Source of the DNA: Pelomonas sp. V22
GTDB taxonomy: Bacteria; Pseudomonadota; Gammaproteobacteria; Burkholderiales; Burkholderiaceae_C
Assembly: GCF_030014915.1 (NCBI RefSeq)
Contig: NZ_JAGIXS010000002.1
Span: 524,296-588,295 of the forward strand
Reading direction: 5' to 3'
Length of the DNA stretch: 64,000 bases
This document shows, piece by piece, positions 1-64,000 of this stretch. Within the stretch, counting starts at the first letter, position 1, and each line of letters begins with the position of its first letter. The notes beneath the pieces are model-generated. The model did not search any database. It was not told the DNA's origin and worked only from the letters and a program-made list of their open reading frames with translations. The translations under genes and the position numbers were made by a program.

Positions 1-2487
1 CGCGAGATCCACGAGCGCGCCGGCAGCCTGCAAGCCGGCTCGCTGGCCTATGCCATGGAGAAGCTGCACGAAGCCGGCGTGCGCCCGGCCGAGGTGGCCA
101 AGACCCTGCAGCACGGCTTCATCTCGCCGGTGCTGACCGCCCACCCGACCGAGGTGCAGCGCAAGAGCATCCTCGACGCCGAACGCGCCATCGCCGAGCT
201 GGTGGGCCAGCGCGACACGCTGCACACCGAGCGCGAGAAGCGCGACAACGAGAATCTGATACGCGCCCGCATCACCCAGCTCTGGCAGACGCGCATGCTG
301 CGCTACTCCAAGCTGACCGTGGCCGACGAGATCGAGAACGCGCTCTCCTACTACCAGGCCACCTTCCTGCGCCAGATTCCTAAGCTCTATGCCGAGCTGG
401 AAGAAGCCCTGCCCGGCCATGAGCTGAACAGCTTCCTGCGCATGGGCCACTGGATTGGCGGCGACCGCGACGGCAACCCCAACGTCACCGCCACCACGCT
501 CCGGCATGCGCTGAAGCGCCAGAGCGAAGTGGCGCTGCGCCACTACCTGACCGAGCTGCACGAGCTGGGTGCGGAGCTGTCGATCTCGGCCCGCCTGGCC
601 ACCATCACGCCGGCCATGCAGCAGCTCGCCGAGCGCAGCCCGGACCGCAACGAGCACCGCATGGACGAGCCCTACCGCCGTGCGCTGACCGGCATGTACG
701 CCCGCCTGGCCGCCACGCTGCACGGGCTGACCGGCACCGAGGCGCTTCGTCACGCGGTGGCACCGCAGGATCCGTATCTCTCGCCCGACGAGTTGCTGGC
801 CGACCTGCGTGTGATCGAGGCTTCGCTGAAGAGCCACCATGCCGAGGCGCTGATCGCGCCGCGCCTGTCGCCGCTGCTGCGCGCCATCCAGGTCTTCGGA
901 TTCCACCTCGCCACGCTGGACCTGCGCCAGAGCTCCGACCAGCATGAAGCCGTGGTGGCCGAGCTGCTGGCCGCTGCCAAGGTCTGCCCCGATTACATCG
1001 CCCTCGACGAAGCCGGCCGCCGCGAACTGCTGGTCGGCCTGCTGCACGACGCCCGCCCGCTGCGGGTGATCGGCGGCAGCTACAGCGAGAAGGCCACCGG
1101 CGAGCTGGCCATCTTCGAGGCCGCCCGCGAAGCGCTGCAGCGCTACGGCCGCGAGGCGATCCGCCACTACATCATTTCGCACACCGAATCGGTCTCCGAC
1201 CTGCTCGAGGTGATGCTGCTCTTGAAGGAAGTGGGCCTGCTGCGCGGCACGCTGGACGATGGCGCCGTCAGCGACCTGATCGTCTCGCCGCTGTTCGAGA
1301 CCATCGGCGACCTGCGCGAGGCGCCGGTCATCATGCGCGAGTTCTATGCGCTGCCGGGCATTGCCGCGCTGATCAAGCGCAGCGGTGCTGAGCAGGACAT
1401 CATGCTGGGCTACTCTGACTCCAACAAGGACGGCGGCGTGTTCACCAGCAGCTGGGAGCTCTACCGCGCCGAGATCGCCCTGGTGGCCCTGTTCGAGGAA
1501 TTGAAGAAAACCCAGCCGATCACGCTGCGCCTGTTCCACGGCCGTGGCGGCACGGTAGGCCGGGGCGGTGGCCCGAGCTACCAGGCCATCCTCGCCCAGC
1601 CCCCAGGCACCGTGAACGGCCAGATTCGTCTGACCGAGCAGGGCGAGGTGATCGCCTCCAAGTACGCCAACCCCGAGATCGGCCGCCGCAACCTAGAAAC
1701 GCTCGTGGCAGCCACACTGGAGGCGACGCTCTTGCATCCGACCAAGAGCGCGCCCAAGAGCTTCCTCGAAGCCGCACAAAGCTTGAGCGATGCCAGCTTC
1801 AAGGCTTATCGCGGCCTGGTCTACGACACCAAGGGCTTCGCCGAGTACTTCTTCGCCGCTACGCCGATCCGCGAGATCGCCGAGCTCAACATCGGCTCAC
1901 GCCCTGCCTCACGCAAGGCCACGCGCGCCATCGAAGACCTGCGTGCCATCCCCTGGGGTTTCAGCTGGGGCCAGTCGCGCATCGCCCTGCCCGGCTGGTG
2001 CGGCTTCGGTTCGGGCGTCGAGGCCTTCCTGGGCAAGGAGCCCAAGGCGCGCGCGCAAAACCTGGCCCTCTTGCGCCGCATGGTCAAGCAATGGCCCTTC
2101 TTCAGCACCCTGCTGTCCAACCTCGACATGGTGCTGGCCAAGACCGACATCGGCATCGCCGCGCGCTACGTGGAGCTGGTCGAGGACAAGCGCCTGGGCA
2201 AGAAGATCTTCGAAGCCGTGAAGCGCGAGTTTGAGCAGACCCAGCAAGCCCTGGCTCTCATCACCGGCGAGAACAAGCGCCTCGCTGCCAACCCGGCCCT
2301 CGCGCGCTCGATCGAACACCGCTTCCCTTACATCGACCCGCTGAACCACCTGCAGGTCGAGCTGATGCGCCGCTACCGCGCCGTGCCAGCCGAAAAGCGC
2401 GCGGAAGACCCGACGATGGAGCGCGTGCAGCGCGGCATTCATCTGTCGATCAACGGGATTGCGGCGGGGTTGCGGAATACCGGTTGA
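1..2487 (+). CDS. ppc: Phosphoenolpyruvate carboxylase, 5' end outside the window
   Basis: Cytoplasmic enzyme that carboxylates PEP with bicarbonate to oxaloacetate and so refills the TCA cycle. The frame is open from base 1, and 828 codons are visible. Full-length relatives are about 900-950 residues, so roughly 100 N-terminal residues lie outside. Visible family signatures are the catalytic-histidine motif TAHPTE at window codons 46-51, [24 protein letters not shown], the [13 protein letters not shown] loop, and the conserved carboxy end [12 protein letters not shown]. An in-frame ATG at 55 exists but lies inside the conserved domain, so it is not the start. The gene ends 36 bases before the convergent hypothetical gene. 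Nothing looks broken. Confidence 0.97.
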
Positions 2488-2523
2488 GCAGGGCGCTCCA
2501 GGTCTGCTGGCGGCCCGCAAGCT

Positions 2524-3825
2524 TCATCGCGCGGTCCCGCTGGCCGCTTCCGCGGCTTGCCGCGCATGAGCCAGCCTCATCAGCCCCAACTCGTCGAACT
2601 TCATAAGGTCGAGCATGTCTTGCCGCAGGAGCTCGGCTTGGCAACTGCCCGCCGCCAGCTTCTCCATGGACCGCTCGTCAAAACCGAAGACCGGATGCTC
2701 GCGCAGCCATTCGCGGTTTTGCTTCAGCTCTTCGTACCGAGGCACCCAACGCGGGTCCTCACTGCCGAGTGCTCTGGCGACGGCAACGGACGTCATGCGA
2801 AGCAAGGTCGTCTGATACTCGCGGTTGTAGATGCGGTCTGCGGCAGCCAGGCAATGCCCACGCAACTCGCTGGACCTCGCCTCCTTGCAACGTCCAAGGA
2901 AGGCATGCGGCGACGCCAACTCAATGCTGAACTGCGCCTCCACCATCGCCTTGAGCTCCGCCGCTTGGCGCAGCCCCGGCGGCCCGGGCTCCGTCAGCAG
3001 GCTTTGCAGAAGGCTCATGTATCGCAGCACATGGGAAGAGTCGTCGCTCGCGCCGAGGGCACGTGCCAGCACAGCATAGACGGCGGCCTCGCCGCTGCCC
3101 TCTGGCAGGCCCGCCAGCAGCCACAGCATTGCGTCGAGGCTGCCTGGTCGTACCTGGACCCACCTGTCCAGCACCTGCTTGCAGACTGGGCTGGCGGCTT
3201 GCCGGTTGCCGCAAGCCAGCGACGCTCCCAGCCACAACACGAAGGGCTGCTCACTGCGCCTGGCCATGCCCAGCAAGTGCTCGGCCCGGGAAACTCCCTG
3301 CTCGCGTTTGTGTCGAAAACTGCCGATCTGCGTGTCGTAGCCACCCACCCGGGCGATGAGGAAATCGCTCATCGCCAGCGACTCCTCGTCCCCGCGCGCC
3401 GCCAACTGCGCCGCCCAGCGCTGCAGCAAGGCCTCGGTGCTCTCGTTCAATGCATCGAAGGCCGGCCCGGTGGGCCTGGCGGCACCGTCGTTGGAAGATC
3501 GCTCGTGAGCCGTCAGCGAAGCCTGGACCGCAGACGGGCCGCGCTCGCACCAGGCGGCGTCGTTGCGCGGGTCGAGCAGCCAGGCTTTCTGGCGCGCGGC
3601 CTCGGCTTCGCTCTGGTCAGCCTGCGCTGAGGACTGCTGGGCCAGGGCCCAGGGACTGGCCGCCAAGCCGGAGGCCGCCGAGCCCACAGGCTTCATCGCC
3701 CCCGAGTCGTCAACTGGTCCGGCGGCGCTTGACGGCCCCTCGCCGCCACCGCTCTTCAACGCGAGCAGACCCACGATCAGTGCGGCGAGCAGGCCAAAGG
3801 CAAGGCGCCATCGCTTGGTTCTCAT
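2524..3825 (-). CDS. Unrecognised exported or membrane-anchored six-cysteine protein (paralogue A)
   Basis: I do not recognise this 433-residue protein. It starts with MRTKRWR and a hydrophobic stretch (about residues 8-24), so it is probably secreted or anchored by one N-terminal helix. A strong ribosome site (AAGGAGGAG, 6 bases before ATG) supports the start. Six cysteines occur in the mature part: one near the front, a CX(n)C pair, a second pair, and one near the end. The same six occur in the same order in the upstream gene (3886-5133). Both also share an N-terminal RWR plus hydrophobic segment and a W-x-RGDE-x-SLA-x-DFL block, so they are paralogues from a tandem duplication. It is the last gene of a leftward run that starts with the ABC transporter. 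No catalytic motif was seen. Confidence 0.8.
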   Translation of the reverse strand: MRTKRWRLAFGLLAALIVGLLALKSGGGEGPSSAAGPVDDSGAMKPVGSAASGLAASPWALAQQSSAQADQSEAEAARQKAWLLDPRNDAAWCERGPSAVQASLTAHERSSNDGAARPTGPAFDALNESTEALLQRWAAQLAARGDEESLAMSDFLIARVGGYDTQIGSFRHKREQGVSRAEHLLGMARRSEQPFVLWLGASLACGNRQAASPVCKQVLDRWVQVRPGSLDAMLWLLAGLPEGSGEAAVYAVLARALGASDDSSHVLRYMSLLQSLLTEPGPPGLRQAAELKAMVEAQFSIELASPHAFLGRCKEARSSELRGHCLAAADRIYNREYQTTLLRMTSVAVARALGSEDPRWVPRYEELKQNREWLREHPVFGFDERSMEKLAAGSCQAELLRQDMLDLMKFDELGLMRLAHARQAAEAASGTAR

Positions 3826-3885
3826 TCCTCACTCCTCCTTGTTGTCGCGCCGGGCGTCTGATGGGCCGGGTCGCAGCTTGCTTTC

Positions 3886-5133
3886 CTACTTGCGGGCGGC
3901 CTGCAGCAGGCTGCGGCCGTTCTGCTGGCGGTACTTGGCTGAGAGACTGCTCACATCGAGCCCACGGGCCTTGATTTCGGCCAGCATCGCCGCGCTCTCG
4001 CTGACAGTCAGCGAGGTCTGCACCCAACGCTCGAAGACAGGGCTTTCCTTGCACCGGTAGGCCTGAAACAAGGGCTCGACGAGCATGCCGGCGGACTCGT
4101 CCTGTGACCACTGGAAGGCGGCCTCGGCCTCCTGGGCGCGCGCTTCCCAGACGGCGGCCATGGGCGGCGAGTGGCGGACCAGGGTCAGGTTTTGCATCCA
4201 GTTCATCAAATTGGCCTCTCGCAGCGTCCACAGTTTCTCGGCCAGGGCACGGCAACGCTCCCCGTCGGATCCACCGGCGCAATGCTGATTCAGGCCCCGG
4301 AGGCTCGATGCGGATTGAGCCGCATTGATGCCAATCAGGCCGAGGTCCCTGGAAAAGCGGCGTGGACCGGCCGGCAATTGCGGTGGCAGCGAGCGCAGCA
4401 AACTCATCAGCTCGCCGCGATAGCTGTTGTCGTAGCTGGCCTGCATCAAGCCGTTCAACCAGTCGTCAGACACGGGCTGACGTGATGGCGCCCCAGCCAG
4501 CCAGGCACTGAGATTGCCCGGCTCCAGTTGAGCCCAGCGCTCGCGCGGCACCGCCTGCGTACAGCCGAGCGACGGTGCGCAACTCCGCTGGGCGGCCAGG
4601 GCCTGCACAAAGCCGTCGCTGCTGCGCGATGCCCGTTGGTGCAAGCGCTGCGCTGCGGCACCAAAACGCGTCAGATCGTCGCGGCCGATCAAGGCGTCCA
4701 GAAAATCTGCTGTGGCCAGCGAGCGCTCGTCGCCGCGCTGCTTCAAGACATGGATCCAGCGCCTCAGCCAATTCTCATGCTCCTGGCTCGCCGGATCCCA
4801 CTCGTAAGTCGGTCCCTCTGGCAGTTTTCCAGCCTCCAACTGCCGCATCGCCGGTGCCATGCGCTTGCAATCCGCCTCATCCAGCCGCTGCAACTCGGCG
4901 GCATCAAGGATCAAGCGGCGATCTGCCGCATCGGCCTCGCGAGTGGCCAGGCTGGCCAAGGCCCAGGCCGGGCCGTGTGTGGGCTCCTCAGCCTCGTCCG
5001 CCGACGCGCTGGCTGCGGGTTTCGCAGCGACCACTGAAGGCACTGCGCCGTGATCGACGCCCGGCCACAGGCCGACTCCAGCCAGCAGCATCAGCAGCAA
5101 GCCCGCCATAAATACGCTTCGCCATCGTCTCAA
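3886..5133 (-). CDS. Unrecognised exported or membrane-anchored six-cysteine protein (paralogue B)
   Basis: A 415-residue protein of unknown function, paralogous to the next gene downstream. The chosen start is TTG at 5133, because it gives MRRWRSVF followed by a hydrophobic helix. That aligns with the MRTKRWRLAF start of the paralogue, and a GGGAG lies 8 bases upstream. The ATG at 5109 would remove the positively charged leader. Six cysteines match those of the paralogue in order and spacing style, suggesting conserved disulphides in the periplasm. The TTG lies 3 bases after the stop of the ABC ATPase gene, so translation is probably coupled to it. No enzymatic motif was identified. A link to transport is inferred from position only. 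Confidence 0.8.
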   Translation of the reverse strand: MRRWRSVFMAGLLLMLLAGVGLWPGVDHGAVPSVVAAKPAASASADEAEEPTHGPAWALASLATREADAADRRLILDAAELQRLDEADCKRMAPAMRQLEAGKLPEGPTYEWDPASQEHENWLRRWIHVLKQRGDERSLATADFLDALIGRDDLTRFGAAAQRLHQRASRSSDGFVQALAAQRSCAPSLGCTQAVPRERWAQLEPGNLSAWLAGAPSRQPVSDDWLNGLMQASYDNSYRGELMSLLRSLPPQLPAGPRRFSRDLGLIGINAAQSASSLRGLNQHCAGGSDGERCRALAEKLWTLREANLMNWMQNLTLVRHSPPMAAVWEARAQEAEAAFQWSQDESAGMLVEPLFQAYRCKESPVFERWVQTSLTVSESAAMLAEIKARGLDVSSLSAKYRQQNGRSLLQAARK

Positions 5134-5136
5134 TCC

Positions 5137-6423
5137 TCATTCTCCCGCCTCCGGCAAATGAATCATGCCGGTGTGGAAATCGTATTCGAAGACCTCACCA
5201 TAACGCGCCCATTCGATGGCGACCTGCAGCACGCGTTCGGCTTCCTGCTCATCCATGCTTTCGCGCAGCAGCTTGAGGAAGGGCTCTTCGCGCAGCTGGC
5301 CGTTCGCCTCCTGCTCCAGGCTGTGGCGGATGAAGGCCGCCAGCGGCACATGGGCGAGCAATTGCTGGCCAAAGATCTCGCGGCGGAACTCGTGGTCGCC
5401 GTCCACATAGCACTGGCCCAGCGGCGAGATCAGCAGGTCGCCATGGGCGAGCGTGGCCAGCCCGAGGCGCTGCAGCGCACCGGCCAGCGGCAGCAGGTCT
5501 TCGTCGGTGAGCTCGCTCTCCTCGGCCAGCTGCGGCAGGTCGGCGCGGCCCTTGAACTGCTCGTCGGCCAGCAGTTCCAAGAGGCTTTCCATGTGGCCCA
5601 CATCGGCCTCGGGCAGGCGGTCCGACAGGTGCGGCCGCACCGGCTCGGCTTGCGCAGGCGTGGCGCCGGCGGTCATCAGGCTGTAGACCTCGTCGATCAG
5701 CAGGCGCACCTCGGGGCTGTCCGGGTGGCGCGGGCGCGGCAGGGTGATGGGCAGCTCGGCACGCACGCGGCCCGGGTTGCTGGAGAAGACCAGCACGCGG
5801 TCGGCCATCAGCACGGCTTCCTCGATGTTGTGCGAGACCACCAGCATGGCCTTCGTTGGCATCTGGCCACTGCCCCAGAGCTCGAGGATCTCGTTGCGCA
5901 GGCGCTCGCCGGTCAGCACATCGAGCGCCGAGAAGGCCTCGTCCATCAGAAGCACGGCCGGCTCCATCACCAGGGCACGGGCCAGGCCCACACGCTGGCG
6001 CATGCCGCCCGAGAGTTCGCGCGGCAAGGCGCCCTCGAAGCCCGAGAGGCCAATCAGTTCGATCGCGGCAGCGGCACGGCGTTCGCGCTCGGCGGCCGCG
6101 ATGCCGCGCGCCTCGAGGCCCAGCTCCACGTTCTGCTGCACCGTGAGCCAAGGGAACAGTGCGAAGGACTGGAACACCATGGCGATGCCTTCGGCCGGGC
6201 CGAACAGCGGCTGGCTGCGGTAGTGCACGTCGCCGCCGTCGGCCGGGATCAGGCCGGCCATGATGCGCATGAGCGTGGACTTGCCCGAGCCTGATTGGCC
6301 CAGCAGCGCGACGATCTCGCCCTCCTGCAGCTGGAAGTCCACATGCTCCAGCACCAGGCGCGAGCTGCCGTCGGCCGACTTGAAGCTCTTGGCCACATTC
6401 TTCAGCGCCACCAGGGTGCTCAT
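5137..6423 (-). CDS. ABC transporter ATPase of the nitrate/sulfonate/taurine type with C-terminal AAA-associated domain
   Basis: Cytoplasmic ATPase that should energise the permease encoded just upstream. It has 428 residues, whereas plain TauB/SsuB-type ATPases have about 260. Walker A GQSGSGKST is at residues 42-50. The LSGGMRQR signature and Walker B LLMDEAFSALD follow, so the nucleotide site looks intact. After about residue 275 there is an extra domain resembling the ABC AAA-associated C-terminal family (PF09821-like), rich in helices, of unknown role. The start is the ATG at 6423 (MSTLVALKNVAKSF); the frame stays open far upstream without homology. Nitrate/sulfonate-type specificity is a family label only, because no binding protein is encoded here. 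Confidence 0.9.
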   Translation of the reverse strand: MSTLVALKNVAKSFKSADGSSRLVLEHVDFQLQEGEIVALLGQSGSGKSTLMRIMAGLIPADGGDVHYRSQPLFGPAEGIAMVFQSFALFPWLTVQQNVELGLEARGIAAAERERRAAAAIELIGLSGFEGALPRELSGGMRQRVGLARALVMEPAVLLMDEAFSALDVLTGERLRNEILELWGSGQMPTKAMLVVSHNIEEAVLMADRVLVFSSNPGRVRAELPITLPRPRHPDSPEVRLLIDEVYSLMTAGATPAQAEPVRPHLSDRLPEADVGHMESLLELLADEQFKGRADLPQLAEESELTDEDLLPLAGALQRLGLATLAHGDLLISPLGQCYVDGDHEFRREIFGQQLLAHVPLAAFIRHSLEQEANGQLREEPFLKLLRESMDEQEAERVLQVAIEWARYGEVFEYDFHTGMIHLPEAGE

Positions 6424-6437
6424 ACCGGTCTCCAAAC

Positions 6438-8165
6438 TCAGAAATGCATGCGCTGCTCGGCGAGGCGGTAGAGCCTGCGCCAGACGAAATGATTCAGCGC
6501 CATCACGAACACGCACATCATGCCGATGCCGAGGGCGATGCGCGGGAAGTCGCCGGCTGCCGTCATGCGGGCGATGTAGCTGCCGAGGCCTTGCGCCTGC
6601 AAGGTGGTATCGCCCCAGCTGACGTACTCGGCCACGATGCTGGCGTTCCAGGAGCCGCCGCTCGCCGTGATTGCGCCAGTGACGAAGCTCGGGAAGATCG
6701 CCGGCAGCAGGTAGCGCCGCCACTTGAGCCAGCCCTTGAGGCCGAGGTTGCCGGCCGCCAGGCGCAGCTCGGTCGGTATCGTCGAGGCGCCGGCGATCAC
6801 GTTGAAGAGCAGATACCACTGCGTGCCGAGGATCATCAAGGGCGAGAGCCAGATGTCGGGGTTGAGCTTCCAGTGCAGGATCACGAGCACGGCGCCCGGG
6901 AACATCAGGTTGGCCGGAAAGGCCGCCAGAAACTGCGCCAGCGCCTGCACGCGGCCGGAGAGGCGCGGGCTCAGGCCAATCCACACGCCGATGGGCACCC
7001 AGACCAGCGAAGCCAGGGCGATCAGCACCAGCACGCGGGCCAGCGTGTAGAAGCCGAGCAGCAGCACATGGCCGGCCTCGCCCCAGCCCACCTCGCTGTG
7101 GATGAAGCTGCCGAGGCGCCAGATGGCGAACAGCACGGCGGCGGCCAGCAGCGCATCCCAGGCGCGCGACCACAGCGGATTGGCCGCCTGCGGCCGCGCG
7201 CGGATCGAGCGGCCATCGAAGCGGCGGCGCGTCATCTGGAAGGAATGCTCCAGCAAGGCCGCCGGCAGGGCCGCCAGGCGGCGCAAGAGCGCGGTGCGGC
7301 GCAGCCAGGTCAAGAGCCAGGAACTGGGGGCCTGCTCGCTGCCGCCTTCCTCGAAGCGGAACTTGTCGGCCCAGGCCAGCAGCGGGCGGAAGAACAGCTG
7401 GTCGTACAAGAGGATGCCGACCAGCATGCCCACGATGGCATAGGCAATGGCATGCAGGTCGCGGGCCTCGATGGCGAGGGCGATGTAGCTGCCCACGCCG
7501 GGCAGCTTGATGTCCTGGTGGGCCACCGAGATCGCCTCCGAGGCGACCACGAAGAACCAGCCGCCCGACATGCTCATCATCATGTTCCAGAGCAGGCCCG
7601 GCATGGCGAACGGCAGCTCCAAGCGCCAGAAGCGCTGCCAGGCCGAGAGCTGGAAGATGCGCGCCGCCTCCTGCAGCTCGCCCGGCACGGTGCGCAGCGA
7701 CTGGTAGAGGCTGAAGGCCATGTTCCAGGCCTGCGAAGTGAAGATGGCGAAGATGGCCGCGCATTCCACGCCGAGCAGGCTGCCGGGGAACAGCGCGATG
7801 AAGCCGGTCACCGTGATCGACAGGAAACCGAGGATAGGGATGGACTGCAGGATGTCCAGCAGCGGCACCAGCACCCGCTCGGCCGCCTTGACCTTGGCAG
7901 CGAGCGCCGCGAACGCGCAGGCGAACACCAGCGAGGCGGCAAGCGCCAGGAACATGCGCAAGGTGGTGCGCAGCAGGTAGTACGGCAGGACTTGCGGATC
8001 GAGGCTCAGCGGCAGCGCATCGCCCACATGGAAGGGCTTGGCCATCTGCGAGGCCGCCAGGGCCAGCAGGGTGAACAGGGCAAGGACCAGGGGCAGCAGC
8101 GCCCAGTCCCAGCGGTTGGCGGGAGCCTCGACCGCCAGCCGAGGGAAAAAGCGTTTGTCCAGCAT
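6438..8165 (-). CDS. Duplicated ABC transporter permease (two fused inner-membrane permease domains)
   Basis: Inner-membrane permease of 575 residues that contains two consecutive binding-protein-dependent permease domains in one chain. Each has several membrane helices and an EAA-type cytoplasmic loop (ELQEAARIFQLSAWQRFWRLELP in the first half, cut here for length; LRLAAGNLGLKGWLKWRR in the second). Such fused permeases pair with ATPases carrying an AAA-associated tail, as here, 14 bases downstream. The chosen start is ATG at 8165 (MLDKRFFPRL). A TTG at 8207 would add 14 residues without a better ribosome site. No periplasmic binding protein is adjacent, so the substrate is unknown, possibly an anion by family. 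Confidence 0.88.
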   Translation of the reverse strand: MLDKRFFPRLAVEAPANRWDWALLPLVLALFTLLALAASQMAKPFHVGDALPLSLDPQVLPYYLLRTTLRMFLALAASLVFACAFAALAAKVKAAERVLVPLLDILQSIPILGFLSITVTGFIALFPGSLLGVECAAIFAIFTSQAWNMAFSLYQSLRTVPGELQEAARIFQLSAWQRFWRLELPFAMPGLLWNMMMSMSGGWFFVVASEAISVAHQDIKLPGVGSYIALAIEARDLHAIAYAIVGMLVGILLYDQLFFRPLLAWADKFRFEEGGSEQAPSSWLLTWLRRTALLRRLAALPAALLEHSFQMTRRRFDGRSIRARPQAANPLWSRAWDALLAAAVLFAIWRLGSFIHSEVGWGEAGHVLLLGFYTLARVLVLIALASLVWVPIGVWIGLSPRLSGRVQALAQFLAAFPANLMFPGAVLVILHWKLNPDIWLSPLMILGTQWYLLFNVIAGASTIPTELRLAAGNLGLKGWLKWRRYLLPAIFPSFVTGAITASGGSWNASIVAEYVSWGDTTLQAQGLGSYIARMTAAGDFPRIALGIGMMCVFVMALNHFVWRRLYRLAEQRMHF

Positions 8166-8271
8166 CTCGGGCGGGGTCGGAAAAGGTGGCGCAGAGGGGT
8201 GGCGCAACGGTGCGCGGCGATGATAGCCAGCGAGGCTGTCAGAAAGCCTTCAGCCGCATGACGCGAGCGCG

Positions 8272-9081
8272 TCAGCCGCCGGCCGCCAGCGCCTCGCGCA
8301 CGGCCGCCACCTGGCGGCGCGACACGGCCAGCCACTCGTCGACCTGGGCGATGCGCACGGCCCAGCCTTCGGCCGCCTCACCGCCCTCTTCCTCACCCGG
8401 CGCAGCGGCGTGCTTTTGCAGCTCGCGCACGGCGGCCTTGGCCACCAGCGCATTGCGGTGCACGCGCAGAAAGCGCTCGCCGAGGCGCTGCTCATAGTCA
8501 GACAGGCTGCCATCCATCACCAGGCTCTGGGTGGCGGTGCGCAGCGTCAGGTACTTCAGCTCGGCCTTCAGGTACAGCACCTCGGTGATCGGGATGCGCA
8601 GCATGCGGCCGCGGTCGTTCACCACGATGACGCCGGCCTCGGCCGCCTCCTGCGCCGGGCGGCTCTGCGCTGCTGCGCGCTCCACGAGGCGCTGGGCCAC
8701 GCGGGCCAGTGCGGCCTGCAGGCGCTCGCGGCGCACCGGCTTGGTCAGGTAGTCCATGGCATCCAGCTCGAAGGCACGCAGCGCATGCTCGCCATGGGCG
8801 GTGACGAAGACCACGGCCGGCACCGGCAGGCCTTGCGCCGCGCGGTCGCGCAGCACGTCGGCCAGTTGCAGGCCGTCGGGGCCGGGCATCTGGACGTCGA
8901 GCAACACCAGGTCGCTGGCATGGTCGCGCAGCCAGTGCTGGGCCTGCGTGGCCGAGCCGGCCTCGGCCACCACCTCGGCCTTGGGCTCGGAACAGCTCTC
9001 GACCAGGCCGCGCAGCCGCATCCGGGCCAGCGGCTCGTCGTCAACGATCAGGACCTTGAGGGGCTCTGTGATGTTCATCAT
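8272..9081 (-). CDS. algR: LytTR-type response regulator (AlgR-like)
   Basis: DNA-binding response regulator of 269 residues. The receiver domain shows the acidic pair D14/D15, the phospho-acceptor D62 (LLDVQMPGPDG) and the lysine of YLTKPVRRERL. The C-terminal LytTR domain covers roughly residues 150-235 (IPITEVLYLKAELKYL, FLRVHRNALV) and ends in an alanine-rich tail. It follows the sensor gene at 9089-10171 by 7 bases, so the two form an operon. The arrangement sensor-regulator diverging from argH is the same as algZ/algR-argH of pseudomonads and many betaproteobacteria, where AlgR controls virulence or type IV pilus genes. The regulon in this organism cannot be read from the sequence. Two ATGs (9081, 9078) are possible. 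Confidence 0.9.
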   Translation of the reverse strand: MMNITEPLKVLIVDDEPLARMRLRGLVESCSEPKAEVVAEAGSATQAQHWLRDHASDLVLLDVQMPGPDGLQLADVLRDRAAQGLPVPAVVFVTAHGEHALRAFELDAMDYLTKPVRRERLQAALARVAQRLVERAAAQSRPAQEAAEAGVIVVNDRGRMLRIPITEVLYLKAELKYLTLRTATQSLVMDGSLSDYEQRLGERFLRVHRNALVAKAAVRELQKHAAAPGEEEGGEAAEGWAVRIAQVDEWLAVSRRQVAAVREALAAGG

Positions 9082-9088
9082 CGGTTCA

Positions 9089-10171
9089 TCAGCGGGGCAG
9101 CAGGATGCGGACGGTGAAGCGGCCCGGTGCCGGGCTCAGCTCGAATCGGGCGGCCACATCATGCATCAGGCGCAGGCGCTGGCGCACATTGCGCAGCGCG
9201 AGGCCGTGACCAGGTGTGCGCGCCAGCGCGCCCACGCTGTTGACCACCTTGATCTCCACTTCGTCGCCGCGCAAGGCGGTGCTGATCAGGACCTCGCCGC
9301 CCGTGTCGTTGGGTTCCACGCCATGGCGCACCGCGTTCTCCACCAGCGGCTGCAGGAGCAGCGGCGGCAGCTTGGCACGGCCTGCGCCAGGGTCCAGCTC
9401 CCAGCGCACCCGCAGCCGCTCGCCAAAGCGCATCTGCTCGATGTCCAGGTAGCGCCGCGCCAGCTCGATCTCCTCGGCGAGGCTCACGGCCGCCTGGCTG
9501 TCGGCCAGGGCCACGCGGAACAGCTCGCTCAGGTCTTCCAGCATGGCCTCGGCCTTGTCGGGCTCGACCCGCACCAGGGCAATGGCGCTGTTCAGGGTGT
9601 TGAACAGGAAATGCGGTCGGATGCGGGACTGCAGCTCCACCAGCTGGGCCAAGGCCGCCGCCGGCCGCTGCGAGCGCTCGCGCAGCTTCAGCCAGGCGAG
9701 CAGCATGGCCGCGGCGGCCGCCCCTGACAGGCCCACGCTGAACAGGCGGAAGACCGACACCGGCTCGTCGCTGGCCAGGGCCAGGAACTGCCAGCCTGAC
9801 AGCGCGCACATGGCGCCCAGAATGCTGAGGCAGGCCCACTGCACACCCTCGGCCAGCCGCGCCAGCGGCCGCTTGACGGCGCAGACCAGCAGCAGCCACA
9901 GCAGCACACCGGTCAGGCTGACCACGGTGCCGCTGGCCAGCATCTCCATCCATTGCGCGGGATTGCGTGCCGCCAGCGCGAGGCCGAGGCCGAGCAAGAC
10001 CTGCACGCCCAGCACCGCGCGCAGCACCAGGCCCACATGGCAGACGTCGAACATGCGCTCCGGATCGAACAGCGGCGCGATGGTGTCAGGCTCAGGCTCG
10101 GTCGGCGCAAAGCCAAGGATGCTGGTGAGGCCGGTGCTTTCTGACCATTCGCTGTCGCGGGCTGGGGGCAT
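9089..10171 (-). CDS. algZ: LytS/AlgZ-family membrane sensor histidine kinase
   Basis: 360-residue sensor of the His_kinase (LytS/AlgZ) family, partner of the LytTR regulator directly downstream. An N-terminal cytoplasmic part precedes about four hydrophobic segments (roughly residues 45-170), then the kinase region with the phospho-acceptor motif RPHFLFNTLNS and an ATP-binding part containing LPPLLLQPLVENAVRHG and GHGLALRNVRQRL. A GGAG 4 bases upstream supports the start. It is divergently oriented from argH with 88 bases between them, so promoters for both must lie there. This synteny is typical for AlgZ, which makes the name fairly secure; the signal sensed is unknown. Confidence 0.88.
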   Translation of the reverse strand: MPPARDSEWSESTGLTSILGFAPTEPEPDTIAPLFDPERMFDVCHVGLVLRAVLGVQVLLGLGLALAARNPAQWMEMLASGTVVSLTGVLLWLLLVCAVKRPLARLAEGVQWACLSILGAMCALSGWQFLALASDEPVSVFRLFSVGLSGAAAAAMLLAWLKLRERSQRPAAALAQLVELQSRIRPHFLFNTLNSAIALVRVEPDKAEAMLEDLSELFRVALADSQAAVSLAEEIELARRYLDIEQMRFGERLRVRWELDPGAGRAKLPPLLLQPLVENAVRHGVEPNDTGGEVLISTALRGDEVEIKVVNSVGALARTPGHGLALRNVRQRLRLMHDVAARFELSPAPGRFTVRILLPR

Positions 10172-10259
10172 GGGGCTCCAGAGGGGTCCTTGGGGTGGGT
10201 CGATAGAATCGCGGCTTCCTGCATTCTCTACCAGCGCCTAGCCCGCGCTCGCCCTCTCG
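10172..10259. promoter_or_regulatory. Shared intergenic promoter region of algZ (left) and argH (right)
   Basis: The only space between the two divergent genes. A sigma70-like -10 hexamer TAGAAT (10204-10209, 5 of 6 consensus positions) points toward argH; no good -35 is visible. A promoter for algZ must also lie here but was not resolved. Confidence 0.4.
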
Positions 10260-11663
10260 ATGTCGTCCGACAACCAACTCGCCAACAAGTCCCAGGCCTG
10301 GTCCGCGCTGTTCTCCGAACCGATGAGCGACCTGGTGAAGCGATACACCGCGAGCGTGGACTTCGACCAGCGCCTCTGGCTGGCCGACATCACCGGCAGC
10401 CTGGCCCATGCCGAGATGCTCACCGCCCAGGGCATCCTGAGCGCGGAAGACCACGCCGCCATCCAGCGCGGCATGGCCCAGATCCGCAGCGAGATCGAGG
10501 CCGGCAGCTTCGAATGGAAGCTGGACCTGGAAGACGTGCACCTGAACATCGAGGCACGCCTGACCGAGCTGGTGGGCATTGCCGGCAAGCGCCTGCACAC
10601 GGGCCGCAGCCGCAACGACCAGGTCGCCACCGACGTGCGCCTGTGGCTGCGCGGCGAAATCGATGAGATCGCTGGCCTGCTGACCGCGCTGCAGATCGCC
10701 CTCGTCGAGGTGGCCGAGAAGAACGCCGAGGTCATCCTGCCGGGCTTCACCCATCTGCAAGTCGCGCAGCCGGTGGCTTTCGGCCACCACCTGCTCGCCT
10801 ATGTGGAGATGTTTGCCCGCGACGCCGAGCGCATGACGGACCTGCGCCGCCGCGTGAACCGCCTGCCCTTGGGCGCCGCCGCCCTGGCCGGCACCAGCTA
10901 CCCGCTGGACCGCGAGCGCGTGGCCAAGACGCTGGGCATGGAAGGCGTTTGCCAGAACAGCCTGGACGCCGTGAGCGACCGAGACTTCGCCATCGAATTC
11001 ACGGCCGCCGCCTCGCTGGTGATGGTGCACATCTCGCGCCTCAGCGAGGAGCTGATCCTGTGGATGAGCCAGAGCTTCGGCTTCATCGACCTGGCGGACC
11101 GCTTCTGCACCGGCTCGTCCATCATGCCGCAGAAGAAAAATCCCGACGTGCCCGAGCTGGCGCGCGGCAAGACCGGCCGCGTGGTCGGCCACCTGATGGG
11201 CCTGATCACCCTGATGAAGGGCCAGCCGCTGGCCTACAACAAGGACAACCAGGAAGACAAGGAACCCTTGTTCGACACGGTCGACACCTTGCGCGACACG
11301 CTGCGCATCTTTGCCGAGATGTGCGGCGGCATCACCGTCAAGCCCGAGGCCATGGAGCGTGCGGCGCTCAAGGGCTATGCCACGGCCACCGACCTGGCCG
11401 ACTACCTGGTCAAGAAGGGCCTGGCCTTCCGCGATGCCCACGAGATCGTGGCCCATGCGGTCAAGACCGCGATTGGCACGGGCGTGGACCTCTCGCAATT
11501 GCCGCTGCCTGAGTTGCAGAAGTTCGATGCCCGCATCGAGGCCGATGTGTTCGAGGTGCTGTCGCTGCGCGGCTCCTTGAACGCTCGCAACATCCTCGGC
11601 GGCACCGCGCCGACCCAGGTGCGCGCCCAGGTCGCCCGCCATCGCGCGAGGTTGTCGGCATGA
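10260..11663 (+). CDS. argH: Argininosuccinate lyase
   Basis: Last enzyme of arginine biosynthesis; it splits argininosuccinate to arginine and fumarate in the cytoplasm, acting as a homotetramer. Its 467 residues match the family's usual length. The fumarase/aspartase signature [11 protein letters not shown] lies at residues 285-295 with the mobile-loop serine, and [12 protein letters not shown] and [12 protein letters not shown] are present. It is divergent from algZ and overlaps the downstream hemerythrin gene by four bases (ATGA), which implies translational coupling. Start ATG at 10260 gives [18 protein letters not shown], as expected for the family. Confidence 0.97.
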
Positions 11664-12142
11664 GCTTGCTTGCCTGGAGCGAATCGCTGGTCTTGAATCA
11701 GCCCCGGCTGGATCAAACCCATCACGAGATGGTGGACCTGATCAACGGCCTTGATGCCGCCCTGGCCGCCAAGGTCGATGCCATGCCGGCCTTCCTGGCC
11801 CTGCTGGAGCACACCGAGGCGCATTTCGCACTCGAGGAAGGCTGGATGGCCGCCACCGGCTTCGAGCCCCAGAACTGCCACAGCAGCCAGCACAAGATGG
11901 TGCTGAACGTGCTGCACGAGGTGCGCCGCTACGCCGTGGAGCTGAACGACCTGGAGCCCATGCACATCATCGGCAAGGAGCTGGCGCAATGGCTGCCGGC
12001 CCACGCCGAGATGATGGACGCGGCCCTGGTCTTCCACATGAGCCAGGTCGGCTACGACCCGACGACGGGCCAGATCGCCCCTCGTCCAGGCCAAGCGCAA
12101 GCCGAAGCCAGCCACGCCTGCAGCGGTGGCAGCTGCGGCTGA
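11660..12142 (+). CDS. Bacteriohemerythrin-type oxygen-binding di-iron protein
   Basis: 160-residue single-domain hemerythrin. The complete ligand pattern can be traced: H22 (H21 adjacent), H55-x3-E59, H74-x3-H78 and H115-x4-D120, so a di-iron site should form. Such proteins bind O2 reversibly and serve as oxygen sensors or stores. A 30-residue tail ends in [10 protein letters not shown], with two cysteines of unknown use. The ATG overlaps the argH stop (ATGA), so both are translated from one message, although no metabolic link between them is established. Start and reading frame are clear. Confidence 0.88.
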
Positions 12143-12198
12143 CTCGCGACCGCGACTGCTGACAAACGGCGTCAGCAGTGCGGCGCCACAATGCCGCC

Positions 12199-13449
12199 AT
12201 GCAAGCTGCCCCTTCCCTGCCCGAGCGCCTGATTGCGCACTTGGACATGGACGCCTTCTATGCCTCGGTGGAGCTCCTGCGCTACCCCGAGCTGAAGGGT
12301 CGGGCGGTGGTGATTGGCGGTCGGCGCGAACACGCGCCCAAGCTGCTGGCCGACGGAACCCGCGAATACTCGCTATTGCGTGACTACACCGGGCGCGGCG
12401 TCGTCACCACCTCCACGTATGCGGCGCGCGACCTCGGCGTGTTCTCGGCGATGGGTCTGATGAAGGCCGCCTTGCGCGCGCCCGACGCCATCCTGCTGCC
12501 CACCGATTTCGAGTCCTACCGGCACTACTCGCGCCTGTTCAAGGCCGCCGTCGCCGAGATCGCGCCGGTGATCGAGGATCGGGGCATTGACGAGATCTAC
12601 ATCGACCTCAGCGACGTGCCCGGCATCCGCGAGCCCGTGGGCCACGACCCGCTGGGCGGCGCCAGGGCGGTGGCGCGCGAGATCAAGAACTCGGTGCTGA
12701 AGGCCACGGGCCTCACCTGCTCCATCGGCATCACGCCGAACAAGCTGCTCTCCAAGATCGCCTCGGAGCTGGAGAAGCCCGACGGCATCACCGTCTTGAC
12801 CATGGCCGACCTCGAGACGCGCATCTGGCCGCTGGGCGTACGCAAGGTCAACGGCATCGGTCCCAAGGCTGCGGCCAAGCTGGCCGAGCTGGGCGTGGAG
12901 ACGGTGGGCGACATTGCCGCCAAGACGCCGGCCTGGCTGATCGAGAACTTCGGCAAGAGCTACGGCGCCTGGCTGCACGAGGCCTCGCATGGGCGCGACA
13001 GGCGGCCGGTAGTGACGCACAGCGAGCCGGTGTCGATCAGCCGCGAGACCACCTTCGAGCGCGACCTGCATGCCAAGCAGGACCGCGCGCTGCTGGGCCG
13101 CATCTTCACGCAGCTGTGCGAGCAGCTGGCCGGCGATCTGGCGCGCAAGGGCTACCTCGGCCGCACCATCGGCATCAAGTTGCGCTTCGAGGGCTTCGTG
13201 ACGGTGACTCGCGACCTCACGCTGGATGAGCCCATCGCCGATGCAGCCGGCATCCGCCATGCTGCCGGCCTGTGCCTCAAGCGCGTGGACCTGAGCAGGC
13301 GGCTGCGCCTCTTGGGCGTGCGCGTGGGCAATCTCTCGCATCCAGGCGATGCCTTGCCGAAGAAACCGGTGCGCCGCACGAAGCCAACACCGGCGGGCGA
13401 GGAGCCGGGCGGCAAATCACTGTCCCTGTTCGAGGATCTGCCGATCTGA
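12199..13449 (+). CDS. dinB: DNA polymerase IV (Y-family translesion polymerase)
   Basis: Error-prone polymerase that bypasses damaged bases. Present are the catalytic start HLDMDAFYASVE, the second acidic motif in DRGIDEIYIDLSDV, SIGITPNKLLSKIASELEKPDG-like palm residues, the helix-hairpin-helix segment VRKVNGIGPKAAAKLAELG, and the little-finger domain after about residue 250. Compared with E. coli DinB there is extra sequence after the first strand (around HAPKLLADGTREYS). The start is placed at ATG 12199 (MQAAPSLPERL); a GTG at 12178 would add 7 residues. The 3' end overlaps the convergent dus gene by 33 bases. No LexA box was recognised in the short upstream gap. Confidence 0.92.
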   Translation: MQAAPSLPERLIAHLDMDAFYASVELLRYPELKGRAVVIGGRREHAPKLLADGTREYSLLRDYTGRGVVTTSTYAARDLGVFSAMGLMKAALRAPDAILLPTDFESYRHYSRLFKAAVAEIAPVIEDRGIDEIYIDLSDVPGIREPVGHDPLGGARAVAREIKNSVLKATGLTCSIGITPNKLLSKIASELEKPDGITVLTMADLETRIWPLGVRKVNGIGPKAAAKLAELGVETVGDIAAKTPAWLIENFGKSYGAWLHEASHGRDRRPVVTHSEPVSISRETTFERDLHAKQDRALLGRIFTQLCEQLAGDLARKGYLGRTIGIKLRFEGFVTVTRDLTLDEPIADAAGIRHAAGLCLKRVDLSRRLRLLGVRVGNLSHPGDALPKKPVRRTKPTPAGEEPGGKSLSLFEDLPI

Positions 13450-14403
13450 GGCAACGCACGGATGCTCGGCTGGCAGCGCACCGAAGAACTGTGCCTGCAA
13501 GGCCTCGGGGTCATTGATGGTGCGCAGACGCTGGTAGGCCTCCTCGGCCTCCGGGTAGCGGCGGCGCAGGTAGTGCAGCCACTGCTTGAGCCTGCCGCCC
13601 TGGTGCTTGTGGCCCACATGCTGGCGCACCAGGCCCCAGAACTGGGCGATCAGCGGCAGCAGCGCCGCCCAGGCTAGCGGCTCGCGTCCGGGGTTGAGGA
13701 TGGCGAGCGCCAGACCTGGATCGGCCACGATGCCACGGCCCAGCATCAGGTCGGTGCAGCCGGATTCGGTGCGGCAACGTTCGGCGTCTTCGACGGTCCA
13801 GATCTCGCCATTCGCCACCACCTTCACCGGCACCGCCTCACGCACCGCTGCAATGCGGTCCCAGTAGGCTGGCGGCTTGTAGCCGTCCGCCTTGGTGCGG
13901 CCATGGACGACCAGCTCCTCAGCGCCCGCCGCCACCATGGCCTGCGCGCAGTCGAGGGTGCGCGACTGGTCCATGTAGCCGAGGCGCATCTTCACGGACA
14001 GCGGCATGCCTTCGGGCATCGCGCGGCGCACGGCGCTGACGATCTCGTGGATCAGCTCGGGCTCGTCCAAGAGCACGGCGCCGCCACGATGGCGGTTCAC
14101 GCATTTGGCCGGACAGCCGAAATTCAGGTCAATGCCCGCCGGCTTCAACTCGGCCAGGCGCGCTGCGTTCTCCGCCATGCACACTGGGTCGGAGCCCAGC
14201 AGCTGCGCCCGCACCGGCACGCCGGCTGGCGTCACGCCGCCATTCAAGAGCTCGGGGACGATGCGCGTGAAGACCTTCTTGGGCATCAGCATGTCGGTGA
14301 TGCGGATGAACTCCGACACGCAGCGATCGATGCCACCGACGCGGGTCAGCGTGTCGCGCAGCGTGTGGTCCAGCAGACCTTCCATGGGCGCCAACAGGAT
14401 CAC
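13417..14403 (-). CDS. dusC: tRNA-dihydrouridine synthase, DusC type
   Basis: FMN-dependent enzyme that reduces specific uridines in the tRNA D-loop (position 16 for DusC). The 328-residue protein begins MILLAPMEGLLDHTLRD, a typical DusC start, from a GTG at 14403 that overlaps the stop of the upstream gene (GTGA). A CAGGAA site lies 8 bases upstream, and this decided the start over longer in-frame options. The active-site segment NFGCPAKCVNRHRGG carries the catalytic cysteine, and VVHGRTKADGY and NGEIWTVEDA match the TIM-barrel phosphate-binding part. It is probably co-transcribed with the metalloprotease gene at 14400-14918. Confidence 0.92.
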   Translation of the reverse strand: MILLAPMEGLLDHTLRDTLTRVGGIDRCVSEFIRITDMLMPKKVFTRIVPELLNGGVTPAGVPVRAQLLGSDPVCMAENAARLAELKPAGIDLNFGCPAKCVNRHRGGAVLLDEPELIHEIVSAVRRAMPEGMPLSVKMRLGYMDQSRTLDCAQAMVAAGAEELVVHGRTKADGYKPPAYWDRIAAVREAVPVKVVANGEIWTVEDAERCRTESGCTDLMLGRGIVADPGLALAILNPGREPLAWAALLPLIAQFWGLVRQHVGHKHQGGRLKQWLHYLRRRYPEAEEAYQRLRTINDPEALQAQFFGALPAEHPCVASDRQILEQGQ

Positions 14404-14918
14404 GACTGCAATTCCTGGTTCAGCAGGTAGATGCGCAGCTCGAACTCCAGCTGCGCATAGTCGGGCTCCATGTGCTGGCACAGCTGGTAGAAGGCCTTGT
14501 TGTGATCGAGCTCGCGCAGATGCGCCAGCTCGTGCACGACGATCATCTTCAGGAAGGCGGCCGGCGCCTCACGGAACAGGCTGGCGATGCGGATCTCGCG
14601 GCGCATCCTGAGCTTGGAACCCTGCACCTTGGGCGCTCGGGTGTGGGTGCCGAGCGCGTGCTGGAGCACGCGCAGCTTGGCGTCGTAATGCACCTTGTCG
14701 AGCGGCGGCGCATTGCGAAGGTGGCGCTCCTTCAGCGACTGGCAGTAGTCGAACAAGGCCTTGTCGCTGCGCACCTCGTGCGAGTCCGGATGGCGGCGGG
14801 CCAGCCACTCGCCGAGGCGGCCTTCATCGACCAAGGCCTGCACCTGCTGCTGCAGGGCCGGTGCATAGCCGGCCAGGTATTTCAGCGTGGCGCTGGGGGG
14901 AGACGACGCGGGGAGCAT
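14400..14918 (-). CDS. YgjP-like zinc metallopeptidase-domain protein (M48-related)
   Basis: 172-residue protein with the zincin motif VVHELAHLRELDHNKAFYQL (HExxH and a third histidine) near residues 130-149, diagnostic of the YgjP/DUF45 family. The biological substrate of the family is unsettled. No signal peptide or membrane segment is visible, so it is cytoplasmic. It precedes dusC with a 4-base overlap. Its ATG at 14918 is only 23 bases from the divergent ferredoxin ATG, so the two promoters must overlap coding sequence or each other. Confidence 0.85.
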   Translation of the reverse strand: MLPASSPPSATLKYLAGYAPALQQQVQALVDEGRLGEWLARRHPDSHEVRSDKALFDYCQSLKERHLRNAPPLDKVHYDAKLRVLQHALGTHTRAPKVQGSKLRMRREIRIASLFREAPAAFLKMIVVHELAHLRELDHNKAFYQLCQHMEPDYAQLEFELRIYLLNQELQS

Positions 14919-14941
14919 GGGGATGCGGGCATGATGAAGCC

Positions 14942-15247
14942 ATGCCCGACCAGAAAGATTTCGAAGCCCGGATTGTCCCGCAGGACCGCCACTGGCCCTG
15001 CGCGCCGAACCAGACCTTGCTCTTGAGCGCCCTGGCCGCAGGCATCCGCCTGCCCCATTCCTGCCGCAACGGCACCTGCCGGGCCTGCCTCGCGCGCTTG
15101 CTCGAGGGCCGCATCGAGTACCGCATCGAATGGCCGGGCCTCTCGGCCGAGGAGAAGGCCGAGGGCTGGATCCTGCCCTGCGTAGCCTGCCCGCGCAGCG
15201 ATGTGCTGATCGAAGCGCCGGCGGCTATTTGCTCTGCGCCGGCGTGA
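14942..15247 (+). CDS. Small plant-type 2Fe-2S ferredoxin
   Basis: 101-residue electron carrier. The cluster ligands are C41, C46, C49 and C80 (C-x4-C-x2-C-x30-C), the plant-type ferredoxin spacing, with the local sequence SCRNGTCRACLARL. The start MPDQKDFEARIVPQ at 14942 fits the domain; the frame is open upstream but without homology. The usual reductase partner is not adjacent, so the redox partner is unknown. The last 23 bases overlap the 3' end of the convergent serine hydrolase gene. Confidence 0.87.
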   Translation: MPDQKDFEARIVPQDRHWPCAPNQTLLLSALAAGIRLPHSCRNGTCRACLARLLEGRIEYRIEWPGLSAEEKAEGWILPCVACPRSDVLIEAPAAICSAPA

Positions 15248-16655
15248 GGGCCGCGCTCTCGGCTGGTGCGTCGCCGCGCCTGGGCCAGCGATCGCCCTCG
15301 CCTTCACCGGTGTTCAGTACCCGCAGCGCCACCACCTTGCCGCCGGCATCGCGTTCCAGCCGCAGCTCGGCAATCGAGTCGGGCAGGGCAAAGCGGTCAC
15401 CGCCCAGCGGTATCAGGGCAAAGGCGCTGCTGCCGCTGCGCTGGCTCATCAGCTGGCCGTCCTTCAGGCGCAGCGTGCGGGTCTGCTTGTCGTCCAGCGC
15501 ATAGAGGCCCTCGGCCGCCTTCAGCTGCTCCAGCGGCACGGCCACTGCCTTGGGCTCGACGTAGGGCTCGCCGACGGCAAAGGCCGCCAGCTTGCGCCAC
15601 AGCAGGTCGAGGTTGGGGCCCGAGCTGTCGCTGTTGCGGATGATGGCCACCGTGACCTGGCTCTTCGTCAGGTAGTTCAGCGTGGAGACAAAACCATGGA
15701 TGCCGCCGCCATGCGTCAGCACCGGCTCGCCACGCAAGCTGGCGGTAGAGATGCCAAAACCATAGTTGCGCGGCTGGGCCGGCCCTTCCGGCGTGATCAT
15801 CCGCTGGTAGCTGGCGGCGGAGAGCAGCTTGCCGCCATGCAGCACCTGGTTCCAGCGCCACAGCGACTCCACATTGGCGATCAGCGCGCCGGCTGCATGG
15901 GGCTGGGTCATGCTCAGCAGGCCCGCCGGCGCCACCTCGCGCTTGTCGTTCAAGGTGTAGCCCTGGACCATGCCCTTGAAGAGCTGGTCCGGCGCCTGGT
16001 AGCGCACACCGGCGCTCAGTTTGTTGGGCGCCAGCAGCGCGTCGTTCAACTGCTGGTGCCAGGTCTTGCCCGAGATCGTCTCGATCACGGCACCGAGCAG
16101 CACGTAGCCGGAGTTGTTGTAGGCCCAGGCCTGGCCGGGGGCGAAGTCCACCGGCTGGTCCTTGAACTCCTTGATCAGGCTCTGCGTGTCGAGGTCGCGG
16201 CGGATCGGGCCGTTCATGTAGCCGGAGATGCCGGTGTAGCTCTTCACGCCCGAGGTGTGATTGAGCAGTTGCAGCAGCGTGATCTGCCCAGCATTCGGGT
16301 AGTCGGGCAGGTACTTGGAGAGCGGGTCGTCGAGCTTGGCCTTGCCCTCGTCGATCAGCTTGAGCAGCGTGGCCGCCGCGAACTGCTTGGTCACCGAGCC
16401 GATGCGCAGCAGCATGTCGGGCTTCATCGCCACGCCGAGCTCGATGCTCGCCAGGCCGCGCGCGGCCTCGTAAAGCAGCTGATCGCCGCGAGCCACCAGC
16501 ACCGTGAGGCCGGGGCCGTCGCGGCCGAGCTTCTGCTCGTCCAGCAGCTTCTCGGCATAGGCGGCCATGGCGGCCGGCGTGGCGGGGGTGCCAGCCTGTG
16601 CGGCGGCCAGCATGAAGGTCAGCAAGACGGCCGTGGCCAGCGTTGGATTGCGCAT
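15225..16655 (-). CDS. Exported serine hydrolase of the beta-lactamase class C / penicillin-binding-protein family
   Basis: 476-residue protein with a signal peptide (MRNPTLATAVLLTFMLAAAQAG) and thus periplasmic or secreted. Family motifs are the nucleophile S87-x-x-K90 (SVTK), the Y179-x-N181 box and a late HGGG (THGGGIHGF). The first 350 residues form the catalytic domain; the last about 110 resemble the beta-rich tail of esterase/peptidase relatives rather than true AmpC, so a D-amino peptidase or esterase role is at least as likely as beta-lactam hydrolysis. The start at ATG 16655 is supported by GGGAG 5 bases upstream; the frame is open far upstream without homology. Confidence 0.85.
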   Translation of the reverse strand: MRNPTLATAVLLTFMLAAAQAGTPATPAAMAAYAEKLLDEQKLGRDGPGLTVLVARGDQLLYEAARGLASIELGVAMKPDMLLRIGSVTKQFAAATLLKLIDEGKAKLDDPLSKYLPDYPNAGQITLLQLLNHTSGVKSYTGISGYMNGPIRRDLDTQSLIKEFKDQPVDFAPGQAWAYNNSGYVLLGAVIETISGKTWHQQLNDALLAPNKLSAGVRYQAPDQLFKGMVQGYTLNDKREVAPAGLLSMTQPHAAGALIANVESLWRWNQVLHGGKLLSAASYQRMITPEGPAQPRNYGFGISTASLRGEPVLTHGGGIHGFVSTLNYLTKSQVTVAIIRNSDSSGPNLDLLWRKLAAFAVGEPYVEPKAVAVPLEQLKAAEGLYALDDKQTRTLRLKDGQLMSQRSGSSAFALIPLGGDRFALPDSIAELRLERDAGGKVVALRVLNTGEGEGDRWPRRGDAPAESAALTPAQSK

Positions 16656-16881
16656 TCGAACTCCCAGTCGGTCTGTGAAGGCGCGGAGCATCGCAGTGCC
16701 ACCCGGCTGCGGCAAGCGGAGCCGCGACAGACTGCATGAACGGCAGGATGAGCCGCGCCCCTCGAATCCACACCAACTGTGGACAAGTCCGTGCACAGCC
16801 TGCGGGCGGCGACGCCAAGTGCTTGATGCAGCGGGGAGTTTGTTGGGCTGCCTCAGAATGAAGCAGCCGATAATCCCGCCC

Positions 16882-17130
16882 ATGCACAAGCCCAACAAAG
16901 ACCCGCTGCACGGCCTCACGCTGGAGGCCATCGTGACCGCGCTGGTCGAGTATTTCGGTTGGGAGGAATTGGGGCAGCAGATCGCGATCCGCTGCTTCCA
17001 GAGCGACCCGAGCGTGGCCTCGAGCCTGAAGTTCCTGCGCAAGACGCCGTGGGCGCGCGCCAAGGTGGAGAGCCTCTATCTCTTCATGCTGAGGGAGCGG
17101 GCGCGCAATGCGCCCCGCTCCTCGCCTTGA
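16882..17130 (+). CDS. VF530 / DUF2132 family small protein
   Basis: 82-residue protein matching the VF530 family of short, DNA-binding-like helical proteins: DPLHGLTLEAIVTALVEYFGWEELG, followed by the hallmark SLKFLRKTPWARAKVE. (The first block is split by convention here: DPLHGLTLEAIV then TALVEYFGWEEL.) Function is unknown. The start is the ATG at 16882; an in-frame ATG at 16858 would add 8 residues, and neither has a clear ribosome site. A GATAAT hexamer lies at 16869-16874. It converges with minE, 27 bases away. Confidence 0.82.
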   Translation: MHKPNKDPLHGLTLEAIVTALVEYFGWEELGQQIAIRCFQSDPSVASSLKFLRKTPWARAKVESLYLFMLRERARNAPRSSP

Positions 17131-17157
17131 AGATTGCCTGGGGCTTAGCGAGCAGCC

Positions 17158-17418
17158 TTATCTGGCAGCTTCCGGCAGCTCGATCTTGACCTCGAGCACG
17201 TCGAGGTCGTCCTGGCGCTCCATGTGCACCTTGATGTCGTTCGGGTTGATCGACACGTACTTGGAGATCACCGCCACCAGCTCGCGCTGCAGTTGCGGCA
17301 GGTAGTCGGGGCTGGAGCTGCGGCCATTGCGCTCGTGCGCGAGGATCAGCTGCAGCCGCTCCTTGGCCACGCTGGCCGTGTTCTTTTTCTCGCCGAGGAA
17401 GAAGGTCAGGAATCCCAT
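17158..17418 (-). CDS. minE: Cell division topological specificity factor MinE
   Basis: 86-residue partner of MinD that stimulates its ATPase and drives pole-to-pole oscillation, keeping MinCD away from midcell. The N-terminal [20 protein letters not shown] is the membrane-targeting and MinD-binding part; the C-terminal beta-rich topological domain follows ([17 protein letters not shown]). The start at ATG 17418 has GGGGGAG 6 bases upstream. It is the last gene of the leftward minC-minD-minE operon, 15 bases after minD. Confidence 0.96.
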
Positions 17419-17433
17419 CTCGTGCTCCCCCAA

Positions 17434-18246
17434 TCAGCGGCCGAACAGGCGCTTGAAGAAGCCGGGCTTGACCGCTTCAATGAAGCGCATCGGCTTGTCT
17501 TCGCCGAGGAAGCGCGACACCACATCGGCATAGGCCTCGGCCACCTCGCTGCCCTTCATGTGGATGGCCGGCGTGCCCTGGTTGGACGCCTGCAGCACCA
17601 CTTCGCTTTCGGGGATCACGCCGATCAGCGGCGTGCGCAGGATCTCGTGGATGTCCTCCAGCGACAGCATCTGGCCACCCTCGACCCGGTTCGGGTTGTA
17701 GCGGGTGATCAGGAGATGCTCCTTGACCGGCTCCTTGCCTTCGATCGCGCGCTTGGTCTTGCTGTTCAGCATGCCGAGGATGCGGTCGGAGTCGCGCACC
17801 GAGGAGACCTCGGGATTGGTCACCACCAGGGCCTCGTCGGCGAAGTGCATGGCCATCAGCGCACCGGTTTCGATGCCGGCTGGCGAGTCGCAGACGATGT
17901 AATCGAACTCCATCTCTTTGAGCTCGTTCAGCACGCGCTCGACGCCTTCCTGCTTCAGCGCGTCCTTGTCGCGCGTCTGCGAGGCGGCGAGGATGTAGAG
18001 CTTCTCGAGCTGCTTGTCCTTGATCAGGGCCTGGCTCAGCTTGATCTCGTCGTTGATCACGTTGATCAGGTCGTAGACCACGCGGCGTTCCACGCCCATG
18101 ATCAGGTCCAGGTTGCGCAGACCGACGTCGAAGTCGATCACCGCCGTCTTGTAGCCGCGCAAAGCGAGGCCCGTCGCAAAGCTGGCGCTGGTGGTGGTCT
18201 TGCCGACCCCGCCCTTGCCCGAGGTCACCACGACGATCTTGGTCAT
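17434..18246 (-). CDS. minD: Septum-site determining ATPase MinD
   Basis: Membrane-cycling ATPase of 270 residues that recruits MinC to the membrane and is released by MinE. The deviant Walker A GKGGVGKT is at residues 10-17, DFDVGLRNLDL and CDSPAGIE follow, and the C-terminal amphipathic membrane helix KPGFFKRLFGR is intact. A ribosome site (AAGGA) precedes ATG 18246. It sits between minC and minE. A hairpin followed by a T-rich stretch lies in the 58-base gap after minC. Confidence 0.97.
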   Translation of the reverse strand: MTKIVVVTSGKGGVGKTTTSASFATGLALRGYKTAVIDFDVGLRNLDLIMGVERRVVYDLINVINDEIKLSQALIKDKQLEKLYILAASQTRDKDALKQEGVERVLNELKEMEFDYIVCDSPAGIETGALMAMHFADEALVVTNPEVSSVRDSDRILGMLNSKTKRAIEGKEPVKEHLLITRYNPNRVEGGQMLSLEDIHEILRTPLIGVIPESEVVLQASNQGTPAIHMKGSEVAEAYADVVSRFLGEDKPMRFIEAVKPGFFKRLFGR

Positions 18247-18283
18247 CGAATCAGGTCCTTCTAGAAAAAATCAAACAACGCGT

Positions 18284-18300
18284 CTTGTCGAGTGGACAAG
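18284..18300 (-). other. Hairpin with downstream T-rich tract between minC and minD
   Basis: Perfect 6-base arms CTTGTC/GACAAG with a 5-base loop. Read on the minus strand, the arm is followed within about 10-20 bases by TTGTTTGATTTTTTC. It resembles a weak attenuator or processing site between minC and minD and could lower or raise minDE relative to minC. The T-run does not directly abut the stem, so strong termination is unlikely. Confidence 0.35.
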
Positions 18301-18304
18301 GCGC

Positions 18305-19174
18305 TCAGAGTTTCAGGGCTTCCATCACCAGCTTCTCGCCCTCCAGGCGCACCTGGGCCGGCTTGGCCAGCACCTCGGGCGGCAGCGGGTTCTCGGTAGT
18401 GCGGTAGATGCCGGCGATGGCAATCAGTTCGGCTTCGAGGCTGGCGGCGAAGATGCGCGCCTCGGTGTTGCCGCGCGCACCGGCAATCGCCTTGCCACGC
18501 AGCGGTGCGTAGACGTGGATGCTGCCGTCGGCAATCACCTCGGCGCCATGGTTCACGAGGGCCAGCACCACCAGGTCGGCACCCTTGGCATAGACCTGCT
18601 GGCCGGAGCGCAAAGGCTTGTCGACGATGACGGTGCGGCTGCTCTCAGCCGCCACTTCGCGCACCACCTCGACCTCGCGCACCACTTCCTTGACGACTTC
18701 CTTGATCACGGTCTGCACACGCGGCTCGGCGGCGCGCGGTTCGGCGCGGGCACCCAGCGGTGCTTCGACGAGGCCGAGGGCCAGGGCCTGCTCGCGTTGT
18801 GCGTCGCTGGCGCCAGCCACGGCCACAGGCCGCAAGCCGTAGCCACGCAGCAGCGCCAGCAGGCCGGTCATGTCCAAGGCCTGCGCGGCTTCGGTCAGGC
18901 TCAGCTGGCCGGACTGGGCTTCCAAGGGGACGCTCGGCAGTTGGGAGAGATCAATCAGCAGGCCCTCGTCCTCGAACTGCTGCTCGCCCAGACGCTCCTG
19001 CATTTCGGCAGCCAGGGCCGTCAGGTCGCTGCTGCGCAGCACCAGGGCCAGCAGGCTCACCGACGCGCTTTTCAGCTCGAACAAGTCGGCGGCGCGGCTG
19101 CCGCCCGCAGCCTGGGAGCCCCCTGCCATACCGGAAGACCGGCCCCTCACCTTACCCGCCATCTGTTCGGCCAT
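18305..19174 (-). CDS. minC: Septum-site determining protein MinC
   Basis: Inhibitor of FtsZ polymerisation at the cell poles, 289 residues. The N-terminal FtsZ-inhibiting domain covers about residues 30-110. A variable linker follows with charged repeats (VIKEVVKEVVREVEVVREV), and the C-terminal beta-helix MinD-binding domain comes last (RSGQQVYAKGADLVVL, GSIHVYAPLRGKAIAGARGN). The linker is longer and more coiled-coil-like than in E. coli (231 residues). First gene of minCDE; a promoter candidate lies about 140 bases upstream. Confidence 0.94.
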   Translation of the reverse strand: MAEQMAGKVRGRSSGMAGGSQAAGGSRAADLFELKSASVSLLALVLRSSDLTALAAEMQERLGEQQFEDEGLLIDLSQLPSVPLEAQSGQLSLTEAAQALDMTGLLALLRGYGLRPVAVAGASDAQREQALALGLVEAPLGARAEPRAAEPRVQTVIKEVVKEVVREVEVVREVAAESSRTVIVDKPLRSGQQVYAKGADLVVLALVNHGAEVIADGSIHVYAPLRGKAIAGARGNTEARIFAASLEAELIAIAGIYRTTENPLPPEVLAKPAQVRLEGEKLVMEALKL

Positions 19175-19320
19175 GAAACGCTTGTGTGTGCAAAGCTGGG
19201 CATTTTAGGGGCCTGCTTTACAGGCCCTTCTAGGCGTTGGCCCCAAGCCGCCGGCCTGCCATGGCAACAGGGTCGGAAAACCTTGGGGACGTCCCTAAAA
19301 AATAGGGCTGAGGGGCTTGA

Positions 19321-19350
19321 CTTATCCCCATGCAACGGCGTCCGCGTCAA
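19321..19350 (-). promoter_or_regulatory. Candidate sigma70 promoter of minCDE
   Basis: Minus strand: -35 TTGACG (19345-19350, 5 of 6), an 18-base spacer, -10 GATAAG (19321-19326, 4 of 6). This predicts a start near 19313 and a leader of about 140 bases before minC. The -10 overlaps a DnaA-box-like TTATCCCCA (19322-19330, plus strand). Confidence 0.45.
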
Positions 19351-19362
19351 GCCTTGTTGCGT

Positions 19363-19375
19363 GTTGCATTGCAAC
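19363..19375. promoter_or_regulatory. Operator-like perfect inverted repeat upstream of the minC promoter
   Basis: GTTGCA-T-TGCAAC, 6-base arms around one base. Its centre is about 56 bases upstream of the predicted minC transcription start, a usual position for an activator site. The binding protein is unknown. Confidence 0.35.
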
Positions 19376-19531
19376 TGCTCGTTTTCCCGAAATCCGCCCT
19401 GCCTGCCGGTGAAGGCGAGATAAGTCATTGATTCATATGACGACGTCATGACTGCTTAGAAATGAGGCAGTGAAAGCCCTGCCGCGCAGCCACAAGGGTT
19501 TAGCGGGGCTGGGGGCATCTTCTCCACAAAG

Positions 19532-19540
19532 TTATCCACA
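19532..19540 (+). promoter_or_regulatory. Consensus DnaA box
   Basis: TTATCCACA is identical to the E. coli consensus DnaA box. It is the left half of a hairpin TATCCAC (19533-19539) / GTGGATA (19547-19553) with a 7-base loop. One-mismatch copies TTATCCCCA occur at 19322-19330 and 19707-19715. Nonamers occur by chance, so binding is an inference. Confidence 0.4.
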
Positions 19541-19737
19541 CGAAAAGTGGATAGCTGAGGCGCCCCATAAAAATCATCGACTTAGCGCTTGATCGTGAGC
19601 CATTCGCACAGCTTTGCGAGCTAACTGCTTGGCCTATCGACGGGCCAGGTTCGCCAGCCGGACCTTGCTGAGTCAAAGACAAAAATATTGGGGCGGCGGC
19701 AAGGATTTATCCCCAATTGTTTTGTTTCCGTGACAGT

Positions 19738-19787
19738 GCCTGCGCTACGCACGCGCCACGCGCGCGAGGCGCGGCGCAGGCTATATT
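19738..19787 (+). promoter_or_regulatory. Inverted repeat abutting a -10-like element before the small basic gene
   Basis: GCCTGCGC (19738-19745) and GCGCAGGC (19774-19781) are perfect 8-base arms around 28 bases of CG-rich, partly alternating sequence. The hexamer TATATT (19782-19787, 5 of 6 for -10) follows immediately and lies about 48 bases before the start codon. No -35 is visible, which fits a promoter needing an activator. Confidence 0.35.
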
Positions 19788-19834
19788 GACCCCCGGAGTG
19801 CTGGCATTTCGCCCGCCGCAGCGAGGAGCAAGGC

Positions 19835-20026
19835 TTGGCAACACCGAACTATTCCTACGAGAAACGCCAGCGCGAGCTGGCCAAGAAGCGCAAGGCCGAA
19901 GAAAAGCGCATGCGCAAGCTGAGCGGCAAGGCCGACGGCCCTGACGAAGCCAGCACCGAAGACGGCAGCCCCGCCGGCGAACCCGACGCTGCCGCCGAAC
20001 CCGCCAGCCCACCCAGCCAGGGCTGA
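19835..20026 (+). CDS. Small conserved highly charged protein of unknown function
   Basis: 63 residues, starting at a TTG that has GAGGAG with a good spacing just upstream. The first 35 residues (ATPNYSYEKRQRELAKKRKAE and on, shown to 20: ATPNYSYEKRQRELAKKRKA) are lysine/arginine-rich and helical. The rest is an acidic, proline/alanine-rich tail. Similar short proteins with this N-terminal pattern occur in other Burkholderiales, from memory; their role is unknown. It is likely monocistronic between the min region and metG. The charge pattern suggests nucleic-acid or ribosome contact, but this is only inference. Confidence 0.7.
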   Translation: MATPNYSYEKRQRELAKKRKAEEKRMRKLSGKADGPDEASTEDGSPAGEPDAAAEPASPPSQG

Positions 20027-20140
20027 GCCTCGCGAGACGCTGGCCGCCCTTGCGGCGGCGTGCAGAGCGGGCAGCCTTGGCCGCTCGCCTAAAATCCTCC
20101 TCCCCATGGCGCACCGCCATGCCCTGCACGCCATTGCCCC

Positions 20141-22186
20141 ATGACCCGCAAGCTCTTCGTCACCACCGCCCTGCCCTACGCCAACGCCAATTTCCACATT
20201 GGCCACATCATGGAGTACACCCAGGCGGACATCTGGGTGCGCTTCCAGCGCATGCAGGGCCAGCAGGTGCATTTCGTCTGTGCTGACGATGCCCATGGCG
20301 CGCCCATCATGATCGCGGCCGAGAAGGCCGGCATCACGCCGCAGCAGTTCGTGGCCAACATCGCAGCCGGCCGCAAGACCTACCTCGACGGTTTCCACAT
20401 CGCCTTCGACAACTGGCATTCGACCGACGGCGCCGAGAACCATGAGCTCTCGCAGGAGGTCTACCGCGCGCTGCGCAAGAACGAGCTGATCGAGGTGAAG
20501 ACCATCGAGCAGTTCTTCGACCCGCAGAAGGCCATGTTCCTGCCCGACCGCTTCATCAAGGGCGAATGCCCCAAGTGCGGCGCCAAGGACCAGTACGGCG
20601 ACTCCTGCGAAGTCTGCGGCGCGGTCTACACGCCCACCGAGCTGAAGAACCCGTTCTCGGTGCTGACCGGCGCCACGCCGGTGATGAAGAGCTCGGAGCA
20701 CTATTTCTTCAAACTCTCGGACCCGCGCTGCGTGGCCTTCCTCGAAGAATGGACGCAGACGCCGAACCGCCTGCAGAGCGAGGTGCTGAACAAGATCAAG
20801 GAATGGTTCACCAAGGACGAGGAAGGCAATGGCGGCCTCGGTGACTGGGACATCAGCCGCGACGCGCCCTACTTCGGCATCGAGATCCCGGATGCACCGG
20901 GCAAGTACTTCTACGTCTGGCTCGATGCGCCCATCGGCTACCTGGCCTCCTTGAAGAACTACTTCGGGAAGATCGGCGCCGACTACGAGTCCTTCATGGC
21001 CGACCCGACGGTGGAGCAGATCCACTTCATCGGCAAGGACATCACCTACTTCCACACGCTGTTCTGGCCGGCCATGCTGCACTTCAGCGGCCGCAAGACG
21101 CCGAACAACGTCTTCGTGCACGGCTTCATGACCGTCAACGGCGGCGAGAAGATGAGCAAGAGCCGTGGTACCGGCCTTGATCCGCTGAAGTACCTGAACC
21201 TCGGCCTCAACGCCGAGGCGCTGCGCTACTACATCGCCGCCAAGCTGAACGCCAAGGTCGAGGACCTCGACTTCAACCCCGAGGACTTCGTCGCCCGCGT
21301 CAATTCCGACCTGGTCGGCAAGTACATCAACATCGCCTCGCGCGCGGCCGGCTTCCTGAGCAAGCGCTTTGGCGGTCACTTGAGTGCCGACCTCGGCGTT
21401 GAAGGCCGTACGCTGCTTGACGGCCTGCGTGCCCACGCCCCCGTGATCACCGAGCTGTACGAAGAGCGTGAATTCGGCAAGGCCCTGCGCGAGATCATGC
21501 TGCTGGCCGACCGCGTCAACGAGTACGTGGACCAGAACAAGCCTTGGGAACTGGCCAAGCAGGAAGGCAAGGACGCGGTGCTGCACGACGTCTGCAGCGT
21601 CTGCATCGAGGCCTTCCGCCTGCTCACCATCTACCTGAAGCCGGTGCTGCCGGCCCTGGCGACCAAGGTCGAGGCCTTCCTGAAGGTCGAACCCATGCAG
21701 TTCGCCGACGCCGCACGCTCGCTGGGCGCACACCAGATCGGCACCTACGAGCACCTGATGCAGCGCGTCGACCCCAAGCTGCTGGAAGCCCTGTTCGAGC
21801 CGCCGGCCGCGCCCAAGGTGGTGCCCGGCGGCGAAGACCTGGCCGACGAGATCAAGATCGACGACTTCAGCAAGGTCGATCTGCGCGTGGCCAAGATCGT
21901 CAAGGCCGAACATGTCGAAGGCTCGGACAAGCTGCTGCGCCTGACGCTGGACGCCGGCGAAGGCCGCCTGCGCAACGTGTTCTCCGGCATCAAGAGCGCC
22001 TACAAGCCCGAAGACCTGGAAGGCAAGCTCACCGTGATGGTGGCCAACCTCGCGCCGCGCAAGATGAAGTTCGGCATCAGCGAAGGCATGGTGCTGGCCG
22101 CCAGCCACGGGGACGAGAAAGCCAAGCCCGGCATCTTCGTGCTGGAACCCTTCCCCGGCGCCGAGCCGGGCATGCGCATCCGCTGA
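20141..22186 (+). CDS. metG: Methionyl-tRNA synthetase
   Basis: Charges initiator and elongator tRNA-Met. 681 residues, matching the long dimeric type. HIGH is at residues 19-22, the KMSKS loop at 337-341, and a zinc-binding CPKCG...CEVCG insertion is present around residues 145-165. A C-terminal tRNA-binding (EMAP-like) domain follows from about residue 575 ([20 protein letters not shown]). The start ATG 20141 gives [26 protein letters not shown] hexamer lies 46 bases upstream (20090-20095). Confidence 0.98.
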
Positions 22187-22190
22187 GTTG

Positions 22191-22207
22191 ATCGGCATCA
22201 AGCCGAT
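22191..22207 (+). terminator. Hairpin directly after metG, possible weak terminator
   Basis: ATCGGC-ATCAA-GCCGAT, perfect 6-base stem starting 4 bases after the metG stop. No T-run follows, so it may only protect the 3' end or act with Rho. Confidence 0.3.
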
Positions 22208-22236
22208 GACGGGCGCCCTGCCCACAATCGGCCTTG

Positions 22237-23892
22237 ATGCCTACCCTGCACCGATTCAGACCGCGCTCGCTGGACCTGCTGCGCAGCTATTCGCGCGAGC
22301 GCTTCATCCATGACCTCGGTGCCGGGCTGACGGTCGGCATCGTCGCCCTGCCGCTGGCCCTGGCCTTTGCCATCGGCTCCGGGGTCAAGCCCGAACAAGG
22401 CCTGGTCACGGCCATCGTGGCCGGCTTCCTGATCTCGCTCTTGGGCGGCTCCAGCGTGCAGATCGGCGGGCCGGCCGGTGCCTTCATCGTCATCGTCTAC
22501 GGCATCGTGCAGCGCTATGGCCTGGCCAACCTGCTGATCGCCACCATGCTGGCCGGCCTGCTGCTGATGCTGCTGGGCGCACTGCGGCTCGGCGCCCTGG
22601 TGCGCTACATCCCGGTCAGCATCGTCATCGGCTTCACCAACGGCATCGCGGTGCTGATCGGTTTCGCCCAGCTGAGAGACCTGCTGGGCCTGCAGATCCA
22701 CGAGATGCCGGCCGACTTCTTCGGCCAGTTGCAGTTGCTTTCCTCCCATGCGGCCAGCTTCAAGCCCCAGGCGCTCGCGCTCGGCCTCGGCGCGGCAGCC
22801 CTGGTCGCGCTGTGGCCCAAGAGCTATGCCATGCCGGTGAACGCACAGGGCTGGCGGGCCAAGAGCCTGCGCCTGGTCGCTCACCTGCCCGGCACCCTGG
22901 TGGCCTTGCTGCTGGCCGGCCTGGCGGCCTATGCCTTCAGCCTGCCGGTGGACACCATTGGCAGCCGCTTCGGTGCCCTGCCGCGCAGCCTGCCGCCGCT
23001 GGCCTGGCCGGCACTCAGCTGGCAAGGCGCGCAAGGCCTGGTCATGCCCACGCTGACCATTGCCCTGCTCGGCGCCATCGAATCGCTGCTCTGCGCCCGC
23101 GTCGCCGACGGCATGAGCGATCAAGCGCGTCACGACCCCAACCAGGAGCTGATGGCGCAAGGCATCGCCAACCTGGTGGCACCGCTGTTCGGCGGCATTC
23201 CGGCCACCGGCACCATCGCCCGCACCGTCACCAACATCCGCGCCGGCGGCACAAGCCCGGTGGCCGGCATGGTGCATGCGGCCGCCCTGCTGCTGATCGT
23301 GCTGGTGGCCGCGCCGCTGGCCGCCCACATCCCGCTGGCGGCGCTGGCCGGCGTCCTGCTGATGGTGGCCTGGAACATGGGCGAATGGCATGAGTTCGCA
23401 CGGCTGCGGCGCTTCAGCCCGCAGTACCGCACCATCCTCGTGGGCACGTTTGTGCTGACCGTGGTGTTCGACCTGACCGTGGCGGTCGAGGTGGGCCTGG
23501 TGCTGGCCTGCTTGTTCTTCATCTACCGCATGAGCAGCCTGTTCCGCACCGAGCTGCAAAGTGACAGCCCGCCGGGCAGCCAGGTGCTGAGCCTGCGCGG
23601 CGCGCTGTTCTTCGGCGCGGTGGGCAAGCTGGAGCGCCTGTCGGACGGCTTGCCGAGCGACTGCCGTGAGCTGGTGCTTGACGCCCGGCAGCTGTTTGCC
23701 CTCGACACCTCCGGTCTCGATGCGCTGACCCAGCTGCACCGGGATCTCGCCCGCCAGGGCCGGAGTCTGGTGCTGTGCGGCCTCGCGGACCAGCCCGCCA
23801 GCCTGGTGCAGCGCGGCGGCCTGGCCGAACAATTGGGCAAGGCCGGCCTTTTCGGCACGCTGGACGACTGGCGGGCCGCCAGAGACGGCTAA
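22237..23892 (+). CDS. SulP-family anion transporter with STAS domain
   Basis: Inner-membrane transporter of 551 residues, typical for SulP (sulfate, bicarbonate or other anions). About 10-12 hydrophobic helices cover residues 30-430. The SulP-like segments GGSSVQIGGPAGAFIVIVYG and IPATGTIARTVTNIRAGGTS are present. The cytoplasmic STAS domain spans about residues 440-550, with LDARQLFALDTSGLDAL at the conserved DTSG/S loop. The start is ATG 22237; a TTG directly before it is less likely. No carbonic anhydrase gene is adjacent, so bicarbonate versus sulfate cannot be decided. Confidence 0.9.
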   Translation: MPTLHRFRPRSLDLLRSYSRERFIHDLGAGLTVGIVALPLALAFAIGSGVKPEQGLVTAIVAGFLISLLGGSSVQIGGPAGAFIVIVYGIVQRYGLANLLIATMLAGLLLMLLGALRLGALVRYIPVSIVIGFTNGIAVLIGFAQLRDLLGLQIHEMPADFFGQLQLLSSHAASFKPQALALGLGAAALVALWPKSYAMPVNAQGWRAKSLRLVAHLPGTLVALLLAGLAAYAFSLPVDTIGSRFGALPRSLPPLAWPALSWQGAQGLVMPTLTIALLGAIESLLCARVADGMSDQARHDPNQELMAQGIANLVAPLFGGIPATGTIARTVTNIRAGGTSPVAGMVHAAALLLIVLVAAPLAAHIPLAALAGVLLMVAWNMGEWHEFARLRRFSPQYRTILVGTFVLTVVFDLTVAVEVGLVLACLFFIYRMSSLFRTELQSDSPPGSQVLSLRGALFFGAVGKLERLSDGLPSDCRELVLDARQLFALDTSGLDALTQLHRDLARQGRSLVLCGLADQPASLVQRGGLAEQLGKAGLFGTLDDWRAARDG

Positions 23893-23929
23893 AATCCAGC
23901 CCTCCCGCATCGATCACCGACGAGCCACC

Positions 23930-24133
23930 ATGCCGCTGTTCTGGAAGCCCTACAAGTCCGAAGTCACCCAGTTCATCGATGAGCTGAAGGCCAAGAAGCC
24001 CACGCTGGAAGCCGAGCAACGCGCCGGCCGCGCCCTGCTGTGGGACAAGGCGGTGGACCGCAGCGCGCAAGCCGACTTCCGCGCCGCCCGCGTGGCCCAG
24101 CAAGCCTACGTCTACCAGACCAAGAACGACTGA
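23930..24133 (+). CDS. DUF3460 family small protein
   Basis: 67 residues with the family pattern MPLFWKPYKSEVTQFIDELK and a later AGRALLWDKAVDR. Function unknown; no signal peptide or membrane segment. It usually precedes scpA in betaproteobacteria, as here with an 8-base gap, so the two are probably one transcript. A TAAAAT hexamer sits at 23890-23895, 34 bases before the ATG. Confidence 0.87.
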   Translation: MPLFWKPYKSEVTQFIDELKAKKPTLEAEQRAGRALLWDKAVDRSAQADFRAARVAQQAYVYQTKND

Positions 24134-24141
24134 CTCGCCGC

Positions 24142-25002
24142 ATGAGCGAGGTGCCGGACATCGCGGCGGCCCTGGCCGATGCGCCCGAGGCCGCCACCGC
24201 CGCCCTGCCCGCGGCGGTCGATAACGTCGCCGTGGCGCGGCTCTATGGCGAACCGCTGTTCGCCATGCCGCAGGACCTCTACATCCCGCCGGATGCGCTA
24301 GAGGTCTTCCTGGAGGCCTTCGAAGGCCCGCTGGACCTGCTGCTGTACCTGATCCGCAAGCAGAACTTCAACATCCTCGACATCCCGCTGGCCGACGTCA
24401 CGCGTCAGTACCTGAGCTACGTCGACCAGCTGCGCAAGACCAACCTGGAGCTGGCGAGCGAATACCTCTTGATGGCAGCGATGCTGATCGAGATCAAGTC
24501 GCGCATGCTCTTGCCACCGCGCAAGACCGACGACGGCGCCGAGCCCGAAGACCCGCGCGCCGAGCTGGTACGCCGACTGCTCGAGTACGAACGCATCAAG
24601 CTGGCCGCCGCGCGGCTCGATGCCCTGCCGGTGCTGGGCCGCGACTTCCTGCGCGCCCAGGTCCACATCGAACAGTCGCTGCAGCCGCGCTTCCCCGACG
24701 TGGACGTGGTCGACCTGCGCCAGGCCTGGGCCGAGCTGCTCAAGCGCGCCAAGCTGAATCAGCATCACAAGATCAGCCGCGAGGAGCTCTCGGTGCGCGA
24801 GCACATGAGCATCGTGCTGCGGCGGTTGCAGGGCCAGCGCTTCGTCGAGTTCGAGGTGCTGTTTGACCCGACGCGCGGCCCGCAGGTGCTGGTCGTGACC
24901 TTCATCGCCATGTTGGAACTGGCCCGCGAACGCCTGCTCGAAGTCACGCAGGCCGAGGCCTTTGCGCCGATCTACGTGCGCCTGGCCTACACACCGAACT
25001 GA
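24142..25002 (+). CDS. scpA: Segregation and condensation protein A
   Basis: Kleisin subunit of the SMC-ScpAB condensin, needed for chromosome compaction and segregation. 286 residues: a variable N-terminal part, then the kleisin signature FEGPLDLLLYLIRKQNFNIL near residues 60-80, an SMC-binding helix (SEYLLMAAMLIEIKSRMLLP), and the winged-helix C-terminal domain. The start is placed at ATG 24142 (MSEVPDIAAALADAP); earlier in-frame sequence belongs to the upstream gene's region. scpB is not adjacent; instead a two-component system follows after 13 bases. Confidence 0.93.
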   Translation: MSEVPDIAAALADAPEAATAALPAAVDNVAVARLYGEPLFAMPQDLYIPPDALEVFLEAFEGPLDLLLYLIRKQNFNILDIPLADVTRQYLSYVDQLRKTNLELASEYLLMAAMLIEIKSRMLLPPRKTDDGAEPEDPRAELVRRLLEYERIKLAAARLDALPVLGRDFLRAQVHIEQSLQPRFPDVDVVDLRQAWAELLKRAKLNQHHKISREELSVREHMSIVLRRLQGQRFVEFEVLFDPTRGPQVLVVTFIAMLELARERLLEVTQAEAFAPIYVRLAYTPN

Positions 25003-25015
25003 CCCTCCCTGGTCG

Positions 25016-25675
25016 ATGCACATTCTCCTGATCGAGGACGACCTCGACCTCGGCAACGCCCTGCAAGCCGCCCTGCGGGCCGAAGGCCACAGCAGCGAAT
25101 GGCTGCGCCGGCTCTGCGACGCGCCGCTGCGCCTCGATGAAGGCTCGCACGACGCCGTGCTGCTCGACCAGAACCTGCCCGATGGCGACGGCCACGAACT
25201 GCTGACGCGCTGGCGCCGCCAGGGCAGCAGCCTGCCGGTGATCGTGATCACTGCGCGAGCCAGCCTCGGCGCGCGGCTGGCCGGCTTCGACGGCGGCGCT
25301 GACGACTACGTGGTCAAGCCCTTCGACATGCCGGAGCTGATTGCACGGCTGCGATCGGTGCTGCGGCGCAGTGCCCAGCAAGCCAGTGACGAATGGCAGC
25401 TCGGCCCCTTGAGCATCGAGCCCCGGCGGCGCGTCGTGCGCCGCGATGGCAGGGAGCTGGCGCTGTCGCCCCGCGAGTACCAGCTGCTGCTGGAACTGGC
25501 CCGCGAGCGCGGCGGCGTGGTGGCCAAGCATGCGCTGGCCCAGCGCATGGAGCCGCTCGGTGAGCCCATGGAGCTCGGCGCGCTGGAGGTGCACATCGCC
25601 AATCTGCGCCGCAAGATCGGGCCCGAGCGCATCGTCACCCTGCGCGGTGTTGGCTACTGGCTGGAATGCTCGTGA
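25016..25675 (+). CDS. OmpR/PhoB-family response regulator (QseB/TctD-like)
   Basis: 219-residue DNA-binding regulator. The receiver has E7-D8-D9, phospho-acceptor D51 (LLDQNLPDGDG), the T of VITARA and the lysine of YVVKPFDMPEL. The winged-helix effector follows from about residue 125 (LALSPREYQLLLELAR and HIANLRRKIG near the end). The start is ATG 25016 (MHILLIEDD). It overlaps the sensor gene by 10 bases and lies 13 bases after scpA. Tandem 11-base-period repeats that could be its operator lie before the outer-membrane protein gene downstream. Confidence 0.9.
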   Translation: MHILLIEDDLDLGNALQAALRAEGHSSEWLRRLCDAPLRLDEGSHDAVLLDQNLPDGDGHELLTRWRRQGSSLPVIVITARASLGARLAGFDGGADDYVVKPFDMPELIARLRSVLRRSAQQASDEWQLGPLSIEPRRRVVRRDGRELALSPREYQLLLELARERGGVVAKHALAQRMEPLGEPMELGALEVHIANLRRKIGPERIVTLRGVGYWLECS

Positions 25676-27027
25676 TCCGGCGCTGGTTGCGACCCACGCT
25701 GTCGCAGCGCCTGGTGACGGCCCTGCTGACGGCCATCCTCCTGCTGGCAGCCCTGGTCCTGGTGCAGGACCAGCTGGATCTTCAAAAGGACCTGCACGCT
25801 GGCGTGCAAGAACTGGGGCTGAACTGGATCGCCGGCCTGGACGAACTCGACGACCCGGTACAGGCGGCCAAGCTGATGGCCGGCCAGACCCGCCGGGTCA
25901 ATGAGCAGCGCCTACGACATGGCCTTTCGCCAGGCGATCTGATCGTCCAGCTCTATGACAACAAGGCTTCGCTGCTCTACGCCTCGGCGCCTGGTGAAGC
26001 CATCGCCAAGCCCGGGCTCGGCGAGCAGACACTCGGCGGGCGGCAGTACTGGACCTACCGCCACGATGGCGCGCGCTGGTCGCTGCGCATCGCCGAGCCC
26101 ACGCTGCCCAGCACCCGCCTGCTGGGCTTTGCGAGCTGGGAGCTGGGCAAGCAATTGCTGCTGGCCTTCCCGCTGATGCTGCTGCCGCTGTGGCTGGCCG
26201 TGCGCAGCGGGCTCAGGCCCTTGCGGCGCCTGACGCAGAAGGTCGAAGGCCTGGACCTCAACCGGCAGCTTGAGCCCCTGAAGCTGGACCTGCGCTACGC
26301 CGAGCTGCAACCGCTGGGCAACGCCTTCGACACCCTGTTGCTCCGCCTGCGTGAACGGCTGCAGCGCGAGCAGGCCTTCGTGCACGACGCCGCTCACGAG
26401 CTGCGCACGCCGCTGGCCGTCGTCGCCGCACAGGCCCATGCCCTGCTGCAGGCGCCCGACGCACCCTCACGGGCCCAAGCCTCCGAAGCCCTGCTGCACG
26501 CGATCTCGCGCAGCGCCCATCTGTCCGAGCAATTGCTGTCCATGGCGTCACTGGACCAGGCGGCCGCCCGCGCGCCGGAACCCTTCGATGCCGCAGCACT
26601 GTGCACCCAGCTGCTGGCCCAGCAAGCCGGCATGGCCCGCGAGAGCGGCCTGGCCCTTGGCCTGGAGGCGCCTGAACATCTGGAGCTGAACCTGGACCGC
26701 CTGGCCTTCCAGTCGGTGCTACAGAACCTGGTCGACAACGCCTTGCGCTATGTGCCGCGCGGCGGCCGCATCGAGGTCTTGCTGCGCCAGGATGAAACCG
26801 GCCTGCAGCTCAGCGTGGCCGACGATGGGCCCGGCATTCCCGAAGCGGATCGCGAGCAGGTGTTCGAGCGCTTCTGGCGCGGCAAAGGCCACGATCAGCC
26901 CGGCACGGGCCTCGGCCTCGCCATCGTGCGCCAGGCGGCCCAGCACCTCGGCGGCGAGCTACGGCTGGCCGAGGGCCTCGGCCAGCGCGGCCTGCGCGTC
27001 AGCCTGCGGTTGCCGGGCCGCCGCTAG
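25666..27027 (+). CDS. Membrane sensor histidine kinase (QseC-like)
   Basis: 453-residue kinase and partner of the preceding regulator. Helix 1 is at about residues 14-34, a periplasmic loop of about 120 residues follows, then helix 2 near residues 160-180 and a HAMP-like stretch. The dimerisation helix carries the phospho-acceptor in VHDAAHELRTPL. The ATPase domain contains NLVDNALRYV, DDGPGIP and GTGLGLAIV. The start ATG 25666 overlaps the regulator; a GTG at 25672 is an alternative. The signal is unknown; proximity to a small outer-membrane barrel suggests envelope sensing. Confidence 0.9.
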   Translation: MLVIRRWLRPTLSQRLVTALLTAILLLAALVLVQDQLDLQKDLHAGVQELGLNWIAGLDELDDPVQAAKLMAGQTRRVNEQRLRHGLSPGDLIVQLYDNKASLLYASAPGEAIAKPGLGEQTLGGRQYWTYRHDGARWSLRIAEPTLPSTRLLGFASWELGKQLLLAFPLMLLPLWLAVRSGLRPLRRLTQKVEGLDLNRQLEPLKLDLRYAELQPLGNAFDTLLLRLRERLQREQAFVHDAAHELRTPLAVVAAQAHALLQAPDAPSRAQASEALLHAISRSAHLSEQLLSMASLDQAAARAPEPFDAAALCTQLLAQQAGMARESGLALGLEAPEHLELNLDRLAFQSVLQNLVDNALRYVPRGGRIEVLLRQDETGLQLSVADDGPGIPEADREQVFERFWRGKGHDQPGTGLGLAIVRQAAQHLGGELRLAEGLGQRGLRVSLRLPGRR

Positions 27028-27038
27028 CGCCCCGGATC

Positions 27039-27056
27039 TTGGGCAATTCTTGGGCA
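27039..27056 (+). promoter_or_regulatory. Tandem direct repeat, possible OmpR-type regulator site
   Basis: TTGGGCA occurs at 27039-27045 and 27050-27056, an 11-base period typical for tandem binding of OmpR/PhoB regulators. It lies in the 82-base gap between the sensor kinase and the barrel gene. Confidence 0.4.
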
Positions 27057-27060
27057 TTGC

Positions 27061-27103
27061 CTTCCAAAAATCGCCGGGGTCAATCCCGACAGCACTTTGG
27101 AAG
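27061..27103 (+). promoter_or_regulatory. Long-range inverted repeat that would cover the ribosome site of the barrel gene
   Basis: CTTCCAAA (27061-27068) and TTTGGAAG (27096-27103) are perfect 8-base arms. The right arm contains the ribosome site GGAAG of the gene starting at 27110. If both arms are transcribed, the stem would hide the site. Confidence 0.35.
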
Positions 27104-27109
27104 ACTCCC

Positions 27110-27694
27110 TTGAAGAAGCAGACGCTCGCCCTCTCCGCCGCCCTGATCCTGGCACTGCTCGCCAGCACCATCGCCCGGGCCGAAGACAACAAGACCTATG
27201 CCGGCATCTCGCTGACCACGCCCGGCGAGTTCAGCCTGCGGCTCGGCAACTCGACCACCATCAACAACGCCAACAACCCGACCTCGCTGAAGATCTACAG
27301 CGGCCTGAAGCTGGTGGACGGCTGGGCCGCCGAACTCGGCTACGGCGCCTTCGGCAGCTTTCATTTCAAGGACCCCAGCGCCGGCTCCAAGGACAAGGGC
27401 AAGATCTCGGTCCAGGCCCTGACGCTGGCTGCAAGGCACAGCTGGGAGCTGAACGACAGCTTCACGTTCTTCGGCAAGCTCGGCATGGCCTACAACCGCT
27501 TCAGCTATTCCGACACCCTAGGGCAGTCCGAACACGCCAGCTTCGTCAAGCCCATGTTTGGCTTCGGTGTCGAGCTGAAGCTCGGCTCGCACTGGTCGGT
27601 GCCGCTGGAATTCGAATACCTGGGCAAGTCCAATACCAAATTCGGCCGCATCCAGCAGGAGAAGCTGGAGATCGGGCTGCGCCGCAGCTTCTGA
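27110..27694 (+). CDS. Small outer-membrane beta-barrel protein (OmpA/OmpX-like)
   Basis: 194 residues with a signal peptide ending in ARA (MKKQTLALSAALILALLAST plus IARA). The mature chain alternates polar and hydrophobic residues as in 8-stranded barrels (AELGYGAFGSFHF, FGKLGMAYNRFSY, VPLEFEYLG). It ends in phenylalanine (LRRSF), the usual signal for barrel assembly. The start is TTG 27110 with GGAAG 6 bases upstream; no ATG fits. It follows the two-component system and may be its target. Role unknown; adhesin, resistance or porin-like functions are all possible. Confidence 0.8.
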   Translation: MKKQTLALSAALILALLASTIARAEDNKTYAGISLTTPGEFSLRLGNSTTINNANNPTSLKIYSGLKLVDGWAAELGYGAFGSFHFKDPSAGSKDKGKISVQALTLAARHSWELNDSFTFFGKLGMAYNRFSYSDTLGQSEHASFVKPMFGFGVELKLGSHWSVPLEFEYLGKSNTKFGRIQQEKLEIGLRRSF

Positions 27695-27705
27695 GGCCGC
27701 GCACA

Positions 27706-27719
27706 AGGGCCGGCGCCCT
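27706..27719. terminator. Hairpin between convergent genes
   Basis: AGGGC-CGGC-GCCCT, 5-base perfect stem between the ends of the barrel gene and the NarL-type regulator. There is no T-run, so a bidirectional terminator is only possible. Confidence 0.3.
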
Positions 27720-27745
27720 ACGAGCGCAAGGGCTGAGCCGGCCTT

Positions 27746-28456
27746 TCAGGCCTCGCTGTGCCGCCAGGCCGAGAAGCTGCTGGCCGGCTGGCGCTGGGCC
27801 ATCTGGCTGACGGCCAGCACGGCCTGGGTGCGTGAGTTGACGCCGAGGGCCTTGAGCACCGCGGCCACATGGTCCTTGACCGTGTCGACCGAAACGCCCA
27901 GCTCGCGGGCAATCAGCTTGTTGGGCAGGCCCTGCAGCAACAGGGCCAGCACATCGGTCTGGCGCGGCGTGAGGCCGAGGCCATCGAGGCTGGCCGGCGG
28001 CTGGAAGGCGGCCGGTTCCTGACGCGGCGGCGCCTGCTCGACCTTGACCGGCGCCTCGGCGCCGCTCATGGCCATGGGCGGCACATAGATGCCGCCCGAC
28101 ATCACCAGCTTCAGCGCGCTGGACAGCATGTCGGTGCTGATGCGCTTGGGCACGAAGCCCATGGCGCCGAGATCGATGGCGCGGATGACGTCGCTGGCGC
28201 GGTCCGAAGCCGAGATCACCACCACCGGCAGGGCCGGATAGCCGGCGCGGAATTCCTCCAGCACCTCGAAGCCATCGGCATCGGCCAGCTGCAGGTCCAG
28301 CATCACGAGGTCAAAGGCGTCATCGGCCTTCAGCGCATCGCGCGCGGCGGCTGCGCTGTCCAGGCCGAGGACCGTGACGTTGTCGCTCAGGCCTTCGATC
28401 ACGAGCTGCAGCGCCGAAAGGATCAGCGGATGGTCATCGATCAGCAGCACGCGCAT
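27746..28456 (-). CDS. NarL/FixJ-family response regulator, orphan
   Basis: 236-residue regulator. The receiver has D7/D8, phospho-acceptor D54 (VMLDLQLADADG) and the lysine of FVPKRIS. After a proline/glutamate linker the LuxR-type helix-turn-helix follows near residues 165-225 (LTPRQTDVLALLLQGLPNKL, VSVDTVKDHVAAVLKALG). The start is ATG 28456 (MRVLLIDDHPLIL), not the in-frame GTG at 28489. No histidine kinase gene is adjacent, so its partner is encoded elsewhere. It is transcribed leftward after the MaoC gene, 51 bases away. Confidence 0.88.
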   Translation of the reverse strand: MRVLLIDDHPLILSALQLVIEGLSDNVTVLGLDSAAAARDALKADDAFDLVMLDLQLADADGFEVLEEFRAGYPALPVVVISASDRASDVIRAIDLGAMGFVPKRISTDMLSSALKLVMSGGIYVPPMAMSGAEAPVKVEQAPPRQEPAAFQPPASLDGLGLTPRQTDVLALLLQGLPNKLIARELGVSVDTVKDHVAAVLKALGVNSRTQAVLAVSQMAQRQPASSFSAWRHSEA

Positions 28457-28507
28457 GCCTGGGTTCCCTTGCTTCTCAGTTCTTGTCACCAGAAGCCGGG
28501 ATCATAC

Positions 28508-28960
28508 TCAGGTGTAACGCCTCGTCAGCGATTCCGCGACACAAACGGGTTTGTCACCGCCCTCTCGTTCGACCGTCACTTCCACCGCCAGTTGTGCGCC
28601 GCCGGCGATGGGCTCGTAACTGAGCAGCTTGAAACGTGCACGCAGCCGGCTGCCCACCGGCACCGGCGCCGGAAAGCGCACCTTGTTCAGGCCGTAGTTG
28701 AGGCCCATCTGGCTGTCGGCGATCTCGAAGCCCTGGTCGAAGAAGCACGAGAGCATCGACAGGGTCAGGAAACCATGGGCGATGGTGCTGCCGAAGGGGC
28801 CGGCCGCAGCGCGGGCCGGGTCCGTGTGTATCCACTGCTGGTCGTCGGTCGCGTCGGCAAACTGCTGGATGCGCGCCTGGGTTATCTCCACCCAGGGGCT
28901 GAGGCCGATTTCCTCGCCCACGTGGCTGGCCAGTTCGGCCAGCGTCTCGAATCTCTGCAT
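28508..28960 (-). CDS. MaoC-like (R)-specific enoyl-CoA hydratase
   Basis: 150-residue single hot-dog-fold protein. The hydratase-2 active-site region can be seen as FADATDDQQWIHTDPARAA, with the catalytic D and H, followed by GSTIAHGFLTLSML. Such enzymes hydrate trans-2-enoyl-CoA to (R)-3-hydroxyacyl-CoA in fatty acid or polyhydroxyalkanoate metabolism. The start is ATG 28960 (MQRFETLAELASHVG). It lies 7 bases after the ParA-like gene, so the two are probably co-transcribed, although no functional link is known. Confidence 0.88.
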   Translation of the reverse strand: MQRFETLAELASHVGEEIGLSPWVEITQARIQQFADATDDQQWIHTDPARAAAGPFGSTIAHGFLTLSMLSCFFDQGFEIADSQMGLNYGLNKVRFPAPVPVGSRLRARFKLLSYEPIAGGAQLAVEVTVEREGGDKPVCVAESLTRRYT

Positions 28961-28967
28961 TGCATCG

Positions 28968-29594
28968 TCAGGAATCCAGCCAGGCACACAGCGGCTGCCA
29001 CTGCACCAGGTCGCGCTCGACCCGGCTCTGCGCCACGTCCCAGAGGCTGGCGCCACGGGCCGCCAGTTGCACATAGTTCTGCGTGTCGCGCAGCAGGCCC
29101 AGCACCGGCACCTCCAGGGTGTGCAGGAACTGCTGCAGCTGCTCGACCGACAGCGTGCCCTCCTTGGCCCGCATGCCCACCACGGCGAGCTTCGGGCCAG
29201 CGCCGTGGCGCTTCTTGCGCAGATCATGCAGCTCGGCGACGAAGTCGTATGTCGCCTGGATGTCAAACAGGCTGGGCTGCAGCGGGATCAAGAGCTTGTC
29301 AGCGATCTTGACCAGGTCCTCCAGCGGCTTGCCATGCAGGCCGGCCGGGGTGTCGAGCACCACATGGCTCACGCCCTTGGGCGGCTTGGCCAGGTGCTCG
29401 TCCACCATGCCCCAGCCCTGGATGGGCGGCAGTTGCGGCGGCCGCACCGAAAGCCAGCGGCGGCTGCTCTGCTGTCGGTCCACGTCGCCGAGCATCACCG
29501 CATGGCCCTGCCTAGCCAGGTAACCAGCCACGTTGCTGGCGATGGTGCTCTTGCCAACGCCACCCTTGGGATTGGCGATCAGGATCACGGGCAT
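28968..29594 (-). CDS. ParA/MinD-superfamily ATPase, single-gene type
   Basis: 208-residue ATPase with the deviant Walker A KGGVGKST right at the N-terminus (ANPKGGVGKSTIASNVAGYL) and Walker B-like VVLDTPAGLHG. It is compact, lacks a DNA-binding N-terminal extension, and has no ParB gene next to it. It therefore more likely positions a protein cargo (as MipZ or ParC do) than segregates a plasmid. A GAGGAG precedes ATG 29594. The gene heads a leftward pair with MaoC and diverges from the kef genes. Confidence 0.85.
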   Translation of the reverse strand: MPVILIANPKGGVGKSTIASNVAGYLARQGHAVMLGDVDRQQSSRRWLSVRPPQLPPIQGWGMVDEHLAKPPKGVSHVVLDTPAGLHGKPLEDLVKIADKLLIPLQPSLFDIQATYDFVAELHDLRKKRHGAGPKLAVVGMRAKEGTLSVEQLQQFLHTLEVPVLGLLRDTQNYVQLAARGASLWDVAQSRVERDLVQWQPLCAWLDS

Positions 29595-29672
29595 GCTCGC
29601 TCCTCGCTGAAAGGCGTGGCGGCGATGTTAGCCCGGGTGGGCGGCCTGCCTTTACGGGGATACTCGCAGCCC

Positions 29673-30302
29673 ATGGCCGAGATCCTCCTCATCGCAGCCC
29701 ATCCCGACCTGCAGGCTTCGCGCGTCAGCCGTGCGCTGCTGGCGGCCGTGGAGCGGGCCACCATCGCCCCCTCGCGCCTCGAAGTGCGCGACCTCTACCG
29801 GCTCTACCCCGACTACGCCATCGACGTCGCCGCCGAGCAGCGGGCGCTCAGCCAGGCCTCGCTGATCGTCTGGCTGCATCCACTGCACTGGTACGGGATG
29901 CCGGCGCTGATGAAGCTGTGGGTGGACGAGGTGTTCAGCCACGGCTGGGCCTATGGCGCCGGCGAACGGGCGCTGCGTGGCAAGCAGGTCTGGCTGGTGT
30001 GCTCGGCCGGTGGCTCTCCGGAGTCCTTCGCCAGCGGCGGCTACAACGGCCATGCCCTGCTGGACTTCCTGCTGCCCCAAGCCCAGATCGCCCGGCTTTG
30101 TGGCATGCAGACGCTGCCGCCCACCTTGATCTACAGCGCCCACGAGATCAGCGACGAGGCCCTGCATCAGCAGGCGCTCTCCTTCGTGCAGCAATTGCTG
30201 GACTACCCCGACTGGGTGCCCAGCCCCGAGGGCAGCGAAGACAACCTGGCCTGCTGGAGCCTGCCGACAACGGCATCGGAAGGAGGCGGCGATGGAGCAT
30301 GA
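29673..30302 (+). CDS. kefF: KefF-type NAD(P)H quinone oxidoreductase, ancillary to the potassium efflux pump
   Basis: 209-residue flavodoxin-fold FMN protein. Seen are an early phosphate-binding region (LIAAHPDLQASRVSRALL), the conserved FPLHWYGMPALMKLWVDEV-like segment (here WLHPLHWYGMPALMKLW) and SAGGSPESFASGGYNG. KefF/KefG proteins bind the KefC/KefB channel, activate it and reduce quinones that accompany electrophile stress. It overlaps the efflux gene by 11 bases, which supports the pairing. The start is ATG 29673; the frame stays open far upstream without homology. Confidence 0.9.
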   Translation: MAEILLIAAHPDLQASRVSRALLAAVERATIAPSRLEVRDLYRLYPDYAIDVAAEQRALSQASLIVWLHPLHWYGMPALMKLWVDEVFSHGWAYGAGERALRGKQVWLVCSAGGSPESFASGGYNGHALLDFLLPQAQIARLCGMQTLPPTLIYSAHEISDEALHQQALSFVQQLLDYPDWVPSPEGSEDNLACWSLPTTASEGGGDGA

Positions 30303-32124
30303 CGCCCAATGGCTGCGCCTGCCGCTGGTGTTCCTGGCGGCGGCCGTGCTCATCGTGCCGCTGGCGCGCTGGCTGAGGCTTGGCAGCATCCTCGGCTACC
30401 TGATCGCCGGCGTGCTGCTGGGCCCCTCGGCGCTGAGCCTGGTGAGCAAGCCCGCCACGGTGCTGGAGTTTGCCGAGTTCGGCGTGGTCTTGATGATGTT
30501 CCTGGTCGGCCTGGAACTGGAGCCCAAGCGCCTGTGGGCGATGCGCCGGCCGATCTTCGGTTGGGGCACGCTGCAATTGCTGGGCTGTACGGCCGCCTTG
30601 ATGGGCATTGCCCTGCTGCTGGGCGCGCCCTGGCGGCTGGCGCTGGGCGCGAGCCTCGGGCTCGCCATGTCGTCCACCGCCGTGGCCCTGGCCGTGCTGG
30701 CCGAGCGGAACGTGGGCAAGACCACGGCCGGCCAGAGCGTGCTGAGCGTGGCGCTCTTGCAGGACATTGCCGCCATCCCGGTGCTGGCCCTGATCCCCAT
30801 CCTGGCGCTCAGCGGCGCCAATGCCGAGGAGGAAGGCAGCTGGCAGGCGCTGAAGGCCGTCGCCGCTGTCTTGACCATCATCCTCGGCGGCCGCCTCGCC
30901 TTGCGCCCGGCCCTGCGCTGGATCGCCCGCAGCGACATTCCAGAGATCTTTACAGCCGCCGCGCTGCTGCTGGTGCTGGGCACCGCAGCGCTGATGCAGG
31001 CCGTGGGCCTGTCGATGGCGCTCGGCGCCTTCCTGGCCGGCGTGCTGCTGGCCGAGAGCGCCTACCGGCGTGAGCTGGAAACCGACCTCGAGCCCTTCAA
31101 GGGCCTGCTGCTCGGCCTGTTCTTCATGGCCGTGGGGATGGGCTTGGACTTGCAGGTGCTGCGCCACAAACCGCTGGAGGTGCTGGGCCTGCTCCTGATC
31201 CTCCTCGTGGCCAAGGGCACGGTGCTGACGCTGATGTCCAAGGCGATGAAGATCCCGGTGATGGAGCGACCGCTGTTCGTACTGCTGCTGGCCCAGGGCG
31301 GCGAGTTCGGCTTCGTGGTGTTCCAGCTCGGCCAGCAGACCGGGCTCCTGACCAGCACCCAGGCTTCGGCGCTGATTGCGGCGGTGGCCCTGTCGCTCGC
31401 CTGCACACCGGCCCTGCTGCAGGGCGCCGAGCGGTTGCTGGCGCCACGCCTCGCGCGCAAGCATGTGCCGCAAGGCGCGGCCATGGACGAGCAGCAGCAG
31501 GCGCCCATCATCATTGCCGGCTTCGGCCGCTGGGGCCAGATCATCGGCCGCCTGCTCTATGCCAACGGCTTCGAGGCGACCGTGCTGGACCACGATGCCG
31601 AGGCGGTCGAGAGCCTGCGCCGCTTCGGCTGGCGGGTGTTCTTTGGCGATGCCTCGCGGCTGGACCTGCTGCGCACCGCCGGTGCGGCGGAGGCCCGCGT
31701 GCTGGTGCTGGCGGTGGATGACATGGAGCAGAGCCTGGCCATCGCCACGCTGGCCAAGGAGCATTTCCCACAGCTGCAGGTGGTGGCGCGAGCCCGAAAC
31801 GTGCGGCATTTCTACAAGCTGCGGGCCCTGGGCGTCACCCTGATCGAGCGCGAGACCTTCGACTCGGCCCTGATGAGCGGCCGTTCGGTGCTGGAGCTGA
31901 TGGGCCTCGAGCCCCATGCCGCCCGGCACAAGGCCTGGCGTTTCCGCCAGCGCAATGTGGCCCAGCTCGAAGAGACCTGGCCGTTGCACAAGGACGAGGC
32001 CGCCCTGATCGCCGCCGCCAAGCAGGGCCGCCAGCAGCTGGAGGAGCTGTTCGCCAAGGAGCGCGAGCAACGCCAGCAGCAGCGAAAGCAGCCCCATGGC
32101 TGGGGCCAGGGCGCGGACGATTGA
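30292..32124 (+). CDS. kefC: Glutathione-regulated potassium efflux transporter KefC/KefB
   Basis: 610-residue inner-membrane K+/H+ antiporter of the CPA2 family that acidifies the cytoplasm during electrophile stress. About 12-13 membrane helices fill residues 1-385 (GYLIAGVLLGPSALSL, MMFLVGLELEPKRLW). A cytoplasmic RCK/TrkA-N domain follows with the nucleotide motif IIAGFGRWGQIIGRLL, then a glutamine/arginine-rich C-terminal tail. KefB and KefC cannot be told apart safely from sequence alone. It is coupled to kefF by overlap; DUF1841 follows after 22 bases. Confidence 0.92.
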   Translation: MEHDAQWLRLPLVFLAAAVLIVPLARWLRLGSILGYLIAGVLLGPSALSLVSKPATVLEFAEFGVVLMMFLVGLELEPKRLWAMRRPIFGWGTLQLLGCTAALMGIALLLGAPWRLALGASLGLAMSSTAVALAVLAERNVGKTTAGQSVLSVALLQDIAAIPVLALIPILALSGANAEEEGSWQALKAVAAVLTIILGGRLALRPALRWIARSDIPEIFTAAALLLVLGTAALMQAVGLSMALGAFLAGVLLAESAYRRELETDLEPFKGLLLGLFFMAVGMGLDLQVLRHKPLEVLGLLLILLVAKGTVLTLMSKAMKIPVMERPLFVLLLAQGGEFGFVVFQLGQQTGLLTSTQASALIAAVALSLACTPALLQGAERLLAPRLARKHVPQGAAMDEQQQAPIIIAGFGRWGQIIGRLLYANGFEATVLDHDAEAVESLRRFGWRVFFGDASRLDLLRTAGAAEARVLVLAVDDMEQSLAIATLAKEHFPQLQVVARARNVRHFYKLRALGVTLIERETFDSALMSGRSVLELMGLEPHAARHKAWRFRQRNVAQLEETWPLHKDEAALIAAAKQGRQQLEELFAKEREQRQQQRKQPHGWGQGADD

Positions 32125-32146
32125 GCGGCTGAAGGACAATCGCCCC

Positions 32147-32578
32147 ATGTTCGCCCCCTCCCAAATCGAGGTGCGCCGCTTCTTCTGCGCCACCTACCGC
32201 AAGCTGCGCGACAAGCAGCCCCTGATCCCCATGGAAGCCCTGGCTGCCCGCTGGATCGAGGAGCATCCCGAGTATTTCGACCTGCTGGCCGACGAGGAAC
32301 TGGCCGTCAACACCGTCTACACGGTGGAGGAAGGCAAGACCAACCCCTTCCTGCACCTGTCGATGCACCTGACCATCACCGAGCAGGTCTCCATCGACCA
32401 GCCCACCGGCATCCGCCAGGCGGTCGAACTGCTGGCGGCCCGGCGCAACTCCCTGCACGAGGCCCAGCATGCGGCCATGGACTGCCTCGGCGAGATGATC
32501 TGGGCCTCGCAGCGTAGCGGCCTGCCGCCGGACGGGCATCAATACCTGGACTGCGTACGTAAGAAAGCCACCTCATAA
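32147..32578 (+). CDS. DUF1841 family protein
   Basis: 143 residues matching the DUF1841 family: MFAPSQIEVRRFFCATYRKL at the start, HLSMHLTITEQVSIDQPTGI in the middle and EAQHAAMDCLGEMIWASQRS near the end. The conserved histidines (HLSMH, EAQHxxMD) hint at a metal site, but no function is known. No signal peptide. The start is ATG 32147, 22 bases after kefC. Its stop codon lies in the loop of a hairpin terminator. Confidence 0.88.
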   Translation: MFAPSQIEVRRFFCATYRKLRDKQPLIPMEALAARWIEEHPEYFDLLADEELAVNTVYTVEEGKTNPFLHLSMHLTITEQVSIDQPTGIRQAVELLAARRNSLHEAQHAAMDCLGEMIWASQRSGLPPDGHQYLDCVRKKATS

Positions 32579-32586
32579 GGTGGCTT
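32565..32586. terminator. Bidirectional hairpin terminator between DUF1841 and flgN
   Basis: AAGCCACC-TCATAA-GGTGGCTT, perfect 8-base stem and 6-base loop. On the minus strand it is followed by TCTTAC, giving a short T-rich tail for flgN; on the plus strand it ends kefFC-DUF1841. The TAA stop of DUF1841 sits in the loop. Confidence 0.65.
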
Positions 32587-32608
32587 GGTCTGCGGAACCT
32601 GAGAAGGC

Positions 32609-33034
32609 TCAGGCCTGGAAACTACCGCCCCAAGCGCGGCGCTCGGCCTTGCCGCTGGCGCCGTAGAGGCCGGTCGGCTCGGCCGGCATCAGCACATCCA
32701 TCGCGCGGTCCAGCGCCGCTGTGGCCCGGGCCAGGGTTTCGCGCTGGGCGGCCACGCGGCCACCGGCGGTGACCAGGCGGTTGCGCAGCTGCGGTGGCAC
32801 GCCACCGGCACGGGCAGCTTCGCCAAAGCTGGCGATGGCGGCTTGCAGCACCTGCTGTAGGCGGCCGGCATGTTGCTCGACGGCGGCGCCATCGCGGCGA
32901 AGCAAGGCCTCACCGAGGGCACTCAGGCAGGCCTCGACCTCGACCAGCGGGCCTTCCAGCTCCACCACCGGCAGGGCGGGCACCAGGCCGGCGGCGGGCA
33001 TGGCTTGCTGCATTGCGGTTCCGGCCTGTTCCAT
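32609..33034 (-). CDS. flgN: Flagellar export chaperone FlgN
   Basis: 141-residue helical protein in the flgN position directly after flgM. FlgN escorts FlgK and FlgL to the export apparatus. Sequence similarity in this family is low. Seen here are a long amphipathic coiled region (CLSALGEALLRRDGAAVEQH and later QLRNRLVTAGGRVAAQRETL) and a C-terminal YGASGKAERRAWG as in other betaproteobacterial FlgN. The start ATG 33034 is uncertain; a GTG at 33091 would add 19 residues. The gene ends next to the terminator hairpin. Confidence 0.75.
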   Translation of the reverse strand: MEQAGTAMQQAMPAAGLVPALPVVELEGPLVEVEACLSALGEALLRRDGAAVEQHAGRLQQVLQAAIASFGEAARAGGVPPQLRNRLVTAGGRVAAQRETLARATAALDRAMDVLMPAEPTGLYGASGKAERRAWGGSFQA

Positions 33035-33102
33035 GTCTGTCGTCTTGGAAAACTGTTGCGGTTGGGTGGGCGCCAGGGCTGCGTCTTGCACTCAGCGCGA
33101 GT

Positions 33103-33414
33103 TCAGTGCGAAGCCTGGTTGCGGCTGACCAGTTCTTCCGCGTTCGAGATCAGCTTGTCGGCAATCGCCCGGGCGTTGATCGTGAACTTGCCCTCGGCAA
33201 TGGCTTGCGAGATGCGCTGGACCTTGGCGGCGTCGAAGCTGCCGTCGTCGACTTCCCCGGAGCTGAGGGCCGACGCGGCGTTGGACAACTCGACCTTGGC
33301 GCTGGCCTCGGGCGTCTTCTTGCTGGCGTCTGCCTTGGCCGGACGCGGGGCTTCCACGGCCTTCTCCACCCCAGTCTGGGGCAGCTTGCTGTCAGGGCTG
33401 TTAGCGATTTTCAT
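33103..33414 (-). CDS. flgM: Anti-sigma-28 factor FlgM
   Basis: 103 residues. FlgM binds and inhibits FliA until the hook is complete and is then exported. The C-terminal sigma-binding half is recognisable (DAAKVQRISQAIAEGKFTIN, ADKLISNAEELV); the N-terminal half is disordered and lysine/alanine-rich. The start is ATG 33414, with GGAG 6 bases upstream; an ATG two codons earlier is too close to that site. It has its own FliA-type promoter (33464-33490), giving the usual autoregulatory loop, and lies between flgN and flgA. Confidence 0.9.
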   Translation of the reverse strand: MKIANSPDSKLPQTGVEKAVEAPRPAKADASKKTPEASAKVELSNAASALSSGEVDDGSFDAAKVQRISQAIAEGKFTINARAIADKLISNAEELVSRNQASH

Positions 33415-33463
33415 AGTCATCTCCATGGCTCGGGCCGCGGCTCGAGCACGTCGGTTCAACGCT

Positions 33464-33490
33464 GTATCGACAGACTCTGACAGGACTTGA
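33464..33490 (-). promoter_or_regulatory. Sigma-28 (FliA) promoter of flgMN
   Basis: Minus strand: TCAAGTCC, 11 bases, GTCGATAC. The consensus is TAAAGTTT-N11-GCCGATAA, with TCAAG variants in pseudomonads. The predicted start is about 40 bases before flgM. Position and match agree with class III flgM promoters elsewhere. Confidence 0.75.
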
Positions 33491-33558
33491 GGCCTTTCGG
33501 CGCGGAACAAGGGGGGAAATGGGCAGGATTTCACCGGCCCCGGCTGCTTGGCATCGCA

Positions 33559-34263
33559 TCACAACAACACCTCTACCCGGCGTTCACCAACCGGCCGACC
33601 CGTGACGATGCGGCCGTTCTCAAAGCGAACACGCACCTCCTGGCCTTCGGTGCCGGCCTGCAGCGCCTGGCCTTCGCCGCTGACGGCGTAGCCGCTGCCC
33701 AGGGCCACCACCTTCACAGTCTCACCGGCAGCAAACCACTGGCGGGACTTCAGGTAGGTGCTGCGCGGCGCCTCACCGGCGGCCAGAGGCTTGGCCAGCG
33801 TACGACCCGCCAGTTGAGCGGCATCGGTGAACACTGCGCCCCCCGGGGCTGCGATATCAACTTCGGCCGTCTGCAGTTGATCTTGAGCGATGACGGTGCC
33901 CGCCGGCAGCGGCGTGCTCGTGACGAGCACCTTGGCGAACACCTGCACCTGCATGGGCAGGCTGACATTCCAGCGCGCGCCCTTGAGGCAACGCAGGCCG
34001 ATGCGGCTGCGGCCCCAGGCCGAATGGCCATTGGGCATATAAGGCTCGACCTGCTCGCACGGCGCCAGCTTGAGGCTGGGATTCAGCTGCCCGAGCTGCA
34101 CCTCCACCCTCGCCTGCGGCGGCGCGGCGGCACGGGCTGCCGTCTCGGCCAGCTGCTGCAGCCGCTTGAGCAAGGCGGCATCCAAGCCCGGCTCAGCCAT
34201 GGCGGGCGCCGCTGCGATCAGCAGCAGCGCGCAGGCCAGACGGAGCAAGGCATTTTGAAACAT
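33559..34263 (-). CDS. flgA: Flagellar basal body P-ring assembly protein FlgA
   Basis: 234-residue periplasmic chaperone for P-ring protein FlgI. A signal peptide (MFQNALLRLACALLLIAAAP, cleavage after AMA) starts at ATG 34263. The C-terminal SAF domain is recognisable by LPAGTVIAQDQLQTAEVDI, YLKSRQWFAAGETVKVVALG and VRVRFENGRIVTG. Standard length. It diverges from flgB, with 146 bases between them, and precedes flgM on the same strand. Confidence 0.92.
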   Translation of the reverse strand: MFQNALLRLACALLLIAAAPAMAEPGLDAALLKRLQQLAETAARAAAPPQARVEVQLGQLNPSLKLAPCEQVEPYMPNGHSAWGRSRIGLRCLKGARWNVSLPMQVQVFAKVLVTSTPLPAGTVIAQDQLQTAEVDIAAPGGAVFTDAAQLAGRTLAKPLAAGEAPRSTYLKSRQWFAAGETVKVVALGSGYAVSGEGQALQAGTEGQEVRVRFENGRIVTGRPVGERRVEVLL

Positions 34264-34409
34264 GGCCCGGACTTTAGATCGCCGCCGCCTGCCCACAGGA
34301 CGGGAAATGCGCAGCAATCCAAGCTCTTTTCCGCCTCAAGTTTTGGAGTCGGCCCAACACAATCTGACCAAGCGCCAGTGCGGCGCGAGCAAACCCGATG
34401 GGGCCTGCC

Positions 34410-34811
34410 ATGCTGAACCGACTGACCGACATGCTGAATTTCCAGACCGAGGCCCTGGCCTTGCGGTCGGAGCGCCAGCGCCTGCTGGCCAGCAACATCG
34501 CCAATGCCGACACGCCCGGCTACCAGGCCCGGGACTTCGATTTCGCTCGCGCGCTGAAGGAGGCCACGGCCGCCCAGCAGACCACCGGTGGCTCTGCGGC
34601 CCCGTTCAAGCCGCTGTTCAGCGCCCGCCACGAGCTGCAGCAGCAGTACTCGCTGCCGGCCCAGACCAACCTGGACAGCAACACGGTGGACATGGACCGC
34701 GAGCGCGCCAATTTCGCCGACAACTCGGTGAAGTACGAAGCCACGCTGCGCTTCATCAACGGCAGCGTGCGCACCGCGCTGGACGCGATGAAGTCGCACA
34801 ACGCATCCTGA
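34410..34811 (+). CDS. flgB: Flagellar proximal rod protein FlgB
   Basis: 133-residue rod subunit exported by the flagellar type III system. N-terminal MLNRLTDMLNFQTEALALRS and the class motif ASNIANADTPGYQARDFDF are typical. The start is taken at ATG 34410, as in homologues; ATG 34398 (four residues earlier) is possible. It is the first gene of flgBCDEFGHIJKL, which runs to 44851 with gaps under 50 bases. Confidence 0.94.
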   Translation: MLNRLTDMLNFQTEALALRSERQRLLASNIANADTPGYQARDFDFARALKEATAAQQTTGGSAAPFKPLFSARHELQQQYSLPAQTNLDSNTVDMDRERANFADNSVKYEATLRFINGSVRTALDAMKSHNAS

Positions 34812-34824
34812 TTAGGAGACGGCC

Positions 34825-35235
34825 ATGTCGATGTTCCAGATCTTCAGCGTCTCCGGCAGCGCGGTCAGCGCGCAAAGCCAGCGGCTCAACACCGTGGCCA
34901 GCAACCTGGCCAATGCCGACACCGTGGCCGGCCCCGATGGCCAGGCCTACAAGGCACGCCAGACGGTGTTCCAGACCCTGCTTCTGAACAACGACCCCGG
35001 TGCCGCCGGCGTCAAGGTGGCCAACATCACCGAGGACCAGACGCCCGGCCGCCGCGTGCACGACCCCAAGCATCCGCAAGCCGACGCCGAGGGCTATGTG
35101 ACCTACAGCAACGTGAACACGGTGGAAGAGATGGTCAACATGATCTCGGCCTCGCGTTCCTACCAGAACAACATCGAAGTCATGAGCACGGCCAAGAACC
35201 TGCTGCTCAAGACCTTGCAGCTCGGCCAGAGCTGA
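34825..35235 (+). CDS. flgC: Flagellar proximal rod protein FlgC
   Basis: 136 residues. It forms part of the proximal rod with FlgB and FlgF. N-terminal rod motif [20 protein letters not shown] and the C-terminal helix [20 protein letters not shown] match the family. AGGAG lies 9 bases before the ATG, and the gene follows flgB by 13 bases. Confidence 0.96.
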
Positions 35236-35245
35236 GGAGTAAGCC

Positions 35246-35884
35246 ATGGACGTCGGCTCTGTCGTCAACACCACTGGCAACGGCACCGCCGCTGCCAGCA
35301 AGAACGCCCAGGACACGCAGGACCGCTTCCTGAAGCTGCTGGTTGCGCAGATGCAGAACCAGGACCCGATGAACCCGATGGACAACGCCCAGGTGACGAG
35401 CCAGATGGCGCAGATCCAGACGGTGTCGGGCATCAGCACGCTGGACACCAGCATCAAGAACCTGTCCAGCCAGTTCGCCCAGACGCAGGCGCTGCAAAGC
35501 GCCTCGCTGATCGGCCACGACGTGACCATCGCCGGCAACCGCCTGCAGTTCGGTACCGAGCAAGCCACCGGCGCCTACCAGCTCGACGGCGCGGCTGACC
35601 GCGTCAAGCTCGAGGTGCTGAGCCCGGCCGGTGCTGTGATCGACACCGTGGAACTCGGCGCGCAGAGCAAGGGCCTGCAGACCTTCGAATGGCCGATGTC
35701 CAAGGCCGGTGGCAACGCCAGCCTGAACTTCCGCATCACGGCCACCAGCGGCAGCGCCGTGGTCGCCAGCACCACCTACTCGCGCGACAAGGTCGAGGCC
35801 ATCAACATCAGCGGCTCCAAGGCGACGCTGGAGCTGGCCAACCTCGGCAGCGTGGACTACAGCAAGCTCGTGACGATCGACTGA
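35246..35884 (+). CDS. flgD: Flagellar hook capping (assembly scaffold) protein FlgD
   Basis: 212 residues. It caps the growing hook and is needed for FlgE polymerisation. The N-terminal motif DRFLKLLVAQMQNQDPMNPM (around residues 25-45) is diagnostic; the C-terminal part folds as fibronectin/tudor-like beta domains. A strong GAGGAG precedes the ATG, and it follows flgC by 10 bases. Confidence 0.96.
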   Translation: MDVGSVVNTTGNGTAAASKNAQDTQDRFLKLLVAQMQNQDPMNPMDNAQVTSQMAQIQTVSGISTLDTSIKNLSSQFAQTQALQSASLIGHDVTIAGNRLQFGTEQATGAYQLDGAADRVKLEVLSPAGAVIDTVELGAQSKGLQTFEWPMSKAGGNASLNFRITATSGSAVVASTTYSRDKVEAINISGSKATLELANLGSVDYSKLVTID

Positions 35885-35933
35885 TCGATCGGAACACGCG
35901 CCTCCCCCCTCCCTCCAGCAAGGACCACACACC

Positions 35934-37328
35934 ATGGGCTTCCAGCAAGGTCTCTCCGGACTGAACGCCTCGAGCAAGAACCTCGAGGTGATCGGCAACA
36001 ACATCGCCAATGCCAACACCTTTGGCGCCAAGTCCTCGCGCGTGGAGTTCGCCGACCTCTATGCCGCCTCCTTGAGCGGCGGCGGCGCCAGCAACATCGG
36101 TATCGGCACGCAGCTGGCGGCCGTGGCCCAGCAGTTCACGCAGGGCAATATCACCATCACCGAAAGCTCGATGGACCTGGCCATCAACGGCGGCGGCTTC
36201 TTCCAGCTGAGCGACGGCAAGAGCCCCACGGTCTACAGCCGCAACGGCCAGTTCAAGGTCGACCGCGAAGGCAACATCGTCAACAACGGCAACCTGAAGC
36301 TGCTCGGCTATCCGGCCGACGGCAACGGCAAGATCCAGCCGGGCCTCGCGCAGCCGCTGTCGCTGCCGACCAAAGGCATCGAGCCCAAGCCGACCTCGAA
36401 CATCTCGATGGAGTTCAACCTGGACTCGCGGGCCAAGGCCACGGCGCCCTATGTGCTGTCGGACCCGGCCGATCCCACCTCCAAGGTCGACACCCTCGGC
36501 ATCACGCTGAACGACCCGAGCAGCTACAACAACGCCACCTCGATGACGGCCTATGACGCCAAGGGCCAGCCGGTGGCGGTGACCATGTACTTCCAGAAGG
36601 CCAACAACCCCGAGGCGGGCACCGGCTACGACGTCTGGAACCTCTACATCACGGCCAATGGCACGCCGGTTCAGCTGGACTCGGCCGGCGCCGCCATTGC
36701 GCTGGATACCAACGGCAATCCGACCACGCCGTACACGCAGATCAAGTTCGCGCCGACCGGCGGCGTGCCGGTCGTGCCGGGCCCGGGCATCAAGCTGGAC
36801 CTGCGCATCCCGGCCGGCACCAATGCCGCCGGCGCTGCCACCCTGCCCATCCCCTATGACGACCCGCTGGCCCCGAGCCCGACGCTGACCGGCGTGGAGT
36901 TCGACATCACCGGCGCCACCGAGAACGGCGCCAGCTTCGGCGTCACCGACCTGACGCAGAACGGCTATGCCCCGGGCCAGCTGACCGGCATCGTGGTCGA
37001 GAAGAACGGCATCGTCACGGCCCGCTATTCCAACGGCGAATCCAAGCCGGCCGGCCAGGTCGAACTGGCCTCGTTCCGCAACAACCAGGGGCTGCAACCG
37101 CAAGGCGGCAACGTCTGGGCGCGCACCAACACCTCGGGCGAGCCGGTGGTCGGCGTGCCCGGCGACGGCAACCTCGGCGTGCTGCAGCCCGGCGCGCTGG
37201 AAGAGTCCAACATCGACCTCACGGCCGAGCTGGTCAACATGGTCACGGCCCAGCGCGTCTACCAGGCCAATGCCCAGTCGATCAAGACGCTGGACTCGGT
37301 GCTGCAGACACTCGTGAACCTTCGCTGA
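35934..37328 (+). CDS. flgE: Flagellar hook protein FlgE
   Basis: 464-residue hook subunit, slightly longer than the E. coli protein (402). The N-terminal polymerisation helix GFQQGLSGLNASSKNLEVIG and INIAN-type motif GNNIANANTFGAK, plus the C-terminal LVNMVTAQRVYQANAQSIKT, are conserved. The variable surface domain lies in between (roughly residues 150-380). It ends the flgB-E part, and flgF follows after 26 bases. Confidence 0.96.
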   Translation: MGFQQGLSGLNASSKNLEVIGNNIANANTFGAKSSRVEFADLYAASLSGGGASNIGIGTQLAAVAQQFTQGNITITESSMDLAINGGGFFQLSDGKSPTVYSRNGQFKVDREGNIVNNGNLKLLGYPADGNGKIQPGLAQPLSLPTKGIEPKPTSNISMEFNLDSRAKATAPYVLSDPADPTSKVDTLGITLNDPSSYNNATSMTAYDAKGQPVAVTMYFQKANNPEAGTGYDVWNLYITANGTPVQLDSAGAAIALDTNGNPTTPYTQIKFAPTGGVPVVPGPGIKLDLRIPAGTNAAGAATLPIPYDDPLAPSPTLTGVEFDITGATENGASFGVTDLTQNGYAPGQLTGIVVEKNGIVTARYSNGESKPAGQVELASFRNNQGLQPQGGNVWARTNTSGEPVVGVPGDGNLGVLQPGALEESNIDLTAELVNMVTAQRVYQANAQSIKTLDSVLQTLVNLR

Positions 37329-37354
37329 GCCTGAACTAGCAGAGAGGCATTGCC

Positions 37355-38083
37355 ATGGACCGCATGATTTACCTGTCGATGGCCGGGGCCAAGGCCTCGA
37401 TGCAGCGCCAGGATGTGCTGGCCAACAACCTGGCCAATGTCTCGACCAATGGCTTCCGCGCCGAGCTCGCCGCCTTCCGCGCCGTGCCGGTGCGTGGCGA
37501 TGGCGCCAGCACCCGCGCCTATGCGCTCGAGACGACGATTGGCTACAACCCCGATCCCGGCGCCATCACGCCCACCGGCCGCAATCTCGACGTGGCCATG
37601 AAAGACAAGGCCTGGCTCGCCGTCCAGGCACTGGATGGCACCGAGGCCTACACCCGCGCCGGCGCGCTGGACGTGAACTCCGAAGGCCTGCTGGTGCAGC
37701 GCAACGGCTTGCAGGTGATGGGCGACGGTGGTCCGATCAGCGTGCCGCCGAACAGCGAGCTGACCATAGGCAGCGACGGCACGGTCTCGGCCAAGGGCCC
37801 GACCGGCCGACCGACGGCCATCGGCCGCCTGAAGCTGGTCACCTCCGAAGGCCCGCTGACCCGCGGCACCGACGGGCTCTTTCGGGCTGCCGACGGCGAC
37901 CTGCCGGCCGACCCCGCCGCCCGGCTGCAGGACGGCGCACTGGAAGGCTCCAACGTCAGCCCGGTCGAAACCATGGTCGCCATGATCTCGGCCTCGCGCC
38001 AGTTCGAGCAGCAGATGAAGCTCCTGCAGATCGCCCAGACCCAAGGCCAGCAGTCGGCCAAGCTGCTCGGCAGCAGCACTTAA
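37355..38083 (+). CDS. flgF: Flagellar proximal rod protein FlgF
   Basis: 242 residues. Rod protein between the proximal and distal rod. The start MDRMIYLSMAGAKASMQRQD and the motif ANNLANVSTNGFRAELAAFR are FlgF-typical; the C-terminal helix is SPVETMVAMISASRQFEQQM. A GAGAGG ribosome site precedes the ATG. Confidence 0.96.
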   Translation: MDRMIYLSMAGAKASMQRQDVLANNLANVSTNGFRAELAAFRAVPVRGDGASTRAYALETTIGYNPDPGAITPTGRNLDVAMKDKAWLAVQALDGTEAYTRAGALDVNSEGLLVQRNGLQVMGDGGPISVPPNSELTIGSDGTVSAKGPTGRPTAIGRLKLVTSEGPLTRGTDGLFRAADGDLPADPAARLQDGALEGSNVSPVETMVAMISASRQFEQQMKLLQIAQTQGQQSAKLLGSST

Positions 38084-38095
38084 CGAAAGCCCGCC

Positions 38096-38878
38096 ATGAT
38101 TCGCTCGCTCTGGATTGCCAAGACCGGCATGGAGGCCCAGCAGACCCAGCTGGACACCATCTCGCACAACCTCGCCAACGTCGCCACCAACGGCTTCAAG
38201 CGTTCGCACGCGGTGTTCGAGGACCTGATCTACCAGAACCTGCGCCAGAGTGGCGCGAACAGCACCGAGCAGACGCAGCTGCCCACCGGCCTGCAAGTCG
38301 GCCTCGGCGTGCGGCCTGTCGCCACTTCGCGCAACTTCAGCCAGGGCAACCTGCAGCAGACCAGCAACAACCTGGACCTGGCGGTCAAGGGCAATGGCTT
38401 CTTCCAGATCCAGATGCCCGATGGCACGACGGCCTATACCCGCGACGGCGCCTTCCAGCTCGATGCCAATGGCCAGATCGTCACCAGCAATGGCAACACC
38501 GTGCTGCCCGGCATCACCATCCCGGCCAATGCGCTGAGCCTCTCGATCGGTCAGGACGGCACGGTCAGCGTGACGGTGCCAGGCCAGGCCACGCCGCAAA
38601 CGGTGGGCCAGATCCAGCTCGCCACCTTCATCAATCCGGCAGGCCTGGAGCCGCGCGGGCAGAACCTGTTCTCTGAGACCGCCTCTTCCGGCACGCCCAA
38701 CGCCGGCGCACCCAATGCCAACGGCATCGGCGCGCTGCAGCAGGGCTTCGTCGAAACCTCGAACGTCAACGTGGTCGAGGAACTGGTGCAGATGATCCAG
38801 ACCCAGCGCGCCTACGAGCTCAATTCCAAGGCCGTGCAGACCTCGGACCAGATGCTGCAGAAGCTCGCCCAGATCTGA
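38096..38878 (+). CDS. flgG: Flagellar distal rod protein FlgG
   Basis: 260 residues, exactly the usual FlgG length. N-terminal [20 protein letters not shown] and [20 protein letters not shown], and the C-terminal [20 protein letters not shown] are diagnostic. FlgG forms the distal rod that crosses the outer membrane rings. Confidence 0.97.
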
Positions 38879-38890
38879 AGGAGCGTCGCC

Positions 38891-39565
38891 ATGAAGTTCC
38901 GCCTGCTGCTGATTGCCGCCACGGCACCACTGCTGAGCGCCTGCGGCGCGCTCTATCCCCAGCCCCATGTGGAGATGCAGAACGCGCCGGTCGTGGCCAT
39001 GCCCAACCTGCCACCGGCCGGCGCCAACAACGGCTCGATCTACCAGGCCGGCAACTACCGGCCGCTGTTCGAGGACCACCGCGCCCGCCTGGTCGGCGAC
39101 ACGCTGATCGTGCAGATCGTCGAGAAGGTCTCGGCCAGCCAGAGCTCCACCAGCGAGCTGAGCAAGGACGGCGCGCTGTCGGCCGGCGTCACCGCCCTGC
39201 CGGGTATCGCGTCCAACTCCTTCGGCCGTGCCTCGGCCGGCGCCACCTCGTCGAACAAGTCCACCGGCAAGGGCGCGAACCAGAACAACAACGAGTTCAG
39301 CGGCACCATCACGGCCGTGGTCACGGCCGTGCTGCCGAACGGCCATCTGATGATCACCGGCGAGAAGCAGATCGGCGTGAACCACAACGTCGACGTGCTG
39401 CGCTTCTCCGGCCAGGTCGACCCACGGGCCATCGCCCAGGGCAATACCGTGCCCTCCGCTTCCATCGCCAATGTGCGCATCGAGCAGCGCGGCCGCGGCG
39501 CCACGGCGGATGCCCACGGAATAGGCTGGCTATCCAGGTTCTTCTTGAATCTTTGGCCGACTTAA
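38891..39565 (+). CDS. flgH: Flagellar L-ring lipoprotein FlgH
   Basis: 224-residue outer-membrane lipoprotein forming the L-ring around the rod. The lipobox LLSAC gives cysteine 18 or so as the lipidation site after a short signal peptide. The central VGDTLIVQIVEKVSASQSST and the late IRVEQRG-like IANVRIEQRG are family signatures, and it ends IGWLSRFFLNLWPT. GAAGGAG precedes the ATG. Confidence 0.95.
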   Translation: MKFRLLLIAATAPLLSACGALYPQPHVEMQNAPVVAMPNLPPAGANNGSIYQAGNYRPLFEDHRARLVGDTLIVQIVEKVSASQSSTSELSKDGALSAGVTALPGIASNSFGRASAGATSSNKSTGKGANQNNNEFSGTITAVVTAVLPNGHLMITGEKQIGVNHNVDVLRFSGQVDPRAIAQGNTVPSASIANVRIEQRGRGATADAHGIGWLSRFFLNLWPT

Positions 39566-39608
39566 GTTTTTGCAGAATCGGCAGACAGGACCCTCACCTG
39601 CTGCCGCC

Positions 39609-40739
39609 ATGCAAGCCCCCGCCTCCACCTCCCGCCGATTCCTGACCGCCTGCCTGGCACTGCTCGTCAGCCTGCTCGGCTGGCCGCTGCAGGCCTCGGC
39701 CACCCGCATCAAGGAAGTCGCCGCCGTGCAAGGCGTGCGCAGCAACCCGCTGGTCGGCTACGGCCTGATCGTGGGCCTCGACGGCACCGGCGACCAGACC
39801 ACGCAGGCCCCGTTCACCGGCCAGAGCCTGAACGCCATGCTGCAGCAGTTCGGCGTCATCCTGCCCCAGGGCGTGCAGATGCAGCCCCGCAACATCGCGG
39901 CCGTGATGGTGACGGCCAGCCTGCCGCCGTTCGCCCAGCCCGGCCAGCAGCTGGACATCAACGTCTCCTCCATCGGCAATGCCAAGAGCCTGCGCGGCGG
40001 CACGCTCGTGACCACGCCGCTGCGCGGTGCCGATGGCCAGGTCTATGCGATTGCCCAGGGCAACCTGATCGTCGGCGGCGCTGGCGCGTCGGCCGGCGGC
40101 TCCAAGGTCCAGATCAACCACCTGAGCGCCGGCCGCATCCCGAGCGGTGCTCTGGTCGAACGCGCGGTGCAGACCGCCTTGCAAAGCGGCGACACCATCC
40201 AGCTCGACCTGAACGCGGCCGACTACGCCACCGCCCGCACCGTGGCCCAGGCGATCAACCGCGCCAAGGGCGACGGCGTGGCCCAGGCGGTCGATGGCCG
40301 CGTGGTGCGCGTCAAGGTGCCCATGGACGCCAATGCCCGCGTCGGCTTCCTGGCCGACGTCGAGAACCTGCCGTTGGAGCTGGCCATCCCGGCCGCCAAG
40401 GTCATCATCAATGCCCGCACCGGCTCGGTCGCCATGAACCAGGCCGTGCAGCTCTCGCCCTGCGCCGTGGCCCATGGCAGCCTGTCGGTGACCATCAGCT
40501 CCACACCCATCATCAGCCAGCCGGGCCCGCTGTCCAGCGGCCAGACCACGGTGGCCGAGAAGACCGACATCGCGATCAAGCAGGAGCCCGGCGCGCTGAT
40601 CCAGCTGCCGGCCGGCACCAAGCTGAACGATGTCGTGAAGGCCTTGAACGCCCTCGGCGCCACCCCGCAGGATCTGCTCGCCATCCTGCAGGCGATCAAG
40701 AGTGCCGGCGCGCTCAACGCCGAACTCGAGGTGATCTGA
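39609..40739 (+). CDS. flgI: Flagellar P-ring protein FlgI
   Basis: 376-residue periplasmic protein with signal peptide MQAPASTSRRFLTACLALLV and on, cleaved after ASA. It forms the P-ring with help from FlgA. Signatures: VQGVRSNPLVGYGLIVGLDG, FGV(I)LP and LSPCAVAHGSLSVTI. The start is ATG 39609; an in-frame TTG at 39570 directly behind flgH has no ribosome site. It ends two bases before flgJ. Confidence 0.95.
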   Translation: MQAPASTSRRFLTACLALLVSLLGWPLQASATRIKEVAAVQGVRSNPLVGYGLIVGLDGTGDQTTQAPFTGQSLNAMLQQFGVILPQGVQMQPRNIAAVMVTASLPPFAQPGQQLDINVSSIGNAKSLRGGTLVTTPLRGADGQVYAIAQGNLIVGGAGASAGGSKVQINHLSAGRIPSGALVERAVQTALQSGDTIQLDLNAADYATARTVAQAINRAKGDGVAQAVDGRVVRVKVPMDANARVGFLADVENLPLELAIPAAKVIINARTGSVAMNQAVQLSPCAVAHGSLSVTISSTPIISQPGPLSSGQTTVAEKTDIAIKQEPGALIQLPAGTKLNDVVKALNALGATPQDLLAILQAIKSAGALNAELEVI

Positions 40740-40741
40740 TC

Positions 40742-41614
40742 ATGGCTGCCTCCCCGCTCAGCACCAACACCGACAACCGCTCGATCGAGGCGCTGCGCGC
40801 TGCGGCCGCGCGCGATCCCAAGGCGTCGGTGCGCGAGGCGGCCAAGCAGTTCGAGGCGCTCTTCATGCAGGAGGTGATGAAGAGCATGCGCGCCTCCACC
40901 CTGTCTTCGGGCCTGATGGAGAACTCGGCCACGCAACTCGGCACCGAGATGCTGGACACGCAGTTCGCCAGCAAGATGACCGGCCTGCCCGGCGGCTTGT
41001 CGGACGCCATCACCAAGCAGTTGCAGCGCCAGATGGGCATCACGCCTGACAAGGCCGAGACCGCAAAACCCGCCGCGCTGCCCTCGCTCTCGAAGAAGAA
41101 CATCGCGCCCCACGTGCAGCAGTTCATCCAGAAGCACGACAGCGCCGCCAAGGCCGCATCAAGCGCCACCGGCATTCCGGCCAGCTTCATGCTGGCCCAG
41201 GCCGCGCACGAATCCGGCTGGGGCAAGCGCGAAATCGTGGCCAAGGACGGCACGAATTCCTTCAATGTCTTCGGCATCAAGGCCGGCGCCAACTGGACCG
41301 GCAAGACAGTGGACGTGCAGACCACCGAATACGTGGACGGCAAGGCGCAAAAGGTCGTGGCAAAGTTCCGCGCCTACGACAGCTACGAGGCCGCGTTCAA
41401 GGACTATGGGCAGCTGCTCGGCAGCAACCAGCGCTATGCTCAGGTCGTGGCCCAGTCCCAGCAGGCCAGCGCCAATCCGGCGGCCGGCAACGGTGGCGCC
41501 GAGCGCTTTGCGCAGGGCCTGCAAAAGGCTGGCTATGCGACCGACCCCGAGTACGCCAGCAAGCTGGCTCGGGTGATCAACACCACGGTGCGCGTGCAGC
41601 GCGCCCTGGCCTGA
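40742..41614 (+). CDS. flgJ: Rod-cap and peptidoglycan hydrolase FlgJ
   Basis: 290 residues with both domains of the proteobacterial type: an N-terminal rod-cap part (QFEALFMQEVMKSMRAST, about residues 30-110) and a C-terminal glucosaminidase domain (about residues 130-290) with the catalytic glutamate in AQAAHESGWGKREI. It opens the peptidoglycan for the rod. It follows flgI by two bases. Confidence 0.95.
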   Translation: MAASPLSTNTDNRSIEALRAAAARDPKASVREAAKQFEALFMQEVMKSMRASTLSSGLMENSATQLGTEMLDTQFASKMTGLPGGLSDAITKQLQRQMGITPDKAETAKPAALPSLSKKNIAPHVQQFIQKHDSAAKAASSATGIPASFMLAQAAHESGWGKREIVAKDGTNSFNVFGIKAGANWTGKTVDVQTTEYVDGKAQKVVAKFRAYDSYEAAFKDYGQLLGSNQRYAQVVAQSQQASANPAAGNGGAERFAQGLQKAGYATDPEYASKLARVINTTVRVQRALA

Positions 41615-41631
41615 AGAGAAAGGGCTAAGCG

Positions 41632-43629
41632 ATGGGAACCTCCGCGCTCTTGTCCCTGGGCATGCGGGCCATGTTCGCCAACCAGGCGGCGCTGACCACC
41701 ATCGGCCAGAACATCGCGAATGCCAACACGCCGGGCTATTCGCGCCAGCAGGTCACGCTGACCACGCCGGAAGGCCAGTTCACCGGCTCGGGCTTCTTCG
41801 GCAAGGGCGTCAACGTCGAAACCGTCACCCGCTCCTACAACGCCTTCCTGACCAAGGACGCCGCCGCCGCCAAGTCGCAGGCCTTCATGGACTCGACCCG
41901 GCTGTCCAACCTGCAGCAGCTGGAGAAGCTGTTCCCGCCGGGTGACCAGGGCCTGGGCGCGGCCGCCAACCAGTTCCTGAACGCCATGGTGGACGTGGCA
42001 AGCCGCCCGAGCGACCCCTCGGCTCGCCAGGTCGTGCTGGGCCGCGCCCAGGAGCTGGCTGCGCGCTACAGCAGCACCGGCCAGCAGTTGGCCGACCTGC
42101 AGTCCGGCATCGTCAGCGACCTGCGCGCCAACATCAACGTGGTCAACCAGCTGGCCAAGCAGATTGCTGCGGCCAATGACCAGATCGCCCGCACCACAGG
42201 CACCGGCCACACCTCCAACGACCTGCTGGACCAGCGCGACCAGCTCATCTCCAAGCTGAGCGAGTATGTGCAGGTCAGCACCCTGCCTTCGGAAGACGGC
42301 ACGATGGGCGTGTTCATCGGCGGCGGTCAGCGCCTGGTGCTCGGATCGATCGCCCAACAGCTGGGCCTCTCGCCCGACACCTATGACGGCACGCGGGTAC
42401 AGCTGAGCATCACCGAGTCCAACGGCAGCCGCAAGCTCGACGAAAGCGTGCTGACCGGCGGCTCCATCACTGCGCTGCTGCGCTACCAGAACCAGGACCT
42501 GCAGGACGCCCGCAACCTGGTCGGTCAGTTGGCCGTGGGCTTTGCCAAGCGCGTCAACGACCAGCAGGCGCTGGGCCTCGATTCATCGACGCCGCCCGGC
42601 TCGGGCTCCCCGATCTTCAGCTACGCCGATCCGGTGACCCTGCCTGCCTCCACCAATGCGCGCAACCCGGACGGCACCTTCCAGTCCATGCTGAGCGTGC
42701 AGGTCACTGACGCCAGCCGGCTGCGCCCCGAGAGCTATGTGTTCAAGGCCGACCCCAGCGGCGTGCCTGACCAGTACATCATGACGACCCGCCCCGGCGG
42801 CGTCAGCGTGGCGCTGAGTGCCACCGAGATCGAGACCCAGTATGGCTTCAAGGTGACGGCCAGCGGCGCACCGATGACTGCCGAAGACAGCTTCCTGGTC
42901 GAGCCGCTGGCCCAGGCCGCCGTGACCATCAAGCGCGCGCTGGACAGCACCAACGGTATCGCAGCCGCCGCACCGATCACGGCGGTGACCAATGTCGACA
43001 ACACCGGCACGGCCACGGTCGAATCGCTCTATGTCGTCAACAACAAGTACGACGCCACCCAGCAGCCGATGACGGTGCTGTTCGGCGCTGTCGATCCCGC
43101 GGACGCCAGCGTCAACTACACGATCACCATGGCCGATGGTTCGGTGCTGCCCGGCAAGTGGCGGCCCGGCTCCAAGATCGGCAACGAACCCGCTGCCGGC
43201 ATCGACCTCGGCTTCGAGCTGCGTCTGAACGGCGTGCCGCGCGAGAACGACGTGATCACCACCGGCATCACCCAGTTTCCGGGCAGCAACAACGCCAATG
43301 CCAAGGCCTTCCTGAACATCCAGACCGAAACCTTCATCGGCCGCACGCCCCAGCCCGATGGCAGCGTGCGCGCCGGCAGCACCCCGTCGGACGCCTATGC
43401 CACGGCGATGACCGATATCGCCTCGCGCGTGCAGGGCGCCACCTACCTGAGCAATGTCTCGACCAGCGTGGCCAGCAGCGCCGAGGCCACGCGTGCCGGC
43501 CAGGCCGGCGTCAACATCGATGAAGAGGCCGCCCGCCTGATGCAGTACCAGCAGGGCTACCAGGCGGCCGCCAAGGTGCTGCAGACGGCACAGACCATCT
43601 TTGATGAGCTGCTGAAGCTCGGCGGCTGA
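41632..43629 (+). CDS. flgK: Flagellar hook-filament junction protein FlgK (HAP1)
   Basis: 665 residues, at the long end for the family. First junction protein on the hook. N-terminal GQNIANANTPGYSRQQVTL and C-terminal GVNIDEEAARLMQYQQGYQA are diagnostic; the middle (about residues 290-550) is a variable surface-exposed part. Exported with FlgN as chaperone. Confidence 0.95.
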   Translation: MGTSALLSLGMRAMFANQAALTTIGQNIANANTPGYSRQQVTLTTPEGQFTGSGFFGKGVNVETVTRSYNAFLTKDAAAAKSQAFMDSTRLSNLQQLEKLFPPGDQGLGAAANQFLNAMVDVASRPSDPSARQVVLGRAQELAARYSSTGQQLADLQSGIVSDLRANINVVNQLAKQIAAANDQIARTTGTGHTSNDLLDQRDQLISKLSEYVQVSTLPSEDGTMGVFIGGGQRLVLGSIAQQLGLSPDTYDGTRVQLSITESNGSRKLDESVLTGGSITALLRYQNQDLQDARNLVGQLAVGFAKRVNDQQALGLDSSTPPGSGSPIFSYADPVTLPASTNARNPDGTFQSMLSVQVTDASRLRPESYVFKADPSGVPDQYIMTTRPGGVSVALSATEIETQYGFKVTASGAPMTAEDSFLVEPLAQAAVTIKRALDSTNGIAAAAPITAVTNVDNTGTATVESLYVVNNKYDATQQPMTVLFGAVDPADASVNYTITMADGSVLPGKWRPGSKIGNEPAAGIDLGFELRLNGVPRENDVITTGITQFPGSNNANAKAFLNIQTETFIGRTPQPDGSVRAGSTPSDAYATAMTDIASRVQGATYLSNVSTSVASSAEATRAGQAGVNIDEEAARLMQYQQGYQAAAKVLQTAQTIFDELLKLGG

Positions 43630-43642
43630 AGAGGAATAGAAC

Positions 43643-44851
43643 ATGAGAGTCAGCACCGCCAACATGTTCGACGCGAGCATTGCCAACCTGCAGCAAAGGC
43701 AGGAGAGCATGGCCATCGCGCAACAGAAACTGACCTCGGGCAAGCGCGTGCTGCTGGCCAGCGACGACCCCACCGGCGCTGCCCGGGCCGAGCGCGCGAT
43801 GGCCGCCATCGGCCGCGTGGACGCCAACCAGCGGGCCCTCGAAGCCAGCCGCAATGGCATGACGCTCAGCGAAGCAGCGCTGGGGGACGCCACCGAGCTC
43901 TTGCAGCAGGCCCGCGAAACCATGCTGGCCGCCGGCAACTTCAGCTACACCGATGCCGAGCGCCAGGGCCTCGCCAACAAGCTCAAGGGCCTGCGCTCGC
44001 AGTTGCTCGGCATCGCCAACCGGCCCGATGGCTCGGGCGGCTACCTGTTCTCCGGCCAGGGCTCGGCCAGCCCGCCGTTCGTCGACCAGGCGGGCGGCGT
44101 GCGCTTCAATGGCACGCCCGGCTCGGTACAGACCGGCAACTTCGACAATTTCCCGCTCACGGTAGACGGCCGCCGCACCTGGGAGCAGGCACGCACCGGC
44201 AACGGCACCTTCGAGACCGACCCGCTGCCCAATGCCACGACGGGTGCAGCACCCAAGGGCTGGATCGATTCCGGCCGCGTGACCGATGCCACCCAGCTGA
44301 CTGGCCACGAGTACCAGGTGCAGATCACCGGCGACGACCCGAGCGCGACCTACAACGTGGTCGACGTGACCCTGGGCTCCAGCGTGGCCAGCGGCGCCTA
44401 CCTGGCGGGCCAGAGCATCACCTTCGACGGCATCGCCGTGTCGCTGTCGGGAGCGGTGGTCGACGGCGACCAGTTCGCGATCAAGCCCTCGACCAGCGAC
44501 CTGAAGCTCTTCGACGTGCTGGACCGCGCGATCAGCGAGCTGTTCACCGGCTCGCGCAGCAATATCGAGATCACGCAGAGCAACTCCGGCCGCCTGCGCG
44601 ACCTGGACTCGCTGATCAGCAACATGCAGAACGTGCGCAGCCAGGTCGGCGAGCAGCTGAACAACCTGGACGGCACCGAGGGTCGCATGGCCGCGCTGAA
44701 GGAATACAACCAATCCGAGCGTTCCTCGGCCGAGGACCTGGACATGATTGCCGGCATCTCGGATTTCCAGAACCAGCAAAGCGGCTACGACGCCGCACTC
44801 AAGACCTATGCCACCGTGCAGCGCATGTCGCTGTTCGACTACATACGCTGA
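43643..44851 (+). CDS. flgL: Flagellar hook-filament junction protein FlgL (HAP3)
   Basis: 402 residues, second junction protein, between FlgK and flagellin. N-terminal MRVSTANMFDASIANLQQRQ and KLTSGKRVLLASDDPTGAA match the flagellin/FlgL family, and the C-terminal helix ends LKTYATVQRMSLFDYIR. GAGG lies before the ATG. It is the last structural gene of the rightward flg operon; a GCCCT-CGG-AGGGC hairpin without T-run lies shortly after it (about 44863-44875). Confidence 0.95.
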   Translation: MRVSTANMFDASIANLQQRQESMAIAQQKLTSGKRVLLASDDPTGAARAERAMAAIGRVDANQRALEASRNGMTLSEAALGDATELLQQARETMLAAGNFSYTDAERQGLANKLKGLRSQLLGIANRPDGSGGYLFSGQGSASPPFVDQAGGVRFNGTPGSVQTGNFDNFPLTVDGRRTWEQARTGNGTFETDPLPNATTGAAPKGWIDSGRVTDATQLTGHEYQVQITGDDPSATYNVVDVTLGSSVASGAYLAGQSITFDGIAVSLSGAVVDGDQFAIKPSTSDLKLFDVLDRAISELFTGSRSNIEITQSNSGRLRDLDSLISNMQNVRSQVGEQLNNLDGTEGRMAALKEYNQSERSSAEDLDMIAGISDFQNQQSGYDAALKTYATVQRMSLFDYIR

Positions 44852-44935
44852 GTTGCATCTGCCGCCCTCGGAGGGCCTCCATACGCGAAGTGCTCAAGTA
44901 AACTCGTCCACAGCCTTGTTTACCTGAGAGCTTTG

Positions 44936-46135
44936 ATGAGCAGCAGCAGTTTCGCAATCTGGGGGTCGGTCGCACTGGGCTATGCCCCGATGATCGACAA
45001 GCAGCACCAGGTCGTGGCGACCCGGCTGACGGTGTTCCCCCTGCGCCCCGACGCTCGCCTCGACGCCGCCGAACTGATTGCCGCGCTGGCCGTGGCCTGG
45101 CCCGAGGGCGGCAAGACCGTGGTGCTCAACGCGGTGAGCGAAAGCCTGCTGGCGGCGCTGCTGCAGACCCCGGCACCCAAGAACCTCCTGATCGAACTGC
45201 CGGCCTTCATGGCCACCGATGCCCAGCATGCCGAAGCCCTGGCCGGCGTGCGCGCACGCGGTGCCAAGCTGGTGCTCAAAGGTCGGCCGCTGCAGCCGCT
45301 GGCGCCCGAGCTGCAGGCCTGTTTCGGCCACTCGTTGCTGGACCTCGATGAAGAGCGCGGCGGCGACGGCACGCCGCCTTGGCCGGGTCTTCCCAAGCTG
45401 GTGTCGGGCGTGCGCAGCAGCGCCGATATCGAGGAAGCCTTCAAGCGCAATGCCACGGCCGTGCTGGGCTGGCCCATGCAGGGCGCCTACGAGCCTGTGC
45501 CCGGCGCGCCGGCCAAGATCGAGATGCAGAGCGATCTGCAGGTCATCGTGCAGCTGATGGCCCAGCTCGACCAGGGCGAGGACAGCGACAAGCTCGAGCG
45601 CACGCTGCAGCGCGATCCGACGCTGGCCTTCAAGCTCTTGCGCTACATGAACTCCGCCGCCTTCGGCCTGCCGGTCGAGGTCAGCTCCTTCAAGCACGCC
45701 ATCATGCTGCTCGGCTATGCGCGCTTGAAGCGCTGGCTGGCCCTCCTGCTCGCCACGGCCAGCAAGGACCACAGCATGCGGCCCATCATGTTCGGTGCGC
45801 TGCGCCGCGGCCTCATCATGGAAGAGCTGGCCAAGGGCATGGACGAGGCCGACATGCGCGATGAGATGTTCATCTGCGGCCTGTTCTCCTGCCTGGACCA
45901 CATGCTCAAGCAGCCCTTCGCCAAGCTGCTCGAAGCCATCCCCATGCCCGAGCGCGTGCGCCAGGCCCTGGTGGACGAAAGCGGCCCCTACCAGCCCTAC
46001 CTGGAGCTGGTGCATGCCATCGAGCATGAATCGGCGTTCGATTTCCGCAGCGCCGCCGACCAGCTGATGCTGGGTGCTCAGGAGATCAACGACGGCGTGA
46101 TGCGCGCCCTGGCCAAGGCCGCCCAGCTCGAGTGA
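44936..46135 (+). CDS. HDOD-domain signalling protein with degenerate EAL-like N-terminal part
   Basis: 399 residues, YuxH/CdgJ-like. The C-terminal HDOD domain (about residues 195-395) is recognisable by LERTLQRDPTLAFKLLRYMN, FKHAIMLLGYARLKRWLALL and the following helices. The first about 180 residues occupy the place of an EAL domain but lack the EAL, DDFGTG and other metal-binding motifs, so no c-di-GMP hydrolysis is expected. HDOD proteins are signalling adaptors in motility and regulatory circuits. The start is ATG 44936 (MSSSSFAIWGSVALGYAPMI). It sits behind flgL and 12 bases before a kinase gene, suggesting a signalling operon. Confidence 0.85.
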   Translation: MSSSSFAIWGSVALGYAPMIDKQHQVVATRLTVFPLRPDARLDAAELIAALAVAWPEGGKTVVLNAVSESLLAALLQTPAPKNLLIELPAFMATDAQHAEALAGVRARGAKLVLKGRPLQPLAPELQACFGHSLLDLDEERGGDGTPPWPGLPKLVSGVRSSADIEEAFKRNATAVLGWPMQGAYEPVPGAPAKIEMQSDLQVIVQLMAQLDQGEDSDKLERTLQRDPTLAFKLLRYMNSAAFGLPVEVSSFKHAIMLLGYARLKRWLALLLATASKDHSMRPIMFGALRRGLIMEELAKGMDEADMRDEMFICGLFSCLDHMLKQPFAKLLEAIPMPERVRQALVDESGPYQPYLELVHAIEHESAFDFRSAADQLMLGAQEINDGVMRALAKAAQLE

Positions 46136-46147
46136 ACCCGGGCACCG

Positions 46148-48364
46148 ATGCCCTCGCAACTGCCCCTGCTTCCGCAAGACCCGGCCGCCCTGCGCGGCCT
46201 GATCGACATGGCCGCCGAGCCCATGCTGCTGCTCGACTCGAACCTGCAGGTGCGAGCCGCCAATCCCGCCGCGCAGCAGCAGCTGGCACTGCAGATCGGC
46301 GGCGAGCTGCATGGCCTTTTGACGGCCACCGGCACCAAGCTGCTGGACTGGCTGCGGCTCGCTGTCCAGGCCCATGCCGATGGCCGCCGGCTGCCGGCTG
46401 CGCCCTCGGTGCAAATGCAGGGCGGCGGCTGCGCCCATGTCAGCCTGGCCGCGCTGGAGCCGCAGGACGGTGAGCCGGCGCGCTGGCTGCTTCAGGCCCA
46501 GCCCGAAGCCGCACGAACGGCCCGTCGCGGCAGGAAGACCGCGACCAAGCCCACGCCGCCGGCCGCCGCCGAGCCCGCCCCGGCAGCCGGGCGCGCCCCG
46601 GCCGAGCGGGCCTTTGACGAGATCAACCAATGGCTGGCCCTGAGCCCCCAGCCCATGTTGCTGTTCGATGCCGGCGGCCTGCTGCTGCGTTGCAATGCGC
46701 CGTTCGCCGCCCTGCTGCCGGGCTCACCCTCCAGCCTGCAGGAGCTGCCTGCTGCCCTGCAGGCCCTGCTCGGCTGGCAGCGCGGCCGCATGCTGCCGGC
46801 GCTGCAAGGCATGCAGGCCATGCAGACGCAGGCCAGCCTCGTGGACCCCACCGGCCGCACGCGCTGGTTGCAGGCCCAGGTGCAGCGCCAGGCCGGCACC
46901 AGCCAGCGCTACATGGCCGTGCTGCTCGACCGCACGGCCGAGCAGGACCGCGACCTGGCCCACCAGCAGCTCGACGCGCTGATGGACACGGCCGGCGTGG
47001 GCCTCGCCACCTTCCAGCAGGACGCCGGCTGGCTGCGCCCGCGCACCAGCACCAAGCCAAGCGCCTCGGCGGGCAGCAGCGATCCGCTGGCTGGCCTGCA
47101 GGGCGTGGGCCGAGACATCGTCGAGCCCGAGTCCCTGCCCGAGTTCGAGCGGCTGCAGCAAGCGTTGAAGACGGGCGAGCGCATCGAAGTCGAGTACGCC
47201 GTCCAGCATCCGGAGCTGGGCCGGCGCTGGCTGCTGACCCGGGTCGAGCCCGGCGCCCTCGGTTCGGGCCAGCGCACGCTGTCGGTGGTGACGCTGGACG
47301 TGACCGCCCGCCACCTGGCCCAGGATCGCAATGAGCAGTTGCTGCGCGAGCTGACCACCATCATGGACAGCTCGGGCCTGGGCATGGCCTATCTGCGTGG
47401 CGAGCGCCTGGTGCGCTGCAACCCGGGCTTCGCCCAGATGCTGAGCCTGCAGCCGCGCGCCGCCACGGCCGGCACGCCGCTGGCCGAGCTGTTCGCCACG
47501 TTGCCGGCGCTGGGCCGCGAGGTGATGGCCGCCCTGCCCTCGCTGGATGCGCGCGAGGTCGTGGAGCTCGAGCTCCCGCCCGAGCTGCCGCTGGCCGGCG
47601 AGATGCAGCGCTGGCTGAGCCTGAGCCTGCGTCGCGTGCGCTCGGCCCTCGGCCATGAGACCAGCGAGCCCGAGACGATTGCCGTCATCAGCGACGTGAC
47701 CACGCACCGCGCCGCCGAGGCCGCGCGACTCGAGGCCGCCATCGCCCAGCGCGAGTTGCTGGTGCGCGAGGTCCACCACCGCATCAAGAACAACCTGCAG
47801 GGCGTGGCCGGCCTCTTGCAGCAGATCGCCGCGCGCCGCCCCGAGGTGGCCGGCGTGATCAACGAGGCCGTGGGCCAGGTCCAAGCCATCGCCCAGGTCT
47901 ATGGCCTGCAGGTTGGCAGCACCGGCCCTTTGCGGCTGCGCCGCGTGATGGACGCCATCACTGGCTCGGTGCAGCGCATTTTTGGCCGCGTCATCCACCT
48001 GGCCGTGGCCGGGCCGCAGGCCGAGCAGGCCCATCAGTGGTCGCTGCCCGAGGCAGAGTCGATACCGATTGCGCTGTCGCTCAACGAGTTGCTGACCAAC
48101 GCGGTCAAGCACGGGCCCGGCGACGACGTGCATTGCACCCTGGTCTGCGAGGCCGACCAGGTGCTGGTCGAGATTCGCAACACGGGCGAGCTGCCGCTGG
48201 GTTTCGACCTCGGCGCGGTGCGCGGTGGCGTGTCGGGCCTTGGCCTCGTGCGGGCCCTGCTGCCGCGCCGTAGCGCCACGCTGAGCCTCGTCCAACAAGG
48301 CGGTGAAGTGGTCTGCCGCGTCGAGCTGCGCCCCCCGGGCCTCAGCTTTTTGCTGCCGCTATGA
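46148..48364 (+). CDS. PAS-containing HisKA_2-type sensor histidine kinase
   Basis: 738 residues with no membrane helix, hence cytoplasmic. Several PAS-like segments cover residues 15-520. An alanine/proline/lysine-rich linker lies near residues 115-155. The kinase core has the HisKA_2 phospho-acceptor block REVHHRIKNNLQGVAGLLQQ at about residue 540, the N-box in LSLNELLTNAVKHGPGDD, and GVSGLGLVRALL. HisKA_2 kinases commonly signal to ANTAR regulators, and one follows 25 bases downstream. The signal is unknown. It is probably in one operon with the HDOD gene. Confidence 0.88.
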   Translation: MPSQLPLLPQDPAALRGLIDMAAEPMLLLDSNLQVRAANPAAQQQLALQIGGELHGLLTATGTKLLDWLRLAVQAHADGRRLPAAPSVQMQGGGCAHVSLAALEPQDGEPARWLLQAQPEAARTARRGRKTATKPTPPAAAEPAPAAGRAPAERAFDEINQWLALSPQPMLLFDAGGLLLRCNAPFAALLPGSPSSLQELPAALQALLGWQRGRMLPALQGMQAMQTQASLVDPTGRTRWLQAQVQRQAGTSQRYMAVLLDRTAEQDRDLAHQQLDALMDTAGVGLATFQQDAGWLRPRTSTKPSASAGSSDPLAGLQGVGRDIVEPESLPEFERLQQALKTGERIEVEYAVQHPELGRRWLLTRVEPGALGSGQRTLSVVTLDVTARHLAQDRNEQLLRELTTIMDSSGLGMAYLRGERLVRCNPGFAQMLSLQPRAATAGTPLAELFATLPALGREVMAALPSLDAREVVELELPPELPLAGEMQRWLSLSLRRVRSALGHETSEPETIAVISDVTTHRAAEAARLEAAIAQRELLVREVHHRIKNNLQGVAGLLQQIAARRPEVAGVINEAVGQVQAIAQVYGLQVGSTGPLRLRRVMDAITGSVQRIFGRVIHLAVAGPQAEQAHQWSLPEAESIPIALSLNELLTNAVKHGPGDDVHCTLVCEADQVLVEIRNTGELPLGFDLGAVRGGVSGLGLVRALLPRRSATLSLVQQGGEVVCRVELRPPGLSFLLPL

Positions 48365-48389
48365 TCGCCGCGCGATAGGAGCACAGACG

Positions 48390-48977
48390 TTGACAAGCAA
48401 GGGCAAGATTCTGGTGGTGGACGACGACCGGCTGGTGCTGGCCACGCTGGTCCATGGCCTCTCGCAAGCCGGCTACCAGGTGATCGATGCCGACAACGGC
48501 GACGACGCCATTCTGCTGGCCCGCGAGCACAAGCCCGAGCTGGCTTTGCTGGACATCCGCATGGAAGGAATGTCGGGCTTCGACGTGGCCGAGTACCTGC
48601 GCCAGTCCCTGCAGACGCCCTTCATGTTCCTGTCGGCCTTTGCCGACGAGGCCACGCTGGCCCAGGTCAAGCAGCTCGGCGCCGTCGCCTACCTGGTCAA
48701 GCCGCTGGACATCCACCAGATCGTGCCCGCCGTCGAGGCGGCCTTTGCCAACATCAAGCAGGGCTCGGTGTCGCCGCCATCGGCCACCTGCCCCGCCCAT
48801 GACGCAGCCCTTGTGGCCATGGCCCAGGGCGTGCTGATGCACCGCTACTCGCTGTCGCGTCAGGAATCGCTGGCCCAGCTGCAGGCCCTGGCCGATGGCG
48901 AGAAGCGGGCGTTGGCCGATCAGGCCCAGCGCCTGGTCGAAGCCGTGGAGCTCCTGGCGGCTAGTCGGCCAGCGTGA
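48390..48977 (+). CDS. ANTAR-domain response regulator (putative RNA-binding antiterminator)
   Basis: 195 residues. The receiver domain has D11-D13, phospho-acceptor D55 (LLDIRMEGMSG) and the lysine of YLVKPLDIHQI. The C-terminal ANTAR domain spans about residues 135-190 (VAMAQGVLMHRYSLSRQESL, ALADQAQRLVEAVELL). ANTAR proteins bind paired hairpins in nascent RNA and prevent termination. The start is TTG 48390, with AGGAG 8 bases upstream; no ATG fits the receiver start. The upstream HisKA_2 kinase is the likely partner. Its last 17 bases overlap the convergent kinase gene. Confidence 0.86.
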   Translation: MTSKGKILVVDDDRLVLATLVHGLSQAGYQVIDADNGDDAILLAREHKPELALLDIRMEGMSGFDVAEYLRQSLQTPFMFLSAFADEATLAQVKQLGAVAYLVKPLDIHQIVPAVEAAFANIKQGSVSPPSATCPAHDAALVAMAQGVLMHRYSLSRQESLAQLQALADGEKRALADQAQRLVEAVELLAASRPA

Positions 48978-50574
48978 AGTAGAAGCGCGCACCGCGCCCC
49001 ACTTCGGACTCGGCCCAGATCTCACCGCCATGGCGGCGCACGATGCGCCGCACCGACGCCAGGCCCACGCCTGTGCCCTGGAAATCGCTGGCGCTGTGCA
49101 GGCGCTGGAACACGCCGAACAGGCGGTCGGCAAAGCGCATGTCGAAGCCGGCGCCGTTGTCGGCCACGACGAACACGCGCTGGCCCTGGTCGACCAGCGA
49201 CTCAAAGCGGATCTCGGCCCGCTCGCACTTGCCGCTGTACTTCCAGGCGTTGCCGAGCAGGTTCTCGAGCACCATGCGGAGCAGCGTCGGGTCGCCATGG
49301 GTGGCGAGTTCGGGCGCGATCAGCAGCTCCACCTCGCGCTCCGGCGCGCCGCGGCGCAGGTCTTCGCAGACGAAGGCCGCGAGTTGCGAAAGATTGACCG
49401 GCTGGCGCGACAGCGGCTGGTGGGACAGCGCGCTCAGGGACAGCAGCGAGTCGATCATGCTGTTCATGCGGGCGGCGGCGCCCATCACGCGGTCCAGGTG
49501 GTCGGTGCCGATGCGGTCCAGCACGCGGCCGTAGTCTTCCTTCAAGATGCGGCTGAAGCCCTCGACCACGCGCAGCGGCGCGCGCAGGTCGTGCGAAACG
49601 GTGTAGCTGAAGGCCTCGTGGTCGGCCCGCGCCGCTTCGGCCGCCTGCAGCGCCGCCTGGCCCACCTCGGTGCCGGCCGGCAGCGGCCACAGGCTCAGGA
49701 GCCGGAGCCCGGGACTCAGCGGACGCCAGCCAAACATCCAGTCGCCCGCCTGGCCTTCGCTCGCCTGCAGGCCCTCGCGCAGCGCCGCATCGAGGCCGCG
49801 CTGGGCCTCGCTCCAGGCACTGCCGCGCAAGGCGGCTTCACGTTGGCCCAGCCATTCAGCGGCGGCCGGGTTGAGGTCAATCAGCTTGGGGGATTCGTTG
49901 GTCTCGATCAGCAGGGCCGGGCCCGGCAGGGCACGCAGCCAGTCGAGCCGGCTCGGCTGGGCGGCCGGCAGTTGCCGAGCCGTGCCAAGGTAGCCGCTGA
50001 AGCGCCCGCTGGCATCGAGGCAGACCTGGGCGCGCAGGAGCCAGCGGCCCGAGAACTGCGCGGCCGCACTGCCGTCGATCTGGCCGGCCACCTCCAGCTC
50101 GGTGAAGGGCGCCTGCTCGTCCAGGCGCTGGCGCAGGCTGGCGGCGCCCGCCCTGGCTTCGTCGTGGCCGGGAAGCTCGAAGCGTTCCCACAGCGCCTGC
50201 GTGGCGGCCGCGCCTATCCATGAAGAGGCCGGTGCGCCCAGCGGCGCCTGCCAGCGCACCAGGTGGTGCTGGGCGTCGGTTTGCCATTGCCAGTCGGGTT
50301 GCAGGTGCACAAGGGCCTGGGCATGGACCCGCGCCTCGCGCAGCGCCTCGCCATAGCGCTGACGGGTCAGGCGCACGCCCACATGCCAGCCCACGGCCGT
50401 CATCAGCACGACCAGCACGCTGCTGAGCAAGAGCGTCAGCAAGACCTGACCCTGATGCGGCTCGGCCAGCACCAGCCACAGGAGCGCAGCCACCACAGCC
50501 AGCGACAGCAGCAGGCCAACGGCCCACCACGGAGGGCGGCGCAGGGCGGCGCTGGCATCGCTGAGGCTGTTCAT
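48961..50574 (-). CDS. Membrane sensor histidine kinase (phytochrome-type HisKA core)
   Basis: 537 residues. Two N-terminal helices (WWAVGLLLSLAVVAALLWLV and VLLTLLLSSVLVVLMTAVGW) with a very short loop between them suggest intramembrane or cytoplasmic sensing. PAS-like regions fill about residues 75-290, then HisKA (EAFSYTVSHDLRAPLRVVEG) and HATPase (LENLLGNAWKYSG, VADNGAGFDMRFADRLFGVF, GTGVGLASVRRIVRRHGG). The start is ATG 50574; ATG 50583 would add three residues. It has no response regulator of its own and converges on the ANTAR gene. It diverges from the hybrid kinase, with a FliA-type site in between. Confidence 0.86.
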   Translation of the reverse strand: MNSLSDASAALRRPPWWAVGLLLSLAVVAALLWLVLAEPHQGQVLLTLLLSSVLVVLMTAVGWHVGVRLTRQRYGEALREARVHAQALVHLQPDWQWQTDAQHHLVRWQAPLGAPASSWIGAAATQALWERFELPGHDEARAGAASLRQRLDEQAPFTELEVAGQIDGSAAAQFSGRWLLRAQVCLDASGRFSGYLGTARQLPAAQPSRLDWLRALPGPALLIETNESPKLIDLNPAAAEWLGQREAALRGSAWSEAQRGLDAALREGLQASEGQAGDWMFGWRPLSPGLRLLSLWPLPAGTEVGQAALQAAEAARADHEAFSYTVSHDLRAPLRVVEGFSRILKEDYGRVLDRIGTDHLDRVMGAAARMNSMIDSLLSLSALSHQPLSRQPVNLSQLAAFVCEDLRRGAPEREVELLIAPELATHGDPTLLRMVLENLLGNAWKYSGKCERAEIRFESLVDQGQRVFVVADNGAGFDMRFADRLFGVFQRLHSASDFQGTGVGLASVRRIVRRHGGEIWAESEVGRGARFYFTLAD

Positions 50575-50603
50575 CGCGGGCATTGTAGGAGCGCCCACCC
50601 GGC

Positions 50604-50630
50604 TCAACGCCCCGGGGACCCTGCCGATAA
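50604..50630 (+). promoter_or_regulatory. Candidate sigma-28 (FliA) promoter for the hybrid kinase operon
   Basis: TCAACGCC, 11 bases, GCCGATAA. The -10 matches the FliA consensus in all eight positions; the -35 keeps TCAA of the TCAAG variant also seen before flgM. The predicted start is near 50637, about 55 bases before the gene at 50693. Confidence 0.55.
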
Positions 50631-50692
50631 CCCGAGGAGCAACCAGCCCCGCTAGACTGGCACCACACCCGCAAGGAAACCCAGCCTTACCC

Positions 50693-53121
<2,429 letters not shown>

Positions 53122-53125
<4 letters not shown>

Positions 53126-55368
53126 CTGCACTGGGCTCCCAGCTCGACAACGACCTGCCCGAGCAGCCACGCGTGCTGCTGGTCGACGATGACGAGGTCA
53201 ATCTGCTGCTGACGGCGATTGCCTTGCGCGAGCGCGGCTTCGACATCACCGAGGCGAGCGGCGGCGAGCAGGCGCTGCGCATGATGGCCGAGTGGTGCCC
53301 CGACGTGATCGTGCTCGATGCGCTGATGCCCGAGCTCGACGGCTTCGAAACCTGCGTGCGCCTGCGCGAGCTGCCCGGCTTCGAATCGATTCCCGTGCTG
53401 ATGCTGACCGGCCTCGACGACGAGGCCTCGATCAACCGCGCCTACCAGGTCGGCGCCACCGACTTCTTCGTCAAGTCCAACCAGTGGAGCCTCTTGGCCG
53501 GGCGCCTGCGCTACTTGCTGCGCAGCTCGCGCACCCGCATCGAGCTGGAGCGCAGCAAGGCACGGCTAGCCCGCGCGCAAGACCTGGCCCGCATGGGCAG
53601 CTTCGAATGGCACCGTGATTCCGGCGGCTTCATGCCGGCGGCCGAGGCGCTGCGCGTGTTCGGCAAGGGGCCGACAGAGTCGCTGGATTTCATAGGCGCG
53701 ATGCGCATGGTGCCGGCCGACGAGCGCACCCAGTTCCTGCGCCTCTTGCGCGACGTGCTGGCCCACAACTCGGTGCTGGTGACCGACCTGCCCGTCACCT
53801 TGCTGGACGGCCGCCAGCGCGTCATCCACATCGAGGCCGAGCCCGAGTTCAACGAGCACGGCAATTCCAGCGGCTACACCGGCGTGCTGCAGGACGTGAC
53901 CGACCGCCGCCTCGCTGAAGACAAGATCCGCCAGCTCGCCAACTTCGATGCCCTCACCGGCCTGCCCAACCGCCACCAGCTGATCTGGCGTGCCGAGCGC
54001 GCCATCGACCAGGCCCGCCGCAGCGGCCATGAGGTGGGCCTGCTGCTGATCGACCTGGACCGCTTCAAGATCATCAACGACACCCTCGGCCATGCGGCCG
54101 GCGACGAACTGCTGATGGAAGTGGGCCGGCGCCTGCGCCGCTGCGTGCGCCATTCCGACCAGGTCATGGAAGGCATGCTGGAGGCCGTGGGCTCACGCTC
54201 ACACCGCTCGCTGGAGGCCGTGGGTCGCCTGGGTGGCGACGAGTTCGTGGCCCTGCTGCCCGAGATCATCGACGAGCGCGATGCCGAGCGCGTGGCCGAC
54301 CGTGTGCTCGAAGCCATGCGCGAGCCCTTCTTCATCGCCGGCCAGGAGTGCTTTGTCACGGCCAGCGTGGGCATCGCCATCTATCCGCGCGACGGCATGA
54401 GCATGGCCGACCTGCTGCGCAATTCCGACGTGGCCATGTACGCGGTCAAGAACCAGGGCCGCAATGCCTCGGCGCTCTACACGCCGCAGTTGGCCGGCCG
54501 TGGCCGCGAGAAGCTGGAGCTGGAGTCGGCCCTGCACAAGGCCATCGAGCGCGACGAGATCGTGCTGCACTACCAGCCCAAGGTCGACGTGCGCTCGGCC
54601 CGCATGGTCGGCGCCGAGGCGCTGATGCGCTGGAGGCGCGGCGACAAGCTGGTGCCGCCGGGCGAGTTCATCCCGCTGGCCGAAGAAAGCGGCCTGATCG
54701 TGCCGCTCTCGGAATGGGCGCTGCGCGAGGCGGCCCGCCAGGCCAAGGTCTGGCAGCTGAACTTCGGCTTTGCCGACTCCATCGCCGTCAACCTGCCGAA
54801 CCGTTTGTTCGAGCGCTCCGACCTGGTGGAGCACATCCACCAATGCGTCAGCAGCTACGGCGTGCCGCACCGCGCCATCCAGCTCGAGATCACCGAGACG
54901 GGCCTGATGAAGGACCTGCAGAACGTGATCCCGGCGTTGCACCGGCTGAACGAGGTCGGCGTTGAAATCTCGATCGACGACTTCGGCACCGGCTACTCCT
55001 CGCTGGCCTACCTGACCACGCTGCCGATCTCCGAAGTGAAGATCGACCGCAGCTTCGTGCGCGACCTCGGCATCACGCCGCAGAGCTCGGCGGTGGTCAC
55101 GGCCATCATTGCGCTGGCCCGCTCACTCGGCCTGCGCGTGATCGCCGAAGGCGTCGAGACGCTGCGCCAGATGGAAGTGCTGCACCGCCTGGGCTGCTCG
55201 CTGATGCAGGGTTTCCTGTTCAGCAAGCCGCTGCCGCCGGAGGAGCTGGAGCTGTGGCTGGCCAACACGGTGCTGCCCCGCAAGGCGCCCTGGATCGGCC
55301 AGGCCAGCCTGGAAGGTACGGCCTCCGACCCCGTCAATGATCTGGCTCGCCCGGCGGGCCAGCGCTAG
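53122..55368 (+). CDS. REC-PAS-GGDEF-EAL cyclic-di-GMP signalling protein
   Basis: 748 residues. The receiver has D22-D24 and phospho-acceptor D66 (LDALMPELDG). A short PAS region (about 155-265) precedes GGDEF with the intact motif at residues 371-375, then an EAL domain with EALMRW (about 497), LEITETGLM, SIDDFGTGYSSLAYL, KIDRSFV and VIAEGVET. Both synthesis and hydrolysis motifs look complete. The product-inhibition motif RxxD (RHSD, 343-346) is 24 residues before GGDEF instead of 5. Start ATG 53122 overlaps the hybrid kinase stop (ATGA), so the phosphorelay probably feeds this protein. Confidence 0.92.
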
Positions 55369-55377
55369 GACCCGCGC

Positions 55378-57192
55378 ATGAAACAAGCCCCGGCTCAGAT
55401 TGCCAAGGCCGCCTTGCGCCAGCTGGCGCTGGACAAACTGGAACCCACGCCCGAGAACTACGCCCGCGCCTATGCGGCCGAATCCGGTGAAGCCGGCGCA
55501 GCCGCCGAGGCCCTGCCCGAGAAGGCCGAGCGGCTGATCGCGCGCCTGCTGACCCAGGGCGTGCAGGAGACCCAGGCGCGGCTCGAGATCGGCACCGCCA
55601 CCCGCGAAGGCCGTTGGGACGATGCGCTGCGCCGCCTGGAGAAACTCGCGCAGAGCGAGAACCCCGGTGCGCAGGCCGAGTCGCTGGCCATCCTGCTGGA
55701 GCGCCTGGTGCGCGGCCTGGAGCGCGGCGGCAAGTCCTGGACCGTGGCGCGCAAGAAAGACGGCCTGCAGCGCGTGCTGGAGAGCAACCGCAGCGATTTC
55801 CAGCGCCTGCTCGCACGCTTGCGCCAGCTGGTCTCCAGCTGGGACAGCGATGCCAACGGCGGCTCGGTCGACACGGCCGGCGACGACAGCGAGGGCGGCA
55901 CTCCCAGCCAGTTCTTCACCGAAGACGAGATGCAGCAGGACACGGCGCTGGCCACCGCCAGCGGTGGCCTGGAGACGCTGCTGCCGGCCGGCTCCCCCGG
56001 CCGCTGGCCCGATGTGGCCGGCAGCCTGCATGGCACGGTCCAGCATGCGCTGCGTGCCGAGGATGAACGCGCCCAGCTCTTGATGTCCGAGCTGGACCGC
56101 GCCCATGCCCGGCTGCAGGGCCGCGCCGTGGACGAGGCGGAGGCGCAGGCCATCGAATCGCTGTGCCAGCGCGCCCGCCTGATGCTGGACCACCGCGCCC
56201 ATCTGTTCGGCGAACTCGGTGGCCTGGTGCGCGAGCTCACCGCCAGCCTGGCCGAGCTGGCCGAGGATGATTCCTGGGCGCAAGGCCAGTGCGAGGCCAT
56301 GAACAACCAGCTGGCGCTGGGCTTGTCGGCGCGCGGCGTGCGCTCGGTGGGCGAGCTGCTCACAGGCACGCGCGAGCGCCAGAAGACGATACGCGAGGAG
56401 CGCAGCAAGGCCCGCGATTCGCTGAAGACCCTGATCCACAAGATGCTGGCCGAGCTCGGCGAACTGGGCCAGCACACCGACCGCTTCCAGGACAGCGTGG
56501 GCCGCTATGCCGAGGTCATCGAGAAGGCCGATTCACTGGAAAGCCTGACCGGCGTGGTGCGCGAGATGGTCGAGGAGAGCCGCACGGTCCAGGCCCTGGT
56601 CAAGCAGACGCAGGGCCGCTTGAGCGACGAACACTCGCGGGCCACCGAGCTGAGCAAGAAGGTCGATGCGCTGGAAGACGAGCTGCGCCGGCTTTCGGCC
56701 GAGGTGCAGACCGACCAGCTCACCAAGATCGCCAACCGCCGCGGCCTGATCGCCACCTTCACCACCGAGCAGGCCAAGTTCGAACGCGAGGGCACGCAGC
56801 TCTCGCTGGCTCTGCTCGACATCGACAACTTCAAGAAGCTGAACGACACGCTGGGCCACGCCGCTGGCGACCAGGCCCTGGTCTCGCTCGCAGCCCGCTG
56901 CACCGAGTTGCTCCGCCCCGGCGACCTGGTGGCGCGCTACGGCGGCGAGGAGTTCGTGCTGCTGCTGCCACGCACCCCCATCGACGAGGCAGTGCAGGTG
57001 CTCACGCGGCTGCAGCGTTCACTGTCAGCTAGCCTCTTCATGCACGAGGGCCAGCAGGTCTTCGTCACCTTCTCGGCCGGCGTCACCTTGTACCGCCAGG
57101 GCGAGACGCTGGAGTCGGCGCTGGACCGCGCCGACGAGGCGCTCTACCAGGCCAAGCACACGGGCAAGAACCGCGCCTGCGTGGCCGAGTAG
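55378..57192 (+). CDS. Diguanylate cyclase with long helical N-terminal region
   Basis: 604 residues, soluble. About 430 residues of mostly helical, alanine/glutamate-rich sequence without a known domain are followed by a coiled coil (STELSKKVDALEDELRRLSA region) and the GGDEF domain. GGEEF is at residues 522-526, preceded at normal distance by the I-site RPGD (513-516), so the enzyme should be active and product-inhibited. No EAL domain. It lies 9 bases after the GGDEF-EAL gene and ends the signalling operon. The long N-terminal part is probably a sensory or oligomerisation module. Confidence 0.9.
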   Translation: MKQAPAQIAKAALRQLALDKLEPTPENYARAYAAESGEAGAAAEALPEKAERLIARLLTQGVQETQARLEIGTATREGRWDDALRRLEKLAQSENPGAQAESLAILLERLVRGLERGGKSWTVARKKDGLQRVLESNRSDFQRLLARLRQLVSSWDSDANGGSVDTAGDDSEGGTPSQFFTEDEMQQDTALATASGGLETLLPAGSPGRWPDVAGSLHGTVQHALRAEDERAQLLMSELDRAHARLQGRAVDEAEAQAIESLCQRARLMLDHRAHLFGELGGLVRELTASLAELAEDDSWAQGQCEAMNNQLALGLSARGVRSVGELLTGTRERQKTIREERSKARDSLKTLIHKMLAELGELGQHTDRFQDSVGRYAEVIEKADSLESLTGVVREMVEESRTVQALVKQTQGRLSDEHSRATELSKKVDALEDELRRLSAEVQTDQLTKIANRRGLIATFTTEQAKFEREGTQLSLALLDIDNFKKLNDTLGHAAGDQALVSLAARCTELLRPGDLVARYGGEEFVLLLPRTPIDEAVQVLTRLQRSLSASLFMHEGQQVFVTFSAGVTLYRQGETLESALDRADEALYQAKHTGKNRACVAE

Positions 57193-57238
57193 CCAGCCCT
57201 CCCCTCCAGCGCTGCTCAGGCGCAGGCCATGCTCCCGA

Positions 57239-59074
57239 TCAGAACGTCTCCCAATCGCCGTCGGCGGCCGACGCGGCAGCGGGCGCAGCCGCAGCAGCCG
57301 CGGGCCTGAGCAGCGGTGCCGGCTTGGCTGCAGTCGGGCTTGCCACCTTGGTCGTCGCCGCAGTCGCCGTCACCGGCTTGGCCATAGGCTTGCTCACCGG
57401 CTTGGCCGGGCTGGCGTCCGCCGGCTTGCTGATGCCTGAGGCAGCCGGCTTGCGTACCACGGCAGCTTGAGCGGGCGCCCGGAAGGCGGGACTGCGCGCA
57501 CCGTGCCCCTGATCGCTGACCTTGAAGGCCGACACCGTCTGTGACAGCTTGTCGGTCTGCTGGCGCATGCTCTCGGCCGCGGCCGCCGTCTGCTCAACCA
57601 GCGCGGCATTCTGCTGCGTGGCCTGGTCGAGCTGGCTGACCGCCACATTGATCTGGGTGACGCCCTCGGCCTGCTCGCGGCTCGAGACCATGATCTCGCC
57701 GACCAGGTCGGTGACCTTGCGCACCTCGTTGACCAGTTGCTCTATGGTCTCGCGCGCGCCATGCACCAGGCTGCTACCGCTCTCGACCTTGGCCACGCTG
57801 TCGCCGATCAGGGTCTTGATCTCCTTGGCCGCCTCGGCGCTGCGCTGGGCCAGCGAACGCACCTCGCTCGCCACCACCGCAAAGCCACGCCCCTGCTCAC
57901 CGGCACGCGCGGCTTCCACCGCCGCATTCAGGGCGAGGATATTGGTCTGGAAGGCGATGCCGTCGATCACGCCGATGATGTCGCTGATCTTGCGGCTGGA
58001 GGCCGAGATCTCGTCCATCGTGGTCACCACTTTGCCCACGGCCTGGCCGCTGGACTGGGCCACCTCGGAGGCATGGTTGGCCAGTTGGTCGGCCTGACGG
58101 GCGTTGTCGGCATTGCCCTTGATCTGGGCCGTCATCTGCTCGACCGAGGCCGCCGTCTCTTCGAGGTTGGAGGCCTGGCTCTCGGTGCGCGCCGACAGGT
58201 CGCCATTGCCCTGCGCAATCTCGGCAGCCGCCAGGTTGATCTGGCTGCTGCCATCACGCACCTCGGTCACCATGCGCGAGAGGTTGACCGTCATCTCGTC
58301 CAGCGTGCTGATCAGCTGACCCAGCTCGTCACGGCTGCTGCTGTGCAGACGCTGCGATAGGTCGCCGCCAGCCACGGTGCGCACCGCCTCGATGGCGCGA
58401 GCCACCGGACCGGTGATGGAGCCGGTGATCATCCAGGCCGCCGCAATGCCGAGGGCCAGAGCTCCCAGCGAGACGAGGGCGAAGGTCCAGAGCACGCGCT
58501 TGTAGGAGGCTTGCGCGGCCTCGGTGGTGGCGGCGGCCAGCTTCTCGTTGTATTCCCACCATTTGCTGATGGATTCACGAAGCGGGCTGAAGGCTGCACG
58601 GCCGGGGCCGAAGGTCAGCGTCCGCGCTTGCGTGGCTTGGCTGGGATCGGAGGCGCCTTGGTCGGCCGCCTGAATCACCTTGGCCTGGACGGCGAAATAG
58701 GCGCTGCCCTGTTCACCCACCTTGAGCATGAAGCCCTTGTCCTCGGAGTCCGCCACCAGCGGCTCGTAGTCCTTCAGCAGCTTGGACAGGTCCGTCTTGG
58801 TCTTGGCCAGTCGCTCTGCCAGCGACTTGCGCTCGGCCATATCGTCTGTCAGCAGGTACTGGCCTTCGAGTCGGCGAGCGTCCGAAACCGTCTGCTCGAT
58901 GCGGTAGATCACCTTCAGCGAAGGCAGCACGTTCTCAGGATAGAACTCGGCATAGGCATTGATCGCGCCAGCCTGTCTCGCGCCGACGCCCGCCATGACC
59001 AGCAAGAGCAGCAGCACCAGGCCGAATGCCAGGGCCAGCCGCGTCCCAACGCGCAGGTTCTTGATCGTGTCCAT
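57239..59074 (-). CDS. Methyl-accepting chemotaxis protein with C-terminal CheR-tether
   Basis: 611-residue transmembrane chemoreceptor. TM1 spans about residues 10-32 (TRLALAFGLVLLLLLVMAGV), a periplasmic four-helix-bundle sensor follows (about 33-185), then TM2 (FALVSLGALALGIAAAWMIT), HAMP, and a signalling domain with the standard tip FQTNILALNAAVEAARAGEQ. After an alanine/proline/lysine-rich linker the protein ends in DWETF, which matches the NWETF-type pentapeptide that recruits CheR and CheB. The start ATG 59074 has GAAGG 6 bases upstream. It is the last gene of the leftward flhF-flhG-fliA-MCP run. Ligand unknown. Confidence 0.93.
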   Translation of the reverse strand: MDTIKNLRVGTRLALAFGLVLLLLLVMAGVGARQAGAINAYAEFYPENVLPSLKVIYRIEQTVSDARRLEGQYLLTDDMAERKSLAERLAKTKTDLSKLLKDYEPLVADSEDKGFMLKVGEQGSAYFAVQAKVIQAADQGASDPSQATQARTLTFGPGRAAFSPLRESISKWWEYNEKLAAATTEAAQASYKRVLWTFALVSLGALALGIAAAWMITGSITGPVARAIEAVRTVAGGDLSQRLHSSSRDELGQLISTLDEMTVNLSRMVTEVRDGSSQINLAAAEIAQGNGDLSARTESQASNLEETAASVEQMTAQIKGNADNARQADQLANHASEVAQSSGQAVGKVVTTMDEISASSRKISDIIGVIDGIAFQTNILALNAAVEAARAGEQGRGFAVVASEVRSLAQRSAEAAKEIKTLIGDSVAKVESGSSLVHGARETIEQLVNEVRKVTDLVGEIMVSSREQAEGVTQINVAVSQLDQATQQNAALVEQTAAAAESMRQQTDKLSQTVSAFKVSDQGHGARSPAFRAPAQAAVVRKPAASGISKPADASPAKPVSKPMAKPVTATAATTKVASPTAAKPAPLLRPAAAAAAPAAASAADGDWETF

Positions 59075-59200
59075 GAATGACCTTCTTTCTCTTTTGAGAC
59101 TCAAGACTCCGTTACCGACTGTAGGGACGGCCCCGGCGACCGGCAAGCGCTTTACAACGGGTGTATTGACTTTGCTCGGGTCACTCGCGTGGGGATGCCT

Positions 59201-60541
59201 TCAGAACTTGAACGCGAGGCGCAGCCCGCCCCAATGCCGGCCCTGCACCTCGATGGGCGCGCTGGCCTCCTTCAGCAGCACGAACTTGCCGCCGCCCATG
59301 TCGCGGCGGTAGGTTTGCAGCAGAAAGGGCTTCTCGTTGCGGGCCGAGGCGAGGCCGGTGCGGTCGTTGAAGACGCGGCGGTAGCGGCTGTTGGCCGTGT
59401 TCCAGACCACGTCGCCAGCGCGTTGCGGCTGGCAGTACTGGCGGTTGTGCGTGGCGACATAGCCGTTGCGGTCCACTGCGATGCAGAACACCACCTTGTC
59501 GCTGAGTTGCAGCATGCGCTCCTGCACGGCCGGAAAGAGCTGGTCGGCCAGCTCCACGAAGGCGGTCAGCACCTGTGCCGGGTTGCTGCCCGGGATGGGC
59601 CGGTAGTTGCTGTCGAACAGCTGGTCGCTGCGGATGCGGCCGCTGGCCAGCGCCTGCTCCAGCAGTGCCGAGATCTCGGCCGCCGCCTCCTGGGCCGCGC
59701 GGATGAAGGGCGAGTCCTCGACCTCGACGCCGCTTTGCGCGATCTGCTCGATCAGGGTTTCGGAGACGCTCAGGAATCGGTCGCTGCAGGCGAAGGCCAG
59801 ATCCAGGTCGACCATCACGCGGCGCGCGGCCGTACCGGCGCTTTCTATGCGAGCGGCCAGGGCCTGCATCGTGGCCTGACTGGCCTGGGCCGACTGGTCG
59901 ATGGCCGCCACGTCCTGCTCCATCTCAGCAAAGGCCGCATGGATGCCACCGCGCTGCTGGGCCGCCGCGCCCTCGCTGCGCAGCTCGCGGCTGAAGGCCT
60001 CGATGCGCGAGTCCAGCGTCGTGACCGTGCTCATGATGGCCTTGGCCGAGGATTCGACCTGGGCCGCCAGGTCCTTCACCGCGTCGGCCACCACGCCGAA
60101 GCCGCGTCCGGCCTCACCAGCCCGCTTGGCCTCGACCGAGGCATTGAAGGCCACGAGGCGCGTCTGCAAGGCGATCTTGGTGATCTGGCTGGCGGCGTCC
60201 TCGACCTGCTTGAGGTTCTGCACGATGCCGCCGACCTCGCCGTCGATGCGAGCCAGCGCCCCGCGCGAGCGCTCGACGGCCTCGCGGGTCTGCTGCGTCG
60301 ACTGGGTGATGGCCGCCTGCGAACGCTGCACCTGGCCGAGCTCACCGGCCAGGGCCGCCATGGTCTCGCCCTGCGATTGCACGGCCTTCTTGGTGTCTTC
60401 GAGCACGCCGCGCACCTCGGCGGCATCGCGGCCGACGGTGGAGACCGTCCGAGACAGCGTCTTGATGGTGTCGAGCGGATTGGAGCCGGCCGGCTCGTGC
60501 CGACCGGGCGCCGGCGCTGCGCTGCTGCGCTTGCTGAACAT
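59201..60541 (-). CDS. Soluble chemoreceptor-like protein with N-terminal signalling domain and C-terminal sensor-like domain
   Basis: 446 residues, no membrane helix. The MCP signalling helix pair comes first (about 20-270); its tip reads LQTRLVAFNASVEAKRAGEA, deviating from the canonical QTNILALNAAVEAARAGE. A C-terminal part (about 300-446) looks like a ligand-binding or Cache-like fold (VVFCIAVDRNGYVATHNRQY). The order is reversed relative to usual receptors. The start is ATG 60541 with GGGGGA 5 bases upstream. It lies 43 bases after fliA and before the second chemoreceptor gene. Confidence 0.85.
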   Translation of the reverse strand: MFSKRSSAAPAPGRHEPAGSNPLDTIKTLSRTVSTVGRDAAEVRGVLEDTKKAVQSQGETMAALAGELGQVQRSQAAITQSTQQTREAVERSRGALARIDGEVGGIVQNLKQVEDAASQITKIALQTRLVAFNASVEAKRAGEAGRGFGVVADAVKDLAAQVESSAKAIMSTVTTLDSRIEAFSRELRSEGAAAQQRGGIHAAFAEMEQDVAAIDQSAQASQATMQALAARIESAGTAARRVMVDLDLAFACSDRFLSVSETLIEQIAQSGVEVEDSPFIRAAQEAAAEISALLEQALASGRIRSDQLFDSNYRPIPGSNPAQVLTAFVELADQLFPAVQERMLQLSDKVVFCIAVDRNGYVATHNRQYCQPQRAGDVVWNTANSRYRRVFNDRTGLASARNEKPFLLQTYRRDMGGGKFVLLKEASAPIEVQGRHWGGLRLAFKF

Positions 60542-60584
60542 CGATGTCCCCCACACGGCTCTTGGCGACCGCGGCCGGGGCAGA

Positions 60585-61298
60585 TTACCAGTCGCGCAAC
60601 TTCACTCGCAAGCGGGCGATTGCCTGGCTGTGTAGCTGGCAGACACGCGATTCGGTCACCTTCAGCACGGCGGCGATCTCTTTCAGGTTCATGTCATGTT
60701 CGTAGTACATGGACATGACATAGCCCTCGCGCTCGGGCAGGTTCTTGATCGCCACCACCAGGGCCTCGCGCATGCGGTGGTCCTGCAGCATGGCCATGGG
60801 GTTGGCAGCGGCATCGGCGACATGGCGGTCGAGGTAGTCGTCATCGCCGTCATCGCCCGACATGTCTTCCAGGTAGACCAGCTGGGTGCCGCGCACCTTG
60901 CCGAGCAACTCCTGGTACTCGGCGAGGCTCAAGCCCATCTCGGCGGCGATTTCGCTCTCATGCGGGGCGCGGCCGAGGCGCTGCTCAACCTTGTGCACCG
61001 CCGTCTCGATGGAACGCTGCTGGCGGCGCGTGCCGCGGCTCATCCAGTCGCCGCCGCGAAGTTCGTCCAGCATGGCGCCGCGGATGCGCTGGGTGGCGAA
61101 GGTCTCGAATTGCACGCCCTGGGCGGTGTCGAAGCGCGACAGCGCATCGGTCAGGCCGATCAGGCCGACCTGGATCAAATCGTCGAGCTCGACGTTGGCA
61201 GGCAGCTTGGCAATCATCTGGTGGGCCAGGCGGCGCACCAGCGGGCTGTACTGCTTGAGCATCGCAGAGGTCTCGAGCCGACCTTTGGCGGTGTACAT
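60585..61298 (-). CDS. fliA: Flagellar sigma factor FliA (sigma-28)
   Basis: 237 residues. Directs RNA polymerase to late flagellar and chemotaxis promoters and is held by FlgM. Region 2 (LIQVGLIGLTDALSRFDTAQ, FETFATQRIRGAMLDELRGG) and region 4 (LKEIAAVLKVTESRVCQLHS) are clear. The start is ATG 61298, with GGAG 6 bases upstream. It follows flhG by 17 bases in the usual flhA-flhF-flhG-fliA order. Two matching promoter sites are seen in this window (flgM, hybrid kinase). Confidence 0.96.
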   Translation of the reverse strand: MYTAKGRLETSAMLKQYSPLVRRLAHQMIAKLPANVELDDLIQVGLIGLTDALSRFDTAQGVQFETFATQRIRGAMLDELRGGDWMSRGTRRQQRSIETAVHKVEQRLGRAPHESEIAAEMGLSLAEYQELLGKVRGTQLVYLEDMSGDDGDDDYLDRHVADAAANPMAMLQDHRMREALVVAIKNLPEREGYVMSMYYEHDMNLKEIAAVLKVTESRVCQLHSQAIARLRVKLRDW

Positions 61299-61315
61299 CC
61301 TTGTCTCCTGCGATT

Positions 61316-62134
61316 TCACAGCGCAGCCAGCGTGGCCGCTTGCTGCGATTGTCGGGCAACGGGGCGCAGGGGCGCGGCGTCTGCCGAGGCCTCAAGCATC
61401 GCTCCGGGCGGCGCCGCGATCAAGAGCTCGCGGGCCAGAAATCGCATTTCCGAGGACATTGGCACACTGGCCGGCTGCTTGGGGTCCAGGCAGGCCCAGT
61501 CGCGCAGCACGGCGCCGAGGAAGCCATCGGCGCAGGAGCTGATTTGCTGGGCAATGCGCTCCGAGAGGCGCAGCCGGGGCGGGCTGGCCAGCAGCAGGCT
61601 GTAAACCATCAGGCCGGCGCGCTGGGCCAGCCATTTCATGCCGCTGTAGGCATGGGTGACGCTGCGCGGGTCGGTGTCGGCCAGCAGCACAGGGCGCAGC
61701 TCGCGGGTGGCGACCACGCGGGCCAGCTCAGCCGCGCTGGCGTGCACCAGCACCACGTCGGCATGCGGGCAGGCCGCCGCCACCGCCTCGAGGAACTGGG
61801 CCGCCGAGCCCTGGGCGTTGATGTAGCGCATCGGCAGGCCGCGCGCCGCCAGGTAGGAGACCTGGGCTGACAGCGGCTCCACGCAGGCAGCGAGGTCGAT
61901 GGCCGCCAGCTCATTGGCCTGTGGCGAAAGCTCGCCGGCATCGACCACCAGCGTATGCAGGCCCAGTTCAGCGAAGGCCGCGCACAGGCCTTCCAGCAAG
62001 GCGCCGGAGCCGACCACATGGGGATTGGACAAGACCGGTACGAAGCGCATGCGCGAGCTGGCGAACAGGCGGCGCAGGCCGTCGGCCTGGTCCAGCGGTG
62101 CGGGGCTGAGGGCTTGCTGGCGATCGCGCATCAT
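61316..62134 (-). CDS. flhG: FlhG-like flagellar number regulator with degenerate ATP-binding site
   Basis: 272 residues in the flhG position between flhF and fliA. The FlhG N-terminal motif DQADGLRRL is present at residues 15-23; in characterised FlhG, DQAxxLR activates the FlhF GTPase. The MinD-like core follows, but where KGGVGKT is expected the sequence reads SNPHVVGSGALLEG, so the P-loop lysine and the GK(T/S) are missing. The second region LHTLVVDAGELS keeps the strand-D. It therefore looks like an FlhG that has lost ATP hydrolysis. Two ATGs (62134, 62131) are possible. Confidence 0.82.
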   Translation of the reverse strand: MMRDRQQALSPAPLDQADGLRRLFASSRMRFVPVLSNPHVVGSGALLEGLCAAFAELGLHTLVVDAGELSPQANELAAIDLAACVEPLSAQVSYLAARGLPMRYINAQGSAAQFLEAVAAACPHADVVLVHASAAELARVVATRELRPVLLADTDPRSVTHAYSGMKWLAQRAGLMVYSLLLASPPRLRLSERIAQQISSCADGFLGAVLRDWACLDPKQPASVPMSSEMRFLARELLIAAPPGAMLEASADAAPLRPVARQSQQAATLAAL

Positions 62135-62145
62135 GGTGTCTTGCT

Positions 62146-63765
62146 TCAGAAGCTGCCCATCGGCTGGGCATGGACATTCGGATTCGCAGCAGCGGACAGC
62201 GCGGGTCCACCGGCGAAGATCAGGTTGACGTCGGAGGCGTCCATGCGCCAGGCCGGCGTGGCCACGCTGCGCAAGGCACGCTGCACCAAGGCCGGGCTGG
62301 AGAGGCGGTGCCAGTCTTCCGGCACGCGCTGGCCATTCGTGACGGCGACCACCTTGAGCTTGTGGCGGATCATGGTGTCCAGCGCCGGCGCGAGGCGCAC
62401 AGCCTCGTCGATCTTGGACAGCAGCACGCCATAGGCATCGGCACCGCGCCAGGCCGTGACCACGTCGTCGATGGTCTCGCCCTGCTGGGCCGCATTGACG
62501 ACCAGCAGCTTGCGGATGCTGCGGTGGGTCAGCATGTCCAGCAGCTCGGCCGTGCGGCTGTCGCGCTGGGCCATGCCGGCGGTGTCGATCAGCACCATCT
62601 TCTTGCTGGCGAGCAGCTCGAGCAGGTCTTCCAACGAAGCGCGGTCATGGGCCGTGTGGACCGGCACGCCGAGGATGCGGCCATAGGCGCGCAGTTGCTC
62701 ATGGGCGCCGACGCGGTAGGCGTCCAGCGTGATCAGGCCAAGGTTGACCGCGCCGAAGCGCGTGGCAAAGGCGGCGGCGATCTTGGCCGTGGTCGTGGTC
62801 TTGCCCACGCCGGTGGAGCCGATCAGGGCAAACACACCGCCCTGCTCTTCCAGCGGCGGCGCGGCTTCGTCGGTCACCAGGTTGCGCGACAGCACATTGG
62901 CGGCCCAGGCGGTTTCATCCGGGCCGTGGTGGTCGGCCGGCAGGCCCTCGACCAGCTTGCGCACCAGGGCCGGCGAGAAGCCGACTTCCAAGAGCTTCTG
63001 CGTCAGCTGGGCTTGGGCCGGCTGGCGCTGGAGCTTCTCCATGAAGGCCAGGGCGCCAAAGCGCTCCTCGATCAGGCCCTTCATCGAGCGCAGCTCGTTC
63101 ATCATGTCCTGCTGCTCGCGGCGGCCACGGCCGGCATCGCGCTCGGCCAGTGTGGGCACGGAGGGCATGTCGATGCGGATCTCGTCGCGCAGCACCGGCG
63201 GCGTGATGCGGCGCGGTGCAGGCTCGGGTGCGGGCGCCGGTGTCTGGCGCGGCTGCATGGCCCGCAGCGCGGCCTCGGCGCGCTGGCGGCGGGCGGCCTG
63301 CAGCGAGGTCACGTCGTCGGGCAATTCAGGCGCGGCGGGGCGGGTTGGCGGGGCCTGCAGCAGCGGGTCGGGCTGGCCGGAGAGTTCGGCCTGGCGGCGC
63401 TTGAGCATGCGCTCGCGCACATAGTCCTGGAAAGACAGCGTGCTCATCGCCAGCGTCTGCACGTCTTCACCGACTTCAGCCGCGCTCGCGGCAAAGCTCG
63501 GCTCGGTGCGGCCGCGCAAGCTGGAACGTGCGGGCGCCAGATCCGCCGGGCGGGCCTGCACGCGGCTCGGGGAGCGCGGCTCGGCGCGCGGCGCGCTGGC
63601 TGCCGCCTTCTCGATCTGGGCCATGCCCTCGGGTGCCATCGCCAGCACCTCGACGCCGGCGGCGCAAGGCTTGTTGGACAGTACGACGGCCTCGTCACCA
63701 AAGGCCTGGCGGACCAGGGCGAGTGCCTCGCGGGAGGTGCGGGCGGTGAAGCGCTTCACATTCAT
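62146..63765 (-). CDS. flhF: Flagellar placement GTPase FlhF
   Basis: 539-residue SRP-family GTPase that places the flagellum, usually at the pole. The N-terminal MNVKRFTARTSREALALVRQ is typical. A proline/alanine-rich variable region and N domain follow, then the G domain with Walker A GSTGVGKTTTTAKI (about residue 314), TLDAYRVGAHEQLRAYG and the switch VLIDTAGMAQRD. The start overlaps the flhA stop by four bases. Presence of flhF suggests polar flagella. Confidence 0.95.
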   Translation of the reverse strand: MNVKRFTARTSREALALVRQAFGDEAVVLSNKPCAAGVEVLAMAPEGMAQIEKAAASAPRAEPRSPSRVQARPADLAPARSSLRGRTEPSFAASAAEVGEDVQTLAMSTLSFQDYVRERMLKRRQAELSGQPDPLLQAPPTRPAAPELPDDVTSLQAARRQRAEAALRAMQPRQTPAPAPEPAPRRITPPVLRDEIRIDMPSVPTLAERDAGRGRREQQDMMNELRSMKGLIEERFGALAFMEKLQRQPAQAQLTQKLLEVGFSPALVRKLVEGLPADHHGPDETAWAANVLSRNLVTDEAAPPLEEQGGVFALIGSTGVGKTTTTAKIAAAFATRFGAVNLGLITLDAYRVGAHEQLRAYGRILGVPVHTAHDRASLEDLLELLASKKMVLIDTAGMAQRDSRTAELLDMLTHRSIRKLLVVNAAQQGETIDDVVTAWRGADAYGVLLSKIDEAVRLAPALDTMIRHKLKVVAVTNGQRVPEDWHRLSSPALVQRALRSVATPAWRMDASDVNLIFAGGPALSAAANPNVHAQPMGSF

Positions 63766-64000
63766 GCTGTGCCTCCGATGATGGAGCCGATCCGGATCGT
63801 GTGTGTTTCAGGAATTTCGCTGTGGCCCAGCACCTTCAGGCGCGGCGCGGCGCGGCGCAGCAGCCGGGCCATGGGCGCGCGAATCAGGTCGGGCACCAGC
63901 AGGCAGGCGGGCACGCCGCGCTCTTCCTGGCTGGACATGGTCTCGGCGGCGCTGCGCGCCAGCGTGTCGGCCACGCCGGGGTCCAGGGCCGCGCCATGCG
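63762..64000 (-). CDS. flhA: Flagellar export gate protein FlhA, C-terminal end only
   Basis: 79 full codons are visible, and the gene continues beyond the window. The sequence matches the end of the cytoplasmic FlhA domain: ACLLVPDLIRAPMARLLRRA, then LKVLGHSEIPETHTIRIGSI. FlhA forms the nonameric ring of the flagellar type III export gate. It overlaps flhF by four bases. Confidence 0.88.
   Translation of the reverse strand, partial: HGAALDPGVADTLARSAAETMSSQEERGVPACLLVPDLIRAPMARLLRRAAPRLKVLGHSEIPETHTIRIGSIIGGTA

Follow-up and report, generated by a model that had tools for sequence, protein, structure and literature searches.

Descriptions of FlhG present it as an ATPase with a nucleotide cycle that contributes to the counting of flagella. 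The closest described systems are the FlhG/FleN/YlxH proteins of polar flagellates and Bacillus, which are encoded after flhF and combine an N-terminal DQAxxLR helix with a SIMIBI fold. The review PMC12826062 presents the glutamine of this activator helix as a co-catalytic residue for FlhF, giving FlhG a GTPase-activating (GAP) role, and it also covers the role of FlhG with FlrA/FleQ. For Vibrio alginolyticus, PMC7226244 reports that mutations in the deviant Walker A motif impair FlhG and that the K31A mutant is hyperflagellated; by this account the helix alone is insufficient in that organism. A description of a FlhG without a P-loop was not found in the titles and abstract openings of the matches listed, a weak negative in which subscription journals are thinly covered.

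We analyzed a stretch of 64,000 nucleotides from Pelomonas sp. V22 (the window), in which the gene following flhF codes for such a protein. The original prediction held that its DQADGLRRL motif is intact and that KGGVGKT is replaced by a lysine-free sequence. Both statements were borne out by the ORF translation and the alignments, in which SNPHVVGSG stands where intact FlhG has SGKGGVGKT. The ORF occupies its interval exactly, starts with ATG and encodes 272 amino acids. Like the described proteins, this lysine-less FlhG shares the place after flhF, the helix with its co-catalytic glutamine and, in the predicted model, the MinD-like SIMIBI fold; it differs in having no deviant Walker A motif (xKGGxxK[ST]), catalytic Asp, Walker B Asp or recognizable C-terminal membrane helix. 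It resembles the V. alginolyticus K31A protein (PMC7226244) in the missing deviant Walker A lysine, but K31A is reported there as a non-functional, hyperflagellated mutant, whereas here the loss is a natural and conserved state. The features are collected in Table 1.

Table 1. Features of the flagellar locus and related ATPase genes; positions refer to the window unless a genome (G000, the host) or locus is given.
Feature	Position	Strand	Basis
Gene in the flhG place, predicted FlhG-fold product without nucleotide motifs	61316..62134	-	ORF, alignments, predicted fold
Activator (enhancer) helix motif DQADGLRRL, residues 15-23	62066..62092	-	ORF translation, alignments
Deviant Walker A position, SNPHVVGSG, residues 36-44, without lysine	62003..62029	-	alignment to intact GKGGVGKT
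A-prime strand LVVDAGE, residues 62-68; first Asp present, second (catalytic) Asp of DAD gone	61931..61951	-	alignment
Walker B position (residues 126-133), reading DVVLVHAS; His131 stands in place of the Asp of DTAAG	61736..61759	-	alignment
C-terminal tail from residue 241, including stop	61316..61414	-	alignment; low model confidence
flhF, SRP-type GTPase gene	62146..63765	-	sequence; TIGR03499 248.8 bits (cut-off 174.15)
Flagellar sigma factor gene, presumably fliA, directly downstream of the flhG gene	60585..61319	-	ORF
Intact septal MinD (GKGGVGKT), not FlhG	17434..18246	-	groups with MinD in tree
FlhG2, FlhG-like MinD/ParA ATPase	G000:C2:502858-503640 (= L319:9356-10141)	minus in L319	sequence motifs

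The protein had no match in NCBIfam, and Pfam returned only CbiA below threshold (13.2 bits, cut-off 25.4). The gene lies between flhF and an ORF that we take, from its sequence features, to be fliA (its true start is possibly further inside the ORF), a position unlike that of a septal MinD, which is found with minC/minE. The adjoining FlhF has intact GTPase motifs (GSTGVGKTT, DTAG, SKID). Relatives of all three genes occur together in 83 of the 84 family loci fetched with flhF, the 84th being cut by a contig end, and an intact P-loop motif was seen in none of the 84 FlhG sequences from these loci. The structural model (pLDDT 87.3, pTM 0.82) found its best matches in FleN 5j1j (Z 17.8), FlhG 4rz3 (Z 17.6) and FlhG 4rz2, so that the FlhG/FleN fold is predicted to be retained. 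Judged by its sequence, the gene is an FlhG orthologue.

At E 1e-3, 94 of 200 family genomes match the lysine-less query. To avoid relying on this query, homologues were collected by way of flhF, so that the motif played no part in their selection. Profile TIGR03499 scored over its cut-off in 143/200 genomes of the family, 81/120 of the order and 45/94 of the class, the host genome being counted in each. We sampled 124 loci for the 143 family genomes, 70 of 78 in the order outside the family, and the best-scoring 30 of 44 in the class. The gene after flhF could be read in 216 of the 224 loci, a usable downstream FlhG being missing in L071, L142, L159, L161, L162, L164, L165 and L201; in the family this concerns 7 of 124 loci, six with no match beyond flhF and one with a merged frame. 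All counts across genomes are raw and ignore kinship.

Outside the order, GKGG.GK[TS] is intact in 30/30 of these best-scoring class rows. Among the 117 family rows, the signature lysine and GK[ST] are both missing in 112, three rows are intact and two are gapped. The three intact sequences (loci L160, L163 and L166 in genomes G165, G158 and G025) branch next to, but not within, the beta clade of the tree; the accompanying flhF genes are little like that of the window (130-150 bits), the genomes are FlhC-negative, and their flagella were probably acquired. This leaves 114 native family sequences, of which 112 have neither motif and two are gapped; 110 are without lysine at both places, and two have a lysine at the second place with no S/T after it. 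Since these sequences were reached via flhF, the 112/114 exclude chance or a sequencing slip. In the rest of the order, both the signature lysine and GK[ST] are missing from 47 of 69 rows, 44 of these having no lysine at either place, while 18 keep GK[ST] only, two the signature lysine only, one both (SKAGLGKT) and one is gapped. The group of rows with neither motif includes five with a second-place lysine but no S/T (two in the family, three in the order), and the rows gapped at the P-loop are L145, L156 and L208.

The losses read from the alignments extend past the P-loop to the other nucleotide motifs. Walker B Asp is present in 3/114 native family rows, the catalytic Asp in 1/114 and the first A-prime Asp in 109/114; the Walker B position holds His in 79/114 and Tyr in 23/114, and the His is invariant across the window's own subgroup (49 aligned sequences). 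In the order rows with neither motif, Walker B Asp is present in 34/47 and the catalytic Asp in 3/47; in those that keep GK[ST], the catalytic Asp is gone in 18/18 and Walker B Asp present in 16/18. Thus, the alignment across Burkholderiales proposed with the original prediction gives P-loop loss as the normal state of the family and a graded state elsewhere: by alignment, the decay of the ATPase site is graded across the order, with a clade-wide loss in the family, and is not peculiar to the host genome. At the C-terminus, no counterpart of the gammaproteobacterial membrane-targeting helix GHLEFFVERL was seen in the window protein or in the family consensus. A gap at the first Phe of this helix occurs in 98/114 native family rows, yet also in 14/30 gammaproteobacterial rows; the membrane helix has probably been lost as well.

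The activator helix carries its co-catalytic Gln in 210/210 scorable rows, whatever the state of the P-loop, a count to be read with caution because the profile that found and aligned the flhG rows was seeded with motif-bearing sequences; six further rows are gapped here (L145, L156, L167, L208, L229 and L236). A whole-protein search gave 20 family sequences in which the motif residues D, Q, A, G, L and R do not vary, and the same holds for 49 sequences, some of them fetched by the motif itself. Among native family rows the motif varies, with Asp in 90/111 and Arg in 89/111 scorable rows.

Codon comparison of 11 close flhG pairs gave dN/dS of 0.01-0.29 in all 11, which rules out a pseudogene; the flhF and fliA ORFs in this comparison ran from stop to stop, and their values are rough. 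Invariant residues (e.g., THAY..K) are spread over the whole fold, and the conservation of the rest of the domain suggests that it does more than carry the helix. Taken together, the retained Gln, the low dN/dS, the model matches and the motif losses, as read from alignments and codons, describe a maintained FlhG-fold protein without a recognizable nucleotide site.

Named relatives were also compared, in a biased sample fetched with a lysine-less profile and partly via the helix motif: KGG and GK[ST] are missing from the first 60 residues in 80/80 loci among the matches listed. These are mostly from Roseateles, Paucibacter, Mitsuaria, Pelomonas, Rhizobacter, Rubrivivax, Methylibium, Piscinibacter and unnamed Burkholderiales bins. 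The annotated FlhG of Burkholderia glumae BGR1 and the unannotated ORF after flhF of Cupriavidus metallidurans CH34 are more conservative versions, with neither lysine. For B. glumae, PMC3885665 describes polar flagella, polar FlhF-eGFP and a dependence of flhF on FlhDC, and for B. cenocepacia, PMC4905959 describes numbers of flagella per cell that vary with the medium and depend on FlhF.

FlhC is present in the host genome, and PF06490, a marker for FleQ, had no match there. Two FlhC genes with identical scores lie about 2 kb apart outside the window (G000:C2:595302-595814 and 597374-597886), and similar close pairs were seen in G111, G075, G034, G013 and G007. FlhDC as the sole cause of the erosion was dropped, since, elsewhere in the order, the state with neither motif is as common without FlhC (28/42) as with it (19/27). 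PF06490 matched in 50/120 order genomes, weakly (best 31.8 bits), which is no proof of FleQ.

The host genome has eight PF13614 matches. In the window, the septal MinD belongs to the same superfamily as the lysine-less FlhG; it differs in being intact, in forming a separate clade in the trees and in lying beside an ORF (18305-19174) that is presumably minC. A small ParA-like protein with KGGVGKS is encoded away from the flagellar genes (28968-29594, minus strand). The original prediction had named a second, intact FlhG/MinD paralogue as evidence against it, and a candidate, FlhG2, is among the eight. The identity of the gene by place, fold and helix, the P-loop loss and the FlhF neighbor with intact GTPase motifs stand; the accompanying proposal that only the FlhF-activating role may remain is weakened by the existence of this candidate.

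FlhG2 ends 20.7 kb before the window start, about 83 kb from flhF. It is of FlhG type in sequence (41% identical to P. aeruginosa FleN, 40-44% to FlhG-like matches of the class) and differs from the lysine-less FlhG in that its ATPase motifs are intact (GKGGVGKT, DADLGLANLD, DTGAG) and it has no DQAxxLR helix. None of the FlhG2 loci (0/39) shows a DQA-type motif within 60 residues upstream of the P-loop. Next to it lies a co-oriented GGDEF gene, followed on the other strand by cheR, cheD and an ORF that we take to be cheB-like. The same-strand GGDEF (diguanylate cyclase) gene adjoins FlhG2 in 39/39 loci from 38 genomes, and cheR lies within the read flank in 33/39. Many family genomes have this separate ATPase besides the lysine-less FlhG: orthologues with at least 57% identity (next matches at most 40%) occur in 121/200, namely in 119/143 with FlhF and 2/57 without FlhF over the cut-off, or, with one genome per genus, in 84/100 and 1/41. 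The two exceptions, both FlhC-positive, are G040 (74% complete) and G148 (470 contigs), and six of the 57 (G037, G080, G087, G092, G124 and G184) do have an flhF-like match, though a weaker one (91-123 bits), close to which lies a 30-36% FlhG2-like match. In five FlhF-positive family genomes a 39-40% FlhG2-like match lies directly by flhF, with an intact P-loop in the three that were read (not G032 and G049); FlhG2 is found in 0/5 of these vs 119/138 of the others (Fisher p 9e-5, ignoring kinship). These five genomes (G165, G158, G025, G032 and G049) have an intact or FlhG2-like FlhG beside flhF and neither FlhC nor FlhG2, and look as if another polar flagellar system had displaced the native one.

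Of the 24 FlhF-positive family genomes without FlhG2, 19 are without an intact-type neighbor of flhF. In the order outside the family, orthologues of at least 55% identity were found in 2/117 genomes (G269 and G288), and every match obtained outside the family in the phylum sample (E 1e-48) has 40-48% identity. An flhF-like ORF stands beside the gene in three of four such phylum loci read. Two loci of this sample, L383 and L385, show the reverse of the lysine-less FlhG: beside an flhF-like ORF stands an FlhG with an intact P-loop and, within the 40 residues preceding that P-loop, no DQAxxLR motif was seen. No plasmid match was obtained for FlhG2 at 1e-40; at 1e-15 there were 34 records, all below 60% identity. 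In the larger tree, the FlhG2 sequences group together (99/99, with the bootstrap not settled) next to the whole of FlhG; in the smaller tree the grouping is weak (53/77) and the placement relative to MinD ambiguous (87/59). Neither places it within beta FlhG, and its origin as a duplicate of beta FlhG is unsupported.

Our preferred reading, to which we assign a probability of about 0.68, is that the lysine-less FlhG is a nucleotide-independent activator of FlhF that descended from an ordinary FlhG and lost the ATP switch. The FlhF dimer would receive the Gln of DQAxGLR from the N-terminal helix, leading to GTP hydrolysis and FlhF release in the way described for other FlhG proteins, and the remainder of the lysine-less FlhG would serve as a folded scaffold that is probably always monomer-like. 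The ATP-driven dimer and the membrane and FlrA/FleQ switch would be gone; flagellar number would then have to be set otherwise, through how strongly the flhBAFG/FlhDC programme is expressed, through another factor, or both. We infer the GAP activity, the absence of ATP binding, the monomeric state and the effect on flagellar number from sequence together with papers on other species. As lysine loss abolishes function in Vibrio according to PMC7226244, the beta system must work differently, through expression level, contacts of the remaining fold or, in the family, FlhG2. That the protein still binds a nucleotide or another ligand at the altered site, and hence still switches, is improbable: the first A-prime Asp and the invariant subgroup His would fit such a site, but the conserved residues are perhaps structural, and the Walker A lysines and the catalytic Asp are almost uniformly gone from native family sequences. 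Even less probable is a decaying, nearly functionless protein, dispensable once the FlhDC programme had replaced FleQ/FlrA and retained by linkage to flhF only. Such decay would agree with the stepwise erosion across the order, with the family loci that have no usable FlhG and with the enterobacteria, which are thought to have beta-type flagella and are without flhFG as described in PMC12826062; the dN/dS well below 1, the invariant residues across the fold and an erosion that is independent of FlhC argue against it.

A tentative possibility is that the two proteins divide the work, the lysine-less FlhG providing the FlhF-activating helix and the helix-less FlhG2 the ATP-dependent control of number or position, possibly influenced by c-di-GMP from the adjoining diguanylate cyclase gene; within this arrangement the two might pair, and FlhG2 may supply the ATP control. 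The complementary motifs, the co-occurrence of FlhG2 with FlhF, its absence where an FlhG2-like gene lies by flhF and the constant diguanylate cyclase neighbor speak for it, and FlhG2 with its GGDEF neighbor may be a new connection of a positioning ATPase to c-di-GMP. However, ATPase loss does not require FlhG2, since the FlhG of the order outside the family is eroded in most rows and FlhG2 is found there in two genomes. The FlhF-positive family genomes without FlhG2 also count against this arrangement, as does its position in the trees, and because FlhG2 lies near che genes its co-occurrence with FlhF may merely reflect flagella plus chemotaxis. FlhG2 is thus only a candidate for the lost role; such a takeover would be attractive, but nearly all order members read with an eroded FlhG are without it. 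The specific form for the Burkholderiaceae, in which FlhG function is split between an ATPase-dead FlhF activator and a helix-less FlhG2, unlinked to flhF, that ties number or position control to c-di-GMP, we consider rather doubtful.

On the preferred reading of a nucleotide-independent FlhF activator, an ATPase site eroded across an order with the FlhF-activating Gln kept would amount to a natural separation-of-function experiment that points to the indispensable half of FlhG. It would bear on the role of FlhG where FlrA/FleQ, the partner described in PMC12826062, is not the partner. The lysine-less FlhG may also resemble a step toward the enteric state without flhFG, enteric flagella being thought, according to the same review, to be of betaproteobacterial origin. 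If true, the split between the lysine-less FlhG and FlhG2 would mean that nature has separated two activities which a single protein combines in the FlhG models studied.
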